Below are positions 1 through 64,000 of a stretch of DNA of 64,000 nt, piece by piece. The position numbers and the translations under genes were made by a program. This DNA is from Haladaptatus halobius (GTDB lineage Archaea; Halobacteriota; Halobacteria; Halobacteriales; Haladaptataceae), in the NCBI RefSeq assembly GCF_020618475.1, contig NZ_CP085339.1, forward strand, positions 62,001-126,000, written 5' to 3'. The stretch's first letter is position 1. Every line of letters begins with the position of its first letter. The notes under the pieces were generated by a model, which searched no databases, was not told where the DNA came from, and worked only from the letters and a program-made list of their open reading frames with translations.

Positions 1-1
1 A

Positions 2-523
2 TTCGTTCTGGTTCGGGCGACCATTGACGGCGAGGAAGAAACCGGCTATTACACCATCTCTTCACCCGACGTCGAGGAATTCTTCGAGATGACCGTCGCG
101 GTCGACCCCGACGGAACGCTCGGCACGTGGCTGGTCGAACGGACGATCGATGAGGAGATCACCGTCGAGGGGCCGTTCGGTGACATCCGGTACACCGGGG
201 AGGATGACGCGCTGGTTTTCGCACGCGGCCCCGGCATCGGGCCCGCAGTCGGTATCGCGGAGCTGGCCAGGGAGTCAGGACACGACGCGACGATCGTCCA
301 CGGTGGGAAGCAACCACCACACCAGAAACGGCTCACCCACTTGGAGGAGCGCGGTGTGACCGTCATCCTCACGAACGACCTCAGTGGGACGGTGGAATCG
401 CTGACGGCGGACGAAATGTATGTCTTTGGGTTTCAAGGGTTCATCGAGGAGACGAAAGACGCCCTCACCGCCGCCGACGTCGATCTCGCCGAGGTCGAGA
501 TGGAGAGCTTCGGCCCGGCGTAG
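2..523 (+). CDS. FAD/NAD(P)-binding oxidoreductase, ferredoxin-reductase type (5' end missing)
   Basis: The reading frame is open from the left edge, so only about 173 C-terminal residues are visible. A flavin-binding type motif, YYTISSP, lies near the edge, followed by a beta-rich segment and a glycine-rich GPGIGPAVGIAE stretch where the pyridine-nucleotide domain of ferredoxin-NADP reductases begins. The chain ends with a GFQGF segment and an acidic helix, as in this family. It probably passes electrons between NAD(P)H and a partner redox protein. An internal ATG at 89 would remove the flavin motif and is unlikely to be the start. The precise partner cannot be told from this fragment. Confidence 0.72.
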   Translation, partial: FVLVRATIDGEEETGYYTISSPDVEEFFEMTVAVDPDGTLGTWLVERTIDEEITVEGPFGDIRYTGEDDALVFARGPGIGPAVGIAELARESGHDATIVHGGKQPPHQKRLTHLEERGVTVILTNDLSGTVESLTADEMYVFGFQGFIEETKDALTAADVDLAEVEMESFGPA

Positions 524-869
524 GTCGACGCGGCGACTTCAGCGATATTTTCTCCCGGGGTTCCAACGATTTGGTTTGCGCGAAGCAACTGTCGTGGGAG
601 CGGAGCCCCGCCCGAGTTCACAAGCCCGCTCGACGCCCAGGATGCAATTGGTGACGTAATGGTCGCCTCGAGGAGGATTTTCGTGCGCCGGGGTTGTTAA
701 CCGACTGCGATCCACGCACAGTCGATTGTGGGACTCGGGTGGATGCCGTCGTTCGCCGGATATACGTGCAGGAGAGTATCGCCCGCTACGGCGCGAAGTT
801 CATCCCTTGCTAGAAGATAACTAACCACAACCTATAAGATACCACTCCTCACATACGCAAAATAGAATA
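524..869. other. Intergenic region upstream of the livHM operon
   Basis: No convincing gene is seen in these 346 bases; the short open frames are shadows. The right end carries the TATA-like element of livH. The rest shows no repeat or RNA signature that I recognise. Confidence 0.5.
832..839 (+). promoter_or_regulatory. TATA box of livHM
   Basis: CTATAAGA lies 31-38 nt before the livH ATG at 870, which fits a haloarchaeal promoter with a very short leader. Assigned by position and composition only. Confidence 0.45.
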
Positions 870-1733
870 ATGGCAGGCAATCAATTTGTCCAGATATGGG
901 CATTGCTAGTCGATGGCCTGAGTATTGGACTCCTCTACGCGATGCTCGGACTCGGGATTACGCTCGTGTTCGGCCTCGGCGGTATCCTGAATCTAGCACT
1001 GGGTGTGTTCAGCGTCATCGCGCTCATCGTGACGTTCGAATTAACTGGATCGTTACCGCTCGTCATCGCCGCGGCCGTCGCGATCGTTGGTGTGGCCGTA
1101 GTGGGTTTAATTCTCGAACGGACGCTCCTACAGCTCGTTTATCGGTCGAAAGGTGACGACCGATTGTTGCTTGGCATCTTCACCACGCTCGGACTCTCGA
1201 TTCTGCTACAGGGCGTTCTCTCGACCCAGTATAGCGGACTTTTTTCTATACCCGCTGAAATTTCCTCGATACAGATCTTCGGCGCGTTTATTAGAGGTGG
1301 TTCGCTCGTCACTCTCGCACTCTCCGTACTGACCTTGCTGGCGATGTACCTGTTCTTCAGCCGAACGTATACCGGAATGGCGACTCGAACGATCATGCAG
1401 GATGAAATCGGTGCGGTCTACTGCGGTATCGATATCGGACGGATGAGAACATTCGTATTCGTACTGAGTATCGCGATCGCGAGCTTTACGGGAGTGCTCT
1501 ATGGTCTGACGTTCGAAGCCGGCGTATCTGATTCGTTCGATCTCACTATCACCGCCGTTATCGTCTCCATCGTTGGCGGCGTCACGAGCATTCCGGGGGT
1601 AGTCGCCGCCGGTATTCTGCTGGGGATCCTGACCACATTCCTCAGCGCGTTCTTCGGGTCGTACGTCGCGACCATTTCGCTGTTCGGCACCGCGATCGTC
1701 GTGCTCCTGTTGAAGCCGGAGGGAATCCAATGA
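870..1733 (+). CDS. livH: Branched-chain amino acid type ABC transporter permease (LivH)
   Basis: A 287-residue integral membrane protein with about eight hydrophobic segments. It has the LivH pattern: an early GLGITLVFGLGG-ILNLALG segment and a late cytoplasmic loop GGVTSIPGVVAAGILLG that docks with the ATPase. It forms half of the membrane channel of a HAAT-family importer. The stop overlaps the start of livM (ATGA at 1730-1733), so the two are translationally coupled. The two ATPases and a binding protein are encoded on the opposite strand at 4.2-7.0 kb. HAAT systems carry branched-chain amino acids, amides, urea or aromatic acids, so the substrate is not fixed; the catabolic neighbours suggest a small carboxylate or amide. 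Confidence 0.9.
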   Translation: MAGNQFVQIWALLVDGLSIGLLYAMLGLGITLVFGLGGILNLALGVFSVIALIVTFELTGSLPLVIAAAVAIVGVAVVGLILERTLLQLVYRSKGDDRLLLGIFTTLGLSILLQGVLSTQYSGLFSIPAEISSIQIFGAFIRGGSLVTLALSVLTLLAMYLFFSRTYTGMATRTIMQDEIGAVYCGIDIGRMRTFVFVLSIAIASFTGVLYGLTFEAGVSDSFDLTITAVIVSIVGGVTSIPGVVAAGILLGILTTFLSAFFGSYVATISLFGTAIVVLLLKPEGIQ

Positions 1734-2737
1734 ACTGGGACTATTCTCGAATCTTGGCTGTGGGGGTTATATTGTTCGCTATTCCACAGATGTTCTTCGC
1801 GCCGAACGTGAGCTACTTCTCGCGAATTTTCGTTCTAATGGCGCTGTACGCCATTCTCGCCATGGCACTCAACATCGTCTTCGGACATACGGATCAACTG
1901 CTTCTGTTTACCGGCGCGATCACCGGTGTCGGTACGTATACGACCGTACTCATCGCCCAAGGATACGGTATCTCCCCCTGGATAACACTGTTCTTGGGTG
2001 CGCTAGTAGCCGGTGTCATCGGTGCCATCGTGTGTTATGTAGCAGCGATTCGTGAACTAACGGTCATCGTCATCTCGATTCTCACCCTTGCGCTTCAGTT
2101 CTCCATTATTGAACTCTTCAACAGTCTACGCGATATCACCGGTGGGGTGACCGGTCTCGCCTTCTCTGGGTTGCGTCTCGAAGTGATCGAGAACACCTTC
2201 GGCCTCCGCGAAGACGCCGTACTGTTCTACACGATCTCGGTGATACTACTCGGCGTGCTCCTCTTGTACCGGAATCTCATGAACTCCAAGTACGGGTTGG
2301 CGTTCGAGATGATTCGACAGGATGAGACCGCGGCCGAGTCAGCGGGTCTCAACGTGGTAAAATACAAAACCTTTGCGGGATTCATCGCGACGTTCATCAT
2401 GGGGCTAACCGGACCGTTCTTCGGACAGCTTTCCGGCTACGTGACGCCGAACCTGTTCTCGTTCAATTCGATCGACGTACTCATTCTTATCATGCTCATC
2501 GTCGGCGGACTCCGGACGATGTACGGACCGCTCGTCGGGGCAGCGCTGATCATCTTCCTCAACGAGCAACTCCGGTCGTTTGCGGAGTTTCGCTCCATAC
2601 TCTTCGGGGCGTTGTTGATCGTCTTATTCCTCTACTTCAGGGATGGCATCGTTCCCTTCGTCAATGATCGTCTTGAAAAGTCGAATCTCAAACGACGAGT
2701 GGCGAAGCGAGTAACGAACTTCCGCCCAGGTTCGTAG
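1730..2737 (+). CDS. livM: Branched-chain amino acid type ABC transporter permease (LivM)
   Basis: A 335-residue membrane protein, the second permease of the HAAT importer. Typical LivM features are the segment GHTDQLLLFTGAITGVGTY near residue 60 and IVGGLRTMYGPLVGAALI near residue 260, followed by a basic cytoplasmic tail. The start overlaps the livH stop by four bases. Length and hydrophobic profile are normal for LivM. A LarA-like gene starts 90 bases downstream, on the same strand. Confidence 0.9.
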   Translation: MNWDYSRILAVGVILFAIPQMFFAPNVSYFSRIFVLMALYAILAMALNIVFGHTDQLLLFTGAITGVGTYTTVLIAQGYGISPWITLFLGALVAGVIGAIVCYVAAIRELTVIVISILTLALQFSIIELFNSLRDITGGVTGLAFSGLRLEVIENTFGLREDAVLFYTISVILLGVLLLYRNLMNSKYGLAFEMIRQDETAAESAGLNVVKYKTFAGFIATFIMGLTGPFFGQLSGYVTPNLFSFNSIDVLILIMLIVGGLRTMYGPLVGAALIIFLNEQLRSFAEFRSILFGALLIVLFLYFRDGIVPFVNDRLEKSNLKRRVAKRVTNFRPGS

Positions 2738-2827
2738 AGGCCTCGCGACCGTACTGCTACCGGAGTCTTCTGCTTGACTCACGTCCTCCGAACACCTTTT
2801 TACCAGCGACACCCGTACCTGGTAGAT

Positions 2828-4246
2828 ATGTCGACCGGAAACGATTTGATAGTATCACAGGAAGTCATCAAGGAGACGTGTGGGGAGACGCCGCTCCCAA
2901 AACTCGATACCATTGAACAGGTCTGAGAGACGAACCCGATTCCCGTATCGGACGTCACTGATCGGGCAGTAGCGACAGTTCAGGACCTCCCTTTCGAGGA
3001 CGTCCCCGACGGTGGCACGATTGCACTCGGTGTCGGCAGTCGCGGGATAGCAAATCTCCCAAACGTAGTCCGCGGTGTCGTCGATGGGGTCCGAGAGATG
3101 GGATACGAACCGTTCGTCGTGCCGGCGATGGGGAGTCACGGCGGTGCAACGGCAGATGGGCAGCGAGAGAAACTCGCCTCTCTCGGGATATCGGAGGACA
3201 CCGTTGACTGTGAGATTCGATCAAGTATGAACGTCGTCACCGTCGGGACGACGCCCGAGCGAGGCGTGCCGCTATATTTCGATGCGATCGCGGCGGACGC
3301 CGATGCTATCGTGCCGATAAATCGCATCAAGCCGCACACCGACTTCGATGGGAGCGTCGAGAGCGGCCTCTCGAAGATGATTGTCATCGGCCTCGGGAAA
3401 CAGCGCGGTGCAAAGATCGCCCACGATTGGGCGGTCGACTGGAGTTTCCGAAACATGATTCCCGAGATCACCAAGCAACTCCTCGAAGAACTTCCGATCG
3501 TCGGCGGTGTCGCCATCGTTGAGGATCAGCATGACGACACCGGGATGCTCGAAGCGATCCCGCCGGCGGGGTTCCTCGACCGGGAGCGAGAACTGCTCGA
3601 AACGGCCTACGATATCATGCCGAAGCTTCCGTTTGAGTCCGTCGACGTCCTCGTCATTGACCGGCAGGGGAAGGACATCAGCGGTCAGGGCATCGATACG
3701 AATGTCATTGGCCGACGGCCGTTTTCCATCAATGAACCAGCTCCTGACAGCCCAGAGGTAAAGCGTATTTATGTCAGGTCGCTCACTGAGACAACCAAGG
3801 GCAATGCGATGGGCATGGGCTCGGCCGACTTCATCCATCGTGACTTCTTCGAGGAAATTGACGCCTCCAAGTCACTCATCAACGCAATCACCGCGAGTAC
3901 AACCCGGGGCGTTCGCGTTCCGCCAGTGGTCGAGACGGATCGGGCCGGTCTGATCGCATCGCTCTCCACGATCGGCGTCGTCGACCCTGAATTGGTTCGC
4001 GTCCTCCGTGTAACCGACACGATGCGGCTAAAGCGACTGTACGCGTCGGAAGCCCTGGTCGAGGAGGCCCGCGGCCGCGACGATCTCCGTGTCGTCCGGG
4101 AACCGGAACCAGTACGATTCGAGAACGGACAGTTCGCTTCTCGCCCGCCTGATTCATCTGAAATAAAGACTCGGCCAGATACGGAATTGTGGCGGCGCTC
4201 GAACGTGGCATCCCGCTATCTTCGACAACTTCCGCTCACAGGTTGA
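2828..4246 (+). pseudogene. LarA-like (DUF2088) protein interrupted by in-frame TGA
   Basis: From ATG 2828 the frame encodes the N-terminal part of a LarA/DUF2088 domain protein, meets TGA at 2924-2926 (codon 33), and continues in the same frame to 4246. Protein-like sequence runs right through the stop: upstream SQEVIKETCGETPLPKLD, downstream PIPVSDVTDRAVATVQDLP, then GSRGIANLPNVVRGVVDGV and PFVVPAMGSHGGA, typical of the family. LarA-family proteins include the nickel-pincer lactate racemase, but many members act on other substrates. A CGA-to-TGA or TGG-to-TGA change would explain the stop. The next good start, 3098, would lose about 90 residues, including part of the core. The 3' end overlaps the convergent binding-protein gene by 11 bases. 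It may be a true nonsense mutation or a base-call error. Confidence 0.7.
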
Positions 4247-5483
4247 GTGAACCGGGTTCGAAGGCGGGGAGCGGATCGGTTCGGAACTCCTCTTTGGGTG
4301 CGAACTTCCCGTTCGACCAGTAGTCGGGAGAACTCCCAACGTCGAACGAGTTGTAGACCTGAACCGAACCCTTCGGCTCCCCCCAGTCAGTGTATTCGAT
4401 TTTTGCACCGTAGAGCAGATCGAACGTCCCGGTGCGTGTCGCTTCGGCAACGTCCACTGGATCCGTGGAGCCTGCTTCCTCTATCGACTTCGCTACGAGT
4501 TGAACTGCGGTGTACCCGTTCACTTGTGCATGGTCGAACAATCCACCGACTTCCTCATTGAAGGTTGACGCTACTTCTGCATAATCGTCGGCGTACATGT
4601 CGGTTGAGTTGAAGGATGCAAACGAACGGTCGATGCTGTCGCCGATGGCGTTGTAGTCTGCTTCCATTGGAGTAATAGCACCGAGGAATAGATCCGGCTC
4701 CAACCCAATCTCGTACATCTGGGGGTACAATGAACTGACCCCTGCCGGGTGGGCGGTGCCAAGGAACATTTCGATATCGTTGGGGAACTGCCGGAGTTGC
4801 GGAACGAAGTCCGTTTGCGTGATCGGTGCCGTCTTCCTCGTCACGTTGAGGCCGTCGGGGAAGTAGGCGTCCATCGCCGCCTCATACTCGTCACCCCAGA
4901 CACCATCCTCAAATATGACGCCGACGTTGCTGTAACCGCGGTCTTTCACGATCTGTGCCTGTGCTCGACCAACGGTCGGTGTTGCAGGCAGAGCGGTTCG
5001 GAACGTGAACTGCGCGTCTTTCGGCACGATCTTTACTGCACCTGCCGCATGGAGGTACAGCGGAACCTTGTTTTGTTCAGCTATCCTTCCGACTCTGATC
5101 GCCGCCTCCGACGCACCGGGACCGATGCCCGCAACTGCGTTGTCTTGCTCGATCGCTTCGGTGAACGCATTCGCTGCAGCTTTTCCGCTGCTCTCCGTGT
5201 CCACGGTTTGGACGCGGATTTTACGCCCTCGAACGCCTCCGTTTGCATTGATCTGTTGGGCCGCAAATTCCGCGCCCACTCGATGACGTGGTCCATATAC
5301 GGAGAATGGCCCGGAGAGCGGTTGGAGTGAGGAAATCACGATGGGATCATTACCTCCACCACTGCCGCCACCGTCGTTGCCCCCCTCGAAGAGACACCCA
5401 GCGACGAGGGTTGTTGCTACGCCTGTACCAGTTGCTTTCAGAAACTTACGCCTCTTCGTATCCGGGGGGGATTGTGGGGTCAT
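4236..5483 (-). CDS. Branched-chain amino acid type ABC transporter substrate-binding lipoprotein (LivK-like)
   Basis: A 415-residue extracytoplasmic solute receptor. The N-terminus has a Tat motif (RRKFLK, residues 11-16), a hydrophobic stretch and a lipobox LVAGC with Cys30 as lipidation site, then a Gly/Asn/Asp-rich linker typical of haloarchaeal lipoproteins. The mature part follows the periplasmic-binding type I fold: SSLQPLSGPFSVYGPRHRVG at the start, a VGIGPGASEAAIRVGRIAEQ segment near the first hinge, and a long C-terminal lobe. It delivers the ligand to LivHM. It is transcribed towards the LarA-like gene and lies 134 bases downstream of livF, probably from its own promoter. Confidence 0.88.
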   Translation of the reverse strand: MTPQSPPDTKRRKFLKATGTGVATTLVAGCLFEGGNDGGGSGGGNDPIVISSLQPLSGPFSVYGPRHRVGAEFAAQQINANGGVRGRKIRVQTVDTESSGKAAANAFTEAIEQDNAVAGIGPGASEAAIRVGRIAEQNKVPLYLHAAGAVKIVPKDAQFTFRTALPATPTVGRAQAQIVKDRGYSNVGVIFEDGVWGDEYEAAMDAYFPDGLNVTRKTAPITQTDFVPQLRQFPNDIEMFLGTAHPAGVSSLYPQMYEIGLEPDLFLGAITPMEADYNAIGDSIDRSFASFNSTDMYADDYAEVASTFNEEVGGLFDHAQVNGYTAVQLVAKSIEEAGSTDPVDVAEATRTGTFDLLYGAKIEYTDWGEPKGSVQVYNSFDVGSSPDYWSNGKFAPKEEFRTDPLPAFEPGSLNL

Positions 5484-5617
5484 GCTACTCCCTTCTAAGC
5501 GCTAAGGGCAAGTATTTATCTCTTTCTTTAATATAAGAACAAATAATGATGGTAAAATCAGTCATCTCCTAGGTTATCTTAAAACCCCAAAGTGTAGTCA
5601 TGTATGAGTGACATCAG

Positions 5618-6316
5618 CTATCCACTCAAGTAACTCCGTCTGACGTGGTCGCTCTCGAGCAGTTCCTGTCCGGTTCCTTCCGAAGCAATACGGCCATTTT
5701 CGAGGAGGTAGGCACGGTTCGCAAGATCGAGTGCCTGATCGATGTGCTGTTCGATGAGAACGACGGTGACGTCGTTGCTAATTTCGTCGATCTTTTCGAA
5801 CACTCGCTCGACAAGTTGCGGTGCGAGCGCACCCGACGGTTCGTCGAGTGCCAACACCTCCGGTTTCGCCATCAATCCCCGACCAATGGCGAGCATCTGT
5901 TGTTCGCCGCCGCTGAGTGTACTGGCCTTCTGATTCCGCCGATCTTCGAGTACGGGGAACATCTCGATGACCTCTTCGAGCGTCTTCTCGAAGTCGTCGC
6001 GCTGCGTGTACGACCCCATTCGGAGGTTCTCGTACACCGAGAGATCACCGAAGAGATTCCGTTTCTCTGAAATGTGAACGAACCCGTTGCTGACCCTGTC
6101 GCTGGCTGCCATCGACGATATCGGTTTTCCGAACAACTCGATCTCCCCGCTCGTGGGGTCGATCACGCCAGAGAGCGTCTTCAGCAAAGTCGTCTTGCCG
6201 GCACCGTTCGGGCCGACGATCGCGACGACGGAGTCTTCGTCGCTAACTTCGAGGGAGACGTCCCAGAGAACCTGTAAGTCCCCGTAGTGGACGTTGAGAT
6301 CGAAAACTGCGATCAT
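5618..6316 (-). CDS. livF: ABC transporter ATP-binding protein (LivF)
   Basis: A 232-residue ATPase with Walker A GPNGAGKTT at residues 35-43, signature LSGGEQQ at 134-140 and Walker B VLALDEP at 154-160, then the switch histidine in VVLIEQH. The short length and sequence fit LivF of the HAAT family. It starts two bases after the livG stop, so the two ATPases form one operon. Together they would power the LivHM permeases encoded on the other strand. Confidence 0.9.
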   Translation of the reverse strand: MIAVFDLNVHYGDLQVLWDVSLEVSDEDSVVAIVGPNGAGKTTLLKTLSGVIDPTSGEIELFGKPISSMAASDRVSNGFVHISEKRNLFGDLSVYENLRMGSYTQRDDFEKTLEEVIEMFPVLEDRRNQKASTLSGGEQQMLAIGRGLMAKPEVLALDEPSGALAPQLVERVFEKIDEISNDVTVVLIEQHIDQALDLANRAYLLENGRIASEGTGQELLESDHVRRSYLSG

Positions 6317-6318
6317 CG

Positions 6319-7044
6319 TTACGCCTCCGCTCCGCCGAGGTACGCTTCCGCAACTCGGCGGTTTTGTTGAACTTGTTCGGGTGTGCCGTTCGCAATTTTC
6401 TCTCCCTGGTTGAGGACGATTATCCGGTCGGTAGCGGTCATGATTGCGTCCATCACGTGTTCGATCCAGAATACCGAGATACCGAATTCGTCACGCGTCT
6501 TTTGGAGATTCCCGGATAGTTCGTCGAGCTCCCTCGGTGTCAACCCGCTCCCGATTTCGTCCACCAGGATGAGATCCGGTTCGGAGGCGAGTGCCCGAGC
6601 GAGTTCGAGTTGTTTCCGATGGGCAATTGTGAGATTACTCGCATCCTCTTCGGCCTCGTTTTCGAGGTCAATAAATTCGAGGTATTCCCACGCTTTTTCC
6701 CGTTCCTCATCGAGCGACCCCGGGTCGTTCTTTCCGAACATCGCCCCGGCGAGGACGTTGTCGAGCACCGTCGACTCGTTGAACGTCCGTGCCGTCTGAA
6801 AGGTTCGCATGATCCCATTGCGGGCAATTTCGTGTGGCGGTTTCCCCACCAGTTCCTCGCTGTCAAACAGTATGCTGCCGTTTTCGGGCGTGTAGACGCC
6901 GGCAATCGAATTGAAAAGCGTCGTCTTCCCGGCGCCGTTCGGACCGATAAGGCCGACTATCTCACCGTGGTCGATACTGAAGTCTACGTCGTCGACGGCG
7001 GTCAGGCCGCCGAAGCGTTTGGTCACCTCGCTAGCCGTTAACAT
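6319..7044 (-). CDS. livG: ABC transporter ATP-binding protein (LivG)
   Basis: A 241-residue ATPase with Walker A GPNGAGKTT at 34-42, Walker B LILVDEI near 158-164 and the LivG-specific segment RTFQTARTF near residue 80. The ABC signature is of the relaxed LivG kind (LTIAHRKQLELARAL instead of LSGGQ), which is normal for this subfamily. First gene of the livGF operon. The promoter lies inside a perfect inverted repeat 19-36 bases upstream (7063-7080), suggesting control by a dimeric regulator. Confidence 0.9.
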   Translation of the reverse strand: MLTASEVTKRFGGLTAVDDVDFSIDHGEIVGLIGPNGAGKTTLFNSIAGVYTPENGSILFDSEELVGKPPHEIARNGIMRTFQTARTFNESTVLDNVLAGAMFGKNDPGSLDEEREKAWEYLEFIDLENEAEEDASNLTIAHRKQLELARALASEPDLILVDEIGSGLTPRELDELSGNLQKTRDEFGISVFWIEHVMDAIMTATDRIIVLNQGEKIANGTPEQVQQNRRVAEAYLGGAEA

Positions 7045-7062
7045 AGATATGGATATCCTGCA

Positions 7063-7080
7063 CCATGATATAAATCATGG
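7063..7080 (-). promoter_or_regulatory. Palindromic operator over the livG TATA box
   Basis: The 18 bases CCATGAT-ATAA-ATCATGG form a perfect 7-bp inverted repeat. On the minus strand the centre reads as a TATA-like TTTATAT, 24-30 nt before the livG start at 7044. A dimeric repressor such as the IclR protein encoded at 18.8-19.6 kb could block TBP here; that link is inference. Confidence 0.55.
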
Positions 7081-7225
7081 GGTCAGATACCATGGTGCCG
7101 GGGACGGACACCGACGACAGGGATCGACAGCGTTCGATCGTCCACCTTTTCGCCCGGCTACGGAACTCGACAGTAGGTTAATAGCATCCGTAAGAATTAA
7201 TTAGAAACCGAAAATTGGGGATAGT

Positions 7226-8461
7226 ATGGCGCACGAGACCGTTCTCTCGCAAGAGACGCGAACAGTTGTATCGCCGAGTAAGGTTGTCGTCGGGGCCGGT
7301 GCCGTCGAAGAAGTAGGCGAGTACGCATCCCTTTACGGAACCACCGCGCTGCTCGTCGCGACCGAACAGATTTTCGACGTCCATGGTGATACGGTACTCG
7401 ACACGCTCGACGCACACGGCGTCGAAACTGTCGTTTACACCGACGTTCGCCCCGACCCGACCGTCGAGAATATCAAGGTAGCCCACGAACTATGGGAGGA
7501 ACACGATTGTGATGTCATCGTAACCCTCGGGGGTGGGTCGTCCATCGACACCGGCAAAGGTGTCGGCATCCTCGCCGGTAACGGCGGCGAGATTCGGGAT
7601 TTCGGCGTCGACATCGCCGGGTATGAAGGTGTCCCAAATCCGACGCCGCCGCTTCTCGCCGTCAACACGACGGCCGGAACCGGCAGCGAGGCAACTCGTT
7701 CCGTCGTCGTCAGCGATGAGTCCACGTCGACGAAGTTCCTCATCGTCTCGAAAAACGTCGTCCCGGACGTCGCAATCGAAGATCCGGAACTCACCGTCTC
7801 GCTCCCGCGGAGCCACACAGTATTTACCGGTATCGACGCGCTCACCCACGCCATCGAGGCCTACGTGTCGGTGAACTCGTACGGGATTCCCGACGGGTAC
7901 GCCGTGGAAGCGATGGAACGCATTGCACGCTCCCTCCCGGTCGCCTGGGCGAACGGCGAGAATCTCGACGCTCGTGCCGACATGCTCGTGGGACAACTTC
8001 AAGCCGGACAGGCGTTCACCAACTCTTCCGTGGCACTCGTCCACGGCCTCGCGCGCCCGCTCGGCGCACAACTTCACATTCCACACGGCTTGGCAAACGC
8101 GCTCATCCTCCCGTATGTCGTGGAGTTCTCCGTGATGGCTGCTACGGAAAAGTACGCGACGGTCGCACACATCCTCGGTACGGCAGACGAAGACGACAAC
8201 ACCCGTGAGGCCGCCGACAAAGCGGCCGATGGCGTACTCCGACTTTGTGATGACCTCGACCTGACCGGCTACCTCGACGACTTCGGTGACGTTCCCACCC
8301 GCGAGGACTACCTCGCCGTGGTCGACGAGATGACGCAGGACGCCATCGATTCGGGGTCACCGGCCAACAACCCACGGAAGCCGACAGCTGACGAGATTCA
8401 GGACCTCTACGTCGAAATCTACGACGACGCGCTCGCTCCCGACAGTCCACGGCGTTCCTGA
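7226..8461 (+). CDS. Iron-containing alcohol dehydrogenase
   Basis: A 411-residue group III alcohol dehydrogenase. Visible signatures are the nucleotide-binding GGGSSIDTGKGV, the metal-site segment FTGIDALTHAIEAYVS with Asp and His ligands, and HGLARPLGAQLHIPHGLANA with the two remaining His ligands. It would oxidise an alcohol, or reduce an aldehyde, with NAD(P). It is divergent from livG and 96 bases upstream of an aldehyde dehydrogenase on the same strand, so an alcohol-to-aldehyde-to-acid pair is likely. Start ATG 7226 lies just after an AT-rich promoter-like stretch. Confidence 0.9.
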   Translation: MAHETVLSQETRTVVSPSKVVVGAGAVEEVGEYASLYGTTALLVATEQIFDVHGDTVLDTLDAHGVETVVYTDVRPDPTVENIKVAHELWEEHDCDVIVTLGGGSSIDTGKGVGILAGNGGEIRDFGVDIAGYEGVPNPTPPLLAVNTTAGTGSEATRSVVVSDESTSTKFLIVSKNVVPDVAIEDPELTVSLPRSHTVFTGIDALTHAIEAYVSVNSYGIPDGYAVEAMERIARSLPVAWANGENLDARADMLVGQLQAGQAFTNSSVALVHGLARPLGAQLHIPHGLANALILPYVVEFSVMAATEKYATVAHILGTADEDDNTREAADKAADGVLRLCDDLDLTGYLDDFGDVPTREDYLAVVDEMTQDAIDSGSPANNPRKPTADEIQDLYVEIYDDALAPDSPRRS

Positions 8462-8557
8462 ACGCCGCTCGTTTCCCGAATTTCCCCATAACACGACGAG
8501 CGGGAACTGACCGGTCGAATCAAAACTACTAATGAGGGTGGTAGTAAACTGCTATGT

Positions 8558-10036
8558 ATGTCCGAGTCAGAACAGAGCGGTCAGGCCAGCGTACAGAATT
8601 ATATCGGTAGTCAGTGGACGGACGCCACCGGATCCGACGGAACTGATGTGGTCAATCCGGCGACCGGGGAGACGCTATCGTACGTCGGATTTAGCACCGA
8701 GGACGACGTCGACGATGCCGTGCAGCGTGGACAGGAGGCGTTCGAATCTTGGAGCCAGCGCCCGATCGAGGAGCGCATCCAACCGTTGTTTGAACTGAAA
8801 GCCCTCCTCGAAGCGAACATCGACGAATTGGCCGAACTTCTCGTCCGAGAGCACGGGAAGACGTTTGGCGAGGCGAAAGGAGAACTCCGCCGTGGCATCG
8901 AGAACGTCGAGACAGCCTGTGGAATGCCGACGCTGATGCAAGCGGGCCATGTCGAGAACGCCGCTCCGGATATCGACGAGACGGCTGTCCGGCAACCGCT
9001 CGGCGTCTTCGCGGCCATCACGCCGTTCAACTTCCCCGGGATGATCCCGCTATGGTTCCTGCCCTACGCCGTTGCGTCTGGCAACTCGTTCATCCTCAAG
9101 CCGAGCGAGCGCGACCCGCTGACCGCCAAGCGCCTCTTCGAACTCATCGACGAGGCCGGATTCCCCGACGGCGTCGTCCAGTTGATCAACGGGAGCGTCG
9201 ACACGGTGAACGCGATCCTCGAACACGATGGTATTGAAGGCGTCTCCTTCGTCGGCAGCACACCCGTTGCACGGACCATCTACGAGAAGGCGGCGGCCAA
9301 CGGCAAGCGCGTACAGGCACAAGGCGGTGCAAAAAACCATGTCATCGTCTCAGAGACCGCGAATCTGGAGTTCGCCGCGCGCAAAAGCGTCTCCTCGGCG
9401 CTCGCCTGCAGCGGCGAGCGCTGTCTCGCGAACGACATCATCTGCGTCGAAGAAAGCGTCTACGAAGAATTCGTCGACCTTGTCGTCGACGTCGCGGACG
9501 AACAGGTGGTCGGCTACGGACTCGACGAGGAGACGGATATCGGCGCTCTAATCACGCCGGAGCACGAGGATCGAGTTCGGAACTACGTCGAGATCGGCAT
9601 ACAAGAGGGTGCAAACCTCGTGCTCGACGGTCGTGACGTCGAGGTAGACGGTTACGAGAACGGGAATTTCTTTGGCCCGTGCATTTTCACGGACGTTACC
9701 GAGGATATGGTCATCGCCCGTGAGGAGATTTTCGGCCCAGTTCTCGGACTGATGCCCGTCGCCGACGTGGACGAGGGGATCGAAGTAGTGAACGCGTCGG
9801 ACTTCGGGAACGCTGCCAGCCTGTTCACCGATAGGGGGGCGGAAGCGCGAAACTTCCGTCATAACGCTCAGGCTGGTAACCTCGCTGTCAACGCGGGTAC
9901 CGCTGCACCGATGGCGTTCTTCCACTTTGGCGGACGGAAGGATTCGTTCTTCGGTGATCTCCACGCTCAGGCGGAGGACGTGGTTCGCTTCTACACGGAC
10001 GAGACGGTGTACATCGAGCGCTGGCCCGACGCCTGA
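8558..10036 (+). CDS. Methylmalonate-semialdehyde dehydrogenase-like aldehyde dehydrogenase
   Basis: A 492-residue ALDH superfamily enzyme. It has the ITPFNFP segment at 154-160, the FVGSTPVA nucleotide loop near 231 and the catalytic segment CSGERCLAND with Cys289, in the GQRC/GERC form typical of methylmalonate-semialdehyde dehydrogenases. The EEIFGPVLG segment near residue 395 and overall length fit the same group. MmsA enzymes make acyl-CoA esters from semialdehydes with CoA and NAD. Here it probably finishes oxidation of an aldehyde formed by the upstream alcohol dehydrogenase. A weak inverted repeat, ACTAC/GTAGT, lies at 8525-8545 before the start. Confidence 0.88.
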   Translation: MSESEQSGQASVQNYIGSQWTDATGSDGTDVVNPATGETLSYVGFSTEDDVDDAVQRGQEAFESWSQRPIEERIQPLFELKALLEANIDELAELLVREHGKTFGEAKGELRRGIENVETACGMPTLMQAGHVENAAPDIDETAVRQPLGVFAAITPFNFPGMIPLWFLPYAVASGNSFILKPSERDPLTAKRLFELIDEAGFPDGVVQLINGSVDTVNAILEHDGIEGVSFVGSTPVARTIYEKAAANGKRVQAQGGAKNHVIVSETANLEFAARKSVSSALACSGERCLANDIICVEESVYEEFVDLVVDVADEQVVGYGLDEETDIGALITPEHEDRVRNYVEIGIQEGANLVLDGRDVEVDGYENGNFFGPCIFTDVTEDMVIAREEIFGPVLGLMPVADVDEGIEVVNASDFGNAASLFTDRGAEARNFRHNAQAGNLAVNAGTAAPMAFFHFGGRKDSFFGDLHAQAEDVVRFYTDETVYIERWPDA

Positions 10037-10192
10037 AGACGTTCGACTTACGCTCGAATTTTACCCTACCTTCTAAATTCGGAGATGCTGTTCGGTATCG
10101 TTCCAGGCGTACTCCGAATCGAGGTGAACGAGGGAATCTCGATGAGTGGCCGTCAAATCGGTGTTATTACCCGTCCGTCAACCCCATTTTTC

Positions 10193-10211
10193 ATGATAGA
10201 TGGGCTATCAT
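10193..10211. promoter_or_regulatory. Inverted-repeat operator upstream of the luciferase-like monooxygenase
   Basis: ATGATAG, five bases, CTATCAT form a perfect 7-bp inverted repeat just before an AT-rich TATA-like stretch (10209-10225) and 37 bases before the ATG at 10248. The half-sites share ATGAT with the livG operator at 7063-7080. Confidence 0.45.
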
Positions 10212-10247
10212 ATACTATTAAGTAGTATCATCACACATGATAACTTC

Positions 10248-11411
10248 ATGGAGACATTTGCGTTCCACCTGATGCCGTATCAGGATATTGAAGATCTCAC
10301 GGAGAAGAAATCCGCCTGGCCGTGGGTCGAGTACGATTACGACCCGGAAAAAGGAGCTCAGTATTACCAAGAGTACCTCGATCAGCTCGAGTACGCTGCC
10401 GAGTTGGGTTTCGACGGTGTCGGGGTCAACGAACACCACTATAACGCATACGGCTTGCAACCCGGTCCAAACATCACAGCGTCGAATCTGGCCGCTCGAA
10501 CCGACGATACCACGATCGCGTTCTTCGGGAACTTGCCGGCACTTCGGGAGAATCCAGTTCGGCTTGCGGAGGAACTCGCAATGTTGGACAACATCACCGA
10601 GGGCCGGATTATCAGCGGATTTCCGCGAGGGATCCCGAGCGAGTATTTTGCCTACGGTGTCGATATGGGTGAATCTCGAAGCCGGTTTGAAGAGGCGTGG
10701 GATCTTATCATCAAGACGTGGACCGCCGACGAACCGTTTGACTGGGACGGCGAGCACTTCCAATACGAGAACGTCTATATTTGGCCGCGTCCGTATCAGG
10801 ATCCTCACCCACCACTTTGGATGCCAGCAGAGAGCGAAGAATCGCTCCGCTTTACCGCCCGTAATCAAGTCCCTACAGGGCTCGTCTTCCAGCCGGTCGA
10901 GACGATCAGTGAGAAATTCGAGGAATACCGTCGCTATGCAGAGGAGGACTACGATTGGAGTCCAAGCGACGAAGACTTCAGCGTGATGCGGGCGATCTAC
11001 GTCGCCGAAACAATGGAGAAGGCCCGCGAGGAAGCCGAACCCCACCTGCGGAAGTTTTACCATACGCTCACCGCCGGCGTCCACATCGGTGTCTCCGCAA
11101 GCATGATGGGTGATCAACCGTACGATCCCGAGAAGTGGGATGAGTACATCGAAGAGCTTCATCCCCACGGTGAATTCGCATTTAACTACGATTTCGAGGA
11201 GTTCCAGGAGTACGGCGAAACGATCGTCGGCACACCCGAATACGTCGTCGAAACGCTAGAAAAACAGTACGAAGAGGTCGGCGGATTCGGCCGGATCGTG
11301 GGCCAATTCCACTTCGGTGACTTGCCGGACTGGAAAGCACGGAAAAACCTCAAGCTCTACGCCGACGAGGTCAAACCAGAAGTCGACAGAATTGGCGAAG
11401 TCAACCCGTAA
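10248..11411 (+). CDS. LLM class flavin-dependent monooxygenase (luciferase-like)
   Basis: A 387-residue bacterial-luciferase-like TIM-barrel enzyme. METFAFHLMPY is the first barrel strand and is taken as the start; an in-frame TTG/GTG-type extension to 10200 would run through the promoter. The segment GVNEHHYN carries the conserved Glu-His-His of the flavin site, and ITEGRIISGFPRGIPSEYF is typical of the family. Such enzymes use reduced FMN and O2 to oxidise ketones, amides, aldehydes or ring compounds. The reduced flavin could come from a partner such as the partial reductase at the left edge. The substrate cannot be told. Confidence 0.88.
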   Translation: METFAFHLMPYQDIEDLTEKKSAWPWVEYDYDPEKGAQYYQEYLDQLEYAAELGFDGVGVNEHHYNAYGLQPGPNITASNLAARTDDTTIAFFGNLPALRENPVRLAEELAMLDNITEGRIISGFPRGIPSEYFAYGVDMGESRSRFEEAWDLIIKTWTADEPFDWDGEHFQYENVYIWPRPYQDPHPPLWMPAESEESLRFTARNQVPTGLVFQPVETISEKFEEYRRYAEEDYDWSPSDEDFSVMRAIYVAETMEKAREEAEPHLRKFYHTLTAGVHIGVSASMMGDQPYDPEKWDEYIEELHPHGEFAFNYDFEEFQEYGETIVGTPEYVVETLEKQYEEVGGFGRIVGQFHFGDLPDWKARKNLKLYADEVKPEVDRIGEVNP

Positions 11412-11551
11412 GCACGCACTCGATCTACGATTGACGTACCGTAGTCAATACTTCCATTTCCGCTCCACAATCCCATCAGCGTATTCTAATTTATAATTGA
11501 ACTACTACTTCCCGAAACCTCTTAATTCCCGGCAAATAGATGTAGGGTCGA

Positions 11552-11950
11552 ATGATTCCATCACTTCACCAGTCGCTGTTAATGGTGACGGATCTGGACG
11601 CGTCGACGGCGTTCTACGAAAAAATAATCGGTCTGGAGACCGACCGGGTAGCAGAAGGGAACGTGGAGTTTGCGACTGGCGAAGCGACGCTGGTCCTAGA
11701 GGAGGACTTCGATCCTGAAGTGCTCGACGCGTTCGGGGTAGACGCCCCCGGTGATGATCGCGGGAGTGGGGTTATCCTCGCCATCGACATCGGGACTCCC
11801 GAAGCGGTAGACACCGTCTGTGAGCGCGCCACGGAAGCGGGATATTCCGTTCGGATGGAGCCAACGGATGTCGATTGGGGTCGTCGGATGGCGCTTCTGT
11901 CAGACCCGGACGACTACACGATCGAGGTTTCGGCTTTACGTTCGGGGTAG
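11552..11950 (+). CDS. VOC family (glyoxalase/dioxygenase fold) protein
   Basis: A 132-residue protein with one pair of beta-alpha-beta-beta-beta modules. The start LHQSLLMVTDLDASTAFYE and the closing YTIEV motif, whose Glu is a usual metal ligand, are typical of the vicinal oxygen chelate superfamily. Members include lyases, isomerases and extradiol dioxygenases. Its place between the monooxygenase and an esterase suggests a step in the same pathway. Exact chemistry is open. Confidence 0.8.
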   Translation: MIPSLHQSLLMVTDLDASTAFYEKIIGLETDRVAEGNVEFATGEATLVLEEDFDPEVLDAFGVDAPGDDRGSGVILAIDIGTPEAVDTVCERATEAGYSVRMEPTDVDWGRRMALLSDPDDYTIEVSALRSG

Positions 11951-11993
11951 TCCACCTGAACCTATATAACGGGGGAGAACACTTGTTAGCGTG

Positions 11994-12932
11994 ATGCGTG
12001 CACAAGAACCACACCCGCAGTTAAAAGCGTTCATGGCAGAGACCGAAGATGCACCGGCGTTCCATCAACTTCAGATCGAGGACGTGCGAGGGATTACGGC
12101 CGACGTTTTCTCCGTTGAGGAACCCGAGCCGGTCGGGGAAGTTCTCGATGAGACGATCGATGGGCCGGGCGGGGATCTGCCGATCCGAATTTACTTGCCA
12201 AAAGGGGAGCAGCCGTTTCCGGTAACGATGTTTTTCCACGGTGGTGGATTCGTCTCCGGCGGACTCGGCAGCCACGACGAGTTCTGTCGGAGAATCACGA
12301 ACACCACGGGAGTGGCTGTCGTTGCGGTCGACTACAGGCTTGCTCCGGAAAATCCCTTCCCGGCGGCCGTCGAAGATGCGTATGCAGCTATCGAGTGGGT
12401 TGCCAAAAACGATGGGGAGTTTGGCCTCGACACGGATCGTCTCGCGGTGACCGGTGACTCTGCTGGTGGAAACCTCGCAGCGGTCGTCGCACAGATGGCA
12501 CGGAACCGAGGCGGTCCTTCCATCCAGCATCAGGTTCTGTTCTATCCACCCGTCTCACACCACCTAGAGTGGGATTCCGTAGCTGAAAACGGGGATGGGT
12601 ACTTTATCACGAAGGAGGACTTGACGTGGTTCGACGATCACTACTTCGAGGATCCGATCGACCAGATGAACGTGTATGCGTCACCGCTTCTGACCGCTGA
12701 TCTCAAGAACCTACCATCCGCGACGATCGTAACGGGCGGATTTGACCCACTTCGGGATGAAGGCGTCGCGTACGCCGAACGGTTGGAAGCGGCCGGCGTC
12801 GATGTCTCACACTACCATTACGAAGATGCCATACACGCCTTCATTCAGATGGCCGCAAAACCGTTCGAATTTGATCCATCGAAGGACGCGCTCGCAGATG
12901 TCGCTGGTGACCTACGATCCGCGTTGAAATAA
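11994..12932 (+). CDS. Alpha/beta hydrolase, HSL-family esterase
   Basis: A 312-residue hydrolase. The oxyanion-hole motif HGGGF is at 82-86, the nucleophile elbow GDSAGG at 154-159 with Ser156, an Asp in GGFDPLRDEG and a His in DAIHAF near the end. These define the hormone-sensitive lipase (type IV) esterases. A GTG at 11991 precedes the ATG at 11994 used here. It may open an ester or lactone formed by the upstream monooxygenase, which is inference from order. The riboflavin kinase gene starts 42 bases downstream. Confidence 0.88.
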   Translation: MRAQEPHPQLKAFMAETEDAPAFHQLQIEDVRGITADVFSVEEPEPVGEVLDETIDGPGGDLPIRIYLPKGEQPFPVTMFFHGGGFVSGGLGSHDEFCRRITNTTGVAVVAVDYRLAPENPFPAAVEDAYAAIEWVAKNDGEFGLDTDRLAVTGDSAGGNLAAVVAQMARNRGGPSIQHQVLFYPPVSHHLEWDSVAENGDGYFITKEDLTWFDDHYFEDPIDQMNVYASPLLTADLKNLPSATIVTGGFDPLRDEGVAYAERLEAAGVDVSHYHYEDAIHAFIQMAAKPFEFDPSKDALADVAGDLRSALK

Positions 12933-12974
12933 AATCCGGCTGCACCGCTACGACGCATCGGTTGTCGATCGAAG

Positions 12975-13409
12975 ATGGTTCACACCACACGAAAAATGAC
13001 GTTCAGAGTACAAGGAACCGTAACCAGCGGCTTCGGGAGAGGAAAAGAGTTCGTCGCACTGGAGGGGTATGCCCGTCAATTCGAGCAACGGTTGGGGTAC
13101 GAGCCGTATCCAGGAACGTTGAATCTCGAACTGGATAATCCAGCACGGGAGAGAATTGCGCCCCTCGAGCCGACGCGTCTCGGTGGGTGGGAAGAGGACG
13201 AACGGTCGTTTGGCGCAGTCGATTGTTATCCCGCGTTTATTCCCCATTGCGAGGATTCCATTCCACTCCACCTCATCCTTCCGGACCGCACCGATCACGA
13301 TACGTCCACCATCGAACTAATTTCTCCCGTCAATCTGCGGGATCGGTTCGATCTATCCGACGACACGGTCATCGAAATCGCCATTGGTTCTAGCGAATCT
13401 AACGTTTGA
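12975..13409 (+). CDS. ribK: CTP-dependent riboflavin kinase (archaeal RibK)
   Basis: A 144-residue protein of the archaeal DUF120 type. It has a cradle-loop barrel with GTVTSGFGRGKEFVAL near residue 14 and GYEPYPGTLNLELDN near residue 41, which match MJ0056-like riboflavin kinases. It phosphorylates riboflavin to FMN using CTP. A second start MTFRVQGTV lies seven codons in. FMN supply fits the neighbouring FMN-dependent monooxygenase, and ribB lies 0.8 kb downstream. Confidence 0.88.
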   Translation: MVHTTRKMTFRVQGTVTSGFGRGKEFVALEGYARQFEQRLGYEPYPGTLNLELDNPARERIAPLEPTRLGGWEEDERSFGAVDCYPAFIPHCEDSIPLHLILPDRTDHDTSTIELISPVNLRDRFDLSDDTVIEIAIGSSESNV

Positions 13410-13464
13410 GTCCGTCTAACGCCCCATCACCGTCTGGGTGTCTTTCCTCTAGCGGATATCTCGG

Positions 13465-14013
13465 TCACTCGTGTATTATCTCCACGGCTCCGTTTTCATC
13501 ACGTACATGCGTCACGGAGAGATCGATCAATTCTTGGCAGAGTCTTTCATAGGTTTCATCGACTGCTTCTTCAACGATAGCGGTATTCGCTATGAGCGGG
13601 GTGAACGAGGTGTCGCTTTCCCATCGTGGGATGATGTGCATGTGGAGATGATCAGTCACTGACGCTCCCCCTGCAGCACCAACGTTGAATCCAATATTGA
13701 AACCGTCCGGAGCGAGACTTTCCTCGATCACGTTTATGACTGTTTGCGTCGTTTTCATGTAATCGACGAGAATATTCTCTGCAAGCGTATAGAACCGTCC
13801 GGTGTGTTCATACGGGAGTATCATTACGTGCCCCGGATTGTACGGCATGTTGTTCAGCAGAACGTAGGTATGCTCACTCCGGACTACGATGTTGTTCCTT
13901 CGATCGTCATCACACGACGGAAGATCACAGAAAACGCATTCCGTGTCGTCGTCATCCACCGGTCTCTCCCTTGTTACCCAATTCATCCGCCACGGAGCAA
14001 ACAGTGAATCCAT
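13465..14013 (-). CDS. HIT family protein
   Basis: A 182-residue histidine-triad protein. Cys26 and Cys29 in CVFCDL begin a zinc site, YVLLNNMPYNPGHVMILPY is the usual core strand, and HLHMHIIPR is the HIT active-site motif. Family members hydrolyse or transfer nucleoside phosphates such as ADP-sugars or AppppA. It sits on the opposite strand between ribK and ribB, so any functional link with flavin synthesis is open. Confidence 0.88.
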   Translation of the reverse strand: MDSLFAPWRMNWVTRERPVDDDDTECVFCDLPSCDDDRRNNIVVRSEHTYVLLNNMPYNPGHVMILPYEHTGRFYTLAENILVDYMKTTQTVINVIEESLAPDGFNIGFNVGAAGGASVTDHLHMHIIPRWESDTSFTPLIANTAIVEEAVDETYERLCQELIDLSVTHVRDENGAVEIIHE

Positions 14014-14171
14014 TGATTTGGCTATCGTCGTATGTTAGTATAAAGTCTCCGCTAGTTTGAAACGTCCGCTTGCTTTTTCTCGTAGAAACCAGGCAGAACG
14101 TTTATTATATACGCGAACGACCATGGACTCTATGACACGAATAAGCGGAAGTCGGATCGAGGTGAGTTTCT

Positions 14172-14876
14172 ATGCTGAGTGATAGCATGCTGCCCGACAG
14201 TTACAGCTACCGTCAGAAAGAACCCGCCGACGGGTTGGATACTGCTATCGAGGCATTCCAATCGGGTGAACCGGTTCTGATTCACGATGCAGCAGATCGT
14301 GAGAACGAGGTCGATATCGTTTATCCGGCCCACGCTGTCACGCCGTCCGACGTTGTTCGACTCCGAAACGACGCTGGCGGGTTGATCTGTGTGGCGTTGT
14401 CTCACGAGGTAGCGGAAGCATTTGAATTGCCGTTCGCGGAGGAAATTATCGACCATCCCGCCGGTCATGAGACAACCATTGATTACGACGACCGGTCTTC
14501 GTTCTCCCTTACAGTTAATCACCGGGATACATTCACCGGTATCGTCGACAACGACAGAGCGCGCACCATCTCTGAACTCGGTACTGCGGCTCAGAATCCG
14601 GATACGACCGACTTTGTCGCAGAATTCGATGTCCCGGGGCACGTCCACATTCTTAAAGCCGCCCCGAATCTCCTGGAGGACAGACGAGGGCATACGGAAC
14701 TCGGCATCGCGCTCGCGGAGTTGGCAGATGTTCCACCGGCGGTCGTTGTCTGTGAAATGCTCGACGACGAAACCGGGGGCGCACTCTCTGGTACTAATGC
14801 GGCGTCATACGCGGGGCGTAACGATTTCGCCTTCCTCGACGAATCCACGATCGTCGAGGAAGTAAGTTGGGACTGA
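14172..14876 (+). CDS. ribB: 3,4-dihydroxy-2-butanone 4-phosphate synthase (RibB)
   Basis: A 234-residue protein. The acidic metal-binding loop DRENEVDIVYPA, the GHETTIDYDDRSSF segment, PGHVHILKA and DRRGHTELGIALAELA with the final catalytic part VVVCEM are all in the RibB order. It makes the four-carbon unit of riboflavin from ribulose 5-phosphate. There is no GTP cyclohydrolase II domain, as expected in Archaea. Start 14172 or the ATG at 14187 are both possible. With ribK nearby it forms a partial flavin-supply set. Confidence 0.9.
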   Translation: MLSDSMLPDSYSYRQKEPADGLDTAIEAFQSGEPVLIHDAADRENEVDIVYPAHAVTPSDVVRLRNDAGGLICVALSHEVAEAFELPFAEEIIDHPAGHETTIDYDDRSSFSLTVNHRDTFTGIVDNDRARTISELGTAAQNPDTTDFVAEFDVPGHVHILKAAPNLLEDRRGHTELGIALAELADVPPAVVVCEMLDDETGGALSGTNAASYAGRNDFAFLDESTIVEEVSWD

Positions 14877-14995
14877 TTCCGATCTACATTACCCACTAAT
14901 CGGCGTTAGATGGCAATACATTCGGCAAATTTCCGTGTCTACATGCGATCGTGAGTACTATTATATGCTCACGTGCTTGAGTAATCCATAGCACA

Positions 14996-16219
14996 ATGAA
15001 CGCTCATAGCTATACGTTCGGGTATCAACCAGCCACAATCCACCACGGTTCGGGTGTCATTGCGGATCTCGAGACAGAACTCGCTCGACGGGGGCTCTCA
15101 CGTGCGCTCGTCGTTACCGACGCCACCATGCGAGACGTCGATCATGTAATGGAACCGGTGCGAGAGGGAATCGGAGAATCGCTCACCGACGTATTCGACG
15201 GTGTAACACCCGAGAAGTATCTGAAGGCGGCCTATGACGGTGCGACACGAGTTTGCGAGGAAAACATCGATGCGCTCGTCCCGGTCGGCGGTGGTAGTAG
15301 TCTGGACATCGCTAAACAAATCAGCGTCCTCGCCGGACACGACCGACCGCTCGACGATGTCGCAACCGAGATATTGGATCGCGAAGAGATCCTCGTTCCC
15401 GACGACGACGTTTCGCTGACGGATATTTTTGCCGTGCCGACGACGCTACCCGGCGCCGACCTCTCACAAGTCGCGGGAGTCAAGCTCAGTCTCGACCCGG
15501 ACAGAAAATCCAAATCCGATGTTCCGAGCGCTGGTGTATCGGACAGTCGCCTGATGCCGACTGCGGTCTTCCACGACTTGGAACTGTTCGCCACGACTCC
15601 CGATCACATTCTCGCTCGTTCCGCGATGAACGGATTCGACAAAGGCATCGAAATGCTGTACACTCGCCACCATAACCCACTTACCGACGGTACGGCTCTT
15701 CGTGGCGTCAGACTGCTGTACGAGAACCTCCCGACTCTCACTGCCGACTCGACGAGCCGGGCGGAGCTCTCACGGGTTTTGCAGGGTATTGCCGCCGCGC
15801 AGTACGGCCTTTCGACGCCTAACGCATATCGTGCCTCCGTCATCCACTCGTTTGGTCACGCTATCGCACGGAACTACACCGTTCAACAGGGTGTCGCACA
15901 CGCGATCGCGGCACCGCACGTTCTTCGCTATCTCTTCGAGCAGATCGATGGGCGCCGTGATCTGCTGGCCGAGGCTTTCGATGTCCAGGACGAGGATGCT
16001 TCCGAAGAGAATACGGCAGCCGCAATCGTGGAAGCGGTGATCGATACCCGAGATGCGCTCGATCTTCCGTCACGGTTGCGTTCGGTTGAGGGGACCAAAA
16101 AGAACCATTTTCCGGATCTCGCGCGAGCGGTCATCGCGGATCCGTTCATGGAGGCTGGCCCGCGCGACCTCGATGCAACTCGGTCAGATATCGAAAACGT
16201 TTTTGAGCGGATGTGGTGA
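14996..16219 (+). CDS. Iron-containing alcohol dehydrogenase (second, divergent)
   Basis: A 407-residue group III dehydrogenase. The nucleotide motif GGGSSLDIAKQ and the late HSFGHAIARNYTVQQGVAHA segment with paired His ligands are present, as is MNGFDKGIEMLY in the metal-site helix. It differs strongly from the enzyme at 7226 and from classic butanol or glycerol dehydrogenases. A TATA-like TTATATGC lies at 14961-14968. It could be an alcohol dehydrogenase or a maleylacetate-reductase-like enzyme; the substrate is unknown. Confidence 0.82.
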   Translation: MNAHSYTFGYQPATIHHGSGVIADLETELARRGLSRALVVTDATMRDVDHVMEPVREGIGESLTDVFDGVTPEKYLKAAYDGATRVCEENIDALVPVGGGSSLDIAKQISVLAGHDRPLDDVATEILDREEILVPDDDVSLTDIFAVPTTLPGADLSQVAGVKLSLDPDRKSKSDVPSAGVSDSRLMPTAVFHDLELFATTPDHILARSAMNGFDKGIEMLYTRHHNPLTDGTALRGVRLLYENLPTLTADSTSRAELSRVLQGIAAAQYGLSTPNAYRASVIHSFGHAIARNYTVQQGVAHAIAAPHVLRYLFEQIDGRRDLLAEAFDVQDEDASEENTAAAIVEAVIDTRDALDLPSRLRSVEGTKKNHFPDLARAVIADPFMEAGPRDLDATRSDIENVFERMW

Positions 16220-16348
16220 GCTGAGCATTCTCCGCGGCAATTCGAGCGAATATTTGCTCAATGCTGACTCTATAAACACGTGTTACTCGGCCAGTGGTGG
16301 TCCTATCTTCTCATAAAGCTTCAAGCAGGGGGAGGGTCTTGTTCTGGT

Positions 16349-17353
16349 ATGGCACCAATCTATCCAACTCGCCGGCCGACCGACGCGGACTATCTCTCCG
16401 ACGAAACGATCGATCTGCCTTCGTCCCTGCTTAATCTTCCATGGGTTGACTGTCATAATCATGCGCAAACTCTATCTTGGGAGGATCGCGAACGGTACGC
16501 CCTTACGGGCTGTCAATCGATGGTTATGGTCGCATCAGAGTATCACTGGACGCCATATAAACCAGTCGTTGCCGACGACATCCGGTTTCTGTGGGACGAC
16601 GCTATCAATCGTCGACGAGCGATCGAAAATAACCATTTCTTTGAATCTAATCTTGCATTGGGTGTTCACACCGGTGTTCGAATCGAGAATCCAGCCGAAC
16701 TGCTGGCCGCGATGGACGATTACTGCCGACTTGACGAAGTCGTGGCACTCGGTGAAACTGGCGTCACTCCATCTCAGCATATCGAGGAGTGGGATATAGA
16801 CGGACAACGGGCGGTTGTTCAGGCACAGATGGAACTCGCAGATGAACATAATCTCCCGATTATTCTCCATACACCGAATCGGAGAACTGGTGATAGCCCA
16901 ACTTATCGAGTTGGGGCTAGCACACCCGGATACGAAAAGAACACGTCTCTTGCATCTTCACCCGTCATTAAAGGAGAGAACCCTGCTTTGGGGGCAGTCA
17001 AAATCGATATTCAGACCGCTAAAGAGGCTCGTTTGGCTGAGGAACAGATCATCGCTTCACATGCAGATCCAAACAACTCAAAATATCTTTTGGAACAAAC
17101 TGATTGTTACTTGAGTTTCACCGTCGGTTACCCATGGCTGACCGGAGTGACTGCCGCTGATGTCGCAGAGGTAATTCATGAGTACGGCTCCGATCGCATA
17201 ATGGTCGAAACGGATTGTGCGAACATTCTCCGTACGAGTGTGTTTTCCGTGAAACGGACGATTTTCGATCTCTATCGGATGGGAATTAGTGAGAGCGATA
17301 TTAGAAAAGTCGTCTTAGAGAATCCACGGAGCGTCTTTAAATTAGGAGAGTAA
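16349..17353 (+). CDS. TatD-like metal-dependent hydrolase
   Basis: A 334-residue TIM-barrel amidohydrolase-fold protein. Metal ligands are visible as H36 and H38 (VDCHNHAQ), Glu in ALGETGV, His in IILHTPN, His in ASHADPN and Asp in METDCAN-like VETDCAN. The annotation starts at ATG 16349, preceded by a purine-rich GGGGGAGGG stretch; the in-frame extension to 16280 is hydrophobic and not conserved in type. It resembles the TatD/EboC group rather than classic amidases. Codon use is more AT-rich than in the genes to the left, hinting at another origin. Confidence 0.78.
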   Translation: MAPIYPTRRPTDADYLSDETIDLPSSLLNLPWVDCHNHAQTLSWEDRERYALTGCQSMVMVASEYHWTPYKPVVADDIRFLWDDAINRRRAIENNHFFESNLALGVHTGVRIENPAELLAAMDDYCRLDEVVALGETGVTPSQHIEEWDIDGQRAVVQAQMELADEHNLPIILHTPNRRTGDSPTYRVGASTPGYEKNTSLASSPVIKGENPALGAVKIDIQTAKEARLAEEQIIASHADPNNSKYLLEQTDCYLSFTVGYPWLTGVTAADVAEVIHEYGSDRIMVETDCANILRTSVFSVKRTIFDLYRMGISESDIRKVVLENPRSVFKLGE

Positions 17354-17373
17354 TACTCACACCTTAAATCTGA

Positions 17374-18260
17374 TTACGTGTGCCGACATGTATTCGTTAT
17401 TTCGCCAATGTTCTCAACACCGACAGTAACCCTTGTACCATCATCAAGAAGACGCTGCGGATCGCGGTACACACCAACACCTGACGGAGTTCCAGTGAAG
17501 AGCAGGTCACCCGGCTCAAGTGTAAACGCCTGACTACAAAATGAAACGAGATCATCAATATCAAAAATAAGGTTCGCTGTTGTCGAATCTTGTAGCCGTT
17601 CTCCATCAATCTCTGTCCAAATCTCGAGATCGTGCACATCGTCAAGTTCATCCAAAGTGACTAATTCCGGTCCAGTTGGTGCAAAGGAATCTAAAACTTT
17701 TCCCTTGAACCCATTGACCATCATTGTGTTGCAGATCTCGTGTTGATACATCGTTTCCGACCATGACTCCGGCCACATATTCTCGAGCGTCATCGACACT
17801 CACTGACTTGCCTTGGCGACCAATCACAATGACCATCTCGGCCTCGTAATCCACCTGTTTCGTGTACTCGGGATCCCATGTGATATCGTCATTGGGACCT
17901 CTCACAGTCGTCGGAAATTTCGAGAACAACACCGGTTCATCAGGAATCGAATTCTCCCCCTCTTCGGCGTGCTCTTCGTGATTCAACCCAACGCACACTA
18001 CTTTTTGAGGATCTCCTATAGGTGCGTGACGTTTGAGGTCACCGATAGCATGAGAATGAGTGTCATTTTCCGTCCCATATTCAAGGATGAAGGCGACTCT
18101 CCCTCCAATTCCACATCTCTGGAAGGTCTGACAATTGTCGTGGAATCTCGATTCCTGCTTCCTCCCCTGCTACGTGAAGGTCGACTACGTCCCCGTTCGG
18201 GGTGTGTGCACCACACCAAGGCTTGTCCGTTTGGTTCGAACTGAAGTGTCCTATTCGCAT
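17374..18260 (-). pseudogene. Fumarylacetoacetate hydrolase family protein with two frameshifts
   Basis: Three consecutive frames together give one complete FAH-family protein. Frame one starts at ATG 18260 (MRIGHFSSNQTD) and ends near 18098. Frame two carries DLKRHAPIGDPQKVVCVGL, VLFSKFPTTVRGP and VGNDVSTRDLQ with GQWVQGKS. Frame three, from about 17692, carries DSFAPTGPELVT and GDLLFTGTPSGVG to the end. The total length of 887 bases is two more than a multiple of three, as expected for two single-base insertions. FAH enzymes hydrolyse or decarboxylate oxo-acids in ring-cleavage pathways. It is either a decayed gene or carries two sequencing errors. Confidence 0.8.
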
Positions 18261-18780
18261 CGTAGTTAGGTAAGTCCCCGCTGTACTTAATCCCAGTGAT
18301 AAAGCGTCATGGATGCATACGACTCTCGATTAATTATCGGATCGTTCTCCCGTACAAACATCAGCAGTATGCCTTATACTCGCTCTATCACGTTCGAACT
18401 GTGGATCCTGAGGAGTTGGTTCCTCCGTCGCTCATTTGATGTCAAATGCCATTGGAGTAGAGAGACGATGATACTTGAAGCCGAATACACGCTGGTTGGG
18501 CACAGACTTCTCGACGGCGTAATTTGGTATGACACACTTCGGAAGTAGATTATTGGTCGGGGGAATTGTCGCTAGAAAGCGCAGCGAGCAAAAGTGACGC
18601 AGATGCGTTCATCCGCTTTAACATGAACATCTGCCAGTTCGAGGCTGAACTTGATGTGTCCGATTCCACGCTTCGGCGTATCGAGTAGTTCGCAAGAATG
18701 CTCTACGCGTCTTCTTTGATCTCATAGGTCGTATGAAGCTACCATCACACGATAATTACCAACTTTTTCTGTTCATACCG
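18261..18780. other. Intergenic region without a recognised gene
   Basis: A 79-codon open frame at 18309-18548 (+) and a short helix-turn-helix-like peptide (CQFEAELDVSDSTLRRIE, ending with TAG near 18690) are visible, but neither matches a family I know. Base use is mixed and neither has a clear promoter. The stretch may hold decayed genes. Confidence 0.4.
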
Positions 18781-19566
18781 CTATTCTGGGTCGTAGTACT
18801 TCCAAGATTGGTTTTCGAGGCGCAGTTCAATATCGTTTGCTGCACCCCTGACGATGTTAGGGAGTTGATCACCCCACTCATCTTTAATTCGAACTGTAGG
18901 TCCAGCCACCGAAATCGATCCGACGACATCATTATCGTGGACCACCGGTGCAGCGACAGACGAGACGCCGGATTTGACCTCATCATAACTTGTTGCGAAA
19001 CCCTGTTTGCGTACCTTTTGAATCTGAGAGATATACGTATCCTCGTCCGGGATTATGTAATCTGGATGCTTCGTCTGGAGGTATGATATGATATTTCGGG
19101 TCTCCTCGTCTGGATACTGGGCAAGAATGGCCTTCCCGCCTGCAGTGGCCAGTGAGCAATCTCCCTCCATTCTAAATGAAATAACGCCGCGGCCACCAAC
19201 TGACTTGTCGATGTAAATTGGATGGGAATGCTCCTCGAAAAGCAACCACACAGCTTCGCTGGTCCGCTCGGCGAGGTCGTTGAGTACCGGTTTGGTTATA
19301 GAGAGGATTCCTAGTTGCTCATTCACATGTGTTGCATGTTCGAGAAACCGCAACCCCAGCCGGTATTTATCGCCGTCCTTAACGACATATCCTTCGCTCT
19401 GAAGGGTTGCCAGGTAGTGATAGGTAGTACTCTTCGCCAACCCCACATCATTGGCTAGCTCCGTGACTCCTGCGTATTCTTTCCCTTGAAGCGTGACAAA
19501 TAGTTCGACGATTCTGTCGGCTGTTTTCACCGAACGTTTAGGTTTTGATGGTTGATACGGTGACAT
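18781..19566 (-). CDS. IclR family transcriptional regulator
   Basis: A 261-residue regulator. The N-terminal winged HTH covers residues 10-65 with VTELANDVGLAKSTTYHYLATLQ, and the C-terminal GAF-like effector domain has GILSITKPVLNDLAERTSE, ISFRMEGDCSLATAGGKAILA and YDEVKSGVSSVAAPV. ATG 19566 is chosen because upstream codons to 19599 encode an unrelated hydrophobic stretch. IclR proteins control catabolic operons for aromatic or organic acids and bind palindromes. It is probably the local regulator of the island to its left, including the FAH gene next to it. Confidence 0.9.
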   Translation of the reverse strand: MSPYQPSKPKRSVKTADRIVELFVTLQGKEYAGVTELANDVGLAKSTTYHYLATLQSEGYVVKDGDKYRLGLRFLEHATHVNEQLGILSITKPVLNDLAERTSEAVWLLFEEHSHPIYIDKSVGGRGVISFRMEGDCSLATAGGKAILAQYPDEETRNIISYLQTKHPDYIIPDEDTYISQIQKVRKQGFATSYDEVKSGVSSVAAPVVHDNDVVGSISVAGPTVRIKDEWGDQLPNIVRGAANDIELRLENQSWKYYDPE

Positions 19567-19914
19567 TGCTCTAGTATAGAATAGTACACTTAAAAACATT
19601 AGTGTTGTTTCTACATCTTTTTACGCCCTAATTATAGATGAAAATTGCCTGCAGAAATTAAGGGTGTCTATTGACATTTTTCCCAAGGTTGTATGAAATT
19701 ATCAAACACCACTATGACGGTCTTACTAATAAAGGATAAGGAAAACATCCATTCAATTCTTGCCCTCAGTATTGGATTAATATCTGGTCGCCCGCAAACC
19801 GGCTAATCATTACAAACCTATTTGTGTAACGCCTAACGGTTTACTCCTACTGTTGGTTCTCTCTTCGCATCTAATCGCCGAAAAAATCTTGTTTGGTATC
19901 TATAGACAAAGCGA

Positions 19915-20160
19915 ATGCCTCTCCGTGTCTTTAACAAAAAATCTGATGACGATGACCCTACCGCGTATCCAAGACTAAATGAAATTATCGAACGGCCATG
20001 GTTAACAGTCCACAAATCGCGATACTCGTTAAGTGATATCGGGCCAATGTAGTCTCTCATTTCATGACCAGTTACTCGATCGTCCCGCTGATCCAGGAGC
20101 AACCTGGGATAGCGATAATCTTCGGCAATGTCGACACCTCGACATACGATTATATGGTTG
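19915..20160 (+). pseudogene. Small split open frame, unknown function
   Basis: ATG 19915 starts a 45-codon frame (MPLRVFNKKSDDDDPTAYP and IIERPWLTVHKSRYS) that ends at TAG 20050. Protein-like sequence goes on in the next frame as FHDQLLDRPADPGATWDSD and ends near 20160. Dropping one base near 20050 would join them into about 80 residues. No family is recognised. Acidic composition is haloarchaeal, but the evidence is weak. Confidence 0.28.
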
Positions 20161-20167
20161 ATAGTAG

Positions 20168-20476
20168 ATGGTATCGTGTGCGGTGAGATTTGATACCCGT
20201 TATTACACTGGAAGTGATGGTGTCCCCATTACTTTCTATTACGGAAGTGGGAGTGCTACTACCCCGGTAAGAATAATTAAATCAGTGGAGGATGCTTTCC
20301 GGCGGCTAAATAGGTTAGAAATTATGTCAAAAGAAGTTACTCAATCGTGCTCTGAAGAACTAGTAAAACCAATAGAAGTCGTCGTACTGAGCACGGACAA
20401 GCGATCAGAAGAACAAATCACCGAGACCGTCTTTTATTTACGTTTGTCGATTAAAGGAATTATCGGAATCAGTTAA
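20168..20476 (+). CDS. Hypothetical protein
   Basis: A 102-codon open frame with a plausible amphipathic middle part (EDAFRRLNRLEIMSKEV and LVKPIEVVVLSTDKRSEEQ). I do not recognise it. It lies in AT-rich DNA where chance stops are frequent, which mildly supports coding. No promoter or partner gene is evident. Confidence 0.28.
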   Translation: MVSCAVRFDTRYYTGSDGVPITFYYGSGSATTPVRIIKSVEDAFRRLNRLEIMSKEVTQSCSEELVKPIEVVVLSTDKRSEEQITETVFYLRLSIKGIIGIS

Positions 20477-20549
20477 AATTTCTTTACAATATTTTGTTCT
20501 GCAAGCATCTAGCCAAATCTAATAAACTTTTAATTGCCAACTTGATCTG

Positions 20550-20843
20550 GTGTCGTTGTTCAAAGCGAGTAATTACATCTGGAAAAGCTGCGAATACTGG
20601 CAGAACGGCAATCACCACGCTAGAACCAAAATTTGTGATCGCTGTGGAAACACTATCTCAGCAAATACGTTTCCACGGAGCCACTCAATCCCGTCGCGGA
20701 GATCAAAGAAATGTCCTAAAATATCAATCATGTCTGCGTCACCCATCGTCTCAGATGGAGAGGGTATCTGGACACCCATGAACAAAATCACCACATGTCG
20801 TTCGTGGGAATCTGAGACTACAGCGGCTATAGAGGATATGTGA
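20550..20843 (+). CDS. Possible small zinc-ribbon protein
   Basis: From a GTG at 20550 a 97-codon frame includes a paired-cysteine region with CEYWQNGNHHARTKICDRCG, like small haloarchaeal zinc-finger proteins. The rest is low in recognisable structure, and another frame overlaps it. Weak call. Confidence 0.25.
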   Translation: MSLFKASNYIWKSCEYWQNGNHHARTKICDRCGNTISANTFPRSHSIPSRRSKKCPKISIMSASPIVSDGEGIWTPMNKITTCRSWESETTAAIEDM

Positions 20844-20997
20844 TGCGCGGTTTCACGCGAATCAGAGAAGGAGGGTGGCTTCATTCTCGGCTTCAGCCGC
20901 GGGTTTATTTCGATAGACCAACTAATTGCGCTGAATTGCCGTCGTCAGGATATGGCCGTCGCTCACCAACGAGCGAACATCGACTTTTGACGCTCAA

Positions 20998-21840
20998 CTA
21001 TCCGATTCCGGTCTGTTTCTTTAAAAGTATCAGAACGCTATCCGCCGTCACCGCTGGAGACCGCTCGTACTCATCATTCAACTCGACTTGCATGAGCAGA
21101 TCGACCGCTCGCCAGATCGAGTACAATAGGCACGCGAAGGCGAAGTAGAAGAACCGCAACACGAAATTTTTCGACGTCGTCGTGGCCATGAACCGCTTGA
21201 TCGATTTGTAGCCGCTCTCGATTTCCCATCGATAGCCATACTCGGACAGAAATTCACTGCCTTGATTCGACATGAATACCGAATATTGGCGGTGATCCAT
21301 GTGCGTAGAATTCTCGCTCCGTCGGCAGACCAGTGTCGTCTCGTGCCAACTCGTTCTCCCCGAGATGCAGCTTCCGATCGGTTTCGTACCTGTCCTTATC
21401 CCAGTGGAAGAGTCGCTTGGCTTGGGCTTTCTCATTGATCTGCATTCGTTTCGGTACGACGTACGAGAGCCCGCGCTGGCTGATCGCTTCCAAGACGTGC
21501 TAACTGTCGAACTCCCGGTTCATCAGCACATTGTCGACATGGACGAGATCCTGAGCCGAGTCAAGTAGATCCTCAACGATCTCCTTATGTGTCTTGCCTC
21601 GTCGAACTGGACGAGCATCCAATACAATTGGAACAGCGTCGCCGACCAGTTGAACAGTCGTCCACTGGTGAGCGTACTCGTCGGTGCTCTCTTTCGTCCC
21701 GATGATCTCATCTTCATAACTAGTCCTGTCACCCGTGAACGGACCAGCCTCGGTGATGTCAATGGCGACGATACCTGCCCGAAAGAACTTCTCAGTCTCT
21801 GCGACCTCGCCTAAGAATCAGTCCAAAGAGTGTTGGTACA
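20998..21840 (-). mobile_element. Decayed DDE transposase, ISH16-like haloarchaeal type
   Basis: Read on the minus strand, one transposase is recovered across two frames: VAIDITEAGPFTGDRTSYED, VQLVGDAVPIVLDARPVRRG, VHVDNVLMNREFDS, ISQRGLSYVVPKRMQ, then after a shift YSVFMSNQGSEFLSEYGYRW, EIESGYKSIKRFMATTTSK and LLYSIWRAVDLLMQVEL. There are two in-frame stops (TGA 21818-21820, TAG 21500-21502) and one extra base near 21349. The N-terminal part is missing upstream of about 21840. Clear inverted repeats or target duplications were not found. It cannot be active by itself. Confidence 0.8.
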
Positions 21841-21905
21841 TCTCACCACCCTGACGGGCAGACTACGCTAGGCGCGTAACACCCTGAAAAATACGGGCGA
21901 GTGGG

Positions 21906-22616
21906 TCAATTTTCGCCCGGCCCGTCGTCCCCGTCAGGATCATCATCGTCATCTCCCGATCCATCGTCGTCGTCATCATCGTCACCACCGACTCGTGCAC
22001 TGGGATGACGGTCGACCGACACGCCCGAAACCTCGCCATCCACATCGACGTTTTCCGCAAGAATGACGTCGCCGTCGGTCGTGATATCCCCATCAATCTC
22101 GCCATCGGGACAGACGAGGACAGTATTCTGCGTCGTGATGTTGCCGTCAACCTCAACATTGGAGCCGTGAATCACGTCGTCGACGCTCGCTAACTCGTCG
22201 TTATTGAACGCCTCGCGGTTGGCGGCGAGATCGACGCCAAGGAGGACGTCACTCACCGCATCAATGTCCCCGTCGATTTCGACAGCGGAGCCGGTGACGA
22301 TGGCTCCATCCGCTTCGATAGTGCCGTCAACATCAACATCGTCTTCGAGAATCACATGCCCGCCAGCGACGATGTCCCCATCGAGATCAACGCCCTCGGT
22401 AACGTAGACATCGCCATCAGATTGGACATCGTCGTCAGTGTCCGACGTGACGGTCGTCGCTGCCGTTTCTAGGGTGATAGTCCAGTACTCGTTGCCGTCT
22501 CCTCCGTCTTGTCCTGTCGTGCCGTCTTGTGCTTCGGCGAGGCCCCCGAGGAGTGTGAATCCTGCTACACCTCCCAGAAGTCCGAGAACCTGCCTACGCG
22601 ATGTTCTGTTGGTCAT
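21906..22616 (-). CDS. Secreted bactofilin-like repeat protein with acidic tail
   Basis: A 236-residue protein with a Tat signal: RRQVLGLLGGVAGFTLLGG follows ATG 22616, and cleavage after AEA is likely. The mature part is built of short repeats of the form V-x-G-D-I/V spaced by about 15-20 residues (VDLDGDIVAGG, VDVDGTIEADG, VEIDGDIDAVS, VEVDGNITTQN, GEIDGDITTDG, VDVDGEVSG), as in polymer-forming bactofilin-like beta-solenoids. The tail is almost pure Asp/Gly. Upstream codons to 22724 belong to the 5' region. It may form an extracellular or cell-surface scaffold; this is inferred from fold type. Confidence 0.72.
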   Translation of the reverse strand: MTNRTSRRQVLGLLGGVAGFTLLGGLAEAQDGTTGQDGGDGNEYWTITLETAATTVTSDTDDDVQSDGDVYVTEGVDLDGDIVAGGHVILEDDVDVDGTIEADGAIVTGSAVEIDGDIDAVSDVLLGVDLAANREAFNNDELASVDDVIHGSNVEVDGNITTQNTVLVCPDGEIDGDITTDGDVILAENVDVDGEVSGVSVDRHPSARVGGDDDDDDDGSGDDDDDPDGDDGPGEN

Positions 22617-22913
22617 ATTCTGCACATAGCAAAGGAGTCGAGACAGCATAAGTCGGGTATTACGCGAGACGGATACTATCGGGGTTGTTACAACCGATAT
22701 TTCCATGCCACTGTTGACCGGCACGCATATCCACCTAACGATTATTACAGTTACGAGAGTGTCGACTAATAGGTTTTCAACAGATTCGGAGGTGTCAGTA
22801 CAGCTCGCCAGCGGTTCGTGTATAGTGTTATCTCCATTGTTAGAAGAACACTCACTTCATAGAGAATCAGCTGTTGCCGATTCGTGGGTGGACAGCACTA
22901 GTGATGCGATCGT

Positions 22914-23309
22914 TCACGGATTCGTCGGAGTGCGCGTACCGCGGACGAACTGGATCACGGCAGCGAGGAGGACGAGACAGATGACGATCATCGCGCCCTG
23001 TGAGACGGCCGCAATAACTGAGTCGACTGATTCCCCGGTCAGCAACGCGATGATATCTGGAATCCCACGCGTCGATCCCAGCACGCCGAGCATCGCCAGG
23101 AGCCCGATTCCGTAGGCAGCGAGCCGTTGCCGATCCGGCTGCTGGCGACCTATCACGCCCAAGATGGTGATGAGAACACCGAAGAGGGTTGGAATGAGCG
23201 CCGTGACGCTCGCGAAGTCAGAAAGCACGTAGGCACCGATACCCAAGACGACAAGCGCGATTCCGAGCACTATGCCCACCATGAATGCGGCCGGACTGAA
23301 ATTCGCCAT
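22914..23309 (-). CDS. Small four-helix membrane protein, unknown function
   Basis: A 131-residue protein with four clear hydrophobic segments (about residues 8-28, 34-53, 63-83 and 97-125) joined by a basic loop GRQQPDRQRLAAYG. No family is recognised. The ATG at 23309 is followed by MANFSPAAF. It lies divergently from the UspA gene at 23485, so the two may share a promoter region and a stress role, which is only suggested by position. Confidence 0.7.
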   Translation of the reverse strand: MANFSPAAFMVGIVLGIALVVLGIGAYVLSDFASVTALIPTLFGVLITILGVIGRQQPDRQRLAAYGIGLLAMLGVLGSTRGIPDIIALLTGESVDSVIAAVSQGAMIVICLVLLAAVIQFVRGTRTPTNP

Positions 23310-23484
23310 ATATGGAACCCTGTGTGGGACAGGCGTATAGGTTTCTATCCTGAATGTGCTGGATGATTCCCCTCAGCTCATCCGTGCATGGTTGGGTCAG
23401 TCAGTTCATGAAAATTAGACTGCAAGCACGGTCACTGATGTCTTTTCAATGGCTGATGAACAAGTGGTAGCATGATAGCTAACT

Positions 23485-24351
23485 ATGTTCGAGACCATTC
23501 TCATCCCGGTTGACGGAAGTGATACTGCGAAGCGTGCTGCCACGGTCGGGCGTGAATTCGCACAACGCTACGATGCGCGTCTCAAGGTGCTTCACGTTCT
23601 CGAGAATCAATCACATCTTTCCGGCCTGGGGGGTGACCAGACCCCGGAAGAGAAGGGTCGCGAAATTCTCGATGAGAGTGCGGATCTCACTGCTGGGAGT
23701 GATATCGAGATCGACACGCATCTAGTAGAGGGGCAGCCGCGCGAAGCCATCACAGAGCATGCGACTGAGATTGACAGTGACCTCATTGTGATGGGCCGTC
23801 ACGGTCGGAGTGGACTGCGAGAACGCCTTCTCGGGACCGTCACCGATCGCCTGTTGCGTCACACCAGCATTCCGGTGCTGATCGTCCCCGGTGAGGTCAG
23901 CGAGCACACTACTGGTGGCACGTATGAAAACATCCTCATCACGACGGACGGCAGTGAGAACGCCGAACGAGCGGCCCCCTATGGTGAGGATATCGCACAG
24001 CACTTCGAGTCCACACTCCACCTACTCAACGTGGTCGACGTCCAAGCTGAGGCCGGAGCGTTCGACGCTGGTGGCGTGTCAGAGGACTTCATCGAACGAC
24101 TTGAAGAGGAAGGTCACAAGGCAATCGAGCGACTCGCCCAGCAGATTGACGATGACAACGTGCCGGTGCAGTCAGACGTCGTGCGAGGGGATTCACAGGA
24201 AGCTATTGCAGACTACACTGGCGACCATGATATCGGTCTGATTGTCATGGCGTCCGAGGGCGAATCAAACTTGGCCAGTCAGTTGTTGGGAAGCGTCACA
24301 GACCGCGTTCTCCGTACGGTGGACGTGCCAGTACTCGTCGTATTTCAATAG
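23485..24351 (+). CDS. Universal stress protein, tandem UspA domains
   Basis: A 288-residue cytosolic protein with two UspA domains (about 1-140 and 148-288). Each starts with the usual strand (ILIPVDGSDTAKRAA; ILITTDGSENAERAA). The first has the ATP-binding pattern GRHGRSGLRERLLGTVTDR; the second has SEGESNLASQLLGSVTDR and lacks the first glycine pair. Such proteins bind ATP or AMP and modulate partners under stress. It is probably monocistronic. Confidence 0.92.
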   Translation: MFETILIPVDGSDTAKRAATVGREFAQRYDARLKVLHVLENQSHLSGLGGDQTPEEKGREILDESADLTAGSDIEIDTHLVEGQPREAITEHATEIDSDLIVMGRHGRSGLRERLLGTVTDRLLRHTSIPVLIVPGEVSEHTTGGTYENILITTDGSENAERAAPYGEDIAQHFESTLHLLNVVDVQAEAGAFDAGGVSEDFIERLEEEGHKAIERLAQQIDDDNVPVQSDVVRGDSQEAIADYTGDHDIGLIVMASEGESNLASQLLGSVTDRVLRTVDVPVLVVFQ

Positions 24352-24841
24352 CACGGACGACTGACCATGTGAGGAAGAGCGAGGAGAATACCTCATCCTC
24401 TGGGGTGGGGAGGATGTTACCGAACTGGGTGGCGCGAACATCGTTATGCACAAAAATGTCTCCTTCACAGGGTGACGAGCGGATACCATGGAGTTTGACC
24501 CCAATGCGATGGACATTATTTGACCGTACCGACTTGATTATCTCTCTCGGCTTATCGGATTTCAAGTGTCTCGGGTTCTAATACGGCATAACCTATGCCC
24601 AAAGAGCTGGAACGCAGCCTCGGTCTCACTCACATGAGTACGTCCACACACCATTTCCGCTACGACATCGTCTTCGGTGCTGTACTCGATTAGCTGGCGG
24701 ATCATTCGCGTTCAATGGTCCTGTACACTCACTCGCAGGAGCCGTGTCGGCATACCTTTCTCCGCTCTCTGCTCAACAAAGTCGCGTTCTGAAGAGAGAA
24801 AACTAATTAGCGGAGTCGCCCCGTGGTTCTTTCTAGCACCC
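24352..24841. other. Gene-poor spacer with possible IS200/IS605 end and APC gene scrap
   Basis: No intact gene. At 24391-24420 the sequence CCTCATCC, TCTG, GGGTGGGGAGGATGT resembles the hairpin end of haloarchaeal IS200/IS605 elements. At 24595-24627 ATG starts a peptide MPKELERSLGL that resembles the N-terminus of the APC permeases in this window (MAKDLERDLGL at 56664) and then loses similarity. Both are short and uncertain. Confidence 0.35.
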
Positions 24842-25711
24842 ATGTACGAGGATATCCTGCTGCCGTTCGATGGAACCGAGGGAGCGGCGGAAGTGCTCCA
24901 TCACGCCAGCGAAATTGCGCACTGGGCCGACGCGACGATACATGTCCTCTACGTAGCCGACACCACGCGTGACAGCGTCACCGTCGTCGAAGGTCATCCT
25001 ATGGATGCACTCGTTCAAGAGGGGGAAGACATCGTCGAAGAGGCTGAGGAAATCCTGCGTACGCTCGGTGTCGACTACGACTCCGACGTCGTCCAGGGGA
25101 ATCCAGCGCCGATGATCGTCGAGTACGCTGAGCGCTACAATCACGATTTGATCGTGATGCCGACCCACGGCCGGGAGGGTATCTCCAGATATCTCCTCGG
25201 GAGCGTGTCCGAGAAGGTCGTTCGCCTGTCGCCGGTGCCCGTTCTGACGGCCCGAATGCAACCCGACGAACAGTTCGCGTTCCCCTACGAGAACATCCTC
25301 ATCCCAACAGATGGCAGTGCAAGCGCCACCCATGCTGCCCAGTACGGGCTTTCCCTCGCGGCAGCCCTCGATGCAACCGTGCACGTCCTATCCGTCGTTG
25401 ACGACACGTCGCTCGGTCCGGACATCCGATCGGCCATCTCGAACCAGGAGAGTGAGCAGGCAGCGACCGAAGCTGTGGACGACCTCCTCTCGGAGGCGAA
25501 GACCCACGGCGTTGCGAACACTGTTCGACACGTCGAATACGGGCCGCCCATCTCGGAAATTCTCGACTGTATCGAGACGAACGACGTCCACGCCGTCGTG
25601 ATGGGCACGATAGGAAGACGCGGGACCGACCGCATCTTACTCGGCAGCGTCGCCGAAAAGACTGTGCGCTCTGCACCAGTCCCCGTTATCACGGTCAGAG
25701 AGACAGAGTAA
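24842..25711 (+). CDS. Universal stress protein, tandem UspA domains
   Basis: A 289-residue protein when started at ATG 24842 (MYEDILLPFDG), the normal UspA beginning; the longer frame to 24677 has no UspA-like sequence. Domain one ends with THGREGISRYLLGSVSEK and domain two with TIGRRGTDRILLGSVAEK, both complete G-2x-G-9x-G-S ATP loops. In contrast to the protein at 23485, both nucleotide sites look competent. It lies before a convergent VIT1/DUF211 operon. Confidence 0.92.
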   Translation: MYEDILLPFDGTEGAAEVLHHASEIAHWADATIHVLYVADTTRDSVTVVEGHPMDALVQEGEDIVEEAEEILRTLGVDYDSDVVQGNPAPMIVEYAERYNHDLIVMPTHGREGISRYLLGSVSEKVVRLSPVPVLTARMQPDEQFAFPYENILIPTDGSASATHAAQYGLSLAAALDATVHVLSVVDDTSLGPDIRSAISNQESEQAATEAVDDLLSEAKTHGVANTVRHVEYGPPISEILDCIETNDVHAVVMGTIGRRGTDRILLGSVAEKTVRSAPVPVITVRETE

Positions 25712-25879
25712 CAGAGCAGTGGAAGCTGTGTTACTGACGATAGCGCATCCCGAACTACACCCCGAGGAATACCGCTACTACGACCGATGGGCTACGTCGT
25801 CTGACGCTACGTCCTTGTCTCATTCGGTCACGTTACCAGTGAAGCGCCTGCCGTCGTAGTTGAATTCGAGAGATGTGAG

Positions 25880-26464
25880 CTATCCGGGGAGGAAGATGTT
25901 GATGAGCGCAACAACGATGCCAGCGATCCCCATCCGAATCCCCGCGACGTACCACCGCTGACGAGAGATCGACGCCATGTACGCTCCGAATGCAAACAGA
26001 ACGCCGCATGCGATGGCGACCGAGAGTATCGTGGCCTGGAGTAACGAGAGTGCCGTGCCCTCAAACAGGAACGGAATTAGGGGCACCACGAGTCCGCATA
26101 ATGGCCCGAAGCCGCTCATGAGGGCGTTGACGACCTGATTGTTGGTCTTGTCCCGCTCAACCTGCGTGTCGCTCAGGTCGGTAAGCATCGCATCCTCCAG
26201 ATTGTGCAGTTCGGCACGCATCTCGGCGCGTTCGATCTCCCAGACGCTCCAGACACCCGAGGTTGTCAGCCCGATAGCGCCGCCGAGGCCGATCGCAATG
26301 ACCTGTAACCCGTCAGAGACTCCGGAGAGATACGCGCTGACGGTGACACCGACGCCAGTCAGTGCGCCGTCGAACCCGTTCGAGACGAAGTATCGTCTCG
26401 CGATCGGCCCAATCCTATCGCTGATTCGTTCCGAGATCGACGCCGAGATAGATTCCGCACCCAT
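25880..26464 (-). CDS. VIT1/CCC1 family membrane transporter
   Basis: A 194-residue protein with a first amphipathic stretch, then membrane helices with FDGALTGVGVTVSAYLSG and GLGGAIGLTTSGVWSVW, an acidic cytosolic helix region (EIERAEMRAELHNLEDAM), and three further helices ending FLPG. This is the plan of CCC1/VIT1 iron or manganese transporters. Start ATG 26464 overlaps the stop of the upstream DUF211 gene (ATGA), so both are made together. Metal export or sequestration is likely by family. Confidence 0.8.
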   Translation of the reverse strand: MGAESISASISERISDRIGPIARRYFVSNGFDGALTGVGVTVSAYLSGVSDGLQVIAIGLGGAIGLTTSGVWSVWEIERAEMRAELHNLEDAMLTDLSDTQVERDKTNNQVVNALMSGFGPLCGLVVPLIPFLFEGTALSLLQATILSVAIACGVLFAFGAYMASISRQRWYVAGIRMGIAGIVVALINIFLPG

Positions 26465-26751
26465 CAGTCCTGGGGCGTGGGTGCATCTTCGACGAGATGC
26501 TCTCCACAAACGACCTGATCGACCGAGTGGATCGTCCCTCCTGCATCTTTGACAGACGCTCTGACATCGTCGTACTCGATCTCATCGCCTTCGAGCGTTA
26601 ATTTCAAATTTTTTACCTCTTGGTCGAGTTCGATGAGCGTCGCGTTAACAGCGGCGACATTGCTCGTCCCAGCGATGTGTTGAGCGAATTCGATCGTCGA
26701 CGGTTCATGTGGTTTCAGTACGTCGATAACCAATCGCTTCACGGGGGCCAT
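26464..26751 (-). CDS. DUF211 domain protein
   Basis: A 95-residue ferredoxin-like fold protein (MAPVKRLVIDVLKPHEPS, then ELDQEVKNLKLTLEGDEIEY and DAGGTIHSVDQVVCGE). DUF211 proteins occur widely in Archaea, without a settled function. ATG 26751 is preferred over the upstream codon at 26766, as the family begins with this strand. It is coupled to the VIT1-type transporter by a four-base overlap, so a role in metal handling or its sensing is reasonable. Confidence 0.85.
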   Translation of the reverse strand: MAPVKRLVIDVLKPHEPSTIEFAQHIAGTSNVAAVNATLIELDQEVKNLKLTLEGDEIEYDDVRASVKDAGGTIHSVDQVVCGEHLVEDAPTPQD

Positions 26752-26948
26752 CACACTATCTAACAATGCACCATTTAAAACTCATTTGGTGGACGCACAT
26801 CCGAAGACAGCAAATATGAGTCGGTACTTCAGTACGATATAGTACATATTCGCGTTCAGCGGGAGATCAGAGAGACAGAGATGTCCAGCAAGGCTACGTT
26901 CGAGATAGTTCACGATAAGGCGGGGAATGGTGTTGGCGACTCATCGTC

Positions 26949-27164
26949 TCAAACGGGAACATAATCATGGATAGTGGAGAGGAGTACCGATCTAAGCAGG
27001 GAGCCAAACGGGGGATTGAGAGCGTCAAAAAGAACGCCTCCGGGGCCGGTATACGGGTTGTCGACGACAGTTAACTGTGGATATTCAAGCCGTTTACCTG
27101 ACCTACTAAAGTCCATGTTCGCGTCATCGACCCGCGAGTGAAGCCGTGGGCTTCCGCCTTGCAT
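26949..27164 (-). repeat. Possible right-end remnant of an IS200/IS605 element
   Basis: On the minus strand the stretch at 27117-27164 reads GAAGCCCACGGCTTCACTCG followed by CGGGT, a hairpin-like sequence of the kind found at the right end of haloarchaeal tnpB elements. The peptide QGGSPRLHSR in the same place resembles the C-terminus of such transposases. No tnpB body remains. Low certainty. Confidence 0.3.
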
Positions 27165-27409
27165 CTTTGTAAAGGTTGAAGCTGACTTCCTGCCAATAGT
27201 GATGGATATTCACAAGCAACGGTACATCTCTAACGCTACTATCGCCGAATTCGGCATTTTCAGGACTCAATGAGGAGGATTAGTGACCAACTCGACTAAT
27301 GGCGTATTCGGACACTTCAACGCCTGTAGTCGGCGAAATCAGACATTTGAGGGATATCTTGTGTATTATACATCAGAGAACCCTGTATGAAGGCGAACAA
27401 GGTATTCAG

Positions 27410-28765
27410 ATGATCGAGTCTAGTCGATTCCGCCACCCGCTGGTCGCCGTTCTCGTCGCATTGGTACTGACGATCCCATGGATCGGAGCGTTCGTCTCGT
27501 ACGGTGGGTACGGAACCGTGCATCCGGGCGAAAACATCGCGCCTGTCATGGCCGTCGTCGTTGCGGGATTCGCGATCCTAGGTGCGGCGTTCCTACTCGC
27601 GTGGGCGGCCGAAACTGCCGAAAAAGACGTCCCGCAGGCGTTTGCTATAGCTGTCCTAGCGGTGCTCGCTGTCGCGCCCGAGTACGCAGTTGACGCACTG
27701 TACGCGTGGGAGGCCGGTGCTGGCTCAAGTGAAGCCGCCAATCTCGCGGTCGCCAACATGACTGGAGCGAATCGCATCCTCATCGGCCTCGGGTGGTCCG
27801 GGATCGCCCTGTTCACTATCTATCGCGCAAAACTCGCCCGCGACTCAGCGGTTGAACACCGTTCGGGATTCCTCGCGGACGTCGTCGGACTCGATCAGAA
27901 GATATCTACTGAGATTGCCTTCCTCCTTGCGGCGACGGCGTACGCGTTCTTCGTTCCCCTCGGCGGCGGCATCGGACCGTTCGACACGCTCATTCTCGTA
28001 GGCCTGTACGTGCTCTATCTCCTGGTCATCATCCGCGGTGATGTCGAGGAATCCGAAGAACACGTCGGGGTTCCCGCGTACTTCCAGCAGTATCCGAAAG
28101 TACCCCGGATTGCTGTCGTCATGTTCGGATTCGCGTTTTCGGGCGCGATCATCTTCACTGCCGTCCACCCGTTCGCCGAGGGGCTTGAGCAGTTAGGGCT
28201 GCAGTATGGCATTCCGGAGTTCTTCATGATTCAGTGGCTTGCTCCACTCGCTTCCGAGAGTCCTGAACTCATCGTCGTCGCCTACCTGGTAAACAAGGCG
28301 CGCTCGACCGCTGGGTTCAACGCACTCATTTCCTCGAAGCTCAACCAGTGGACATTACTTATTGGAACACTCGCTGTCGTCTACTCCATCTCGGCGGGAG
28401 TCATCGGAACACTTCCGTTCGATCAGAAGCAGGCCGCAGAGATCTGGATCACTGCTGCGCAGAGCTTTTTCGCCATCGCCATCCTAACAAACTTCGAAAT
28501 TAGCACTCGTGAGGCGGTCGCACTGCTCGTGCTGTTCGTCACGCAGGTTCTCGCAGAGTTCTACGTGATTCAGATATACGCTGAGCCAACGGCAACCAAC
28601 ATCAGTATGACCATTCTCTATGCCTACACAGGTGTCTACATTGTCCTTGGGATCGGGTTGTTCATTACGCGCCGCGAGAGTGTTCGTCGGCTCGTCAAAC
28701 GGACACTCTCAACCGCTCGGGCAGCACTTGGGAATGGCTCCAGTCAGCCAGAACACGCAGACTGA
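27410..28765 (+). CDS. NCX-family sodium/calcium exchanger-like membrane protein
   Basis: A 451-residue protein with about 11-12 membrane helices. Two inverted alpha-repeats are visible: APEYAVDALYAW with NMTGANRILIGLGWSG near residues 86-130, and ASESPELIVVAYLVNKARST with NQWTLLIGTL near 280-320. The acidic residues in PEY and SPE would be cation ligands. The basic tail follows the last helix. Start ATG 27410 is chosen because the upstream 37 codons are not hydrophobic and overlap the promoter region. It probably exchanges Na+ or H+ for Ca2+ across the membrane. Confidence 0.85.
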   Translation: MIESSRFRHPLVAVLVALVLTIPWIGAFVSYGGYGTVHPGENIAPVMAVVVAGFAILGAAFLLAWAAETAEKDVPQAFAIAVLAVLAVAPEYAVDALYAWEAGAGSSEAANLAVANMTGANRILIGLGWSGIALFTIYRAKLARDSAVEHRSGFLADVVGLDQKISTEIAFLLAATAYAFFVPLGGGIGPFDTLILVGLYVLYLLVIIRGDVEESEEHVGVPAYFQQYPKVPRIAVVMFGFAFSGAIIFTAVHPFAEGLEQLGLQYGIPEFFMIQWLAPLASESPELIVVAYLVNKARSTAGFNALISSKLNQWTLLIGTLAVVYSISAGVIGTLPFDQKQAAEIWITAAQSFFAIAILTNFEISTREAVALLVLFVTQVLAEFYVIQIYAEPTATNISMTILYAYTGVYIVLGIGLFITRRESVRRLVKRTLSTARAALGNGSSQPEHAD

Positions 28766-28851
28766 GTAGCGCGTATCTCTTTCCTGTGCTACATTATCAG
28801 AGGGGCGATTTAGTCGCGTCAGATATCCACTGTACATGACTCCATTCAAGC

Positions 28852-28882
28852 CCTATGCATTGAGAACACTAATCGCAACTTC
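28852..28882 (+). repeat. Three-copy short repeat, copy 1
   Basis: TATGCATTGAGAACACTAAT and the following CGCAACTTCC resemble stretches at 35622-35652 and 36782-36812. Read in the same frame, all three give a YALR-x-x-x-(S/A)-T peptide, so they may be ends of a common lost element. Confidence 0.4.
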
Positions 28883-28965
28883 CCCATGTATTGGAAGTTC
28901 CACCGGTGTTCTCGATCGAAAGACAACATTCGATACGACTCCTGCGACGGATAATCTTGGAAGGA

Positions 28966-29745
28966 TCAATCACGGCGTGAAGAATCGTGTTCAGGTGGCT
29001 GTACAGATTCCCAATAGAAATCGAACAGGTGGTTGCCCCATTGTCGTGCTTCGTCAGTGTCAGCGATAAATTCCGTTTGCGAGTCGTAGGCCCCGTCCAA
29101 TGTCGGTAGCGAAAGCAGAAGGTAGTCCTCGGTAACGGTGACCGCAACCGAAACATCCGGCACTCGAATCGTCTCCGTGGCGTCGAGCAGTGCGGGAGCA
29201 GTTTCCTTGACGACCTCCTCGAAAACGGCTTCATCAAACACGAGTCGTCCTATGTCCGCACCACTGGCTGCATCGGCCAATCGGTCGTTGTACACCGGTA
29301 TGATAGCACTGATTGAGTCTGCATTCCTCAGCCGTCGTTCGATTTCAGAGACGGCGTGTGCCGGTCGGGTTTCGGTCGCTCGTACGACCTCGCCGCCAGC
29401 AAGTTCTGAAAGACGAAGCCGAAAACGTGGCGGTATTACCGTCACATTGTGGGTCTCCCAGTAGTCTGGATCCGTCGCAAGTACTGACTCGGTTTGCTGG
29501 TAATTGTCGATAAAATCGACGATGACTTGCCCCAGTCCAGTTAGCGACCACCGTTTCGATTGTGGTTTATGTATTAATCCTTGTTCGTGTAGGCAGGTTA
29601 ACGCGTTGTATACGGCGGACTTGCTAGCGAGATCGTGGTCTACCAATGATTGGGTCGAATCACAGCCGCCAGCGATCGCGAAGAGAATGGCCGTTCGTGC
29701 GTTAGATCGGAGTACAGAGTCGATCAACGACAAGTGATCGCCCAT
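28966..29745 (-). CDS. FilR1-type winged-helix transcriptional regulator
   Basis: A 259-residue regulator. The N-terminal winged HTH (residues 8-75) has LVDHDLASKSAVYNALTCL and a wing GLIHKPQSKRWSLTGLGQV. The C-terminal part (about 115-250) follows the archaeal FilR1/DUF1724 domain, with SISAIIPVYNDRLADA and VTVTEDYLLLSLPTLDG. Such regulators are common in haloarchaea, and their effectors are mostly unknown. It stands alone, convergent with the exchanger gene. Confidence 0.82.
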   Translation of the reverse strand: MGDHLSLIDSVLRSNARTAILFAIAGGCDSTQSLVDHDLASKSAVYNALTCLHEQGLIHKPQSKRWSLTGLGQVIVDFIDNYQQTESVLATDPDYWETHNVTVIPPRFRLRLSELAGGEVVRATETRPAHAVSEIERRLRNADSISAIIPVYNDRLADAASGADIGRLVFDEAVFEEVVKETAPALLDATETIRVPDVSVAVTVTEDYLLLSLPTLDGAYDSQTEFIADTDEARQWGNHLFDFYWESVQPPEHDSSRRD

Positions 29746-30027
29746 AGCTAGAGTTCTTTACCTGGTCTCATTATCTTTTTCTCCTCAACTGAGAGTACTG
29801 CACTGGTTCCGATTGAGAAGTTGCCGTCGGGTGAACACCGTGCCCCCTAGATTCAGGCATACATGAAGCGGATTAATCTCAGCTACCGCTGACACAGTCG
29901 TATTTAGATTTCTTGTTCTATATCCTATTCATACGGTTGATATCACATAGGTATCTGACTGCAAAGTAGAACATCGCCTGAAGAATAGTTATGACGACCG
30001 ATCTCGATTGAGTACCTGGACGATATT

Positions 30028-30363
30028 ATGGTTGAAATTGAATCAATTCGATCAGTCATCGAGCAGATGGATCGGCGCGCCTCAGTAGAGTCGGTTTACG
30101 GAGAGCCGATCGAAGTAGGTGACAAAACTATCGTTCCTGTCGCAAAAATTGGGTACGGGTTTGGCGGAGGATACGGCTCTAGTGATGAAGACGAAGGCGG
30201 ATCAGGCGGAGGGGGTGGGGGTGGCATCTCGGCTACACCACTAGGAGCGCTTGAACTCACAGAGGACAATACTCGGTTCGTTCGCCTTGAGTCGAGAAAA
30301 CGGCTTCTACTGGCGTTTATAGCAGGGATTATCATCTCCCGTCTGTGGGGACGTCGCGCATAA
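30028..30363 (+). CDS. GerW/YtfJ family protein
   Basis: A 111-residue protein with the GerW core: YGEPIEVGDKTIVPVAKIGY, then a Gly-rich run with acidic insert (DEDEGGSGGGGGGG), GISATPLGALEL, and a C-terminal hydrophobic helix ending at RLWGRRA, which suggests membrane attachment. In Bacilli the family is linked to spores, but haloarchaea do not sporulate; here its role is unknown. It is unlinked to neighbours by strand and spacing. Confidence 0.82.
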   Translation: MVEIESIRSVIEQMDRRASVESVYGEPIEVGDKTIVPVAKIGYGFGGGYGSSDEDEGGSGGGGGGGISATPLGALELTEDNTRFVRLESRKRLLLAFIAGIIISRLWGRRA

Positions 30364-30602
30364 AATGAGTTCAGGTGGTTCCGATCGTGTTAAACCTATA
30401 AAAAGCGGCTAGAAGCGATCCTGTATCAGACAAGAAAGCATCTTCCACCCCCCTTGGTGTCACCTTGCTCGCGGGTAACGAGCGCTAATGATTGTAAAAT
30501 AACGTTCCATTGACGAAACCAGAATAGATTATATCTTCTTCGGAATTCAATCGTTCTTGATTGCCGAGTAAATTGATACGTCTGTACTTCTATGGGTATA
30601 CA

Positions 30603-31703
30603 ATGGCTATTTCTATCGGGTATTCATCTCAGCGTTCTTTGAAATTTTCCTTTTCGGAGTTTACTGGCGCGTTAGGAGATTCGGTTACGGTTTTTCCGGT
30701 TGTCGTCGCCATCGCCGCACTCACCGAATTGTCACTGACACATCTTCTCTTAGGGTTTGCAGCGTTCCAAATTGTGTGGGGACTCTACTATGGGCTCCCG
30801 GTATCAGTCGAACCAATGAAGGCACTCGCCGCACTCGTGATTGCAGGCGCACTCACAGCTGGGGAACTGGCAGTTGCGGGGCTCCTCGCCGGTGTTGTTC
30901 TTCTCGTGGTTGGATGGACTGGCATGCTCCGCCGAGTCGAGCGGTACGTCGGCCAGCCAGTGATTCGTGGCGTGCAAGTTGCCGTTGCACTCATCCTCCT
31001 CGAAACTGGTGTCCAACTGAGCCTCGACGGACTACCGCTCGCACTTATCGCGACGAGTGTCGCGGCGGTCGTGATTATCGCGGGGTACCAGCGTGCGAGT
31101 GCGCTTGTCGTCCTCGGTGTCGGAATCGTATTCACGGTTGCACAGACGGGTGTCCCAGCACCGCAGCTCCCTACGTTTACAGTCAATCTTCCGAGTCTGA
31201 CATCAGTCACTGGGGCAATGTTGGAAGGAACAATAGCTCAGCTTGCGATGACTGTCGGCAATGCCGCCGTTGCCACCTCGTTACTCCTCTCAGATTACTA
31301 TGACGCCAATGTCTCCTCCGACGAGCTTGCGACGAGTATGGGCGTGATGAACCTGTTTGCCATCCCGTTTGGAGCGATGCCAATGTGTCACGGCAGCGGT
31401 GGTGTCGCTGGCAAGTACGCTTTTGGAGCTCGAACTGCAGGATCGAATCTAATCCTTGGAGTCATTTATGCGGTCGCCGCCATCCTCGCAGTTGGTGTGG
31501 TTGCCGCGTTCCCACTGGCAATGCTTGGGGTCGTCCTCGTCTTGATCACCATTGAACTCGGCCGGGCTGGTCTCGACACAGAGCATATGCCGCTAACACT
31601 CGGTGTTGGGATTCTTGGACTGATAACAAATGTCGGTGTAGCATTTTCCGTGGGAATTGTTGGGCATCTGGTACTCAATCGCATTTTCCAAGTTTCGCAG
31701 TAA
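30603..31703 (+). CDS. MOT1-type molybdate/sulfate transporter
   Basis: A 366-residue membrane protein with about ten helices. It has the MOT1 signatures FSFSEFTGALGDSVTVFPV near the start and MPMCHGSGGVAGKYAFGART near residue 260. ATG 30603 is chosen as the frame before it, to 30561, lies in AT-rich promoter DNA. Family members carry molybdate or sulfate. The sulfur-handling genes just downstream make sulfate equally possible. Confidence 0.85.
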   Translation: MAISIGYSSQRSLKFSFSEFTGALGDSVTVFPVVVAIAALTELSLTHLLLGFAAFQIVWGLYYGLPVSVEPMKALAALVIAGALTAGELAVAGLLAGVVLLVVGWTGMLRRVERYVGQPVIRGVQVAVALILLETGVQLSLDGLPLALIATSVAAVVIIAGYQRASALVVLGVGIVFTVAQTGVPAPQLPTFTVNLPSLTSVTGAMLEGTIAQLAMTVGNAAVATSLLLSDYYDANVSSDELATSMGVMNLFAIPFGAMPMCHGSGGVAGKYAFGARTAGSNLILGVIYAVAAILAVGVVAAFPLAMLGVVLVLITIELGRAGLDTEHMPLTLGVGILGLITNVGVAFSVGIVGHLVLNRIFQVSQ

Positions 31704-31740
31704 GTGATGAAACCGATCTTTGCTTAGCAGATATATACGC

Positions 31741-33036
31741 TTAGTCCTCAGAAACGAGTTGATCGGGTGCGTCAGTTGCTGGAGCGGGCGGTTCGTGTGT
31801 TCCGAAGTCAGGATGTGTCTCTTCCATCCAGAGGTATACAAGGCCGCCGGAGACGAACATTAACAGACCGGTCATATAGAAGGCAGCTTCGATGTTGACA
31901 AATTGCATTGCAAGCCCGATTAGGATTGCTCCGACGGCATAGCCAGAGTCTCGCCACATCCGATAGACACCCATGCCCGACGCACGCCATGTCGGATGGG
32001 CTGCATCTCCGGGCACCGTCATTAGATTCGGATAGAGCAACGCCATTCCAACTCCTGCAACGCCCGCCATCACGGCCCATGGGAGATATCCGTCGACGGC
32101 TGTCATCCCTAAGACACCCACACCAGCTACAAACATACCCACAATCACCGGCGGTCGGCGTCCGATTCTATCTGCAAGTCCCCCAGTCCCAATTTGGAGG
32201 AAATACATGGCACTGTGAACGCCAACGACAACACCAACAGCTGCGATACCTAACCCCTGGCTTGTGAGGTAGAGCGGAACTGCAATCCAGAACAACGTAT
32301 CGACGAAATTCTCAATGTGACCAGCCTGTGCGGCCGCAAACAGCGTTTGATCGCCGTAGGTCGCCCGCTTCAGCACTTCATTGAACGGCAGGTTTGCATC
32401 GTGGTGATCATCATCACCCTCTGCATGCGCGTACTGAACCGTCTCCTTGATGAGAGAGATTGAGATAAGAAATGCCAGCACTACAACGCCAGCGAGGAAA
32501 TAGAATGGCTCCGGTCGAAGGCTCGTCTGAGCGGCTATCACACCTGTAATCCAAGCCCCGACCGCAAGGCCGGTGTAGCCAAACGCCTCATCGATGCCGA
32601 CGGCGAGACCACGTTGCTCCGGCCCAGCAAGGTCAATTTTCGCATTCACTGCCATACTCCAGGTAAGTCCTTGATTGATGCCGAGCAGGATGTTGCCGAC
32701 GGTGATCCACCACCAGTTCGGCGCGAAAATCAGGATGACCGGCAGCGGGAGTGCGGTCGCCCACCCAAGAATGAGCACAGGCTTTCGACCGTACTCTTCG
32801 CCCCATTTGCCAGCATAGAGGTTGATCAGTGATTTTACAATCCCGAAGGAAACGACGAACGAGCCGATAACGAATAACGACTTGACGCCAAGGACGTCAC
32901 GGCCTAAGACGGGGACTACAGCACGTTCTGAACCAATCGTCAATCCAGTCGCGAAGACCAGTAAGATGTGTAGCGAGAACTGTGGGAGATGCTCGCGGAT
33001 ACCCTGCGTATACTCAGGAGTGGTTTCCGTTGCCAT
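31741..33036 (-). CDS. MFS transporter
   Basis: A 431-residue 12-helix transporter. The loop between helices 2 and 3 has the family motif GKWGEEYGRKPVLILGW, repeated in the second half as GLADRIGRRPPVIVG. A long central loop is His/Asp-rich (GDDDHHDANL). It starts 12 bases after the rhodanese-MBL gene and is thus in one operon with it. A role in moving sulfur oxyanions or a related compound is suggested only by that link. Confidence 0.88.
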   Translation of the reverse strand: MATETTPEYTQGIREHLPQFSLHILLVFATGLTIGSERAVVPVLGRDVLGVKSLFVIGSFVVSFGIVKSLINLYAGKWGEEYGRKPVLILGWATALPLPVILIFAPNWWWITVGNILLGINQGLTWSMAVNAKIDLAGPEQRGLAVGIDEAFGYTGLAVGAWITGVIAAQTSLRPEPFYFLAGVVVLAFLISISLIKETVQYAHAEGDDDHHDANLPFNEVLKRATYGDQTLFAAAQAGHIENFVDTLFWIAVPLYLTSQGLGIAAVGVVVGVHSAMYFLQIGTGGLADRIGRRPPVIVGMFVAGVGVLGMTAVDGYLPWAVMAGVAGVGMALLYPNLMTVPGDAAHPTWRASGMGVYRMWRDSGYAVGAILIGLAMQFVNIEAAFYMTGLLMFVSGGLVYLWMEETHPDFGTHEPPAPATDAPDQLVSED

Positions 33037-33048
33037 AGCTATCGGTCG

Positions 33049-34155
33049 TTAATTTGCAGCACACTGATTCGGTCCTAATTCAAGTTGCCGAGCCTCTTCC
33101 TCGTCGACGTGCTCTTTCCCGACGTTCACACGTTTAATCTGCTCATGGTTAGGTGGCGTCTCAGGAATGTTTGCCGTGATCGCCTCGATAAATCCCTCTC
33201 GCTCGTATCTCAGTACCTCATTGTGCTCTCGGATGTCATGAAGGGAGGCAGTCATTGGAGGCTTAGGGGACCCAGGATCGTGAGCAGGGAGAACCAAGCG
33301 GTCGTCCGGTTCTTCGAGGAGTCGCTGGAGACTTGCATACAGGGTTACTGCGCGGTCACGAATGGCTGCATCGTTACCACCCTCGAGGTCGGGGCGACCC
33401 ACACTCTCGAGGAAGAGCGTATCGCCGGTCAGGAGAGCTTTCTCAGCTACGTTGAACGTCACACTTCCTTCGGTATGACCCGGTGTGTAGATAATCTCAA
33501 TCTCGATCGACCCCAGGGATAGCACCTGCCCATCTGCAAGTGCGGTAGCGGACGAGAGATCACCAGCGTCGGCAGGGTGGAGGTAGCGAGGGACGTCGTG
33601 GTTCACAGCGAGTTCCTGCGCGCCAGAGATGTGATCAGCATGGGCGTGTGTTTCAAGAACCGCCGTGAGCGTTGCCCCATGCGCATTAATCAGGTCGAGA
33701 TAGTTCTGCGTATACTGACTCGGATCGACGACGACAGCTTCCCCGTCATCGATAAGGACGTACGAGAGACATCCGGTTCCCGGTCGTGCCACCTGAATGA
33801 GCTGATCAGGGCCAGTGGCCGGAAGTTCCGCTGCGAGATGGACACGACTCCAGCCGCCCATTCCATCCTTAAGGGTCGTTGCCTCGTATCCAAGCTCAGT
33901 GAGCACGGTCGTCGCCGTGTCGGAGACTTCTCCTGCTGCGCAGACGGTGACGATCTCTTTGTCTTGCGGAAGTGTTTCGAGTGCTGGTTGTGCCTGCTCG
34001 GGCGACTCTTTTAGCGTATCGTAGACATCGATATTGACGCTGTCTGGGATATGCCAGCTTTCAAACTCGTCTTCATGCCGGATATCAAGAACAAGGAGCG
34101 GGTCATCCTCATTCTCCAATCGGTCTGCGAGGGTCTCTGGTGAGAGGTCTGCCAT
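33049..34155 (-). CDS. Rhodanese domain-MBL fold fusion (persulfide dioxygenase/ETHE1-like)
   Basis: A 368-residue fusion. Residues 1-110 form a rhodanese domain with the active-site segment TVCAAGEVSD (Cys72). Residues 120-350 form a metallo-beta-lactamase domain with ETHAHADHISGAQEL (metal ligands H170, H172, D174, H175), IIYTPGHTEGSVTF and LLTGDTLFLESVGRPDLEGG, typical of ETHE1/YcbL-type enzymes. It probably oxidises glutathione- or other thiol-persulfides and moves sulfane sulfur. ATG 34155 is preferred to the GTG three bases earlier. It is co-transcribed with an MFS transporter and divergent from a single rhodanese. Confidence 0.88.
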   Translation of the reverse strand: MADLSPETLADRLENEDDPLLVLDIRHEDEFESWHIPDSVNIDVYDTLKESPEQAQPALETLPQDKEIVTVCAAGEVSDTATTVLTELGYEATTLKDGMGGWSRVHLAAELPATGPDQLIQVARPGTGCLSYVLIDDGEAVVVDPSQYTQNYLDLINAHGATLTAVLETHAHADHISGAQELAVNHDVPRYLHPADAGDLSSATALADGQVLSLGSIEIEIIYTPGHTEGSVTFNVAEKALLTGDTLFLESVGRPDLEGGNDAAIRDRAVTLYASLQRLLEEPDDRLVLPAHDPGSPKPPMTASLHDIREHNEVLRYEREGFIEAITANIPETPPNHEQIKRVNVGKEHVDEEEARQLELGPNQCAAN

Positions 34156-34192
34156 CACGTACTAGGTAGCTTCGACATTGCCATATCACCAC

Positions 34193-34210
34193 TGCCAGCT
34201 ATAACTGGCA
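34193..34210. promoter_or_regulatory. Palindromic promoter element between divergent sulfur genes
   Basis: TGCCAG-CTATAA-CTGGCA is a perfect 6-bp inverted repeat around a TATA-like core, midway between the divergent starts at 34155 and 34247 (about 40 bases each way). A near copy precedes the regulator gene at 34664, suggesting one protein controls all three promoters. Confidence 0.55.
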
Positions 34211-34246
34211 CCACCTCTAATTACCCTTATTGTGTAGTACTTGGCG

Positions 34247-34570
34247 ATGGCTGGAATTAGTCCCGAAGAACTTCGTACCCGACGCCAAAACGACGCCAAT
34301 CTTCGAATTGTCGATATCCGCTCCCCGGGAGACTATGAAGAAGAGCACATTGAGGGAAGTGAGAATCTTCCCGTTCGAGAGGCATTGCTTTCTGGAAACG
34401 TCGACGAGGCACTGGAACTGTTGGATAATCTTCCCGCTGATGCTGAAATTGTTACGGTTTGTGATGCAGGCCACGTCTCGGGAGAAACAGCAAACATGCT
34501 TCGCGAGCAAGGGTACGATGCAAAGGCACTAGATAACGGACTCGAAGGGTGGAAGCAGAGTTCAGAGTAA
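34247..34570 (+). CDS. Single-domain rhodanese
   Basis: A 107-residue rhodanese-fold sulfurtransferase. It has NLRIVDIRSPGDYEEEHIEG and the active-site loop VTVCDAGHVSGETA with the catalytic Cys, and the closing GLEGWKQ. Start ATG 34247 is preferred to the TTG two codons upstream. It is divergent from the rhodanese-MBL fusion and probably works in the same sulfane-sulfur pathway. Confidence 0.9.
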   Translation: MAGISPEELRTRRQNDANLRIVDIRSPGDYEEEHIEGSENLPVREALLSGNVDEALELLDNLPADAEIVTVCDAGHVSGETANMLREQGYDAKALDNGLEGWKQSSE

Positions 34571-34609
34571 TACTCTTTCCTAATCAGTTTAGTGATTTTA
34601 TTCTTTGAA

Positions 34610-34640
34610 CACCAGCTATAACCGGTAGACTATATATAGT
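34610..34640 (+). promoter_or_regulatory. Promoter and operator-like element of the bat-type regulator
   Basis: ACCAGCTATAACCGGT at 34611-34626 is a near copy of the palindrome at 34193-34210. It is followed by the self-complementary ACTATATATAGT at 34629-34640, whose TATA core is 24-35 nt before the ATG at 34664, fitting a leaderless start. Confidence 0.5.
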
Positions 34641-34663
34641 TACGGACAGTCTATGATGCCACC

Positions 34664-35398
34664 ATGTACGAAGCATCATTCAAGATCCGTCACGAATGCC
34701 CATATCGAGAATTCTCCGAGCAGTTTCCAGATATCACAATCCGTGAATGGCACCACCACGATTGCCAGATCTTAGAGCTGTCAAGCCCAACGGCACCGTC
34801 CGAGGATCTTCTTGAAGAGATTCAACGCATCGGAGACGTCCTTCACAGTACGACCGACGACGATGGACTTTACGTGGTCGTGCAATCGTGTAAATGCCCG
34901 ATCGAGAAATCCATCATCAAGCTATTCCAGAACCACACCTGTGTGTATACCCCGCCGACCACCTATCGACAGGGATGGGAACACTATACGGTGATCGGGT
35001 TTGACGAAAGTGATATACAAGGAGTTTTGCAGGAACTAGACGAATCTCGTGAGATCGATGTCCTCTCAAAAACTTCTATTGAGAAACGCCAACTCCCTCA
35101 CAGCACGCTCTTCTCGGTCGACCGGTTGTTTGCTGGTCTTACTGATAGACAGCTCGCTGCCCTCCGACTGGCCTTAGACAACGATTACTACAACCAACCA
35201 CGAGGCGCATCGACGAAGGAGCTGGCTGAACAGACAAACATCGCGCGGGCGACATTCGAAGAACACCTCCGAAAAGCCGAAAATAAGCTCCTCACGAATG
35301 TTGAACCGTTCATTCGACTCCTCACCGAGACACAAGCATCCAATGTTCTGGGTACCCGTCAACCATCAGTGTCGTCGGAAACCGTAGAAACAGACTGA
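34664..35398 (+). CDS. Bat-type HTH transcriptional regulator
   Basis: A 244-residue regulator. The C-terminal HTH_10 (bacterio-opsin activator) domain at about 165-225 reads LTDRQLAALRLALDNDYYN, GASTKELAEQTNIARATFEE and HLRKAENKLL. The N-terminal part is a sensor domain with several cysteines (HECPYREF, HHHDCQIL, SCKCPIE, NHTCVY), which could bind metal or react with sulfur species. The promoter shares a palindrome with the neighbouring rhodanese genes, so it is a good candidate for their regulator. Effector unknown. Confidence 0.85.
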   Translation: MYEASFKIRHECPYREFSEQFPDITIREWHHHDCQILELSSPTAPSEDLLEEIQRIGDVLHSTTDDDGLYVVVQSCKCPIEKSIIKLFQNHTCVYTPPTTYRQGWEHYTVIGFDESDIQGVLQELDESREIDVLSKTSIEKRQLPHSTLFSVDRLFAGLTDRQLAALRLALDNDYYNQPRGASTKELAEQTNIARATFEEHLRKAENKLLTNVEPFIRLLTETQASNVLGTRQPSVSSETVETD

Positions 35399-35400
35399 CT

Positions 35401-35583
35401 TACACTGATCCAGTAACACCATTCTGGAGGAAAAGCATCTGTCCTGCCACCTGGAGCGGTGAGAATCGTGGTTGGGGTCTCGACGATCCAGATAGGAACT
35501 CAATCGAGGAGGTGCGTGAAATTCAGGACAAACTCGAAGACCGGATCGAGGAATTCTTCGACGAAATTGAATCCCACCAGTGA
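35401..35583 (+). pseudogene. C-terminal remnant of arsenate reductase/LMW phosphatase family
   Basis: An open frame ending at TGA 35581-35583 reads CPATWSGENRGWGLDDPDRN and EEVREIQDKLEDRIEEFFDE. This matches the C-terminal part of low-molecular-weight-phosphatase type arsenate reductases of haloarchaea (the GLDDP and REIRDEIE pattern). The catalytic N-terminal part with the CxxxxxR loop is missing. It follows directly after the regulator gene, so the break is probably old. Confidence 0.5.
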
Positions 35584-35621
35584 ACAAGATCTGAAGGAGA
35601 GGGTCCTGTGTCATCGTACTC

Positions 35622-35652
35622 TATGCATTGAGAACGACAGTCTCAACTTTTG
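35622..35652 (+). repeat. Three-copy short repeat, copy 2
   Basis: TATGCATTGAGAACGACAGT then CTCAACTTTT; the part TTGAGA-7 bases-TCTCAA can pair as a small hairpin. Closest to the copy at 36782-36812, with which it brackets the crcB pair. Confidence 0.45.
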
Positions 35653-35793
35653 GATTCCCTAGTTCAATGAGACTCACGAGTTGTCGACACTACGAGACGC
35701 TGAACACGACACGCTTAAGAACGCGTCTAGTCGCTCAATACAGTGGGTGTAGGTATCCCAGAGATGTTCAGAGTCGAAGAGTCACTCGTTCAT

Positions 35794-36150
35794 TCACAAC
35801 TGGAGGACAGTCGCAATGCCAGCGGCGATACCCGCAGCGATAAGACACAGTCCAAGCGTCCCAAGGGCATAGATACTTGCGCGTAGTCGATCGCCCTTCT
35901 CCCACAACCGGACAGTTTGCACCGAAAACGAGGAATACGTTGTGAAGGAACCACACGCCCCGACACCAACGAAGAGGGTGACTTCACTATTGAACCCGGC
36001 GAACGCGACGAGTCCAAGCACGAAACTCCCCACTACATTCACGGTGAGCGTCGAGAACGGGAATCGGTCGTGGACAAGCAACTGGCCAACCGTGTAGCGT
36101 AATACCGCGCCAATCGCACCACCGGTACCGAGGAGATGAGCAGGTTCCAT
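35794..36150 (-). CDS. crcB: Fluoride exporter CrcB (second gene of pair)
   Basis: A 118-residue four-helix membrane protein of the CrcB/Fluc family. It has GTGGAIGAVLRYTVGQLL near the start, LTVNVVGSFVLGLVAF and the core helix segment GVGACGSFTTYSSFSVQTV. Fluc channels are dual-topology or paired dimers that expel F-. ATG 36150 overlaps the stop of the first crcB gene (ATGA); the GTG one codon earlier is less likely. Paired genes usually form a heterodimer with opposite orientation. Confidence 0.9.
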   Translation of the reverse strand: MEPAHLLGTGGAIGAVLRYTVGQLLVHDRFPFSTLTVNVVGSFVLGLVAFAGFNSEVTLFVGVGACGSFTTYSSFSVQTVRLWEKGDRLRASIYALGTLGLCLIAAGIAAGIATVLQL

Positions 36151-36560
36151 CACTCGTCCACCTCCGGTGCCGAAGGTGTGACAGTGCTAACCCACCGGGC
36201 TGCCTCACGACCGAGTAAGACCGCCCCAAATCCCAACGCGTAACTACCGATGATGTAGCCAATCGCCACCGTTGGTGTCGTGGTGAGCACGTCGATGATG
36301 AACGTGCTATAGGTGGTGAATGAGGCGAGGAATCCGGTCGCCATGAGAGTCCGGCTGGTTCCAGAAATCGTACCGCTGAAGAGTTCCTCGTAGATGAGGA
36401 ACCCAAGGGCGAAACAGCCCAGTATATTGACGGACGCAGTGGCCGCCAGTGAGCTTGGGACAAAGAGGTCGATGAAGTATCGGAGGTTCGAGCCGGCGAA
36501 CCCGCCGATACCGACCACTAGGATTGCTTCCAAGTGTTCAAGAGGGTGTGTCTGAGCCAT
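36150..36560 (-). CDS. crcB: Fluoride exporter CrcB (first gene of pair)
   Basis: A 136-residue CrcB/Fluc family protein with FAGSNLRYFIDLFVPSSLA, TASVNILGCFALGFLIYEE and GFLASFTTYSTFIIDVL. The start is ATG 36560 (MAQTHPLEHLEAIL). The in-frame extension to 36635 would translate through a fluoride riboswitch and is rejected. Overlaps the second crcB gene by four bases. Expression is expected to rise with fluoride through the riboswitch that ends 12 bases upstream of this start. Confidence 0.92.
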   Translation of the reverse strand: MAQTHPLEHLEAILVVGIGGFAGSNLRYFIDLFVPSSLAATASVNILGCFALGFLIYEELFSGTISGTSRTLMATGFLASFTTYSTFIIDVLTTTPTVAIGYIIGSYALGFGAVLLGREAARWVSTVTPSAPEVDE

Positions 36561-36572
36561 GGCTGATGTGTG

Positions 36573-36623
36573 GTAGGAGTCATCAGCCAGAGTGGCGGTT
36601 GGGTCAGGCGGACTCCATCGCCC
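36573..36623 (-). ncRNA. Fluoride riboswitch (crcB motif)
   Basis: On the minus strand the 5' leader reads GGGCGATGGAGTCCGCC, a short linker, AACCGCC, a small loop, then GGCTGATGACTCCTAC. These are the conserved parts of the crcB RNA: the GGCGAUGG start, the first stem closing with CCGCC, the AACCGCC/GGCUGAUG pairing and the terminal CUAC. GAGTC (5' part) pairs with GACTC (3' part), as required for the pseudoknotted fold. The aptamer ends 12 bases before the crcB ATG at 36560, so it could gate ribosome access or transcription. Identified by eye, without a covariance search. Confidence 0.85.
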
Positions 36624-36781
36624 GAATAGACCCACAAGGGGGCGTTGGTTTGAATTGACTCTGGTGGCTATGTTAAAATTGCGATTGTATATGGGTCGAA
36701 CGAAGCGACAATGAGGTAGATCTCCTGATTAGTAATTCAATCATTATCTTCCTGTACAAAACCGTGAGGTAGATCATATCG

Positions 36782-36812
36782 TATGCATTGAGAGCGTCGG
36801 TCTCAACTTCTG
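36782..36812 (+). repeat. Three-copy short repeat, copy 3
   Basis: TATGCATTGAGAGCGTCGGT then CTCAACTTCT. About four in five bases match the copy at 35622-35652, and the TTGAGA/TCTCAA arms are kept. The differences fall so that the YALR peptide frame is kept. Confidence 0.45.
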
Positions 36813-36824
36813 CCAGGAACGCAT

Positions 36825-36961
36825 ATGACCCTCACTGCTGAATTTCGGCTTACCTCGTACCATCTCCCACTCGTCGACGTTGCGGCTGCACCCCCGAACG
36901 CACACTACAACTCGCGCACGGTGAACAACCCAAGTCAGGACCATTTGTATACTCCTATCGG
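36825..36961 (+). pseudogene. N-terminal remnant of a bat-type HTH regulator
   Basis: ATG 36825 starts MTLTAEFRLTSYHLPLVDVA, the usual beginning of bat-family haloarchaeal regulators. At the C run near 36891-36895 the frame changes, and similarity goes on as ERTLQLAHGEQPKSGPFVYS in another frame before a TGA. The sensor and HTH parts are missing. The neighbouring small membrane protein gene on the other strand begins where the fragment ends. Confidence 0.5.
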
Positions 36962-37165
36962 TTACCGTGAGTCAAGCGCATAATAGACGACGGTCATTGT
37001 GAGAGCCATCAATACTGCCTGAAAGAGTACCCAATCTCCTAGCAACAGGCCGAATACGAGGATCGTAATACCGGTCAGGATGCCTATCAGAACTGCATAT
37101 GCCCTGCGCGAGAGGTTCCTCGTCCACGCATCAACGCGATGGTAGAGCTGTCTCACAATATCCAT
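36962..37165 (-). CDS. Small two-helix membrane protein
   Basis: A 67-residue protein: a basic start MDIVRQLYHRVDAWTRNLSR, then two hydrophobic helices (about 22-42 and 44-62) and a short polar end. Unknown function. Composition is regular for haloarchaeal membrane proteins, and it has an AT-rich promoter-like upstream region. Confidence 0.55.
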   Translation of the reverse strand: MDIVRQLYHRVDAWTRNLSRRAYAVLIGILTGITILVFGLLLGDWVLFQAVLMALTMTVVYYALDSR

Positions 37166-37318
37166 ATCCGGATTATGCCCGTCATCCAGATAAATCTGTT
37201 AGAGATGCAGTCTAACTGACTGGTTGTTCCACGCTGCGATGAGCTGAATAATAGAGGTGGAACTCGCTCTCCAAGTTGTCCACGTCTAAAAAAAGGCACT
37301 CTTCAGTAGCAACGCGCA

Positions 37319-37525
37319 TCAGAGATTGAGGAGAGCGAGCGTCGGAACGACCTCTGATAACACCATTATAAGGACAATGAGTAACGGAACGAAGAGAAGG
37401 ACAGAGAGATGCACGAGATTGCTCGTGCATTCTATCCACCGACGTAATTGACGCAGTCGTCGGTGTTTAATGCGTTGACTCCGATGGCATATCCCGCGAA
37501 TGCGGGCTAGCAGGTCGTCCCGCAT
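37319..37525 (-). pseudogene. Truncated N-terminal copy of the HPP-UspA gene
   Basis: The 68 codons match the start of the intact HPP-UspA protein at 41923: compare RLRQLRRWIECTSNLVHLSV, LLFVPLLIVLI here with ELREFRRWVEHTGNLIHLSV, LLFVPLLIGMV there. The frame stops right after the first membrane helix. It is a paralogous fragment, not a full gene. Confidence 0.7.
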
Positions 37526-37692
37526 GTGTATCCAGCTCTGGTATTTTGGTGAAAAGCAGTATAGCTCCGAGAACAGTGGTGTTTTGAAACACCTTTCTTG
37601 GCTTATTCACGTAAAGTATTAACATATGATATATACTGCAGTATTCCCAGAATGACTAAACTACAGGATGGTTCGAGATATCGATTTCGTGT

Positions 37693-37953
37693 CTATGGCG
37701 TTTCATCTTCGTCAACGGGGCCGAGATATTCCAAGTGAATATCTTCTCTGTTCTGGGGAGTTACTTCTTGTTGAATGCGATAGAGAACATGAGTCGACCG
37801 TTCATTCTGTGTTCGCTCTTCAACAACAACGAGTGCACTTTTTGGTGTTGCTTCTCGAATATCGTAACTTAACACGTTCTCTCGGGCGGAGAGGAGTTCT
37901 TGAACAGCGGTGATAAACTCTGCTGTGGCAGAATCCTCATCGGATGTGGTCAT
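37693..37953 (-). CDS. Small acidic hypothetical protein
   Basis: An 86-residue protein if started at ATG 37953 (MTTSDEDSATAEFITAVQEL). It looks like a small alpha/beta protein with KSALVVVEERTQNERSTHVL and an acidic tail GPVDEDETP. Similar length and acidity are common in haloarchaea. Not recognised. An AT-rich stretch upstream could be a promoter. Confidence 0.5.
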   Translation of the reverse strand: MTTSDEDSATAEFITAVQELLSARENVLSYDIREATPKSALVVVEERTQNERSTHVLYRIQQEVTPQNREDIHLEYLGPVDEDETP

Positions 37954-38131
37954 GTGTTTGACTTCAAGCGGAATCAATAGTAATCCTTGGGTGGCGTAGC
38001 AGTTGCCAGCGTACACATTGCGCAGTTATTGACTGCCGTGTAACTCGAAAATCGCTGTAGAACCGTAGTTTTTGACTCTATAGCAGTGTGCATGTAAAGT
38101 GTATCACTAACCAGAAGGGGGGTGAGCAAGC

Positions 38132-38392
38132 ATGGCTGCCGACCAACGCTCGATCGTCCCGACGCCGTTGAATCCCCGTGACGCCCAGACACTCACCCAA
38201 CGCCTGTCGGCAGGTGACAAAGTTCGCATCACTACGACTATCCTATCGCGGACGATTCTCACGGTGAGAGAGACACACATCGACACGCTATGCACTACAC
38301 CTCGTTCTGACGGCCCCACCGATCACGAACACAGCACACCATCCAGCAAGCTACCTACCACTGCACTGTCTGCCAATCCAACGCACCTATGA
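38132..38392 (+). CDS. Small hypothetical protein with strong ribosome-binding site
   Basis: An 86-codon frame from ATG 38132. GGGGGGTGAG at 38116-38125, seven bases before the ATG, is close to the ideal GGAGGTGA and supports real translation. The protein has LNPRDAQTLTQRLSAGDKV and SRTILTVRETHIDTL, then a Ser/Thr/Pro-rich end. Not recognised. The stop overlaps the next ATG at 38389 (ATGA). Confidence 0.45.
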   Translation: MAADQRSIVPTPLNPRDAQTLTQRLSAGDKVRITTTILSRTILTVRETHIDTLCTTPRSDGPTDHEHSTPSSKLPTTALSANPTHL

Positions 38393-38673
38393 CTGTTCTC
38401 GAGTACACGCACACAGCCAATGACACAACTACCCGCTGTATCGGTATACTCACCACCATCGCTCACCTCTCGCAGAGTTCCATCGTGTTCGAACCTGAGT
38501 GATTCCAACAGCTCAATCGACGCCTCGTTGAAGCTCCTGACCTGTGCGCTCACTCGTCGGAGGTTTCGATATTACATAATCAAAAAATCATTGCTCCCAA
38601 TTTCCGTTTGGCGCAATACAGCTGGAAAAGATTCTCGAATGAATTAAGGGAGATGAGATGGGACACTCCGTGA
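38389..38673 (+). pseudogene. Hypothetical gene interrupted by TGA
   Basis: From ATG 38389, overlapping the previous stop, 37 codons run to TGA 38500-38502, after which the same frame stays open for 56 codons (FQQLNRRLVEAPDLCAHSSE, NFRLAQYSWKRFSNELREM). The sequence looks protein-like on both sides (IVFEPE before the stop). A TGG-to-TGA change would explain it. No family is recognised. Confidence 0.35.
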
Positions 38674-38770
38674 GATGGATTCACACATACAAGGACTGTA
38701 TCCTGATTTCGGAGATTGGCAGATGACTCGAAAACAGGTTGCAGCGAGCTAATAAATACCGCGTATTCCT

Positions 38771-39217
38771 ATGCCAGAGACGCTCTTCCAGAAAATACTC
38801 GTCCCGGTCGCATCGGAGTCAGATGCGGAAACGACGTGTCAAGCACTGCTGCCATATCTCGATCGAGACACGAGCGAAGCCAAGATCGTCCACGTCATCG
38901 AGAAGGCAGACGGCGCACCCGACAAAGCATCGCCCGAGCAATTACAGGAGGAAGCCGAGAAGATGTTCGATAGAGCTATCGAACAGTTCACGAACGCGGA
39001 CTTCACAAACTTCGAGACCGAGGTGCGATACGGAACGAACGTTGCTGACGCCATTGTTGACGCGGGGCGCGAATACGGTGCATCAGCCATCGTCTTCACA
39101 CCGCGTGGCGGCAAGCGCTGGACACGCCTCCTCACCGGTGACGTGGCGAATTCTCTGTTAACGAATACTGATCGTCCAGTCATCACCCTTCCGCCGGAGG
39201 AAGACAGCCATGGATGA
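38771..39217 (+). CDS. Universal stress protein (single UspA domain)
   Basis: A 148-residue UspA protein (MPETLFQKILVPVASESDAE). The nucleotide loop is altered to TPRGGKRWTRLLTGDVANS, which keeps only part of the G-2x-G-9x-G pattern. Its stop overlaps the APC-UspA gene by eight bases, so the pair is co-translated and the protein may be a regulatory partner of the transporter. A decayed copy of this junction lies at 47910-48199. Confidence 0.9.
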   Translation: MPETLFQKILVPVASESDAETTCQALLPYLDRDTSEAKIVHVIEKADGAPDKASPEQLQEEAEKMFDRAIEQFTNADFTNFETEVRYGTNVADAIVDAGREYGASAIVFTPRGGKRWTRLLTGDVANSLLTNTDRPVITLPPEEDSHG

Positions 39218-41462
39218 GCAGGAACTCGCCCGCGATTTAGGCTTCCTCGAAGCTTACACGATCGGCCTCGGAACGATGATTGGCGCCGGAATCTTCGTGC
39301 TGCCCAGCATCGCCGCGGAAGCAGCGGGCCCTGCTAGCATGATTTCGTTTGCCCTCGGCGGTGTTGTATCGTTGCTGGCCGCCCTCTCGCTGTCCGAACT
39401 CGCCACTGGCATGCCGAAAGCGGGTGGGAGCTATTACTACGTTAATCGGGCTCTCGGCAGCTTCTTCGGTAGTATCGTCGGGTGGGGGATGTGGGCCGGG
39501 CTGATGTTCGCGAGCGCATTCTACATGCTCGGATTTGGCCAGTATCTCACGTACTTCGTTCCTATGGGATCGACGGGGGTGGCGATTGCTGCACTCATCA
39601 TGTCCGCTATTTTGACCGGCGTCAACTATTACGGGGTGAAAGAAACGGGTGCGCTCCAGAACGTTATCGTCATCGCTCTCATCGGTCTCATCATCGTGTT
39701 CGTTGCATTCGGCGTCCTTCACGTCGATACACTCGGTGAGTTCAATCCGAACGGCTGGGGGGCAGTTGTCGCAACCATCGGCACAGTGTACGTGACGTTC
39801 ATCGGGTTCGAAGTGATCGCGACGAGCGCTGAGGAGATCAAAAACCCGAGTCGGAACCTTCCGTTATCGATGATCGCAGCGGTCGTCACTCCGACGCTGC
39901 TGTACGTGCTTGTCATGTTCGTCAGCACGGGAACGCTCAGCATCGATGCGCTCGCCAGTTCCAGGATTCCGGTGGCGGACGTCGCCCAACAAGTCCTCGG
40001 AACGATTGGCGCGATAGCGATGGTCGTCGGAGCTGTCCTCGCGACAGTCTCGAGTGCAAACGCCTCGATACTGTCCGCTGCACGGGTGAACTTCGCCATG
40101 GGGCGGGACAGGATCCTCTCTAATTGGCTCAATGAAGTGCACAACCGCTTCCGGACACCATACCGCGCAATCATGGCGACTGGTGCGATCATCTTGCTGT
40201 TGATCACCGTCGGCGTCGGTATCGGGACGCTCGCCGAGGTCGCGAGTTTCGCGTACTTGGTCACCTACTCACTCGTTCACATCGCCGTCATCGTCATGCG
40301 ACGAGCAGACCCAGCTGACTATGACCCGGCATTTGAAATTCCGAACAGATTCTTTCTCTTCCCCATTGTTCCTATTCTCGGTTTCTTCGCATGCGTGTGG
40401 GTACTCGTTCAGATGGACACTCTCGTTCAGTTACTCGGTCTTGGGATCGTTGGCATCGGTATCGTGTGGTATTTCGGCTACGCCCGCGACCGAGCAGTTC
40501 GAGAAGGGTTGCTTGGGGAAGCGATTGCGCCGACGCCGACACTCACGGCGGATGGCCACGGACGATACCGGGTCGTTGTGCCAGTCGCAAATCCAGAAAC
40601 CGAACGTGAACTCCTTCGCCTCGCCGCTGCAAGCGCCCATGCGCATGACGACGAGCAGGCCGAACTCGTCGCAGTGAACGTTATCGAGGTACCACAACAA
40701 ACCTCGCTCTCACAGGATCTCGAGTTCGAAGAGGAACGTGTCCAGAAACAACAGCAACTCCTCGACGAAGCACGAGATATCGCAAACGATCTCAATGTTG
40801 GCCTTCGAACACGGGCAATTGTTGGACGAAACGTCGGCGAGGTCGTCCTCAATGTGATCGAAGAGGAGAATGCGAACCACGTCCTCCTCGGGTGGAAAGG
40901 CCGACGAAGTGCCCGCGAACACATTCTTGGCTCGAACATCGATCCAATTATCGAACGAGCACCGTGTGAGGCGACGCTCGTGAAACTAAACGCTGACCAA
41001 TCACACGACGATGTCGAGGAGATCGTCGTTCTCGCCGGGGAAGGCCCTCATTCCCCTGTCGCTGCGCGACGGGCTGGAGAGTTTGTTGCGGCGACCCAAG
41101 GGAAAGCACGGCTAACGCTACTGAACGTCCAGCGTACGTCCGAGGAATCTAAGCAAGATCCGACTGAACGCGGTGAGGAAATCATCGACCAAGTTGCGAG
41201 TGCGGCCGGTATTCAGTTCATGGATTATGACTCACAGGTCGTTGTCACCGACGATATCGAGCCGACCATTCTTGAGACCGTTAAATCGTACGACACGATC
41301 TGTGTCGGAGCGACGCGCTCTGGCTCCGTTTCACAAGCTCTCTTTGGGTCACTTCCGGAAACCATCGGCGAGAACGCATCAGGGACGGTGGCAATGGTTC
41401 GCGGTAGCAAACAAACACCGCAGTCGATTCGAGAAGGTCTTATTTCCCGTCTTACTAGTTGA
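39210..41462 (+). CDS. APC-family permease fused to two UspA domains
   Basis: A 750-residue fusion. Residues 10-430 form a 12-helix APC (amino acid-polyamine-cation) permease with the helix-1 motif GTMIGAGIFVLPS, LPKAGGSYYYV-like MPKAGGSYYYVNRALG and a typical FIGFEVIATSAEEIKNP in helix 6. Residues 455-590 and 605-735 are UspA domains; GWKGRRSAREHILGSNID carries the nucleotide loop of the first and GATRSGSVSQALFGSLPE that of the second. Such fusions suggest a transporter gated by nucleotide. Substrate unknown: amino acids, or K+ as in the KimA branch of the superfamily. Confidence 0.9.
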   Translation: MDEQELARDLGFLEAYTIGLGTMIGAGIFVLPSIAAEAAGPASMISFALGGVVSLLAALSLSELATGMPKAGGSYYYVNRALGSFFGSIVGWGMWAGLMFASAFYMLGFGQYLTYFVPMGSTGVAIAALIMSAILTGVNYYGVKETGALQNVIVIALIGLIIVFVAFGVLHVDTLGEFNPNGWGAVVATIGTVYVTFIGFEVIATSAEEIKNPSRNLPLSMIAAVVTPTLLYVLVMFVSTGTLSIDALASSRIPVADVAQQVLGTIGAIAMVVGAVLATVSSANASILSAARVNFAMGRDRILSNWLNEVHNRFRTPYRAIMATGAIILLLITVGVGIGTLAEVASFAYLVTYSLVHIAVIVMRRADPADYDPAFEIPNRFFLFPIVPILGFFACVWVLVQMDTLVQLLGLGIVGIGIVWYFGYARDRAVREGLLGEAIAPTPTLTADGHGRYRVVVPVANPETERELLRLAAASAHAHDDEQAELVAVNVIEVPQQTSLSQDLEFEEERVQKQQQLLDEARDIANDLNVGLRTRAIVGRNVGEVVLNVIEEENANHVLLGWKGRRSAREHILGSNIDPIIERAPCEATLVKLNADQSHDDVEEIVVLAGEGPHSPVAARRAGEFVAATQGKARLTLLNVQRTSEESKQDPTERGEEIIDQVASAAGIQFMDYDSQVVVTDDIEPTILETVKSYDTICVGATRSGSVSQALFGSLPETIGENASGTVAMVRGSKQTPQSIREGLISRLTS

Positions 41463-41922
41463 ATTGTTTTGGACTGGTCGAAACTATCAGTTCGAAGTGT
41501 GAATTGACGTCAGTCATGAGTTACCATCGCTTCGGCGAGCGATGAAAACACCCCAGTTACGAAAACGCCGACTATCACTGACACCGCGACAAGTAGATGC
41601 GATAACTGGAAGGTCACGACAAGAATGGCCATCCTTGTATGCGGGAACTATCATTCTAACATGCCAACTCCGACGGCAGATGATATCTTGTTCTGAATAG
41701 CACTTGTATTCTCATCTTTGTTCGATCTGCTCGCCGCGTATCCAGCGGATTCCTGTTAGCCAAGTTCAGCATCAAAGGAAAATGTTCTCAAAAAACCGTT
41801 TGGATGGTTATCTCCGATGAAACACTCATCCTTCGCTTTGTTCGGTGAGGAAGGGGGTTTACCCACCTGTAATTTAGCTAAATCGGCAGAACACACTTAC
41901 TGCACCATCTGATACTATCGCT
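41463..41922. other. Intergenic region with a hairpin
   Basis: No gene seen. CATCGCT-6 bases-AGCGATG at 41525-41544 forms a 7-bp stem 60 bases after the permease stop and may help end transcription. The rest shows only short chance frames; the last 60 bases before 41923 must hold the HPP promoter. Confidence 0.4.
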
Positions 41923-43392
41923 ATGCTCGAGCGACTACGAACGCAATATGAGAGGATTCATCAACGGCTTCGACGAGTAGAACGCCGTGAACTCAGGGAA
42001 TTTCGCCGGTGGGTTGAGCATACTGGAAACTTGATTCACCTCTCGGTATTGCTTTTTGTTCCCCTGCTCATCGGCATGGTTACGCTCCTATCGAACACTA
42101 TCGAGCAGTTATCGTTTCTGTTGTTCCCACCGCTTGCGGCGGGCACGTATACACTGTTTGCTGACCCCCAAGGACGGTACGCGTCCCCGCGAAAGTTCGT
42201 CGGGGGGCTAACTGTCGGCGCTCTCTGTGGATGGGCTGCGCTGGAGCTAGCCGCTTATTTGTTCTATCAGACACCCCCAGGTGAATCCCAAATATCCGCT
42301 GGCGGTGCAGCGATGGGTGTGTTATTTACTGCAATTAGTACTTGGGCATTCGATCTCGAGGAGCCGTCGGCGTTTTCGACTGCGCTTCTTGTGCTCGTCA
42401 CGGGAACCTCACAGCTTGCATATGTTCTCAGCGTTGCTGTATCGAGCGGTCTCGTCGCGGCGGTGTTCGTCAGCTGGCGTCGCTTATTTTACGAGCGGCG
42501 GGCGCATTACCTCTATCAATCAACACGGGGTGACGATAACATTCTCGTCCCAATGCGTGGAGAGCAAGCAGAGACAACTGCGATGTTTGCAGCTCGCCTC
42601 GCTGCGGCGCATGAGGCCGGAAAAGTCGTGCTTTTAGACATCGTATCGGACGAAACCATCGAAGATGTCGAACAGGAGGTTCGTTTGGAACAAAGTATCT
42701 CACCGCGACTAATCGGCGCAGAACAGAACACAACGTCCGAGGTTACAACTGCTGCTGAGGAACGTATTACTGACCAGATCGTGACACGGCTCAAGGATCT
42801 AGAAACTCATATCGAGAACACGGTAGATATCCCCTGTGAACTCGTCGTGGCGGTTGACGGAACTGCCACAGCAAATATCGCATTGCAGACGGCCCGAGAA
42901 ACGAACTGTGATCTTATTGTCACTCCCTATGAGGAAGACGCTGGCAAGTTTTCACCGTTCATTCGCATGTTGTTCGGCGGAGATATCGATGTCATTGCTT
43001 TCCGTCCGACCACCAAGCGGACGCACTGGTCGCGTGTATTAGTACTCGTTCGGAACTCCGGCGATGTTGCTCACAGAATGCTTGACTTCGCTCAGCGACT
43101 CGTTGGAGAGACTGGTCGGGTAAATGTCTGTACGTGCATCTCTCGAGGAACAATGCGTCGTTCAGCAGAACATATGCTTGCTAATCTTGTCGAGACGTTT
43201 TCTGGCCCGTTTGACACACACATTTCGCGGTCGTCTGTGGAGGAGTTCCTTTCGCACAACTCTTCGCTATACGATCTTGCCATTGTTGGCGCAAGTACGG
43301 ATCGAAGTACCGCATCTCGATTTATTTCACCACCGACGTTCGAAAAAATCCAAGATATTGACTGTGACTTGGCTATCGTCCATCGCCACTGA
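41923..43392 (+). CDS. HPP family membrane protein fused to UspA domains
   Basis: A 489-residue fusion. After a basic coiled start (RTQYERIHQRLRRVERRELR) come about five membrane helices of the HPP family with PPLAAGTYTLFADPQGRYAS and SPRKFVGGLTVGALCGWAAL. From residue 205 a UspA domain starts (NILVPMRGEQAETTAMFAAR) and a second, shorter one follows at about 360 (VLVLVRNSGDVAHRMLDFAQ) ending with VGASTDRSTASRFISPPTFE. HPP proteins are linked to anion (for example nitrite) transport in plastids and are otherwise uncharacterised. N- and C-terminal fragments of paralogs lie at 37319 and 44626. Confidence 0.85.
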   Translation: MLERLRTQYERIHQRLRRVERRELREFRRWVEHTGNLIHLSVLLFVPLLIGMVTLLSNTIEQLSFLLFPPLAAGTYTLFADPQGRYASPRKFVGGLTVGALCGWAALELAAYLFYQTPPGESQISAGGAAMGVLFTAISTWAFDLEEPSAFSTALLVLVTGTSQLAYVLSVAVSSGLVAAVFVSWRRLFYERRAHYLYQSTRGDDNILVPMRGEQAETTAMFAARLAAAHEAGKVVLLDIVSDETIEDVEQEVRLEQSISPRLIGAEQNTTSEVTTAAEERITDQIVTRLKDLETHIENTVDIPCELVVAVDGTATANIALQTARETNCDLIVTPYEEDAGKFSPFIRMLFGGDIDVIAFRPTTKRTHWSRVLVLVRNSGDVAHRMLDFAQRLVGETGRVNVCTCISRGTMRRSAEHMLANLVETFSGPFDTHISRSSVEEFLSHNSSLYDLAIVGASTDRSTASRFISPPTFEKIQDIDCDLAIVHRH

Positions 43393-43442
43393 TACTCGCG
43401 CAAGAGCCACGGATCCGCAAGCGACGAATATTCACTTGTCCA

Positions 43443-43715
43443 GTGCTAACAATAAGCATATGGCAGTGGACGGATGGTTCCGAAGAGAAGATCTTGAAGA
43501 CGATAAAAAAGATCCGGGCCTGGCAGGACGACACCACCGACAGAAAACTGTATGTGGAAGATATGACGTTCATTGACCGGGGATACACCGTATTTCTCTT
43601 CGACGAAAGTCTCTATAGCTCGAAGAAGCTTGGTGAGTTCTCGACTCAGGAAGCTGCAATCGATCATGCTACTACATGGACAGAGGAGAACGCTGATAGC
43701 AGCGCTCATCGTTAA
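43443..43715 (+). CDS. Small acidic protein, possible frameshift at the 5' end
   Basis: A 90-codon frame from GTG 43443. The part FIDRGYTVFLFDESLYSSKK and STQEAAIDHATTWTEEN looks like a real small alpha/beta protein, with a possible start at ATG 43563 too. In the next frame ATG 43460 gives MAVDGWFRREDLEDDKK, a more natural N-terminus, so a one-base change near 43515 may have split the gene. Family not recognised. Confidence 0.45.
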   Translation: MLTISIWQWTDGSEEKILKTIKKIRAWQDDTTDRKLYVEDMTFIDRGYTVFLFDESLYSSKKLGEFSTQEAAIDHATTWTEENADSSAHR

Positions 43716-44114
43716 TTCGCTCGCGGTGTGCGTAATCGCATCTCGCTCCGAAGCAAGACCATTCTGCCGACCACGCTCGGGATTCGACGAAAACAGCTAA
43801 TCTCGAGGCGAGTTTGAGAGCGTTATCGACTATGAGGGAAGCATTGAGCTGGATCTGAATCAAATGCTTGTCCAACTCTGATGGACCGCTTGAGCACGTC
43901 GTGTAGCCGTGTATGATTAGTGAACGATCAATCTTGACTTCGCTTCCTAGAATACAAAATAAAAACAGAGGGTAGTGTAAGCAGCGAGAGCGGCGATTTC
44001 AACTTCAGCATGCACTGGTGAAGATGAGGCGAGGGTCGTGTCGTTCGCGAGTGATGCATGACTTGCTGTGAAGGACTACTTGATAATTGCTACGTTATGC
44101 TTGCTCTCGTTGGA
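43716..44114. other. Intergenic region, nothing recognised
   Basis: About 400 bases without a convincing gene. A 67-codon minus-strand frame at 43672-43875 has cysteine-rich, irregular composition and is treated as chance. It lies between decayed copies of local genes, so it may be degraded coding DNA. Confidence 0.35.
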
Positions 44115-44607
44115 TTAATACGCAATTCGGCCGATCCCCACTTTCAAGAACGTCTGTCCTCTTGATTTTGGCGGATGGACTAGAAGCACACTGCAATCGA
44201 GCTCATCAATGATATCCGTCGCCGGATTACTGAACAAGAAATCGTGAGTACGAGAATGGGCATCCGTCCCTAGTAATGCTACGTCAGACTCAGTCGTTGC
44301 TGCAACGAGTCCATCGACCGTATCAGCCTTTTGAGTACGGTACGTCAGTCCCGACTGAACAGAGCTGTTCAAGCTCGTTCAGGAACTCAGACGCCGCATC
44401 GAGGAGTTCCTCCGAGGCGTCTGCGTCGACTGCCATCATGAACCGAATCGTCGCCCCGAATTCGGTCGCAATTGCATTAGCGACCGTGACTTTCACTGGG
44501 CCGTACGGCCCCTGTTGTGTGAACACCGGGATAGTATCTATTTCATCGAAGTCACGATCGCGAAGAAATACGACGGCACATGTTTCATGAACGGTATTAC
44601 ATAACAT
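44115..44607 (-). pseudogene. C-terminal remnant of an APC-UspA gene
   Basis: Two overlapping frames match the end of the APC-UspA protein at 56664. Frame one has CAVVFLRDRDFDEID, TQQGPYGPVKVTVANAIATE and SEELLDAASEFLNELEQLCS; frame two has KADTVDGLVAATTESDVALL and LLVHPPKSRGQTFL to the stop. The shift lies near the A run complementary to 44327-44330. The whole permease part and first UspA half are absent. Similarity to the intact copy is roughly four in five residues. Confidence 0.75.
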
Positions 44608-44625
44608 ACTCAGCGACCTAAGGCC

Positions 44626-44858
44626 GAACGAATGCTCACCGCCTTAGTTGAGTCGTTCACTGAGAAAATATTTGGATGCGGATTTCACTTATCTCAGCGG
44701 AGAATTATCTAACCACGGACGATTCATACTACGGCCTCGTCACCATCGGGGCGAGTACGGACCGTAGTAAGGTCTCTCGCATTCTATCGCCTCCAACATC
44801 CGAACAAATTCAGGAGGTTGATATTGATGTGGCCGTGGTTCACGAAGGGCTGACCTGA
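44626..44858 (+). pseudogene. C-terminal remnant of an HPP-UspA gene
   Basis: Two frames match the end of the HPP-UspA protein at 41923. ERMLTALVESFTEKIF corresponds to AEHMLANLVETFSGPF there; then, after a shift near 44680-44700, GLVTIGASTDRSKVSRILSP and PTSEQIQEVDIDVAVVHEG correspond to LAIVGASTDRSTASRFISPP and the end. It is convergent with the APC-UspA remnant to its left. Confidence 0.7.
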
Positions 44859-45064
44859 CGAAACAGCCAGTCAACGTTCAATTAACTGTCTCTCTTAGGG
44901 GGATGCTGAAATATAAATGGTGACTTGGGCGGCATTTATATATAAGAATATTGAAATAAGTAGATCTCTTGTTCTAACCGTCTTTTTCGAACATAATATC
45001 TGAAATCTGTCTTTTTTGAGGATTCGCCAGTTCTTTTTTACTGATCGAGTGAGAAAAAGAGCGC

Positions 45065-47485
45065 ATGGCGAATGACTCTGAACAGGATGTAGCTGCAGAA
45101 GAGCCAGCCGGGGAAGGGGATGTTGAGACGGAACTTTCCCGCGATATGAGCCTGTTCGACATCACGTTCATCGGCGTCGGCGCGATGATCGGTGCGGGCG
45201 TGTTCGCCCTGACCGGTTTCGCGGCGGGCATCGCGGGTCCTGCGCTCACTGCCGCGTTCATCCTCAACGGGTTCGTCGCGATGTTCACCGCCGTCTCATA
45301 TGCGGAACTCGGCGCGGCGTTCCCTGAAGCAGGCGGTGGCTATCTCTGGGTGAAAGAGGCGCTCGTCGATCCGAACGGCTTCTATGCCGGGTGGATGAGT
45401 TGGTTCGCCCACGCAGTAGCATGTTCGCTCTACGCTGTGACCTTCGGCACCTTCTTCGTCCATTTCGTCGAAATTCTGAACCTCGCTCACTTCCCTGCAT
45501 TCGGCTTTGGTTTGCACTTCTACGAGAAACTCCTTGCCGTGCTGATGATTTCGGCGTTCGCGTACATCAACTTCCGCGGGGCCGAAGAGACGGGGAAGGC
45601 GGGCGTCATCGTCACCGCCATCAAGGTCGTCATCCTCGGTCTCTTCGTCGGCTTCGGCATTTGGGCGACCCTCCAACAACCAAACTGGACATCGAAGTTC
45701 CTCAACAGTCCGAGCTTCGCGCCCGGCGGCTGGATGGGTATCGTGGGTGCGATGGGATTCACCTACATCGCGTTCGAAGGATACGAAATCATCGTCCAGT
45801 CCGGCGAGGAAGTCGTCAATCCCGGAAAGAACGTGCCGAAAGCGGTGTTCTACTCGATGTACATCGTCGTTCCCATTTACGTGCTCGTCGCGTTCGCGGC
45901 TATCGGCGGCATTGAAATCACGCCACAACTCATCTCCGGCACGGCCATTCCAGATACTGCAAGTCCGTCGTTGCCGACGTGGGAAGCGCTCGGCTACATG
46001 GGTGAGTTGGGCATCATCAGCGCGGCGGGCCAGTTCGTTCCCTATGGCGCTCCCTTATTGCTGTTCGCCGGTCTGGCGGCAACGATGAGCGCGCTGAACG
46101 CGACGGTATACTCGTCCAGTCGCGTCTCATTCGCGATGGGTCGCGACCGTGCACTGCCCGGCATCTTCGACAGTATTCACTCGGACAAGCGAACGCCTCA
46201 CTGGGCGATTCTCATCTCGGCGGTTCTCATTGCCCTGATGGCGGTCGCACTCCCCATCGAGAGCGTCGCCGCCTCTGCGGACATCATGTTCATTCTACTG
46301 TTCGTGCAGGTGAACTGGACGCTCATCCGGATGCGCCAGACCCACCCCGACCTCCCGAGGACGTACACAGTACCGTTCATGCCGTGGCCGCCGCTCATCG
46401 GTATCGTCCTCCAGGTCTTCCTCACGCCGTTCCTCCTGCTCGAACTCGGACTACAGCCCGGCTTGACGGGAGAGAACTCTCACGGGTTCGTCGCCCTCGT
46501 CACGACGGCAGTGTGGATGCTCCTCGGGCTCGGCATCTACTACAGCTACTCGAAACAGCAGGAAGCAGAACAGCTCGAAGAGGAGACGCCGACCGTGGTC
46601 TCCCCCGAACCGACCACGTCCGGGGAGAACCAGATCGTCGTCCCCATCGCCAACCCAGAGAACGCCGAGCAGCTGATGCGAACCGCCATCGATCTGGCGA
46701 AAGATGAGGAAACGTATCCGAACGGGGAGATCCTCGTGATGAGCGTTGTGACGGTTCCGCAGCAGACGCCGATTTCGGAAGGTCGTGAGTTCGTGGAAGA
46801 TGAACCTGACATGCTCGACGACGCGATGGAGATCGCTCGAGACGCTGATGTGCCGGTGAGTGGCACAATCCGAATCGGCCACGACGTGGCGCAAGCGATT
46901 CTCAACACCGTTGAGCAGTACGATAGTGAAGCAGTTCTTATGGGGTGGAAGGGGCAGCACAAATCACAGCGTCGGGACATCATTCTCGGGAGTAATGTCG
47001 ATAAGGTCGCGCAGGACGCTCCGTGTGATGTGATGGTGGAACGCGTCGCTCCTGACGCAACCGGGGAGGTCGATCGAATACTCATCCCAACCGCGGGTGG
47101 CCCGCACGCAGATCTCGCCGCTAAGATAGCGGATAGTGTCGCGTACACGCAAGAGGCCGAAGTGGATATTATTTATGTGGTAGAGCCTGCCGCCGACGAA
47201 AGCGAGCGAACGAACGGGCGAGAAATAGTTGATGACACTGTCGCCACCTTCCGTGAGGGAATCTCCGTGACTGGCGAGGTCATCGAGGGACAGGACATTG
47301 TCGATACAGTTATCGACCAGTCAGCAGGGTATGACCTCGTTGTTGTCGGTGCGACGCGTGAAGGATTGCTGGAACAGCTTGTCTTCGGGGCAATCCCTGA
47401 ACAGATTGGCCGCCAGGCACAGAACACGGTGATAATGGCTAAACGGCACCTCGACATCACCTCACGACTTCGCCGGTGGCTCTAA
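45065..47485 (+). CDS. APC-family permease fused to two UspA domains
   Basis: An 806-residue fusion. The permease (residues 25-490) has the helix-1 motif GVGAMIGAGVFALTG, EAGGGYLWVKEALVDPNGF and FIAFEGYEIIVQSGEEVVNP-like YIAFEGYEIIVQSGEEVVNP in helix 6. UspA domain one (about 520-655) has GWKGQHKSQRRDIILGSNVD, and domain two (about 665-795) has GATREGLLEQLVFGAIPEQ. High GC3 and very acidic loops. A TATA-like TTTATATATAAG lies at 44936-44947. A small membrane protein gene follows 12 bases after the stop. Closest to the copy at 48711. Confidence 0.9.
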   Translation: MANDSEQDVAAEEPAGEGDVETELSRDMSLFDITFIGVGAMIGAGVFALTGFAAGIAGPALTAAFILNGFVAMFTAVSYAELGAAFPEAGGGYLWVKEALVDPNGFYAGWMSWFAHAVACSLYAVTFGTFFVHFVEILNLAHFPAFGFGLHFYEKLLAVLMISAFAYINFRGAEETGKAGVIVTAIKVVILGLFVGFGIWATLQQPNWTSKFLNSPSFAPGGWMGIVGAMGFTYIAFEGYEIIVQSGEEVVNPGKNVPKAVFYSMYIVVPIYVLVAFAAIGGIEITPQLISGTAIPDTASPSLPTWEALGYMGELGIISAAGQFVPYGAPLLLFAGLAATMSALNATVYSSSRVSFAMGRDRALPGIFDSIHSDKRTPHWAILISAVLIALMAVALPIESVAASADIMFILLFVQVNWTLIRMRQTHPDLPRTYTVPFMPWPPLIGIVLQVFLTPFLLLELGLQPGLTGENSHGFVALVTTAVWMLLGLGIYYSYSKQQEAEQLEEETPTVVSPEPTTSGENQIVVPIANPENAEQLMRTAIDLAKDEETYPNGEILVMSVVTVPQQTPISEGREFVEDEPDMLDDAMEIARDADVPVSGTIRIGHDVAQAILNTVEQYDSEAVLMGWKGQHKSQRRDIILGSNVDKVAQDAPCDVMVERVAPDATGEVDRILIPTAGGPHADLAAKIADSVAYTQEAEVDIIYVVEPAADESERTNGREIVDDTVATFREGISVTGEVIEGQDIVDTVIDQSAGYDLVVVGATREGLLEQLVFGAIPEQIGRQAQNTVIMAKRHLDITSRLRRWL

Positions 47486-47497
47486 CCCCGTTCAACC

Positions 47498-47848
47498 ATG
47501 GCAACGAGTATCGAACGAGCGCTGCAAACGATGTTTCGTATCGGGTTCATCGGAATGGTCTGCTTTTTCGTTCTCTTTCTTCTCTACGCTCTTGGCGGCA
47601 TAGTAGCGCTTACGTTCATGCCGTTTCACTTCGACTATAGTTTCCTCTCGCTACGACCGAATCCCGACCCTGTCTTCAATATCCTTGGAATGCTGTTCGG
47701 TATATTTGTCTGTATTGAGACATTCGCAGTCATCTGGTTGACGTACTTTGGACGGAATGTACTTCAGTATCGGGATACAGTTGCGATTCTTACAGGATTC
47801 GTCGGATTAGGCTTGGAGCAGCAATCGTTCGGCATACGCTTCCCATGA
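47498..47848 (+). CDS. Small membrane protein paired with APC-UspA permease, frameshifted end
   Basis: A 116-residue protein with about three helices, related to the 141-residue protein at 51165: FLSLRPNPDPVFNILGMLFG here, FLSLTADPYFAVLGFLAGLD there. At about 47813 similarity leaves this frame and goes on in the next as GAAIVRHTLPMTLQVLFGFS to a TAA at 47878-47880, matching AGVISMTLPTILQVL in the paralog. A one-base loss in the T run would explain it. It lies 12 bases after the permease and is probably an accessory subunit. Confidence 0.72.
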   Translation: MATSIERALQTMFRIGFIGMVCFFVLFLLYALGGIVALTFMPFHFDYSFLSLRPNPDPVFNILGMLFGIFVCIETFAVIWLTYFGRNVLQYRDTVAILTGFVGLGLEQQSFGIRFP

Positions 47849-47909
47849 CACTGCAGGTCTTGTTTGGGTTTAGTTTATAATTCCTTTACACCGCTTGGCG
47901 ACAGTTGCT

Positions 47910-48199
47910 AGACACGACTCCTCACCGGTGATATGGCGCATTCTCTGTTGACGAACGCCGATCGTCCGGTCATCACACTTCTGCCAGAGGAGGATTCCCA
48001 TGGATGAGCAGGACTGTGCACACTATTTAGGCTTCCTTGAAGCCTACACATCAGCCTCAGAACGATGATTGGTATCAGAATTTTCGTGCTTATCAGCATC
48101 GCCGTAGAGGCTGCAGGGCCGGCTAGCATGATTTCGTTTGCCCTCGGCGGTGTTGTATCGTTGCTGGCCACCTTTTCACTGTCCGAACTCGCTTGTCAC
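47910..48199 (+). pseudogene. Decayed duplicate of the UspA/APC-UspA gene junction
   Basis: These 290 bases match 39118-39408, covering the end of the UspA gene and the start of its APC-UspA partner. Bases 48122-48169 are identical to 39333-39380 over 48 positions; elsewhere substitutions and small gaps break both frames. For example SSLTNADRPVITLLPEE-type UspA ending and ATGGATGAGCAGGA start are still visible. The copy stops abruptly near 48200. A partial segmental duplication that was not kept. Confidence 0.82.
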
Positions 48200-48559
48200 T
48201 GAAAGATGAGATTTGCTGTTTTGACGACGTGCTTTGCAGGGATAGGGGTTCGCGTAGGTAGCGCCAGTCTCCATAGGCATAATCTTTGACTACTCGTAGG
48301 GTCGCGTCATCTGCCTTCACACCTATAACGGCAAAAGTATCCAAAAGCACCTTCTCAGTGCTGTTCATTTCTCTAGGCGTTCGTAGACTGTTCTACCGCT
48401 TGGATCCGCATTCTATCGGCCCATATTCTTGAAACTCGCCGCGGACATTACTAATACGGAAAGCACCTTCAGTAGTTTCGGTTTCAGTAATCTAGTCTTA
48501 AGTAGAGATAGTGAATACCGACGCCTACTTTTATAGTTGTTCAGTTTGAACTGGGTTAC
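48200..48559. other. Intergenic region upstream of the third permease set
   Basis: No convincing gene. A minus-strand frame, ATG 48368, begins plausibly (STEKVLLDTFAVIGVKADDA) but soon runs into the decayed duplicate and is not called. A TATA box is at the right end. Confidence 0.4.
48529..48536 (+). promoter_or_regulatory. TATA box of the small ORF/APC-UspA operon
   Basis: TTTTATAG lies 24-31 nt before ATG 48560, which fits a leaderless haloarchaeal transcript. Confidence 0.5.
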
Positions 48560-48718
48560 ATGGTTTCAACATTAATCGCAGGAGTCATCCTAACCGTGTT
48601 GGCGTGGCTTGGTCTCCAAATCGCCGTGGTTCACGGGAAGTACGTGACCGATAAAATCGCTGAAGGAAGATACCACAAAGGTCCGTTCCGAAATCGGGAC
48701 GGTGAGACCAATGAGTGA
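48560..48718 (+). CDS. 52-residue single-helix membrane protein
   Basis: ATG 48560 begins MVSTLIAGVILTVLAWLGLQ, one membrane helix, followed by a basic tail (HGKYVTDKIAEGRYHKGPFR). The stop at 48716-48718 overlaps the APC-UspA start at 48711, so it is translationally coupled to the permease. The TATA box 27 bases before the ATG supports it. Probably a small transporter subunit or regulator. No family known to me. Confidence 0.6.
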   Translation: MVSTLIAGVILTVLAWLGLQIAVVHGKYVTDKIAEGRYHKGPFRNRDGETNE

Positions 48719-51140
48719 CGAGAGCGGTCTTCCCGGGCACGAAAATCAAACGGATCTGGCTCGCGACCTCTCGTTGTTCGATATCACGATGATCGGTATT
48801 GGTGCGATGATCGGTGCCGGGATTTTCGTGCTGACCGGGCTCGCTGCCGGCCAAGCCGGACCGGGTCTGGTGATGGCGTTCGCGTTCAACGGCTTCATCA
48901 CTATCTTCACGGGGATGGTCTACGCCGAACTTGGCAGTGCCATTCCCGAGGCTGGCGGTGGGTATCTCTGGGTTCGGGAAGCACTTGGACGCTCGCAAGC
49001 ATTTCTTGCGGGGTGGATGAGTTGGTTCGCTCACGCCGTCGCCGGGTCGCTGTACACGCTCGGGTTTGGTGCGTTTGTCCACCTTCTTTTGACGGAGTAT
49101 TTCGGCATCCAACTCTTTCCGCCAGTGGATCTGTTCGTTCTCACAATCGGCCCGGAGAAGGCATTTGCCGCTTTTGCCGGCGCACTCTTTGCATACATCA
49201 ACTACCGCGGGGCGAAAGAAACCGGACTCGCCGGCAACATCGTGACCCTCGTCAAGGTTACCGTTATCATTATCCTCATCGCATTCGGGCTGGGCTACAT
49301 CTTTGGTCATCCAGCAGAAGCATCTGGCCGGTTTCAGCCCTTCCTTCCGCGTGGTTTTGGTGGCATCTTCATCGCAATGGGACTGACATTCATTGCCTTC
49401 GAAGGATACGAAATCATCGTCCAATCTGGTGAGGAGGTTGTGAATCCCAGGGAAACAGTTCCAAAAGCGGTCTTCTATTCGATGGCGATCGTCGTCACGA
49501 TCTATATACTCGTCGCCATCGTTCTCATTGGTGCAGTCACGGTCACACCCGAACTGTTCCAACAGGCCCAAGAGGGTGCTACCGGTGGTCACGGGGCGAC
49601 GAATCTCCCAGCAGTCCCAGCGAACATCGGGGATGCCGCGGTTTGGGAGATTCTCGGGCATCTTGGCGAGTTTGGTCTCGCCCAAGCGGCTGGCCAGATC
49701 ATGCCATACGGGACGCTCGTCATTCTTGTAGCGGGTATCTTCTCAACGCTGTCGGCACTGAATGCAACAACGTTCTCGTCGACGCGAGTATCGTTCGCGA
49801 TGGGGCGTGATCATGTCTTGCCCGACGCGTTCAGTGAGGTTCATTCGGAGAAGCAAACACCGTATATCGCAACAGCGCTTTCTGGAGCACTCATCATCTT
49901 CATGGCGGTCGCACTTCCCATCGAAGCAGTCGCCGCAGCAACTGACGTGATGTTTCTGTTGTTGTTCTTGCAAGTGAACTACGCTGCTATCGTGATCCGG
50001 CGCGAGTGGGGCGACCAGATTGACTACGGCTACGTGATGCCGTACTTCCCGTACGTCCCAATCATCGGAATCATTACTAAACTTGGTCTCGCCGTCTATC
50101 TATTCAACTACAGCCCGCTGGCGTGGTACGGTGCTATCGCCTGGATCCTCGTCGGTATTGGTATCTTCTTCATCTACTCTCGGGGACGCGTTCGGGAAAC
50201 TGAAATCGAAGAGGAGACTCGTCTGGTGACCGAAGAACGTGCGGTAATTGACCGTGGCTACCAAGTTCTGATTCCGATCGCAAATCCCGAGCATGCTGAG
50301 AAGCTTGTGAAGGCCGGGAGCGCAATCGCCCGTCGGAACGATGGTGAAGTGCTGTTGACATCGATCGCCACCGTCCCCGAGCAGACACCGCTCTCTGAAG
50401 GCCGCGCGAATACCGACCAGCAACGTCGAATCCTCGACGATGCAATGCAGTACGTCCCCGAGGACATCCCCGCCCATCGGACGGTGACGATTGGGCATGA
50501 CGTTGGCCGAAGTATCGACAACATCGCCTACCAACGAAATAGCGATCTAATCCTGCTGGGCTGGCGGGGGCGTCGGAAACGAACGTCGGATCTCGTCCTT
50601 GGGTCGATTATTGATCATGTCGTTGAGCACGCCCCATGCGACGTCGCAGTGATCAAAACCGCCGGGGATGACCGAGATACGCCTCACAACGTGCTCGTTC
50701 CAATGGCCGGTGGCCCACATGCAGAGGTTGCCGAGGATATCGCCGCCGGGTATGCTGGTATGGGTGCGAATGTGACGTTGTTCAACGTAGTCACCAGCGA
50801 CGATAATCGTGAGGATGCAGAATCGTTCCTCACGGACCGCCAAGAGACATTAGCAGAGGAGGATCTCGAAGTCTCGACAACCGTCATTGAAAGCGACGAT
50901 ATTGCAGAAGCTATCGTCTCTTATGCCGAGAAAAACGACTTCGACACGGTCGTCCTCGGTGCCGCAGGTGAGGGTCTCCTCCGGCGCATTCTCTTCGGTG
51001 AAATTCCAGAGACAGTCGGCGAGCAGTTCGATGGCCAGGTCGTGATGGCGAAAAAGCATCGTCCGATTCAATCGGCGGTCAGCAACTTCGTTCAGAAGTG
51101 GGTTGGTAAAGGAGCAAAAGCAGCCGACTTGGCGAGCTGA
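48711..51140 (+). CDS. APC-family permease fused to two UspA domains
   Basis: An 809-residue fusion from ATG 48711 (MSDESGLPGHEN); the frame opens nine bases earlier with GTG. The permease has GIGAMIGAGIFVLTG, EAGGGYLWVREALGRSQAF and FIAFEGYEIIVQSGEEVVNP, as in the copy at 45065. The UspA domains carry GWRGRRKRTSDLVLGSIID and GAAGEGLLRRILFGEIPE, both near-complete nucleotide loops. It is preceded by an overlapping one-helix protein gene and followed 24 bases later by a small membrane protein gene, so three proteins may form one complex. Confidence 0.9.
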   Translation: MSDESGLPGHENQTDLARDLSLFDITMIGIGAMIGAGIFVLTGLAAGQAGPGLVMAFAFNGFITIFTGMVYAELGSAIPEAGGGYLWVREALGRSQAFLAGWMSWFAHAVAGSLYTLGFGAFVHLLLTEYFGIQLFPPVDLFVLTIGPEKAFAAFAGALFAYINYRGAKETGLAGNIVTLVKVTVIIILIAFGLGYIFGHPAEASGRFQPFLPRGFGGIFIAMGLTFIAFEGYEIIVQSGEEVVNPRETVPKAVFYSMAIVVTIYILVAIVLIGAVTVTPELFQQAQEGATGGHGATNLPAVPANIGDAAVWEILGHLGEFGLAQAAGQIMPYGTLVILVAGIFSTLSALNATTFSSTRVSFAMGRDHVLPDAFSEVHSEKQTPYIATALSGALIIFMAVALPIEAVAAATDVMFLLLFLQVNYAAIVIRREWGDQIDYGYVMPYFPYVPIIGIITKLGLAVYLFNYSPLAWYGAIAWILVGIGIFFIYSRGRVRETEIEEETRLVTEERAVIDRGYQVLIPIANPEHAEKLVKAGSAIARRNDGEVLLTSIATVPEQTPLSEGRANTDQQRRILDDAMQYVPEDIPAHRTVTIGHDVGRSIDNIAYQRNSDLILLGWRGRRKRTSDLVLGSIIDHVVEHAPCDVAVIKTAGDDRDTPHNVLVPMAGGPHAEVAEDIAAGYAGMGANVTLFNVVTSDDNREDAESFLTDRQETLAEEDLEVSTTVIESDDIAEAIVSYAEKNDFDTVVLGAAGEGLLRRILFGEIPETVGEQFDGQVVMAKKHRPIQSAVSNFVQKWVGKGAKAADLAS

Positions 51141-51164
51141 GCACGCCAAAACCTGATTTGGACG

Positions 51165-51590
51165 ATGTCTCCACCATCAGATGATGAATTTGACGTCCCT
51201 GAACGTTCTCTGAGTGCTCAAGTAGCTACTTGGCTGGAACAGACGTGTTTCCTCAGTGCGCGAATGGCGATGCCGGGAATGATCGTTACCGGCGGAGTGT
51301 TTCTCCTGTACGTTGTCACTGGAACGCTCGCGACGATAACTGGGATATGGATGCCACAGTATCCATTTCTGTCACTCACTGCTGATCCGTATTTTGCTGT
51401 GCTCGGCTTCCTCGCTGGCCTCGACATCTGCCTAGGAACTGGTGCACTAATTATCCTCTATATGATGCATGGAATCGAAACTACTCGCGGTCAGATTTCG
51501 ACGCTAGCTGCATTTATTGGGTTTGGCTTTGGAGCTGGTGTTATCAGCATGACGCTCCCTACAATACTACAAGTCCTCAGAGTCGGGTAA
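51165..51590 (+). CDS. Small membrane protein paired with APC-UspA permease
   Basis: A 141-residue protein with an acidic start (PPSDDEFDVPERSLSAQ) and about three to four helices; RMAMPGMIVTGGVFLLYVV and AVLGFLAGLDICLGTGALII are the clearest. It is the intact form of the frameshifted protein at 47498, and holds the same place, directly after an APC-UspA gene. The conserved pairing suggests a transporter accessory protein. The stop is four bases from the convergent Lrp-RCK_C gene. Confidence 0.8.
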   Translation: MSPPSDDEFDVPERSLSAQVATWLEQTCFLSARMAMPGMIVTGGVFLLYVVTGTLATITGIWMPQYPFLSLTADPYFAVLGFLAGLDICLGTGALIILYMMHGIETTRGQISTLAAFIGFGFGAGVISMTLPTILQVLRVG

Positions 51591-51594
51591 CCGT

Positions 51595-52347
51595 TCACCC
51601 TGGTGCTTGTTCCGTGAATCCCTGAAGTGATTGGTCGGAAACTCCTTTTCGTGAAAACACTGTCACTACATCATTGGGCTGAATCCGAGTACTCCCCTTG
51701 GGGGTGAGAATCGAATCGTCACGCTCAATAGCAATAATGAGAAGCTCATCGCCAATCAGCCCAGCTTGATCCGCCTCTTTTAGTGTCTTGTTAGCAATGG
51801 GTGCATCGGCACTGATCACTGTTTCGACGACATCTGACTCGCCAGAGAGACTTATGAGGTCGGTCATCGAGAGCTGACTGCGTTCCTTGTCGGGCCCATA
51901 CTTTTGATAGGGCTGAAAACGCTCGTTCCGTATTAAACCCTCGTCCTCGATTTCGATTCCAATATTCGTAAGTTCACGCGCAATGCGAGCGAGGTCATTC
52001 GTATCCTTACCAATGGCTTTGATTTGTACATTCCCTCGTCCAGTCATGAGTTCGCGGACGTTGATGACACCAGAAATAGCGAAGATGCGCTGGATAATTT
52101 CTTCTCGATGTACAATTTCCGCGGTACAGGTGAATAAATTCGTCAGATACCCTTCTGAGCGCTCGAAATCAACGTTGGCGTGGAACCCAATAAGGATCCC
52201 GTGCTCTTGCATTTGATTAATCCGGTTTCGGATTGTCCCAGCGGAGACACTGACGTCGTCAGCAATCTGCGGGGCGGAGGTATTCCGAGCATCTTTCATT
52301 AAATGATAGATGATTCGTTTGTCGATTTCGTCAAGCCGGTATCCCAT
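51595..52347 (-). CDS. Lrp/AsnC-type regulator fused to an RCK_C (TrkA-C) domain
   Basis: A 250-residue fusion. Residues 1-60 are an AsnC-type HTH (LDEIDKRIIYHLMKDARNTS, VSAGTIRNRINQMQEHG), 65-140 a RAM-like ligand domain (GVINVRELMTGRGNVQIKA), and about 165-245 an RCK_C domain (VVETVISADAPIANKTLKEA, GDELLIIAIERDDSILTPKG, DVVTVFSRKG). RCK_C domains bind small ligands, in bacteria also c-di-AMP, and usually gate K+ systems. Here it would link ion or nucleotide state to transcription. ATG 52347 fits the family start. It is divergent from a UspA gene. Confidence 0.88.
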   Translation of the reverse strand: MGYRLDEIDKRIIYHLMKDARNTSAPQIADDVSVSAGTIRNRINQMQEHGILIGFHANVDFERSEGYLTNLFTCTAEIVHREEIIQRIFAISGVINVRELMTGRGNVQIKAIGKDTNDLARIARELTNIGIEIEDEGLIRNERFQPYQKYGPDKERSQLSMTDLISLSGESDVVETVISADAPIANKTLKEADQAGLIGDELLIIAIERDDSILTPKGSTRIQPNDVVTVFSRKGVSDQSLQGFTEQAPG

Positions 52348-52493
52348 ACATTTGGTTATTCGGTGGCATACTGAACTGTTTTTCGCCCTTTTCCTGCTGT
52401 TTCCTGCTGACAATTGGATGTCTGGGCATGGAGGGGTTTATTCAGATGCTGAATTTTCAGACCTCATTTTCGCGGATCAGAAATTGAGTCAGG

Positions 52494-52501
52494 TTATTTA
52501 T
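52494..52501 (+). promoter_or_regulatory. TATA box of the UspA gene at 52526
   Basis: TTATTTAT is 25-32 nt before ATG 52526, as for a leaderless transcript, and excludes the longer in-frame start at 52310. Confidence 0.5.
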
Positions 52502-52525
52502 GTTGCTTTAGTACAAAGTGAGCGT

Positions 52526-53446
52526 ATGGAACGAGGATTGCTCGGACAGCCGTGGGCCGTCACCCCGTCCGAAGTGAAAACCTTCGCTCCGTCCACTACA
52601 GGTGCGATACTCGTTCCAGTTCTCGACCAGGAAAAGGTACAGCAAAGTCTTTCGATCGGTATGACGCTCGCACGAGCAAACGGGACAGGATTGATGATCG
52701 TCCGTCCGGTCTCAATACCGTCGCAACGACCGCTAGAACTTACTCGCGAAGAACGTGTGGAACACCACGTGGTTGTCGACGAAATCGTCGCCGATGCCAC
52801 CAAGAAATATCCTGGCCTCGATATCCGAGGTGTTGTTCGGCTTGGACGCGGCATTGAACGCACCATTAGGAATGCTGTTACAGAACATAGTATCAGTGCT
52901 GTTGTCCTAGAGGAGTCACCGACATCGAAACGGTTTCCTGTGGTTCGACGAACGCTAGCGGAGCGAATCGCAGCGAGTGTTCCCTGCGCGGCAATTGTAA
53001 CCAACAGCATGGGTTCACTTGCCTCAATATCATCGATTCTCGTTCCTGTAGGGGACAATTCGAATACAGGATTGGCAGTCGATATCGGACACGTCCTCGC
53101 GTCAGAACACGATGCCTGGATCGATATCATCCATGTGATTCCTGACGATGCGCCGGATCGAATCCAAACACGTGCTGAACAGTACGTTGCCGCTGCGATC
53201 GACCGTCTGGGCAGCGCAAAACGGGTTAACACATGGATCGTTGAAACGGATGATACCACCGCGACTATCGCCGAACAGACGGAGTTCTATGACATGACGG
53301 TGCTCGGTGCATCTCAAAAAGGACGGTTGCAACGGCTTCTGTTCGGTTCAACGACCGATACTGTCTTTTCCACTGCGTCACAGTCAGTAGCGATGGCGAT
53401 AACCGCCGAGAACTGGGCAATCCAGTGGCGTATCTCCACAGTATAG
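52526..53446 (+). CDS. Tandem UspA protein
   Basis: A 306-residue protein with two UspA-like halves: GAILVPVLDQEKVQQSLSIG near the start and SILVPVGDNSNTGLAVDIGH near residue 170. The second half has GASQKGRLQRLLFGSTTDT, a G-2x-G-8/9x-GS nucleotide loop; in the first, EESPTSKRFPVVRRTLAER has lost the glycines. It looks like the detached UspA part of the permease fusions. Divergent from the Lrp-RCK_C regulator, which may control it. Confidence 0.85.
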   Translation: MERGLLGQPWAVTPSEVKTFAPSTTGAILVPVLDQEKVQQSLSIGMTLARANGTGLMIVRPVSIPSQRPLELTREERVEHHVVVDEIVADATKKYPGLDIRGVVRLGRGIERTIRNAVTEHSISAVVLEESPTSKRFPVVRRTLAERIAASVPCAAIVTNSMGSLASISSILVPVGDNSNTGLAVDIGHVLASEHDAWIDIIHVIPDDAPDRIQTRAEQYVAAAIDRLGSAKRVNTWIVETDDTTATIAEQTEFYDMTVLGASQKGRLQRLLFGSTTDTVFSTASQSVAMAITAENWAIQWRISTV

Positions 53447-53603
53447 CTGTAATTCCACAGCCAACTTACTCAGTGGCATAAATGCAACAAGTTTCTTTTC
53501 AATCGTAGAGAATAGCCGTTCAGCAGGAGAACTGAGCTGACAGAAATTTTGGTTTGACAGCTCGTATTTATACTATAATTCGGACAGTCATCGAATATCC
53601 AGC

Positions 53604-53611
53604 AATATATG
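53604..53611 (+). promoter_or_regulatory. TATA box of the first trkH
   Basis: AATATATG lies 26-33 nt before ATG 53637, consistent with a leaderless mRNA. Confidence 0.45.
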
Positions 53612-53636
53612 TAGTATCCGTTGAAAGCATTTGGCA

Positions 53637-55178
53637 ATGGTAGAGTGGTTACGAACGATCGGACGCGACCTTGGTCGAATGCTACAAGCGCTGTCCGGGA
53701 TGTTGTTCGTCTCACTGAGTATCCCTCTTGTGTGGCGCGAATATTATGCAATTCCAGGACTTCTACTCTCGGGACTGATTACGTTCAGTTTGGGTATTGG
53801 ACTAGCGAAACTGTGTCGGAACGCAGTAGAACCAGGGAAACTCCACGGGATGATGATCGCCGCCTCAGGGTGGTTTCTGATCGCGTTGTTTGGGTCACTT
53901 CCGTTCTACTTCATCGCGTGGACGGTCGCGCTTGACCCCGCACTTATCAGTGCTCCCCCAATGACTGAGACACTTGCTGTGTTCAAACACCCAATTAACG
54001 GCGTCTTCGAGAGCATGAGTGGCTTCACGGGAACTGGACTGACGATGACCGACGACGAGAGTGTTCTTCCACACACGCTCCAATGGTGGCGGTCATTCAT
54101 TGAGTGGGTCGGTGGTGTCGGTGTTATCGTCCTCACGACAGCGATTCTCGCACGTCCTGGGAGTGGGTCACTGACGCTCTACGAAAGTGAGGCACGCTCG
54201 AAGAAGATTCATCCAAGCATCGTCTCGACCGTTCAGACCATATGGTGGATCTTCCTCCTATTCACGTTCCTCTCGATTCTCCTCCTCTGGCTTGCCGGCA
54301 TGCCGATATGGGATGCAATCAACCATGCAATGACCGGCTTAGCAACCGGCGGGTTCAGTATCACCGACAACAGTATTGGGACGTACGATAGTGTGGCGAT
54401 CGATTTCGCCCTTATTCCCGTGATGATGCTCGGGAGCATTGCGTTCCCGATTCACTATCTGATTCTGCAAGGTGATCTGAAGAATCTCTACACCGACCTC
54501 CAAACGAGATGGGTGTTCGGGTTTTTCGGGGGTGGAACGATCGTGCTGACTGGAATGTTATTCTTCAACCAAACGTATGAATCATTCTTCCAAGCGTTCC
54601 GATACGGTGTGTTTCAGTTTGTCTCGGCAGCGTCGTGCACCGGCTTTCAAACCGCCGGGTCGCTCGGAAACGAGTGGTCTGCGGAAGCGCAGCTCATCGT
54701 CTCGTTCGGAATGGTCGTCGGTGCTGCCGCCGGGTCAACGGTTGGTGGTATCAAACTGATTCGGCTTGCAACACTCACGAAGGGGACATGGTACAGAATT
54801 ACGAACGTGTTCTATCCAAAGTCTGCGCTTCGTCCATTCAAGTTAGATGGCCGAGTTTTGACCGACGCCGAAACGGCTCAAGAATTCGAAGAAGCGGCCA
54901 TTATCGCATTTCTCTGGGTTGTGTTCCTGGTATTGGGGATGTTCGTCCTCCTCGTTACACTTCCTATTGGGGCTGACGGTTACAGCCTTCAAAACGTGAT
55001 GTTCGAAGTTGCCAGTGCACAGGGGAACGTCGGCCTATCAAGTGGCATTACTGGGGCAGCAATGCCATCCGTGATCAAAGTGACGTTCCTCTTCAATATG
55101 TGGATCGGTCGGCTCGAAATCGTTCCTGTATTGGTACTGCTACGAAGTCTCCTTCGGGGGACGGAGGTGTACCGCTAG
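53637..55178 (+). CDS. trkH: TrkH-type potassium uptake membrane protein
   Basis: A 513-residue K+ translocating subunit with four M1-P-M2 repeats. P-loop filters are visible: SMSGFTGTGLTMTDD, ATGGFSITDN, SAASCTGFQTAGS and SAQGNVGLSSGIT. ATG 53637 is used; the frame opens six bases earlier with TTG. TrkH needs a TrkA (RCK) partner, here likely the gene at 55817. It is followed without gap by a small membrane protein gene. Confidence 0.92.
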   Translation: MVEWLRTIGRDLGRMLQALSGMLFVSLSIPLVWREYYAIPGLLLSGLITFSLGIGLAKLCRNAVEPGKLHGMMIAASGWFLIALFGSLPFYFIAWTVALDPALISAPPMTETLAVFKHPINGVFESMSGFTGTGLTMTDDESVLPHTLQWWRSFIEWVGGVGVIVLTTAILARPGSGSLTLYESEARSKKIHPSIVSTVQTIWWIFLLFTFLSILLLWLAGMPIWDAINHAMTGLATGGFSITDNSIGTYDSVAIDFALIPVMMLGSIAFPIHYLILQGDLKNLYTDLQTRWVFGFFGGGTIVLTGMLFFNQTYESFFQAFRYGVFQFVSAASCTGFQTAGSLGNEWSAEAQLIVSFGMVVGAAAGSTVGGIKLIRLATLTKGTWYRITNVFYPKSALRPFKLDGRVLTDAETAQEFEEAAIIAFLWVVFLVLGMFVLLVTLPIGADGYSLQNVMFEVASAQGNVGLSSGITGAAMPSVIKVTFLFNMWIGRLEIVPVLVLLRSLLRGTEVYR

Positions 55179-55388
55179 ATGGTCGATTACCGTGACTTCC
55201 CACTACTGCGTCGCCTCGCCCAATTCGGTGGCCAAGACACCGTCTTCGACCTCTTGTTGCTCTTAGGGCCACTGCTCATCATGAGTATTGCCCTCATAGG
55301 GCGAACAGCAGTTACAGGAGCCCTCGCTATTGGGTATATTCTCTTTTTCCTGGGCTACCTCTTGTACAAGGGGCTTCGCTATCGTTAG
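55179..55388 (+). CDS. Small two-helix membrane protein next to trkH
   Basis: A 69-residue protein: a charged start (MVDYRDFPLLRRLAQFGGQD) and two hydrophobic helices (about 26-42, 45-63). It begins directly after the trkH stop, so it is co-translated and may be a Trk accessory subunit. Its end overlaps a convergent gene by four bases. Confidence 0.65.
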   Translation: MVDYRDFPLLRRLAQFGGQDTVFDLLLLLGPLLIMSIALIGRTAVTGALAIGYILFFLGYLLYKGLRYR

Positions 55389-55738
55389 CCCTCTGATTCT
55401 TCCACTCGACCCAGGAATGACCAGTGAAGCTTTGGTTCTCCATCGACGGGTGATTGTTCGACTCGCACCCGATAGAGATACGGACCATGCGGACAGTCGT
55501 CGCACCCATCGGCACAAGGTTGGTTCTTCGTGACGAGTGTATACCCATCCTGTTCTTTGATACTGATAATTTCCTCGCCGGGGGCTTTATCAATTTGTGT
55601 TGTTGGTTCCAATCGTTCATTGAGCAAGGTTTGTGCATAGCTGATGACTTCTCGAATGGATTCATCGTCAAGTGCGCCCAACTCATCAACTATCGAATCC
55701 GGTACATCGATACGGGAATCAGAACTTCTGCGCCCCAT
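55385..55738 (-). CDS. Small cysteine-cluster haloarchaeal protein
   Basis: A 117-residue protein when started at ATG 55738 (MGRRSSDSRIDVPDSIVDEL). It has a helical N-terminal part and a cluster CADGCDDCPHGPYLYRV with CxxxCxxC spacing, likely a metal site, then a beta-rich end with WSFLGRVEESEG. This resembles haloarchaeal proteins of unknown function. Divergent from trkA, sharing the AT-rich spacer 55739-55816. Confidence 0.72.
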   Translation of the reverse strand: MGRRSSDSRIDVPDSIVDELGALDDESIREVISYAQTLLNERLEPTTQIDKAPGEEIISIKEQDGYTLVTKNQPCADGCDDCPHGPYLYRVRVEQSPVDGEPKLHWSFLGRVEESEG

Positions 55739-55816
55739 AGTTGACTCTTGAGCTGGTGCATTAAAAATGCGATTGAGTAATCCTATATACGAGGCCCAAC
55801 AAGAACCACCTGAGAG

Positions 55817-56500
55817 ATGTATCTCATCATCGTCGGGGCTGGAAGCATCGGAAGCCAGCTCATCAAACTCGCGACCGAACAAAACAACGATGTTGTCGTC
55901 ATTGAAAAGGATTCAAATGTCGCCGAGGGGGCTGCCTCAACCTACGATTGTCTCGTTATTAATGCGGACGCAACGATTATGGATACTCTCGAGGACGCTG
56001 GAGCGGATCAAGCTGACGCGATCATCAGCACGACCGACGAAGACGCAATCAATATCATGGTGATGTTGCTCGCTCAAGAACTCGAAGTCCCATCGCTCGT
56101 CTCCGTCGTCCACAACCCGGAACACATGCGGGTGTTCCGTCAGATCGGTGTAAACGTCCTTGAGAATCCACAACACCTCATTGCAGAGTATCTTTACCGC
56201 GCTGTCCAACGCCCATCCGTCAAGGATTTCATGCACCTTGGAGAGGGTGCAGAAGTCTTCGAGATCACCGCAACACAGGGAAGTGAAATTGCTGGAACAT
56301 CGCTCCAAGAAGCAAACGAGATGGGATTGTTTGGCGAAGATGTCCTCATCGTCGCGATTCAGCGAGACACCTCAGTTATCACCCCGCGAGGTGAAACCGA
56401 AATTCAAACTGGTGACCTCGTCACGGTGTTTTCCAAACGAGGCTTCGCTCCGGACGTCATGGAGCTCTTCACGGGAGAAGAAGGTACCAATGGTCGATGA
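55817..56500 (+). CDS. trkA: TrkA-type potassium channel regulator
   Basis: A 227-residue RCK protein. The N-terminal Rossmann domain has MYLIIVGAGSIGSQLIKLA (GxGxxG) and the acidic end of strand two in VVVIEKD, for NAD(H) or ATP. The C-terminal RCK_C domain (about 140-220) has EVFEITATQGSEIAGTSLQE and GDLVTVFSKRG. It controls a TrkH channel, most likely the gene at 53637. A TATATA at 55784-55789 serves as promoter. Confidence 0.92.
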   Translation: MYLIIVGAGSIGSQLIKLATEQNNDVVVIEKDSNVAEGAASTYDCLVINADATIMDTLEDAGADQADAIISTTDEDAINIMVMLLAQELEVPSLVSVVHNPEHMRVFRQIGVNVLENPQHLIAEYLYRAVQRPSVKDFMHLGEGAEVFEITATQGSEIAGTSLQEANEMGLFGEDVLIVAIQRDTSVITPRGETEIQTGDLVTVFSKRGFAPDVMELFTGEEGTNGR

Positions 56501-56663
56501 ACAGAATCTATCCCTTGTGGACACTCAACGACTGACTGCATCACTTTCACTGCCATCGAAATTCTGACCACGGCGATGTCCACCCTTAAGTTCCTTCCGT
56601 CCACAGAAGCACATACCGCAGGGATGAAGCATCATACCCGATCAGAGAAATAATAGTCACAAT

Positions 56664-58901
56664 ATGGCAAAAGATCTCGAACGCGACCTTGGTCTCTACG
56701 CGACGATTACGATCAGTATCGGTGCGATGGTGGGCAGCGGTATCTTCGTCCTTCCCGGATTGGCTGCTGCAAAAACCGGCCCGAGCGTCATTCTCGCGTA
56801 CTTGTTGGCGGGACTCATCGTCCTTCCTGCGGCACTTTCAAAAGCCGAGATGGCGACCGCGATTCCTGAGGCTGGTGGTACCTACCTCTTCATCGATCGC
56901 GCAATGGGGCCGCTCCCCGGCACCATCGCGGGTATCGGTGCGTGGTTCTCGCTCGTATTCAAGAGCGCGTTCGCACTCGTCGGCCTCGGCGCGTACCTCC
57001 TCATACTCATCGAGGTTCCAGCGGGACTCCTCACATTTGTTGGACTTGGGCTCGGTGTCCTCCTCATCGTCGTCAATATCGTGGGCGTCAAACAAACTGG
57101 GCGATTGCAAGCAGGAATCGTGAGTCTCGTCCTGCTCGTGCTCGTCGGCTTCGTCGCCGACGGCATGACGTACGTCGATCAGTCACAGTTTCATCCGTTT
57201 TTGACTCACGGAAACGGTGGCCTCCTCGCCGCGACCGGATTCGTGTTCGTCTCCTACGCGGGCGTCACCAAAATCGCAAGCGTCGCCGAGGAGGTCGAAA
57301 ACCCCGGTCGGAATATTCCACGCGCGATTCTCATCTCGGTTCTCGTGATGATGTTGGTGTACACGCTGACGGTCTTCGTCATCGTGGGCGTTGTCCCTGC
57401 CCCAGAGCTCCAAGACAAACACAATTTGACGCCCATGGCGATGGCGGCTCGAGCGTTCGCCGGGCCAGCCGGGCAACTCGGGCTTGCTGTCGTCGCTGTG
57501 TTCGCGCTGACGAGTATGGCGAATGCAGGCATCCTGTCGTCGTCGCGCTATCCACTTGCGATGAGTCGCGATTCACTCGCCCCGCCCACGTTCAGCGAGG
57601 TAAGTGAGCGATTCAAGACGCCGATCTGGTCAATCGGGTTTACCGGGGCAATTCTCCTTGTCCTTATCGCGTTCGTCCCGGTCGTCAATCTCGCCAAATT
57701 GGCGAGTGCATTCCAGATACTGGTCTTCGTCTTCATCAACGGTGCGGTCATCGCCTTCCGTGAAAGCGAACTAGCCTGGTATGAACCCGAATTCACTGCC
57801 CCTGGCTACCCGTGGGTGCAGGCGTTCGGTGCCGCCGGTGGCCTCGTCCTTCTCACACAGATGGGTGTCATCGCACTCGGAGGTGCCGCTGGCATCATCA
57901 TCATTGGGGTTGCGTGGTATCGGTTCTATGGCCGGGAGAAAACCGAACGCGAAGGTGCAGCTCTCGATGCGATTCGACGGTCGACGAGCTCGCAAACGCT
58001 TGCAGCAACGGAACGGACGGTGGCTGATGGTGATGGTACCATTGGTGATGGGCATGTCCTTGTTGCGATGGATGCTGAGACGTCCGCCGAACGTGAACGC
58101 TCACTACTGACGGTCGCAGCGAGTGTTGCACAGCAACGAGGTGGCACCGTACACGCTGTTCGATTTGAAGAAGTCCCCGAACAGCTGACGCTCTCGTCTG
58201 CGACTGACATGCGACCGGACGACCGAGCGTTCGAAACGCAGACACGCGATTTAGCAGCGTCACTACCAGCATCTATCGAGGCACGTGAAATCGTCAGTCA
58301 CGACATAAAGCGGGCAGTCGTCAATTATGCTCGTGATCTCAACACCGAACTCATCCTCGGCGAGTGGCGACCTGAACACTGGCACGCCGAACTGCTCGGT
58401 AGTGACGTCGATTGGTTTATGAAGCATGCGCCATGTGCTGTCGTGTTCCTTCGCGATCGTGGCTTCGATGAAATCGACCAAATTGCAGTGCTTACACAAC
58501 AAGGGCCGTATGGCCCAGTGAAAGTCGCGATTGCCAATGCAATTGCTGCCGAATTCGAGGCGACAATCCGATTTGTGACGGCAGTTGACGTGGAGGCTTC
58601 GGAGGAACTTCTCGATGCGACGTACGAGTTTCTGGACGAGCTTGAACAGCTCTGTTCGGTCGAGACGGAAAGTACCGTCCTCGAAACGACTGATACCGTC
58701 GACGGGCTTGTTGCAGCAACAACCGGAGCTGATTTGGCAATCCTAGGGACAGTTGCCCACTCACGAGCACACGAACTGGTATTCGGTGACCCCGCGGCGG
58801 ATATTAGCGATAAGATCGACTGCAGCGTGCTGCTCGTCCATCCACCGAAGTCACGAGGACAGACGTTCCTCAGCGCAGTCATTCGGCGCGTTGCGTACTA
58901 A
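56664..58901 (+). CDS. APC-family permease fused to two UspA domains (fourth copy)
   Basis: A 745-residue fusion. The permease has SIGAMVGSGIFVLPG in helix 1, EAGGTYLFIDRAMGPLPGT and FVFVSYAGVTKIASVAEEVE in helix 6, so it differs clearly from the copies at 45065 and 48711 and is nearer that at 39210. In the C-terminal half, GEWRPEHWHAELLGSDVDW replaces the usual GWxGxx loop, so the nucleotide site of the first UspA domain is altered; the second ends with LLVHPPKSRGQTFL. A decayed copy of this second domain lies at 44115-44607. It lies 160 bases downstream of trkA. Confidence 0.9.
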   Translation: MAKDLERDLGLYATITISIGAMVGSGIFVLPGLAAAKTGPSVILAYLLAGLIVLPAALSKAEMATAIPEAGGTYLFIDRAMGPLPGTIAGIGAWFSLVFKSAFALVGLGAYLLILIEVPAGLLTFVGLGLGVLLIVVNIVGVKQTGRLQAGIVSLVLLVLVGFVADGMTYVDQSQFHPFLTHGNGGLLAATGFVFVSYAGVTKIASVAEEVENPGRNIPRAILISVLVMMLVYTLTVFVIVGVVPAPELQDKHNLTPMAMAARAFAGPAGQLGLAVVAVFALTSMANAGILSSSRYPLAMSRDSLAPPTFSEVSERFKTPIWSIGFTGAILLVLIAFVPVVNLAKLASAFQILVFVFINGAVIAFRESELAWYEPEFTAPGYPWVQAFGAAGGLVLLTQMGVIALGGAAGIIIIGVAWYRFYGREKTEREGAALDAIRRSTSSQTLAATERTVADGDGTIGDGHVLVAMDAETSAERERSLLTVAASVAQQRGGTVHAVRFEEVPEQLTLSSATDMRPDDRAFETQTRDLAASLPASIEAREIVSHDIKRAVVNYARDLNTELILGEWRPEHWHAELLGSDVDWFMKHAPCAVVFLRDRGFDEIDQIAVLTQQGPYGPVKVAIANAIAAEFEATIRFVTAVDVEASEELLDATYEFLDELEQLCSVETESTVLETTDTVDGLVAATTGADLAILGTVAHSRAHELVFGDPAADISDKIDCSVLLVHPPKSRGQTFLSAVIRRVAY

Positions 58902-59116
58902 TGGCACCTCACACTCATCAGTGAAGGCAAACAGTATTGCGTGACGCTATTCGAATTTGTCGTCGAACTAATTATAAGGAAGATCCCTTAAAATAACAAC
59001 ACTTGTTAGCTCGATCGTCAAACGGCCAGAATATTGGCAAAAGAAATCATCACAAGAGAGTTCGTAACTCCCGATAGTCGATATCTTCGTATACGTACTC
59101 TACTATAGTAGACATC

Positions 59117-60124
59117 ATGAAAAAGATGTCTGAGTTACAAAAGCAGCTAGCGGATATTGACTCAGTAGCTATTGTGTGCCATTATCAACCGGATCCAGAC
59201 TGTCTTGCGAGCGCATCAGCTTTCCAATGGATCGCAGAGCAGTCAGGAGTTGAAGAGGCTACAATCTTCTACGAAGGGGATATTACCCATCAAGAAGTCC
59301 TCTCCTTTATCAATGTATTTGAAATTGCACTTGAGCGAATTCGTGAAGAGGATCTCAAATCGTACGATTGTATCGCTTTGATCGATCATTCCGTTTCTGG
59401 AACGCCGATCGGACTTCCAGACAATGTTCCTGTCGAGTTTGTTATTGATACGCAAGAAGTTGGAGAAAATACGGACGTAGCGTTTGTTGATAGTCGCTCT
59501 GACTACGGAACGACTTCAACCATCCTTACAGAATACATTGATGACCAAGAGTCGACGCCATCAACACTCATCATGTCTGCACTGCTTTTTGCAATTCACC
59601 ACGAGCGACTTGACCACGTCCGATACCCAACGCTCGCAGAATACAAAGCAGCAACAACTCTCTATCCCACTGCCGATATTGATCTAATAGAAGAAGTATA
59701 CGGATCGTCGTTAACGCCATCGACACTCGATGCAATTGGACGAGCGATAAACCATCGAGAAAAGCAAGGTTCAACACTTGTCTCGAGTATTGGGAGAACC
59801 ACTGAAAGTGGTGCACTCCCACAGGCCGCAAACTATCTCCTTCGACTAGAAGGAATTCGAACCGTACTCGTTATGGGTATTGTTGATGGGCAGCTCCGAT
59901 TGAGTGCACAGTCGTTTGATCCACGAATCGATATTGGGGACGTAGTTGAACAGGCATTCGGTTCGTTCGGATCTGCTGGTGGCCATCCCGATCGAGCAGG
60001 GGGTCAACTCCCCCTTGGAATTTTTGCAGAAAGTAGCGCAGCAGATGTTGCGATTGAAGAGCAGCTGTTTACGGTCGTTGCAAATCGATTCTTCGGAGCC
60101 CTTAATTTAGACGACAGAAAATAG
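59117..60124 (+). CDS. DHH/DHHA1-family phosphoesterase-like protein with altered DHH motif
   Basis: A 335-residue protein of the NrnA/c-di-AMP phosphodiesterase type. Motif I is CHYQPDPDCLASASAFQW (H22, D26, D28), motif II is IALIDHS (D90), and the DHHA1 motif is GSAGGHPDRAGGQLPLG near residue 295. At the place of the DHH triad, however, the sequence is VEFVIDTQEVGEN (D111-T-Q instead of D-H-H), so a metal ligand seems lost. It may have low activity or act as a binding protein. It lies between Trk genes, where a c-di-AMP phosphodiesterase would make sense; that is inference. Confidence 0.8.
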   Translation: MKKMSELQKQLADIDSVAIVCHYQPDPDCLASASAFQWIAEQSGVEEATIFYEGDITHQEVLSFINVFEIALERIREEDLKSYDCIALIDHSVSGTPIGLPDNVPVEFVIDTQEVGENTDVAFVDSRSDYGTTSTILTEYIDDQESTPSTLIMSALLFAIHHERLDHVRYPTLAEYKAATTLYPTADIDLIEEVYGSSLTPSTLDAIGRAINHREKQGSTLVSSIGRTTESGALPQAANYLLRLEGIRTVLVMGIVDGQLRLSAQSFDPRIDIGDVVEQAFGSFGSAGGHPDRAGGQLPLGIFAESSAADVAIEEQLFTVVANRFFGALNLDDRK

Positions 60125-60458
60125 GCGAGACAGTCTATATTGGTCGTTAGTGACTTCCACGTCACGGTGATGGTTCAATGAAGGGATTACTTGGGGTCGC
60201 TCAGATTTGCCTGACTTGCGTTGCGAACGCACACATCCTGTATCGGCTATAAACCCGAAGCTTCGTACTGAGCACGCTTTGCAATTCATGTAGTTCTCCT
60301 CAGATACTTGTCGCGAACATCACTGCTTCGCTCGCGCTATAAACAAAACGAACAGAAATGTTGTATCATTCTCTTTTTGTAAGATGTGGTTAGATCACGA
60401 TTCAAGGATGAGGCCTATATGGCCTGTGTATCATGGCAAGTAGATAGAGTCTGGGTCA
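60125..60458. other. Intergenic region, nothing recognised
   Basis: About 330 bases with only short irregular frames. No repeat, RNA or promoter assigned with confidence. Confidence 0.4.
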
Positions 60459-60842
60459 TCAATTACTATCCTGTGGAGTATCTCGTTCCCAAATTGTCGT
60501 AAAAGTACGTTCTTTTGGAGCATGTTCAATTCGGTGGATCTCCCATGGACCTCCAGAGCTAGGACGAAGGAGCTCTAGAACAGTATCTTCGTTGAGCCAT
60601 CTTTCGGCGTGAAGTGTGTTCCCATCCAGAAATACTCGATTAAATGAAATTGGATCTGGTTCGTCTTTCTGTTGAGAGTTGTATCCGAATGAGGAAAGGT
60701 GAACATCTGTAACTGGGATTTTCTCTAATCGATCACCAATCTCCACAACTAAATGCTCTTCATAACGAGGTGAATTATCACTGGTCTCTACTTCCCGATC
60801 GTCCTGCTTTTCGAGTCCTTGTACGGAGACATTCTGCACCAT
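60459..60842 (-). CDS. Hypothetical acidic protein
   Basis: A 127-residue protein with an acidic N-terminal half (GLEKQDDREVETSDNSPRYE) and a beta-rich C-terminal half (FNRVFLDGNTLHAERWLNED, GGPWEIHRIEHAP). No membrane segment or signal peptide. Not recognised. A 10-bp AT-rich inverted repeat lies 60 bases upstream of its ATG. Confidence 0.55.
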   Translation of the reverse strand: MVQNVSVQGLEKQDDREVETSDNSPRYEEHLVVEIGDRLEKIPVTDVHLSSFGYNSQQKDEPDPISFNRVFLDGNTLHAERWLNEDTVLELLRPSSGGPWEIHRIEHAPKERTFTTIWERDTPQDSN

Positions 60843-61188
60843 TATTGTGTTATTTGAGATAGAGATGGGTAGGCCTTTCTGTTAGGGATATTTTCCATAA
60901 CATAAATATAATCTTTATTATATTTATATCCTTATTTACCCACTTGTTATTATCAAATCTACTTAAATAAGTTGATTTATTCATCGACCCTGATTACTGA
61001 TGGCTCTATACTTCTATTAGCTATAGAATAATAGAGAACCCCCGGTCGTGACTTATTTGAGATGGCGAAGCGAAAAAGAACTAGGGATGGCACTCCTAGT
61101 CCGAAGCAATAAAATTTGGCGCCCATTATTTGGAGGAAGAGCCACCATCAGTCTGACCCTCGAGAGTGGAAGGGAACTCTATTAGAAA
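60843..61188. other. AT-rich spacer before the second trkH
   Basis: No gene. The first part is extremely AT-rich and has the perfect inverted repeat at 60902-60927. The rest carries the promoter of trkH at 61189, which I could not pin down. Confidence 0.45.
60902..60927. promoter_or_regulatory. 10-bp perfect AT-rich inverted repeat
   Basis: ATAAATATAA, six bases, TTATATTTAT. Lies between the divergent starts at 60842 and 61189. It could be an operator or an easily melted site. Confidence 0.4.
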
Positions 61189-62778
61189 ATGGCGACTAAT
61201 GATTCCTTCGAACTTGGCCGGATGAGCAACCTCAAAATCATTTTGAGGAACATTGGGGCACTACAGCTCATCCAATCAGGATTGATGTTTGCTAGCATTA
61301 TCGTAACTCTCATTTTTGGAGAATTTTATCAAGCAGGTATCTTCTTTCTTTCTGGTCTTCTCACAGGCACATTTGGTGGAATTCTCTATTGGGTATTCAG
61401 CGATGCACCTGACCCCAAAGTGAAACACGCAATGATTATCGCAGGTCTAGGATGGTTCATCACTGCTGCTTTTGGTTCGCTTCCATTCTTCCTTACAGCG
61501 TATTTAACTCCAACAGGAGTAATTGAATCGTATCTCCCTACTGGTGCGACATACTCTTCAAGTGTCTACAACTTCCTGAACCCACTACACGCACTCTTTG
61601 AGGGGATGAGTGGGTGGACCACAACGGGGCTGACAATGGCCGTACACGAACCGTCACTCCCTCGAGGCCTCCTCTGGTGGCGAACGCTCATGCAATGGAT
61701 CGGTGGAATGGGAGTCATACTGCTCACTGTCGTTGTGATTCGCCAAGCTACAGGAATGAGTGGGTATTTGCTTTTCCAGAGTGAAGCGCGAGAGCGGAAA
61801 CTTCGCCCAAGCGTTCTCGGAACTCTTCGTGAACTCTGGACGCTCTATCTAGGAGTTACGATTTTTGCGGCGATTTATCTCACAGTGGTACTCGCAATCT
61901 TCGAACCTGACTATACTATTTCCCGAGCGATATGGGGGGGAGTAACTCATGCAATGACTGCAATTTCGACGGGCGGGTTCAGCATCCTCGACAACAGTAT
62001 TGCAACATATCAATCGTATATTATTGAGGTATTGTATCTTCCTATAATGATACTCGGTGGTATCGCTTATCCAGTCTACTATGCGGTTATACGCGAGAAG
62101 GACACTTCAGAACTTCTGCAGAGCCCTCAAACTCGATGGCTCATCATACTCATCGTATTCGGAGTCCCCGTGTTAACCCTCTTGTCAGTCTTACAATACT
62201 CAACGTCGATAGCGTTCCGTCAATCACTCTTCCAGTACATTAGTGGCATCACAACCACGGGTTTCCAAAGCGCTCCTATTGGTGATTGGCCAGCTGCTGC
62301 GATAGTTTTTATCGTCGCAGGAGCGATGGTTATCGGTGGTTCCGCTGGTGGGACAGTAGGTGGAATCAAAATTATCCGTGCCTATATCATCGGCAAAGGA
62401 TTCACATGGAAGATTCAGAATGTATTTTTCACAGAACATGAAATTCCCGAGCTTAATCTTGGTCGAGAGCGACTCTCGCGCGAAGAGATGAATCGTGAAA
62501 CTACCGAAGCGACCCTTCTCGTGCTATTCTATATTGTTACCCTCATAATTAGCCTTATCGTCTTGACCAGTGTTGTTGGAGATAAATATACGCTCGCTGA
62601 CACACTCTTCGAAGTCGCCTCTGCACAGAGTACCGTTGGACTTTCTTCAGGTATTACTGATCCGACGATGCCTGTCGCTGCAGAGATCGTTCTTATTTTC
62701 CAGATGTGGATTGGTCGTCTGGAAATTATTCCTGTTCTCGTGTTCTTCCGTGCACTATTTTTAGGATTTAGCCGGTGA
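61189..62778 (+). CDS. trkH: TrkH-type potassium uptake membrane protein (second)
   Basis: A 529-residue K+ translocating subunit. Filter loops are GMSGWTTTGLTMAV, ISTGGFSILDN, GITTTGFQSAP and SAQSTVGLSSGIT. The longer periplasmic loop after helix two (PTGVIESYLPTGATYSS) differs from the first TrkH. Codon use is more AT-rich than at 45-51 kb, which suggests a separate origin. The TrkA gene at 62939, convergent with it, is the likely partner. Confidence 0.92.
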   Translation: MATNDSFELGRMSNLKIILRNIGALQLIQSGLMFASIIVTLIFGEFYQAGIFFLSGLLTGTFGGILYWVFSDAPDPKVKHAMIIAGLGWFITAAFGSLPFFLTAYLTPTGVIESYLPTGATYSSSVYNFLNPLHALFEGMSGWTTTGLTMAVHEPSLPRGLLWWRTLMQWIGGMGVILLTVVVIRQATGMSGYLLFQSEARERKLRPSVLGTLRELWTLYLGVTIFAAIYLTVVLAIFEPDYTISRAIWGGVTHAMTAISTGGFSILDNSIATYQSYIIEVLYLPIMILGGIAYPVYYAVIREKDTSELLQSPQTRWLIILIVFGVPVLTLLSVLQYSTSIAFRQSLFQYISGITTTGFQSAPIGDWPAAAIVFIVAGAMVIGGSAGGTVGGIKIIRAYIIGKGFTWKIQNVFFTEHEIPELNLGRERLSREEMNRETTEATLLVLFYIVTLIISLIVLTSVVGDKYTLADTLFEVASAQSTVGLSSGITDPTMPVAAEIVLIFQMWIGRLEIIPVLVFFRALFLGFSR

Positions 62779-62938
62779 TTTGTTCACAAACTAACGCCAA
62801 TGTACGGTGGAAATTGTTTATAATAACACTTGACATTGGGAGAGACAGAAGACAGAGGTATTAAAGAAAACTGTGGCCACAAATAATAGTCGTCACGGCA
62901 GACAAGACTCAATTAAGTAGCATTGCTGGTGAAGTTTG

Positions 62939-63613
62939 CTAGACTTCGTTCTCATCCTCAAAAATCCTCATAATGTCAGATGTTGTGCCACTTTGGGAGT
63001 ATATAGTAGCGATATCGTCAGTTTTGAACGTGGTATCCTCCTGAGCGGAGATAGTCTTTCCATTTCTCTCGATAGCAATGATAAAAGAATCGGCAGGAAT
63101 GAGCCCTTCTTTTTGGGCTGAACGGATTGATTCACCGTTTATTAGCGCATTTTCTTCTACAGAAACCTCGAATATTTCTGCATCACCTTCTAACTGAAGA
63201 AAATCTTCTACGGCAGGATTTTGGATCGAATTGACTAGTCGCTTGGCAATCACCTGTTGTGGGTTCTCCATAACCGTTACACCGATTTCCTCAAAGAAAT
63301 CCATGTGCTTTGGATCATGAACAACGCTAACTAAAGTGGGAATTTCGAATCGATTAGCAAGCATCATTACCATCAGATTCGTCGCATCCTCTTCCGTTGT
63401 ACTGATGATCGCGTCGGCTTCTGTCGGGGTTGCTTCTACAAATACGTCATGGCTAGTAGCGTCGGCATTGATGACAGTCACGTCATAGTTTGACTTAGCC
63501 CATTCAGCACGCACTCGATCTTTTTCGATCACCACGACCTCATGATTCTGTCTCGTAGCTACGTCAAGCACACGAGAACCGATATCGCCAGCACCAACGC
63601 TGATCAAATACAT
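62939..63613 (-). CDS. trkA: TrkA-type potassium channel regulator (second)
   Basis: A 224-residue RCK protein, with MYLISVGAGDIGSRVLDVAT (GxGxxG), VVVIEKD, and a C-terminal RCK_C domain (EIFEVSVEENALINGESIRS, GLIPADSFIIAIERNGKTIS). About half identical by eye to the TrkA at 55817. It is convergent with the second trkH, so the two are transcribed from separate promoters. Confidence 0.92.
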   Translation of the reverse strand: MYLISVGAGDIGSRVLDVATRQNHEVVVIEKDRVRAEWAKSNYDVTVINADATSHDVFVEATPTEADAIISTTEEDATNLMVMMLANRFEIPTLVSVVHDPKHMDFFEEIGVTVMENPQQVIAKRLVNSIQNPAVEDFLQLEGDAEIFEVSVEENALINGESIRSAQKEGLIPADSFIIAIERNGKTISAQEDTTFKTDDIATIYSQSGTTSDIMRIFEDENEV

Positions 63614-63777
63614 AATGGATCTTTAGCCGACACACTGCAAGAGTATTACGCATCTGGCCCACTCGTTGGTGACTCATCACGATAGAATTCCTATCTAATC
63701 TTTTTACCCGAAGAATGCTAATGGAGCCGAATAACTCCCCAGGGATGATTATAGATTTCACACGTGCAAGAATTTGA

Positions 63778-63939
63778 TTACACTATCGTAATCTCCTCCA
63801 TGATGCCCTCATCTTCAGTAGACGTGATCGCTAACGCCGACGTGAGAATGTCGAACTCCCCGTCAACGTCTTCCGTCACTGCATCTGTGTCCGCTTGGTC
63901 GTTTCTATCATTCTTGTCCGCTGTGTGGATCTGCGCCAT
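63778..63939 (-). CDS. Small acidic hypothetical protein
   Basis: 53 codons from ATG 63939: MAQIHTADKNDRNDQADTDA then acidic residues and FDILTSALAITSTEDEG. Very acidic, without membrane segment. It starts 20 bases after the stop of the partial gene at the right edge, so the two are probably in one operon. Not recognised. Confidence 0.4.
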   Translation of the reverse strand: MAQIHTADKNDRNDQADTDAVTEDVDGEFDILTSALAITSTEDEGIMEEITIV

Positions 63940-63959
63940 CTGTTCCGAGAAGAATACTT

Positions 63960-64000
63960 CTACTCATCTTCGTCGGCCAGAGGATGTTTTTGCCGCCGTT
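63960..64000 (-). CDS. 3' end of a gene running off the right edge
   Basis: The last codons read RRQKHPLADEDE and TAG at 63960-63962, a typical acidic haloarchaeal C-terminus. Too short to assign. Confidence 0.4.
   Translation of the reverse strand, partial: RRQKHPLADEDE

What the first reader, a model, noticed from the sequence alone, without database searches (positions are those of the whole stretch)
36573..36623. Fluoride riboswitch controlling a crcB pair in a haloarchaeon
The leader of the first crcB gene holds all conserved parts of the crcB RNA, including GGCGATGG, AACCGCC and GGCTGATG with the GAGTC/GACTC pairing, and ends 12 bases before the ATG. Riboswitches are few in Archaea; here the ligand and gene function match exactly. 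The usual gene call would extend crcB through it and hide it. Without a terminator-like stem, the aptamer may act on translation start.
Basis: partly seen in the sequence, partly recalled or inferred. Interest (0 to 1): 0.75.

Follow-up and report, generated by a model that had tools for sequence, protein, structure and literature searches.

The report
Haloarchaeal fluoride riboswitch masking start codon
A fluoride-sensing RNA sits just before a fluoride-exporter gene in a salt-loving archaeon, and the sequence suggests it works by hiding the gene's start codon until fluoride is present, a control style not expected in these organisms.

Summary
Rfam's fluoride riboswitch model (RF01734) matches 36567-36631 (-) at 55.6 bits (cut-off 34; E 1e-12 over the window), the window's only Rfam hit above cut-off. 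Its last core base lies 14 nt before the ATG of a crcB pair. The class is known, in archaea too. In the predicted ligand-free fold both strands of aptamer helix P3 change partners and the whole AUG is paired. In haloarchaeal relatives the AUG lies 10-20 nt after the aptamer in 89 of 91 leaders, and CAGCC/CAGCU directly precedes it in 54 of 91, against 0 of 15 first and 0 of 55 second crcB genes without aptamer. Shine-Dalgarno-like motifs are rare (7 of 91); U runs never exceed four. I conclude: a known riboswitch with a start-codon-sequestering, mostly SD-less translational platform; fluoride turns crcB on. About 22 of 91 leaders show neither CAGCC/CAGCU nor a fold effect above shuffles. Nothing was tested at the bench.

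The parts
36567..36631 (-). Fluoride riboswitch aptamer (RF01734 match)
   Evidence: cmscan 55.6 bits, cut-off 34, E 1e-12 over the window
36607..36622 (-). P1 hairpin, GGCG/CGCC, whose loop carries the 5' pseudoknot strand GGAGTC (36616-36611)
   Evidence: Rfam structure line; coordinates
36586..36596 (-). P3, GCCA (36596-36593) with TGGC (36589-36586)
   Evidence: Rfam structure line; constrained fold
36576..36581 (-). 3' pseudoknot strand GACTCC, pairs with GGAGTC in the P1 loop; U48 follows at 36575
   Evidence: 546 of 546 pseudoknot cells paired over 91 leaders, six strand pairings seen
36561..36568 (-). Putative anti-aptamer strand CATCAGCC, complementary to GGCTGATG (36588-36581), abutting the ATG
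   Evidence: sequence; free fold; comparative data
36556..36560 (-). ATGGC: start codon region; A pairs with U of the P3 3' strand and UGGC with the P3 5' strand GCCA in the predicted ligand-free fold
   Evidence: minimum-energy fold
36150..36560 (-). crcB gene 1 (136 aa, CrcB/Fluc family), likely true start at the ATG at 36560
   Evidence: Pfam CRCB 68 bits; start shared by relatives
35794..36150 (-). crcB gene 2, ATG overlapping the stop of gene 1 (ATGA); GGAGGTG upstream at 36165-36159
   Evidence: Pfam CRCB 90.5 bits; sequence
36669..36680 (-). Possible TATA element AATTTTAACATA
   Evidence: sequence; weak match only, 4 of 6 to TTTATA; inference

Best explanation
It is a genuine fluoride riboswitch of the RF01734 class that switches crcB translation on. 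Without fluoride, the aptamer's 3' half (UGGCUGAUG, which holds the P3 3' strand and the A40/U41/G42 region) pairs with CAUCAGCCA, which runs into the start codon. The P3 5' strand GCCA then pairs with UGGC of AUGGC, so the whole AUG is buried. [quoted passage not shown] Shown: aptamer, gene, complementarity, predicted folds and comparative pattern. Inferred: fluoride binding, direction of switching, translational level.
For: Rfam hit. The minimum-energy leader fold contains the 9-bp helix plus 4 pairs that cover the AUG, z -2.67. The predicted structure flips when CAUCAGCC is complete: at 62 nt from P1 the free minimum is -23.3 kcal/mol, against -10.6 for the aptamer helices without the pseudoknot, itself about -8.3 as an isolated duplex. 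Opening the start region costs 12.1 kcal/mol free and 2.0 with the aptamer locked; this difference of 10.1 is the largest of 89 leaders, letter-shuffle null 0.3. Over the 89 the mean is 2.72 against 0.55, and in 44 of 89 at most 2 of 30 shuffles do as well. The 8-pair helix at the register ending at -1 pairs 70.8% of cells against 26-51% when slid, and 448 of 632 cells against 270.5 sd 11.4 for letter shuffles. CAGCC/CAGCU precedes ATG in 54 of 91 leaders, against 0 of 15 first and 0 of 55 second crcB genes without aptamer, and 5 of 1920 ATGs of the window, crcB's own included. The pattern occurs in 7 of 8 family handles. Within the 24 unique TCAGCY leaders the aptamer base 41 and base -7 are U-A 5, C-G 13, mismatch 6; 29 of 20000 permutations reach 18.
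Against: Over all 79 unique leaders the base-41 to -7 pairing is no better than permuted (27 against 25.0, 1658 of 5000 reach it); the subset that shows it was chosen because the neighbouring pair forms. The other helix columns hardly vary, so covariation says little. Relatedness of the sequences was not corrected for. Only 25 of 63 leaders in the first fold test were in the best 5%, and in 13 of 89 the modelled effect is zero or reversed. Two of the 15 aptamer-free first crcB genes have CAGCC one or two bases further from the ATG (L132, L136). Energies are for 37 C with standard parameters, without pseudoknot or fluoride. Gene 2 has its own GGAGGTG, so it may escape the control.
Confidence: 0.75

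Rival explanations
1. The aptamer is real but regulates transcription (termination) rather than translation.
For: In many crcB RNAs predicted terminators overlap the motif (PMC2864571, passages).
Against: Longest U run in the window leader is 2; over 91 leaders it is at most 4. AUG lies 10-20 nt after U48 in 89 of 91, which leaves little room for a terminator.
Confidence: 0.1
2. CAGCC before ATG is a general haloarchaeal or Kozak-like start context, not an anti-aptamer strand.
For: Nucleotides flanking a Natrinema start codon, -3A and +4G, affect expression (PMC4574771, title and start of abstract in the search listing); CAGCCATGG has a purine at -3 and G at +4. Two of 15 aptamer-free first crcB genes have CAGCC displaced by one or two bases.
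Against: 0 of 15 first and 0 of 55 second crcB genes without aptamer have CAGCY directly at the ATG; 5 of 1920 ATGs and 1 of 50 long ORFs of the window do. Some lineages have other sequences there that are complementary to the aptamer.
Confidence: 0.08
3. Relic aptamer: intact in sequence, perhaps binding fluoride, but no longer switching here.
For: Orphan aptamers without an intact crcB exist (G255, G201); the assembly carries a second, aptamer-free crcB pair on contig C1.
Against: The conserved aptamer parts and both crcB frames are intact, and the modelled switching effect of this leader is the largest of 89.
Confidence: 0.07

Closest known systems
Fluoride riboswitch / crcB motif, Rfam RF01734
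   Same: Aptamer sequence, P1, P3, pseudoknot, gene context crcB
   Different: Expression platform: strand abutting and including the AUG, no terminator and no SD-like motif in the window leader
Thermococcus kodakarensis fluoride riboswitch (Speed et al. 2018; paper not held; known here only through PMC8241225 and PMC4247193 passages)
   Same: Archaeal, fluoride aptamer, presumed translational
   Different: There the RNA is upstream of TK0513 rather than directly before crcB; whether it uses an SD was not checked here
Bacterial translational fluoride riboswitches (Pseudomonas syringae, Burkholderia pseudomallei named as translational controls in PMC13273304, passages)
   Same: Same aptamer class, control at translation
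   Different: Expected to mask an SD (recalled); here 84 of 91 haloarchaeal leaders have no SD-like 4-mer at -16..-4
Synthetic theophylline riboswitches in Haloferax volcanii (PMC8241225, passages)
   Same: Translational riboswitch working in a haloarchaeon
   Different: Synthetic; this one is natural

Membership tests
Fluoride riboswitch RF01734 | Covariance-model score above gathering cut-off | tested here: met
   55.6 bits, cut-off 34
Fluoride riboswitch RF01734 | Pseudoknot between P1 loop and 3' tail | tested here: met
   GGAGTC/GACTCC, 6 of 6 pairs; 546 of 546 cells over 91 leaders
Fluoride riboswitch RF01734 | A40 and U48 linchpin bases | tested here: met
   A at 36583 and T at 36575 (coordinates); numbering carried over by me from the T. 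petrophila aptamer (recalled); importance of the pair read in PMC8752731 passages
Fluoride riboswitch RF01734 | Gene for fluoride resistance downstream | tested here: met
   two Pfam CRCB proteins
Fluoride riboswitch RF01734 | Fluoride-dependent structure change or expression | not testable with these tools
   needs probing or reporter assay
Terminator-type fluoride riboswitch | Intrinsic terminator overlapping the aptamer 3' end | tested here: not met
   longest U run 2 in the leader
SD-masking translational riboswitch | SD sequence paired in one state | tested here: not met
   no SD-like 4-mer in the window leader; 7 of 91 leaders have one

The most novel reading that the evidence does not exclude
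Haloarchaea run a widespread natural class of translational riboswitches that act without a Shine-Dalgarno sequence. The fluoride aptamer's own P3 strands exchange partners with the start codon and its 5' flank, so the start codon itself is the regulated site. One family (Natrialbaceae by the named hits) carries a U41C aptamer variant with compensated pseudoknot that mostly falls below the Rfam cut-off.
Probability: 0.55. Interest if true: 0.65.

Novelty: new variant of a known kind. Interest (0 to 1): 0.5.

Why it matters
[quoted passage not shown] A natural switch that hides the AUG itself would give a ligand-controlled handle on SD-less initiation, and a salt-adapted inducible element. It would also show that one conserved aptamer has been wired to different platforms: an SD-like GGAG complementary to the aptamer CUCC in a few leaders, AUG-adjacent CAGCC in over half of the haloarchaeal leaders examined.

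Tried and rejected
Terminator platform: rejected, no U run. CAGCC as ordinary start context: rejected on controls. CAGCC as a covarying strand over all leaders: not supported (27 against 25.0); only the TCAGCY subset shows it. A link between the window's 67-aa upstream ORF (36962-37165) and the small ORF behind the extra Halogeometricum aptamer: no meaningful similarity. A wider look at non-haloarchaeal leaders in the phylum failed as a systematic test: my patterns parsed only 7 of 25 loci (3), so it supports no count.

Rows dropped: of 72 Rfam matches, 6 had no CrcB motif behind them (two first aptamers of tandem pairs, two orphans, two likely false matches). Of 53 named stretches, 5 did not parse and 21 were duplicates. 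Of 93 leaders, G057 (misaligned aptamer) and G064 (GTG start) were left out, giving 91; two with spacers of 62 and 95 nt were left out of the 89. The first fold test used the 63 leaders with spacer up to 20 nt. Control set: 75 crcB starts without a recognised aptamer. Five rows of three loci whose aptamer my pattern had missed (L028, L041, L101) were removed, and six second genes that one search had sorted as first were moved, giving 15 first and 55 second. Searches had script faults (loci not oriented; too strict a pattern) and were redone.

Full report
Check of the observation. Rfam's fluoride riboswitch model matches 36567-36631 on the minus strand with 55.6 bits against a cut-off of 34 (E 9.5e-15 in the local search; 1e-12 over the window). 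It is the only Rfam match above cut-off in 64 kb. The two following frames, 36560-36150 and 36150-35794, are CrcB proteins by Pfam (68 and 90.5 bits). The longest frame starts at a GTG at 36635 and runs through the aptamer, so an automatic gene call could hide it; the start at ATG 36560 is the one that relatives share.

Genome context. The window is part of a 599-kb contig of an unnamed 7.28-Mb assembly, listed as 9.5% contaminated. The genome has one RF01734 match and four CrcB matches: the pair here and a pair on contig C1, whose first gene shows neither aptamer nor CAGCC before its ATG. By DNA the crcB region is closest among my loci to Haloarcula sebkhae (77.8% over 897 bases, L087/L002). 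A second genome of the same genus handle, G326, has a leader almost like that of Haladaptatus sp. DYF46 (L095), so the host may be Haladaptatus and the crcB region may have been acquired; this is inference.

The expression platform. The eight bases before the ATG read CATCAGCC, the exact complement of GGCTGATG in the aptamer. The minimum-energy fold of the leader pairs UGGCUGAUG with CAUCAGCCA and, below it, the P3 5' strand GCCA with UGGC of AUGGC. Both P3 strands thus change partner and all three bases of the AUG are paired (-37.5 kcal/mol, z -2.67, 2 of 200 shuffles as good). Folding successive transcript lengths, the helix takes over once CAUCAGCC is complete: -23.3 against -10.6 kcal/mol for the aptamer helices without pseudoknot, whose six pairs alone are worth about -8.3. 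The equilibrium thus leans to the closed state, with a window of about 14 nt of transcription in which fluoride could lock the aptamer first. The timing is inference, in line with the B. cereus switch, where A40-U48 is the linchpin (PMC8752731, passages).

Comparative test. Rfam finds the class in 67 of 391 genomes of this class, 35 with a match over the cut-off. CrcB itself is in 114 of 116 genomes searched, so most haloarchaeal genomes seem to have crcB without a detectable aptamer. Of 72 matches, 66 have a CrcB behind them. With 27 further leaders from the 53 named stretches I had 93, of which 91 were used and 89 have the AUG 10-20 nt after U48. CAGCC or CAGCT stands directly before the ATG in 54 of 91. 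The same letters stand there in 0 of 15 first and 0 of 55 second crcB genes without aptamer and before 5 of 1920 ATGs of the window. Two of those 15 have CAGCC one or two bases further upstream (L132, L136). In the C41 group CAGCC carries 1.2-1.4 bits per column and the five columns before it 0.2-0.4; in the U41 group CAGCC carries 0.6-0.9. Two leaders with spacers of 62 and 95 nt still have CAGCC at the ATG.

Other lineages. G022 and G082 carry GTCATC near the ATG, complementary to their aptamer GATGAC, and G019 carries GTCGTC, complementary to its GACGAC; yet the minimum-energy folds of these three use other pairings, so this is suggestive only. The leaders G359 and G297 have GACTCCTGTC or its like facing GGACAGAGTC, hairpins of -18.4 and -17.7 kcal/mol that 0 of 300 shuffles equal. 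In five leaders of family handle f8 a GGAG is present that is complementary to the aptamer's CUCC, which would be SD masking. About 22 of 91 leaders show neither CAGCC/CAGCT nor an accessibility effect in the top 3 of 30 (matched by genome handle); examples are L105, L115 and both G326 leaders.

Strength of the evidence. The pairing excess at the AUG register is strong by simple controls: 448 of 632 cells against 270.5 sd 11.4; slid registers 26-51%. In the fold test of 63 leaders 25 were in the best 5%. In the accessibility test at most 2 of 30 shuffles did as well in 44 of 89, mean difference 2.72 against 0.55 kcal/mol, the window leader first with 10.1; in 13 of 89 the effect is zero or reversed. 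Against it: base 41 does not covary with base -7 over all 79 unique leaders (27 against 25.0 expected), only within the 24 ending in TCAGCY (18 of 24; 29 of 20000 permutations). The leaders are related and no tree correction was made.

SD use. SD-like 4-mers stand at -16..-4 in 7 of 91 aptamer leaders, in 5 of 15 first crcB genes without aptamer and in 44 of 55 second genes. The window follows this: none for gene 1, GGAGGTG for gene 2.

A variant aptamer. In family handle f4 (named hits of this type are Natrialbaceae) the core reads GGCTGACGGTCCC: base 41 is C, and the pseudoknot GGGGCC/GGTCCC (48 of 91 leaders) is compensated relative to GGAGTC/GACTCC (29 of 91). A40 and U48 are kept. By my count 29 of 33 matches of this type score below the Rfam cut-off, so the count over the cut-off is a low estimate.

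What is known. The crcB motif was reported in bacteria and archaea in 2010 (PMC2864571, passages). The fluoride switch of T. kodakarensis is called the only natural archaeal riboswitch experimentally determined by 2021 (PMC8241225, passages), and a 2024 paper lists it among the few validated in archaea (PMC11549558, passages). Searches for riboswitch with haloarchaea and fluoride (9 papers), crcB with Halobacteria and riboswitch (no paper), riboswitch with haloarchaea and start codon (16 papers) and fluoride riboswitch with translational riboswitch and start codon (2 papers) listed no paper whose title or abstract start describes this platform. Speed 2018 was not held, and Gupta and Swati 2019 I saw only as a reference, so I do not claim that it is unpublished.

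Verdict. Aptamer and gene: near certain. Translational control by start-codon sequestration: about 0.75 for this leader. It is a known riboswitch class with a platform that I have not found described for haloarchaea.

Noticed in passing
L031:2009-2500; L032 reverse complement 2009-2500: Two genomes (one matches Halogeometricum pallidum, L121) carry two fluoride aptamers about 415 nt apart; the first precedes a 68-72 aa ORF that looks like a small membrane protein, the second crcB.
   Followed up: partly
most of L036-L070 (Natrialbaceae-type loci): Aptamer variant with C at position 41, compensated pseudoknot GGGGCC/GGTCCC and often a long P3 extension; mostly below the Rfam cut-off.
   Followed up: partly
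L007:1501-1565 and L013:1501-1565: High-scoring aptamers (53.9 and 49.7 bits) without an intact crcB behind them; in L007 a short broken crcB start remains.
   Followed up: partly
36150-36175: The second crcB has GGAGGTG before its ATG, as many second crcB genes have an SD-like motif (44 of 55 at -16..-4), while the first, riboswitch-led gene has none; how the two halves stay balanced is open.
   Followed up: no
L071:2001-2044 and L072:2001-2033: RF01734 matches of 23.7 and 23.1 bits with no crcB behind them, likely false.
   Followed up: partly
33049-35398 and 38771-41462: Neighbours: metallo-beta-lactamase/rhodanese fusion, rhodanese, HTH_10 regulator, and a Usp plus amino-acid permease-Usp fusion.
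   Followed up: no
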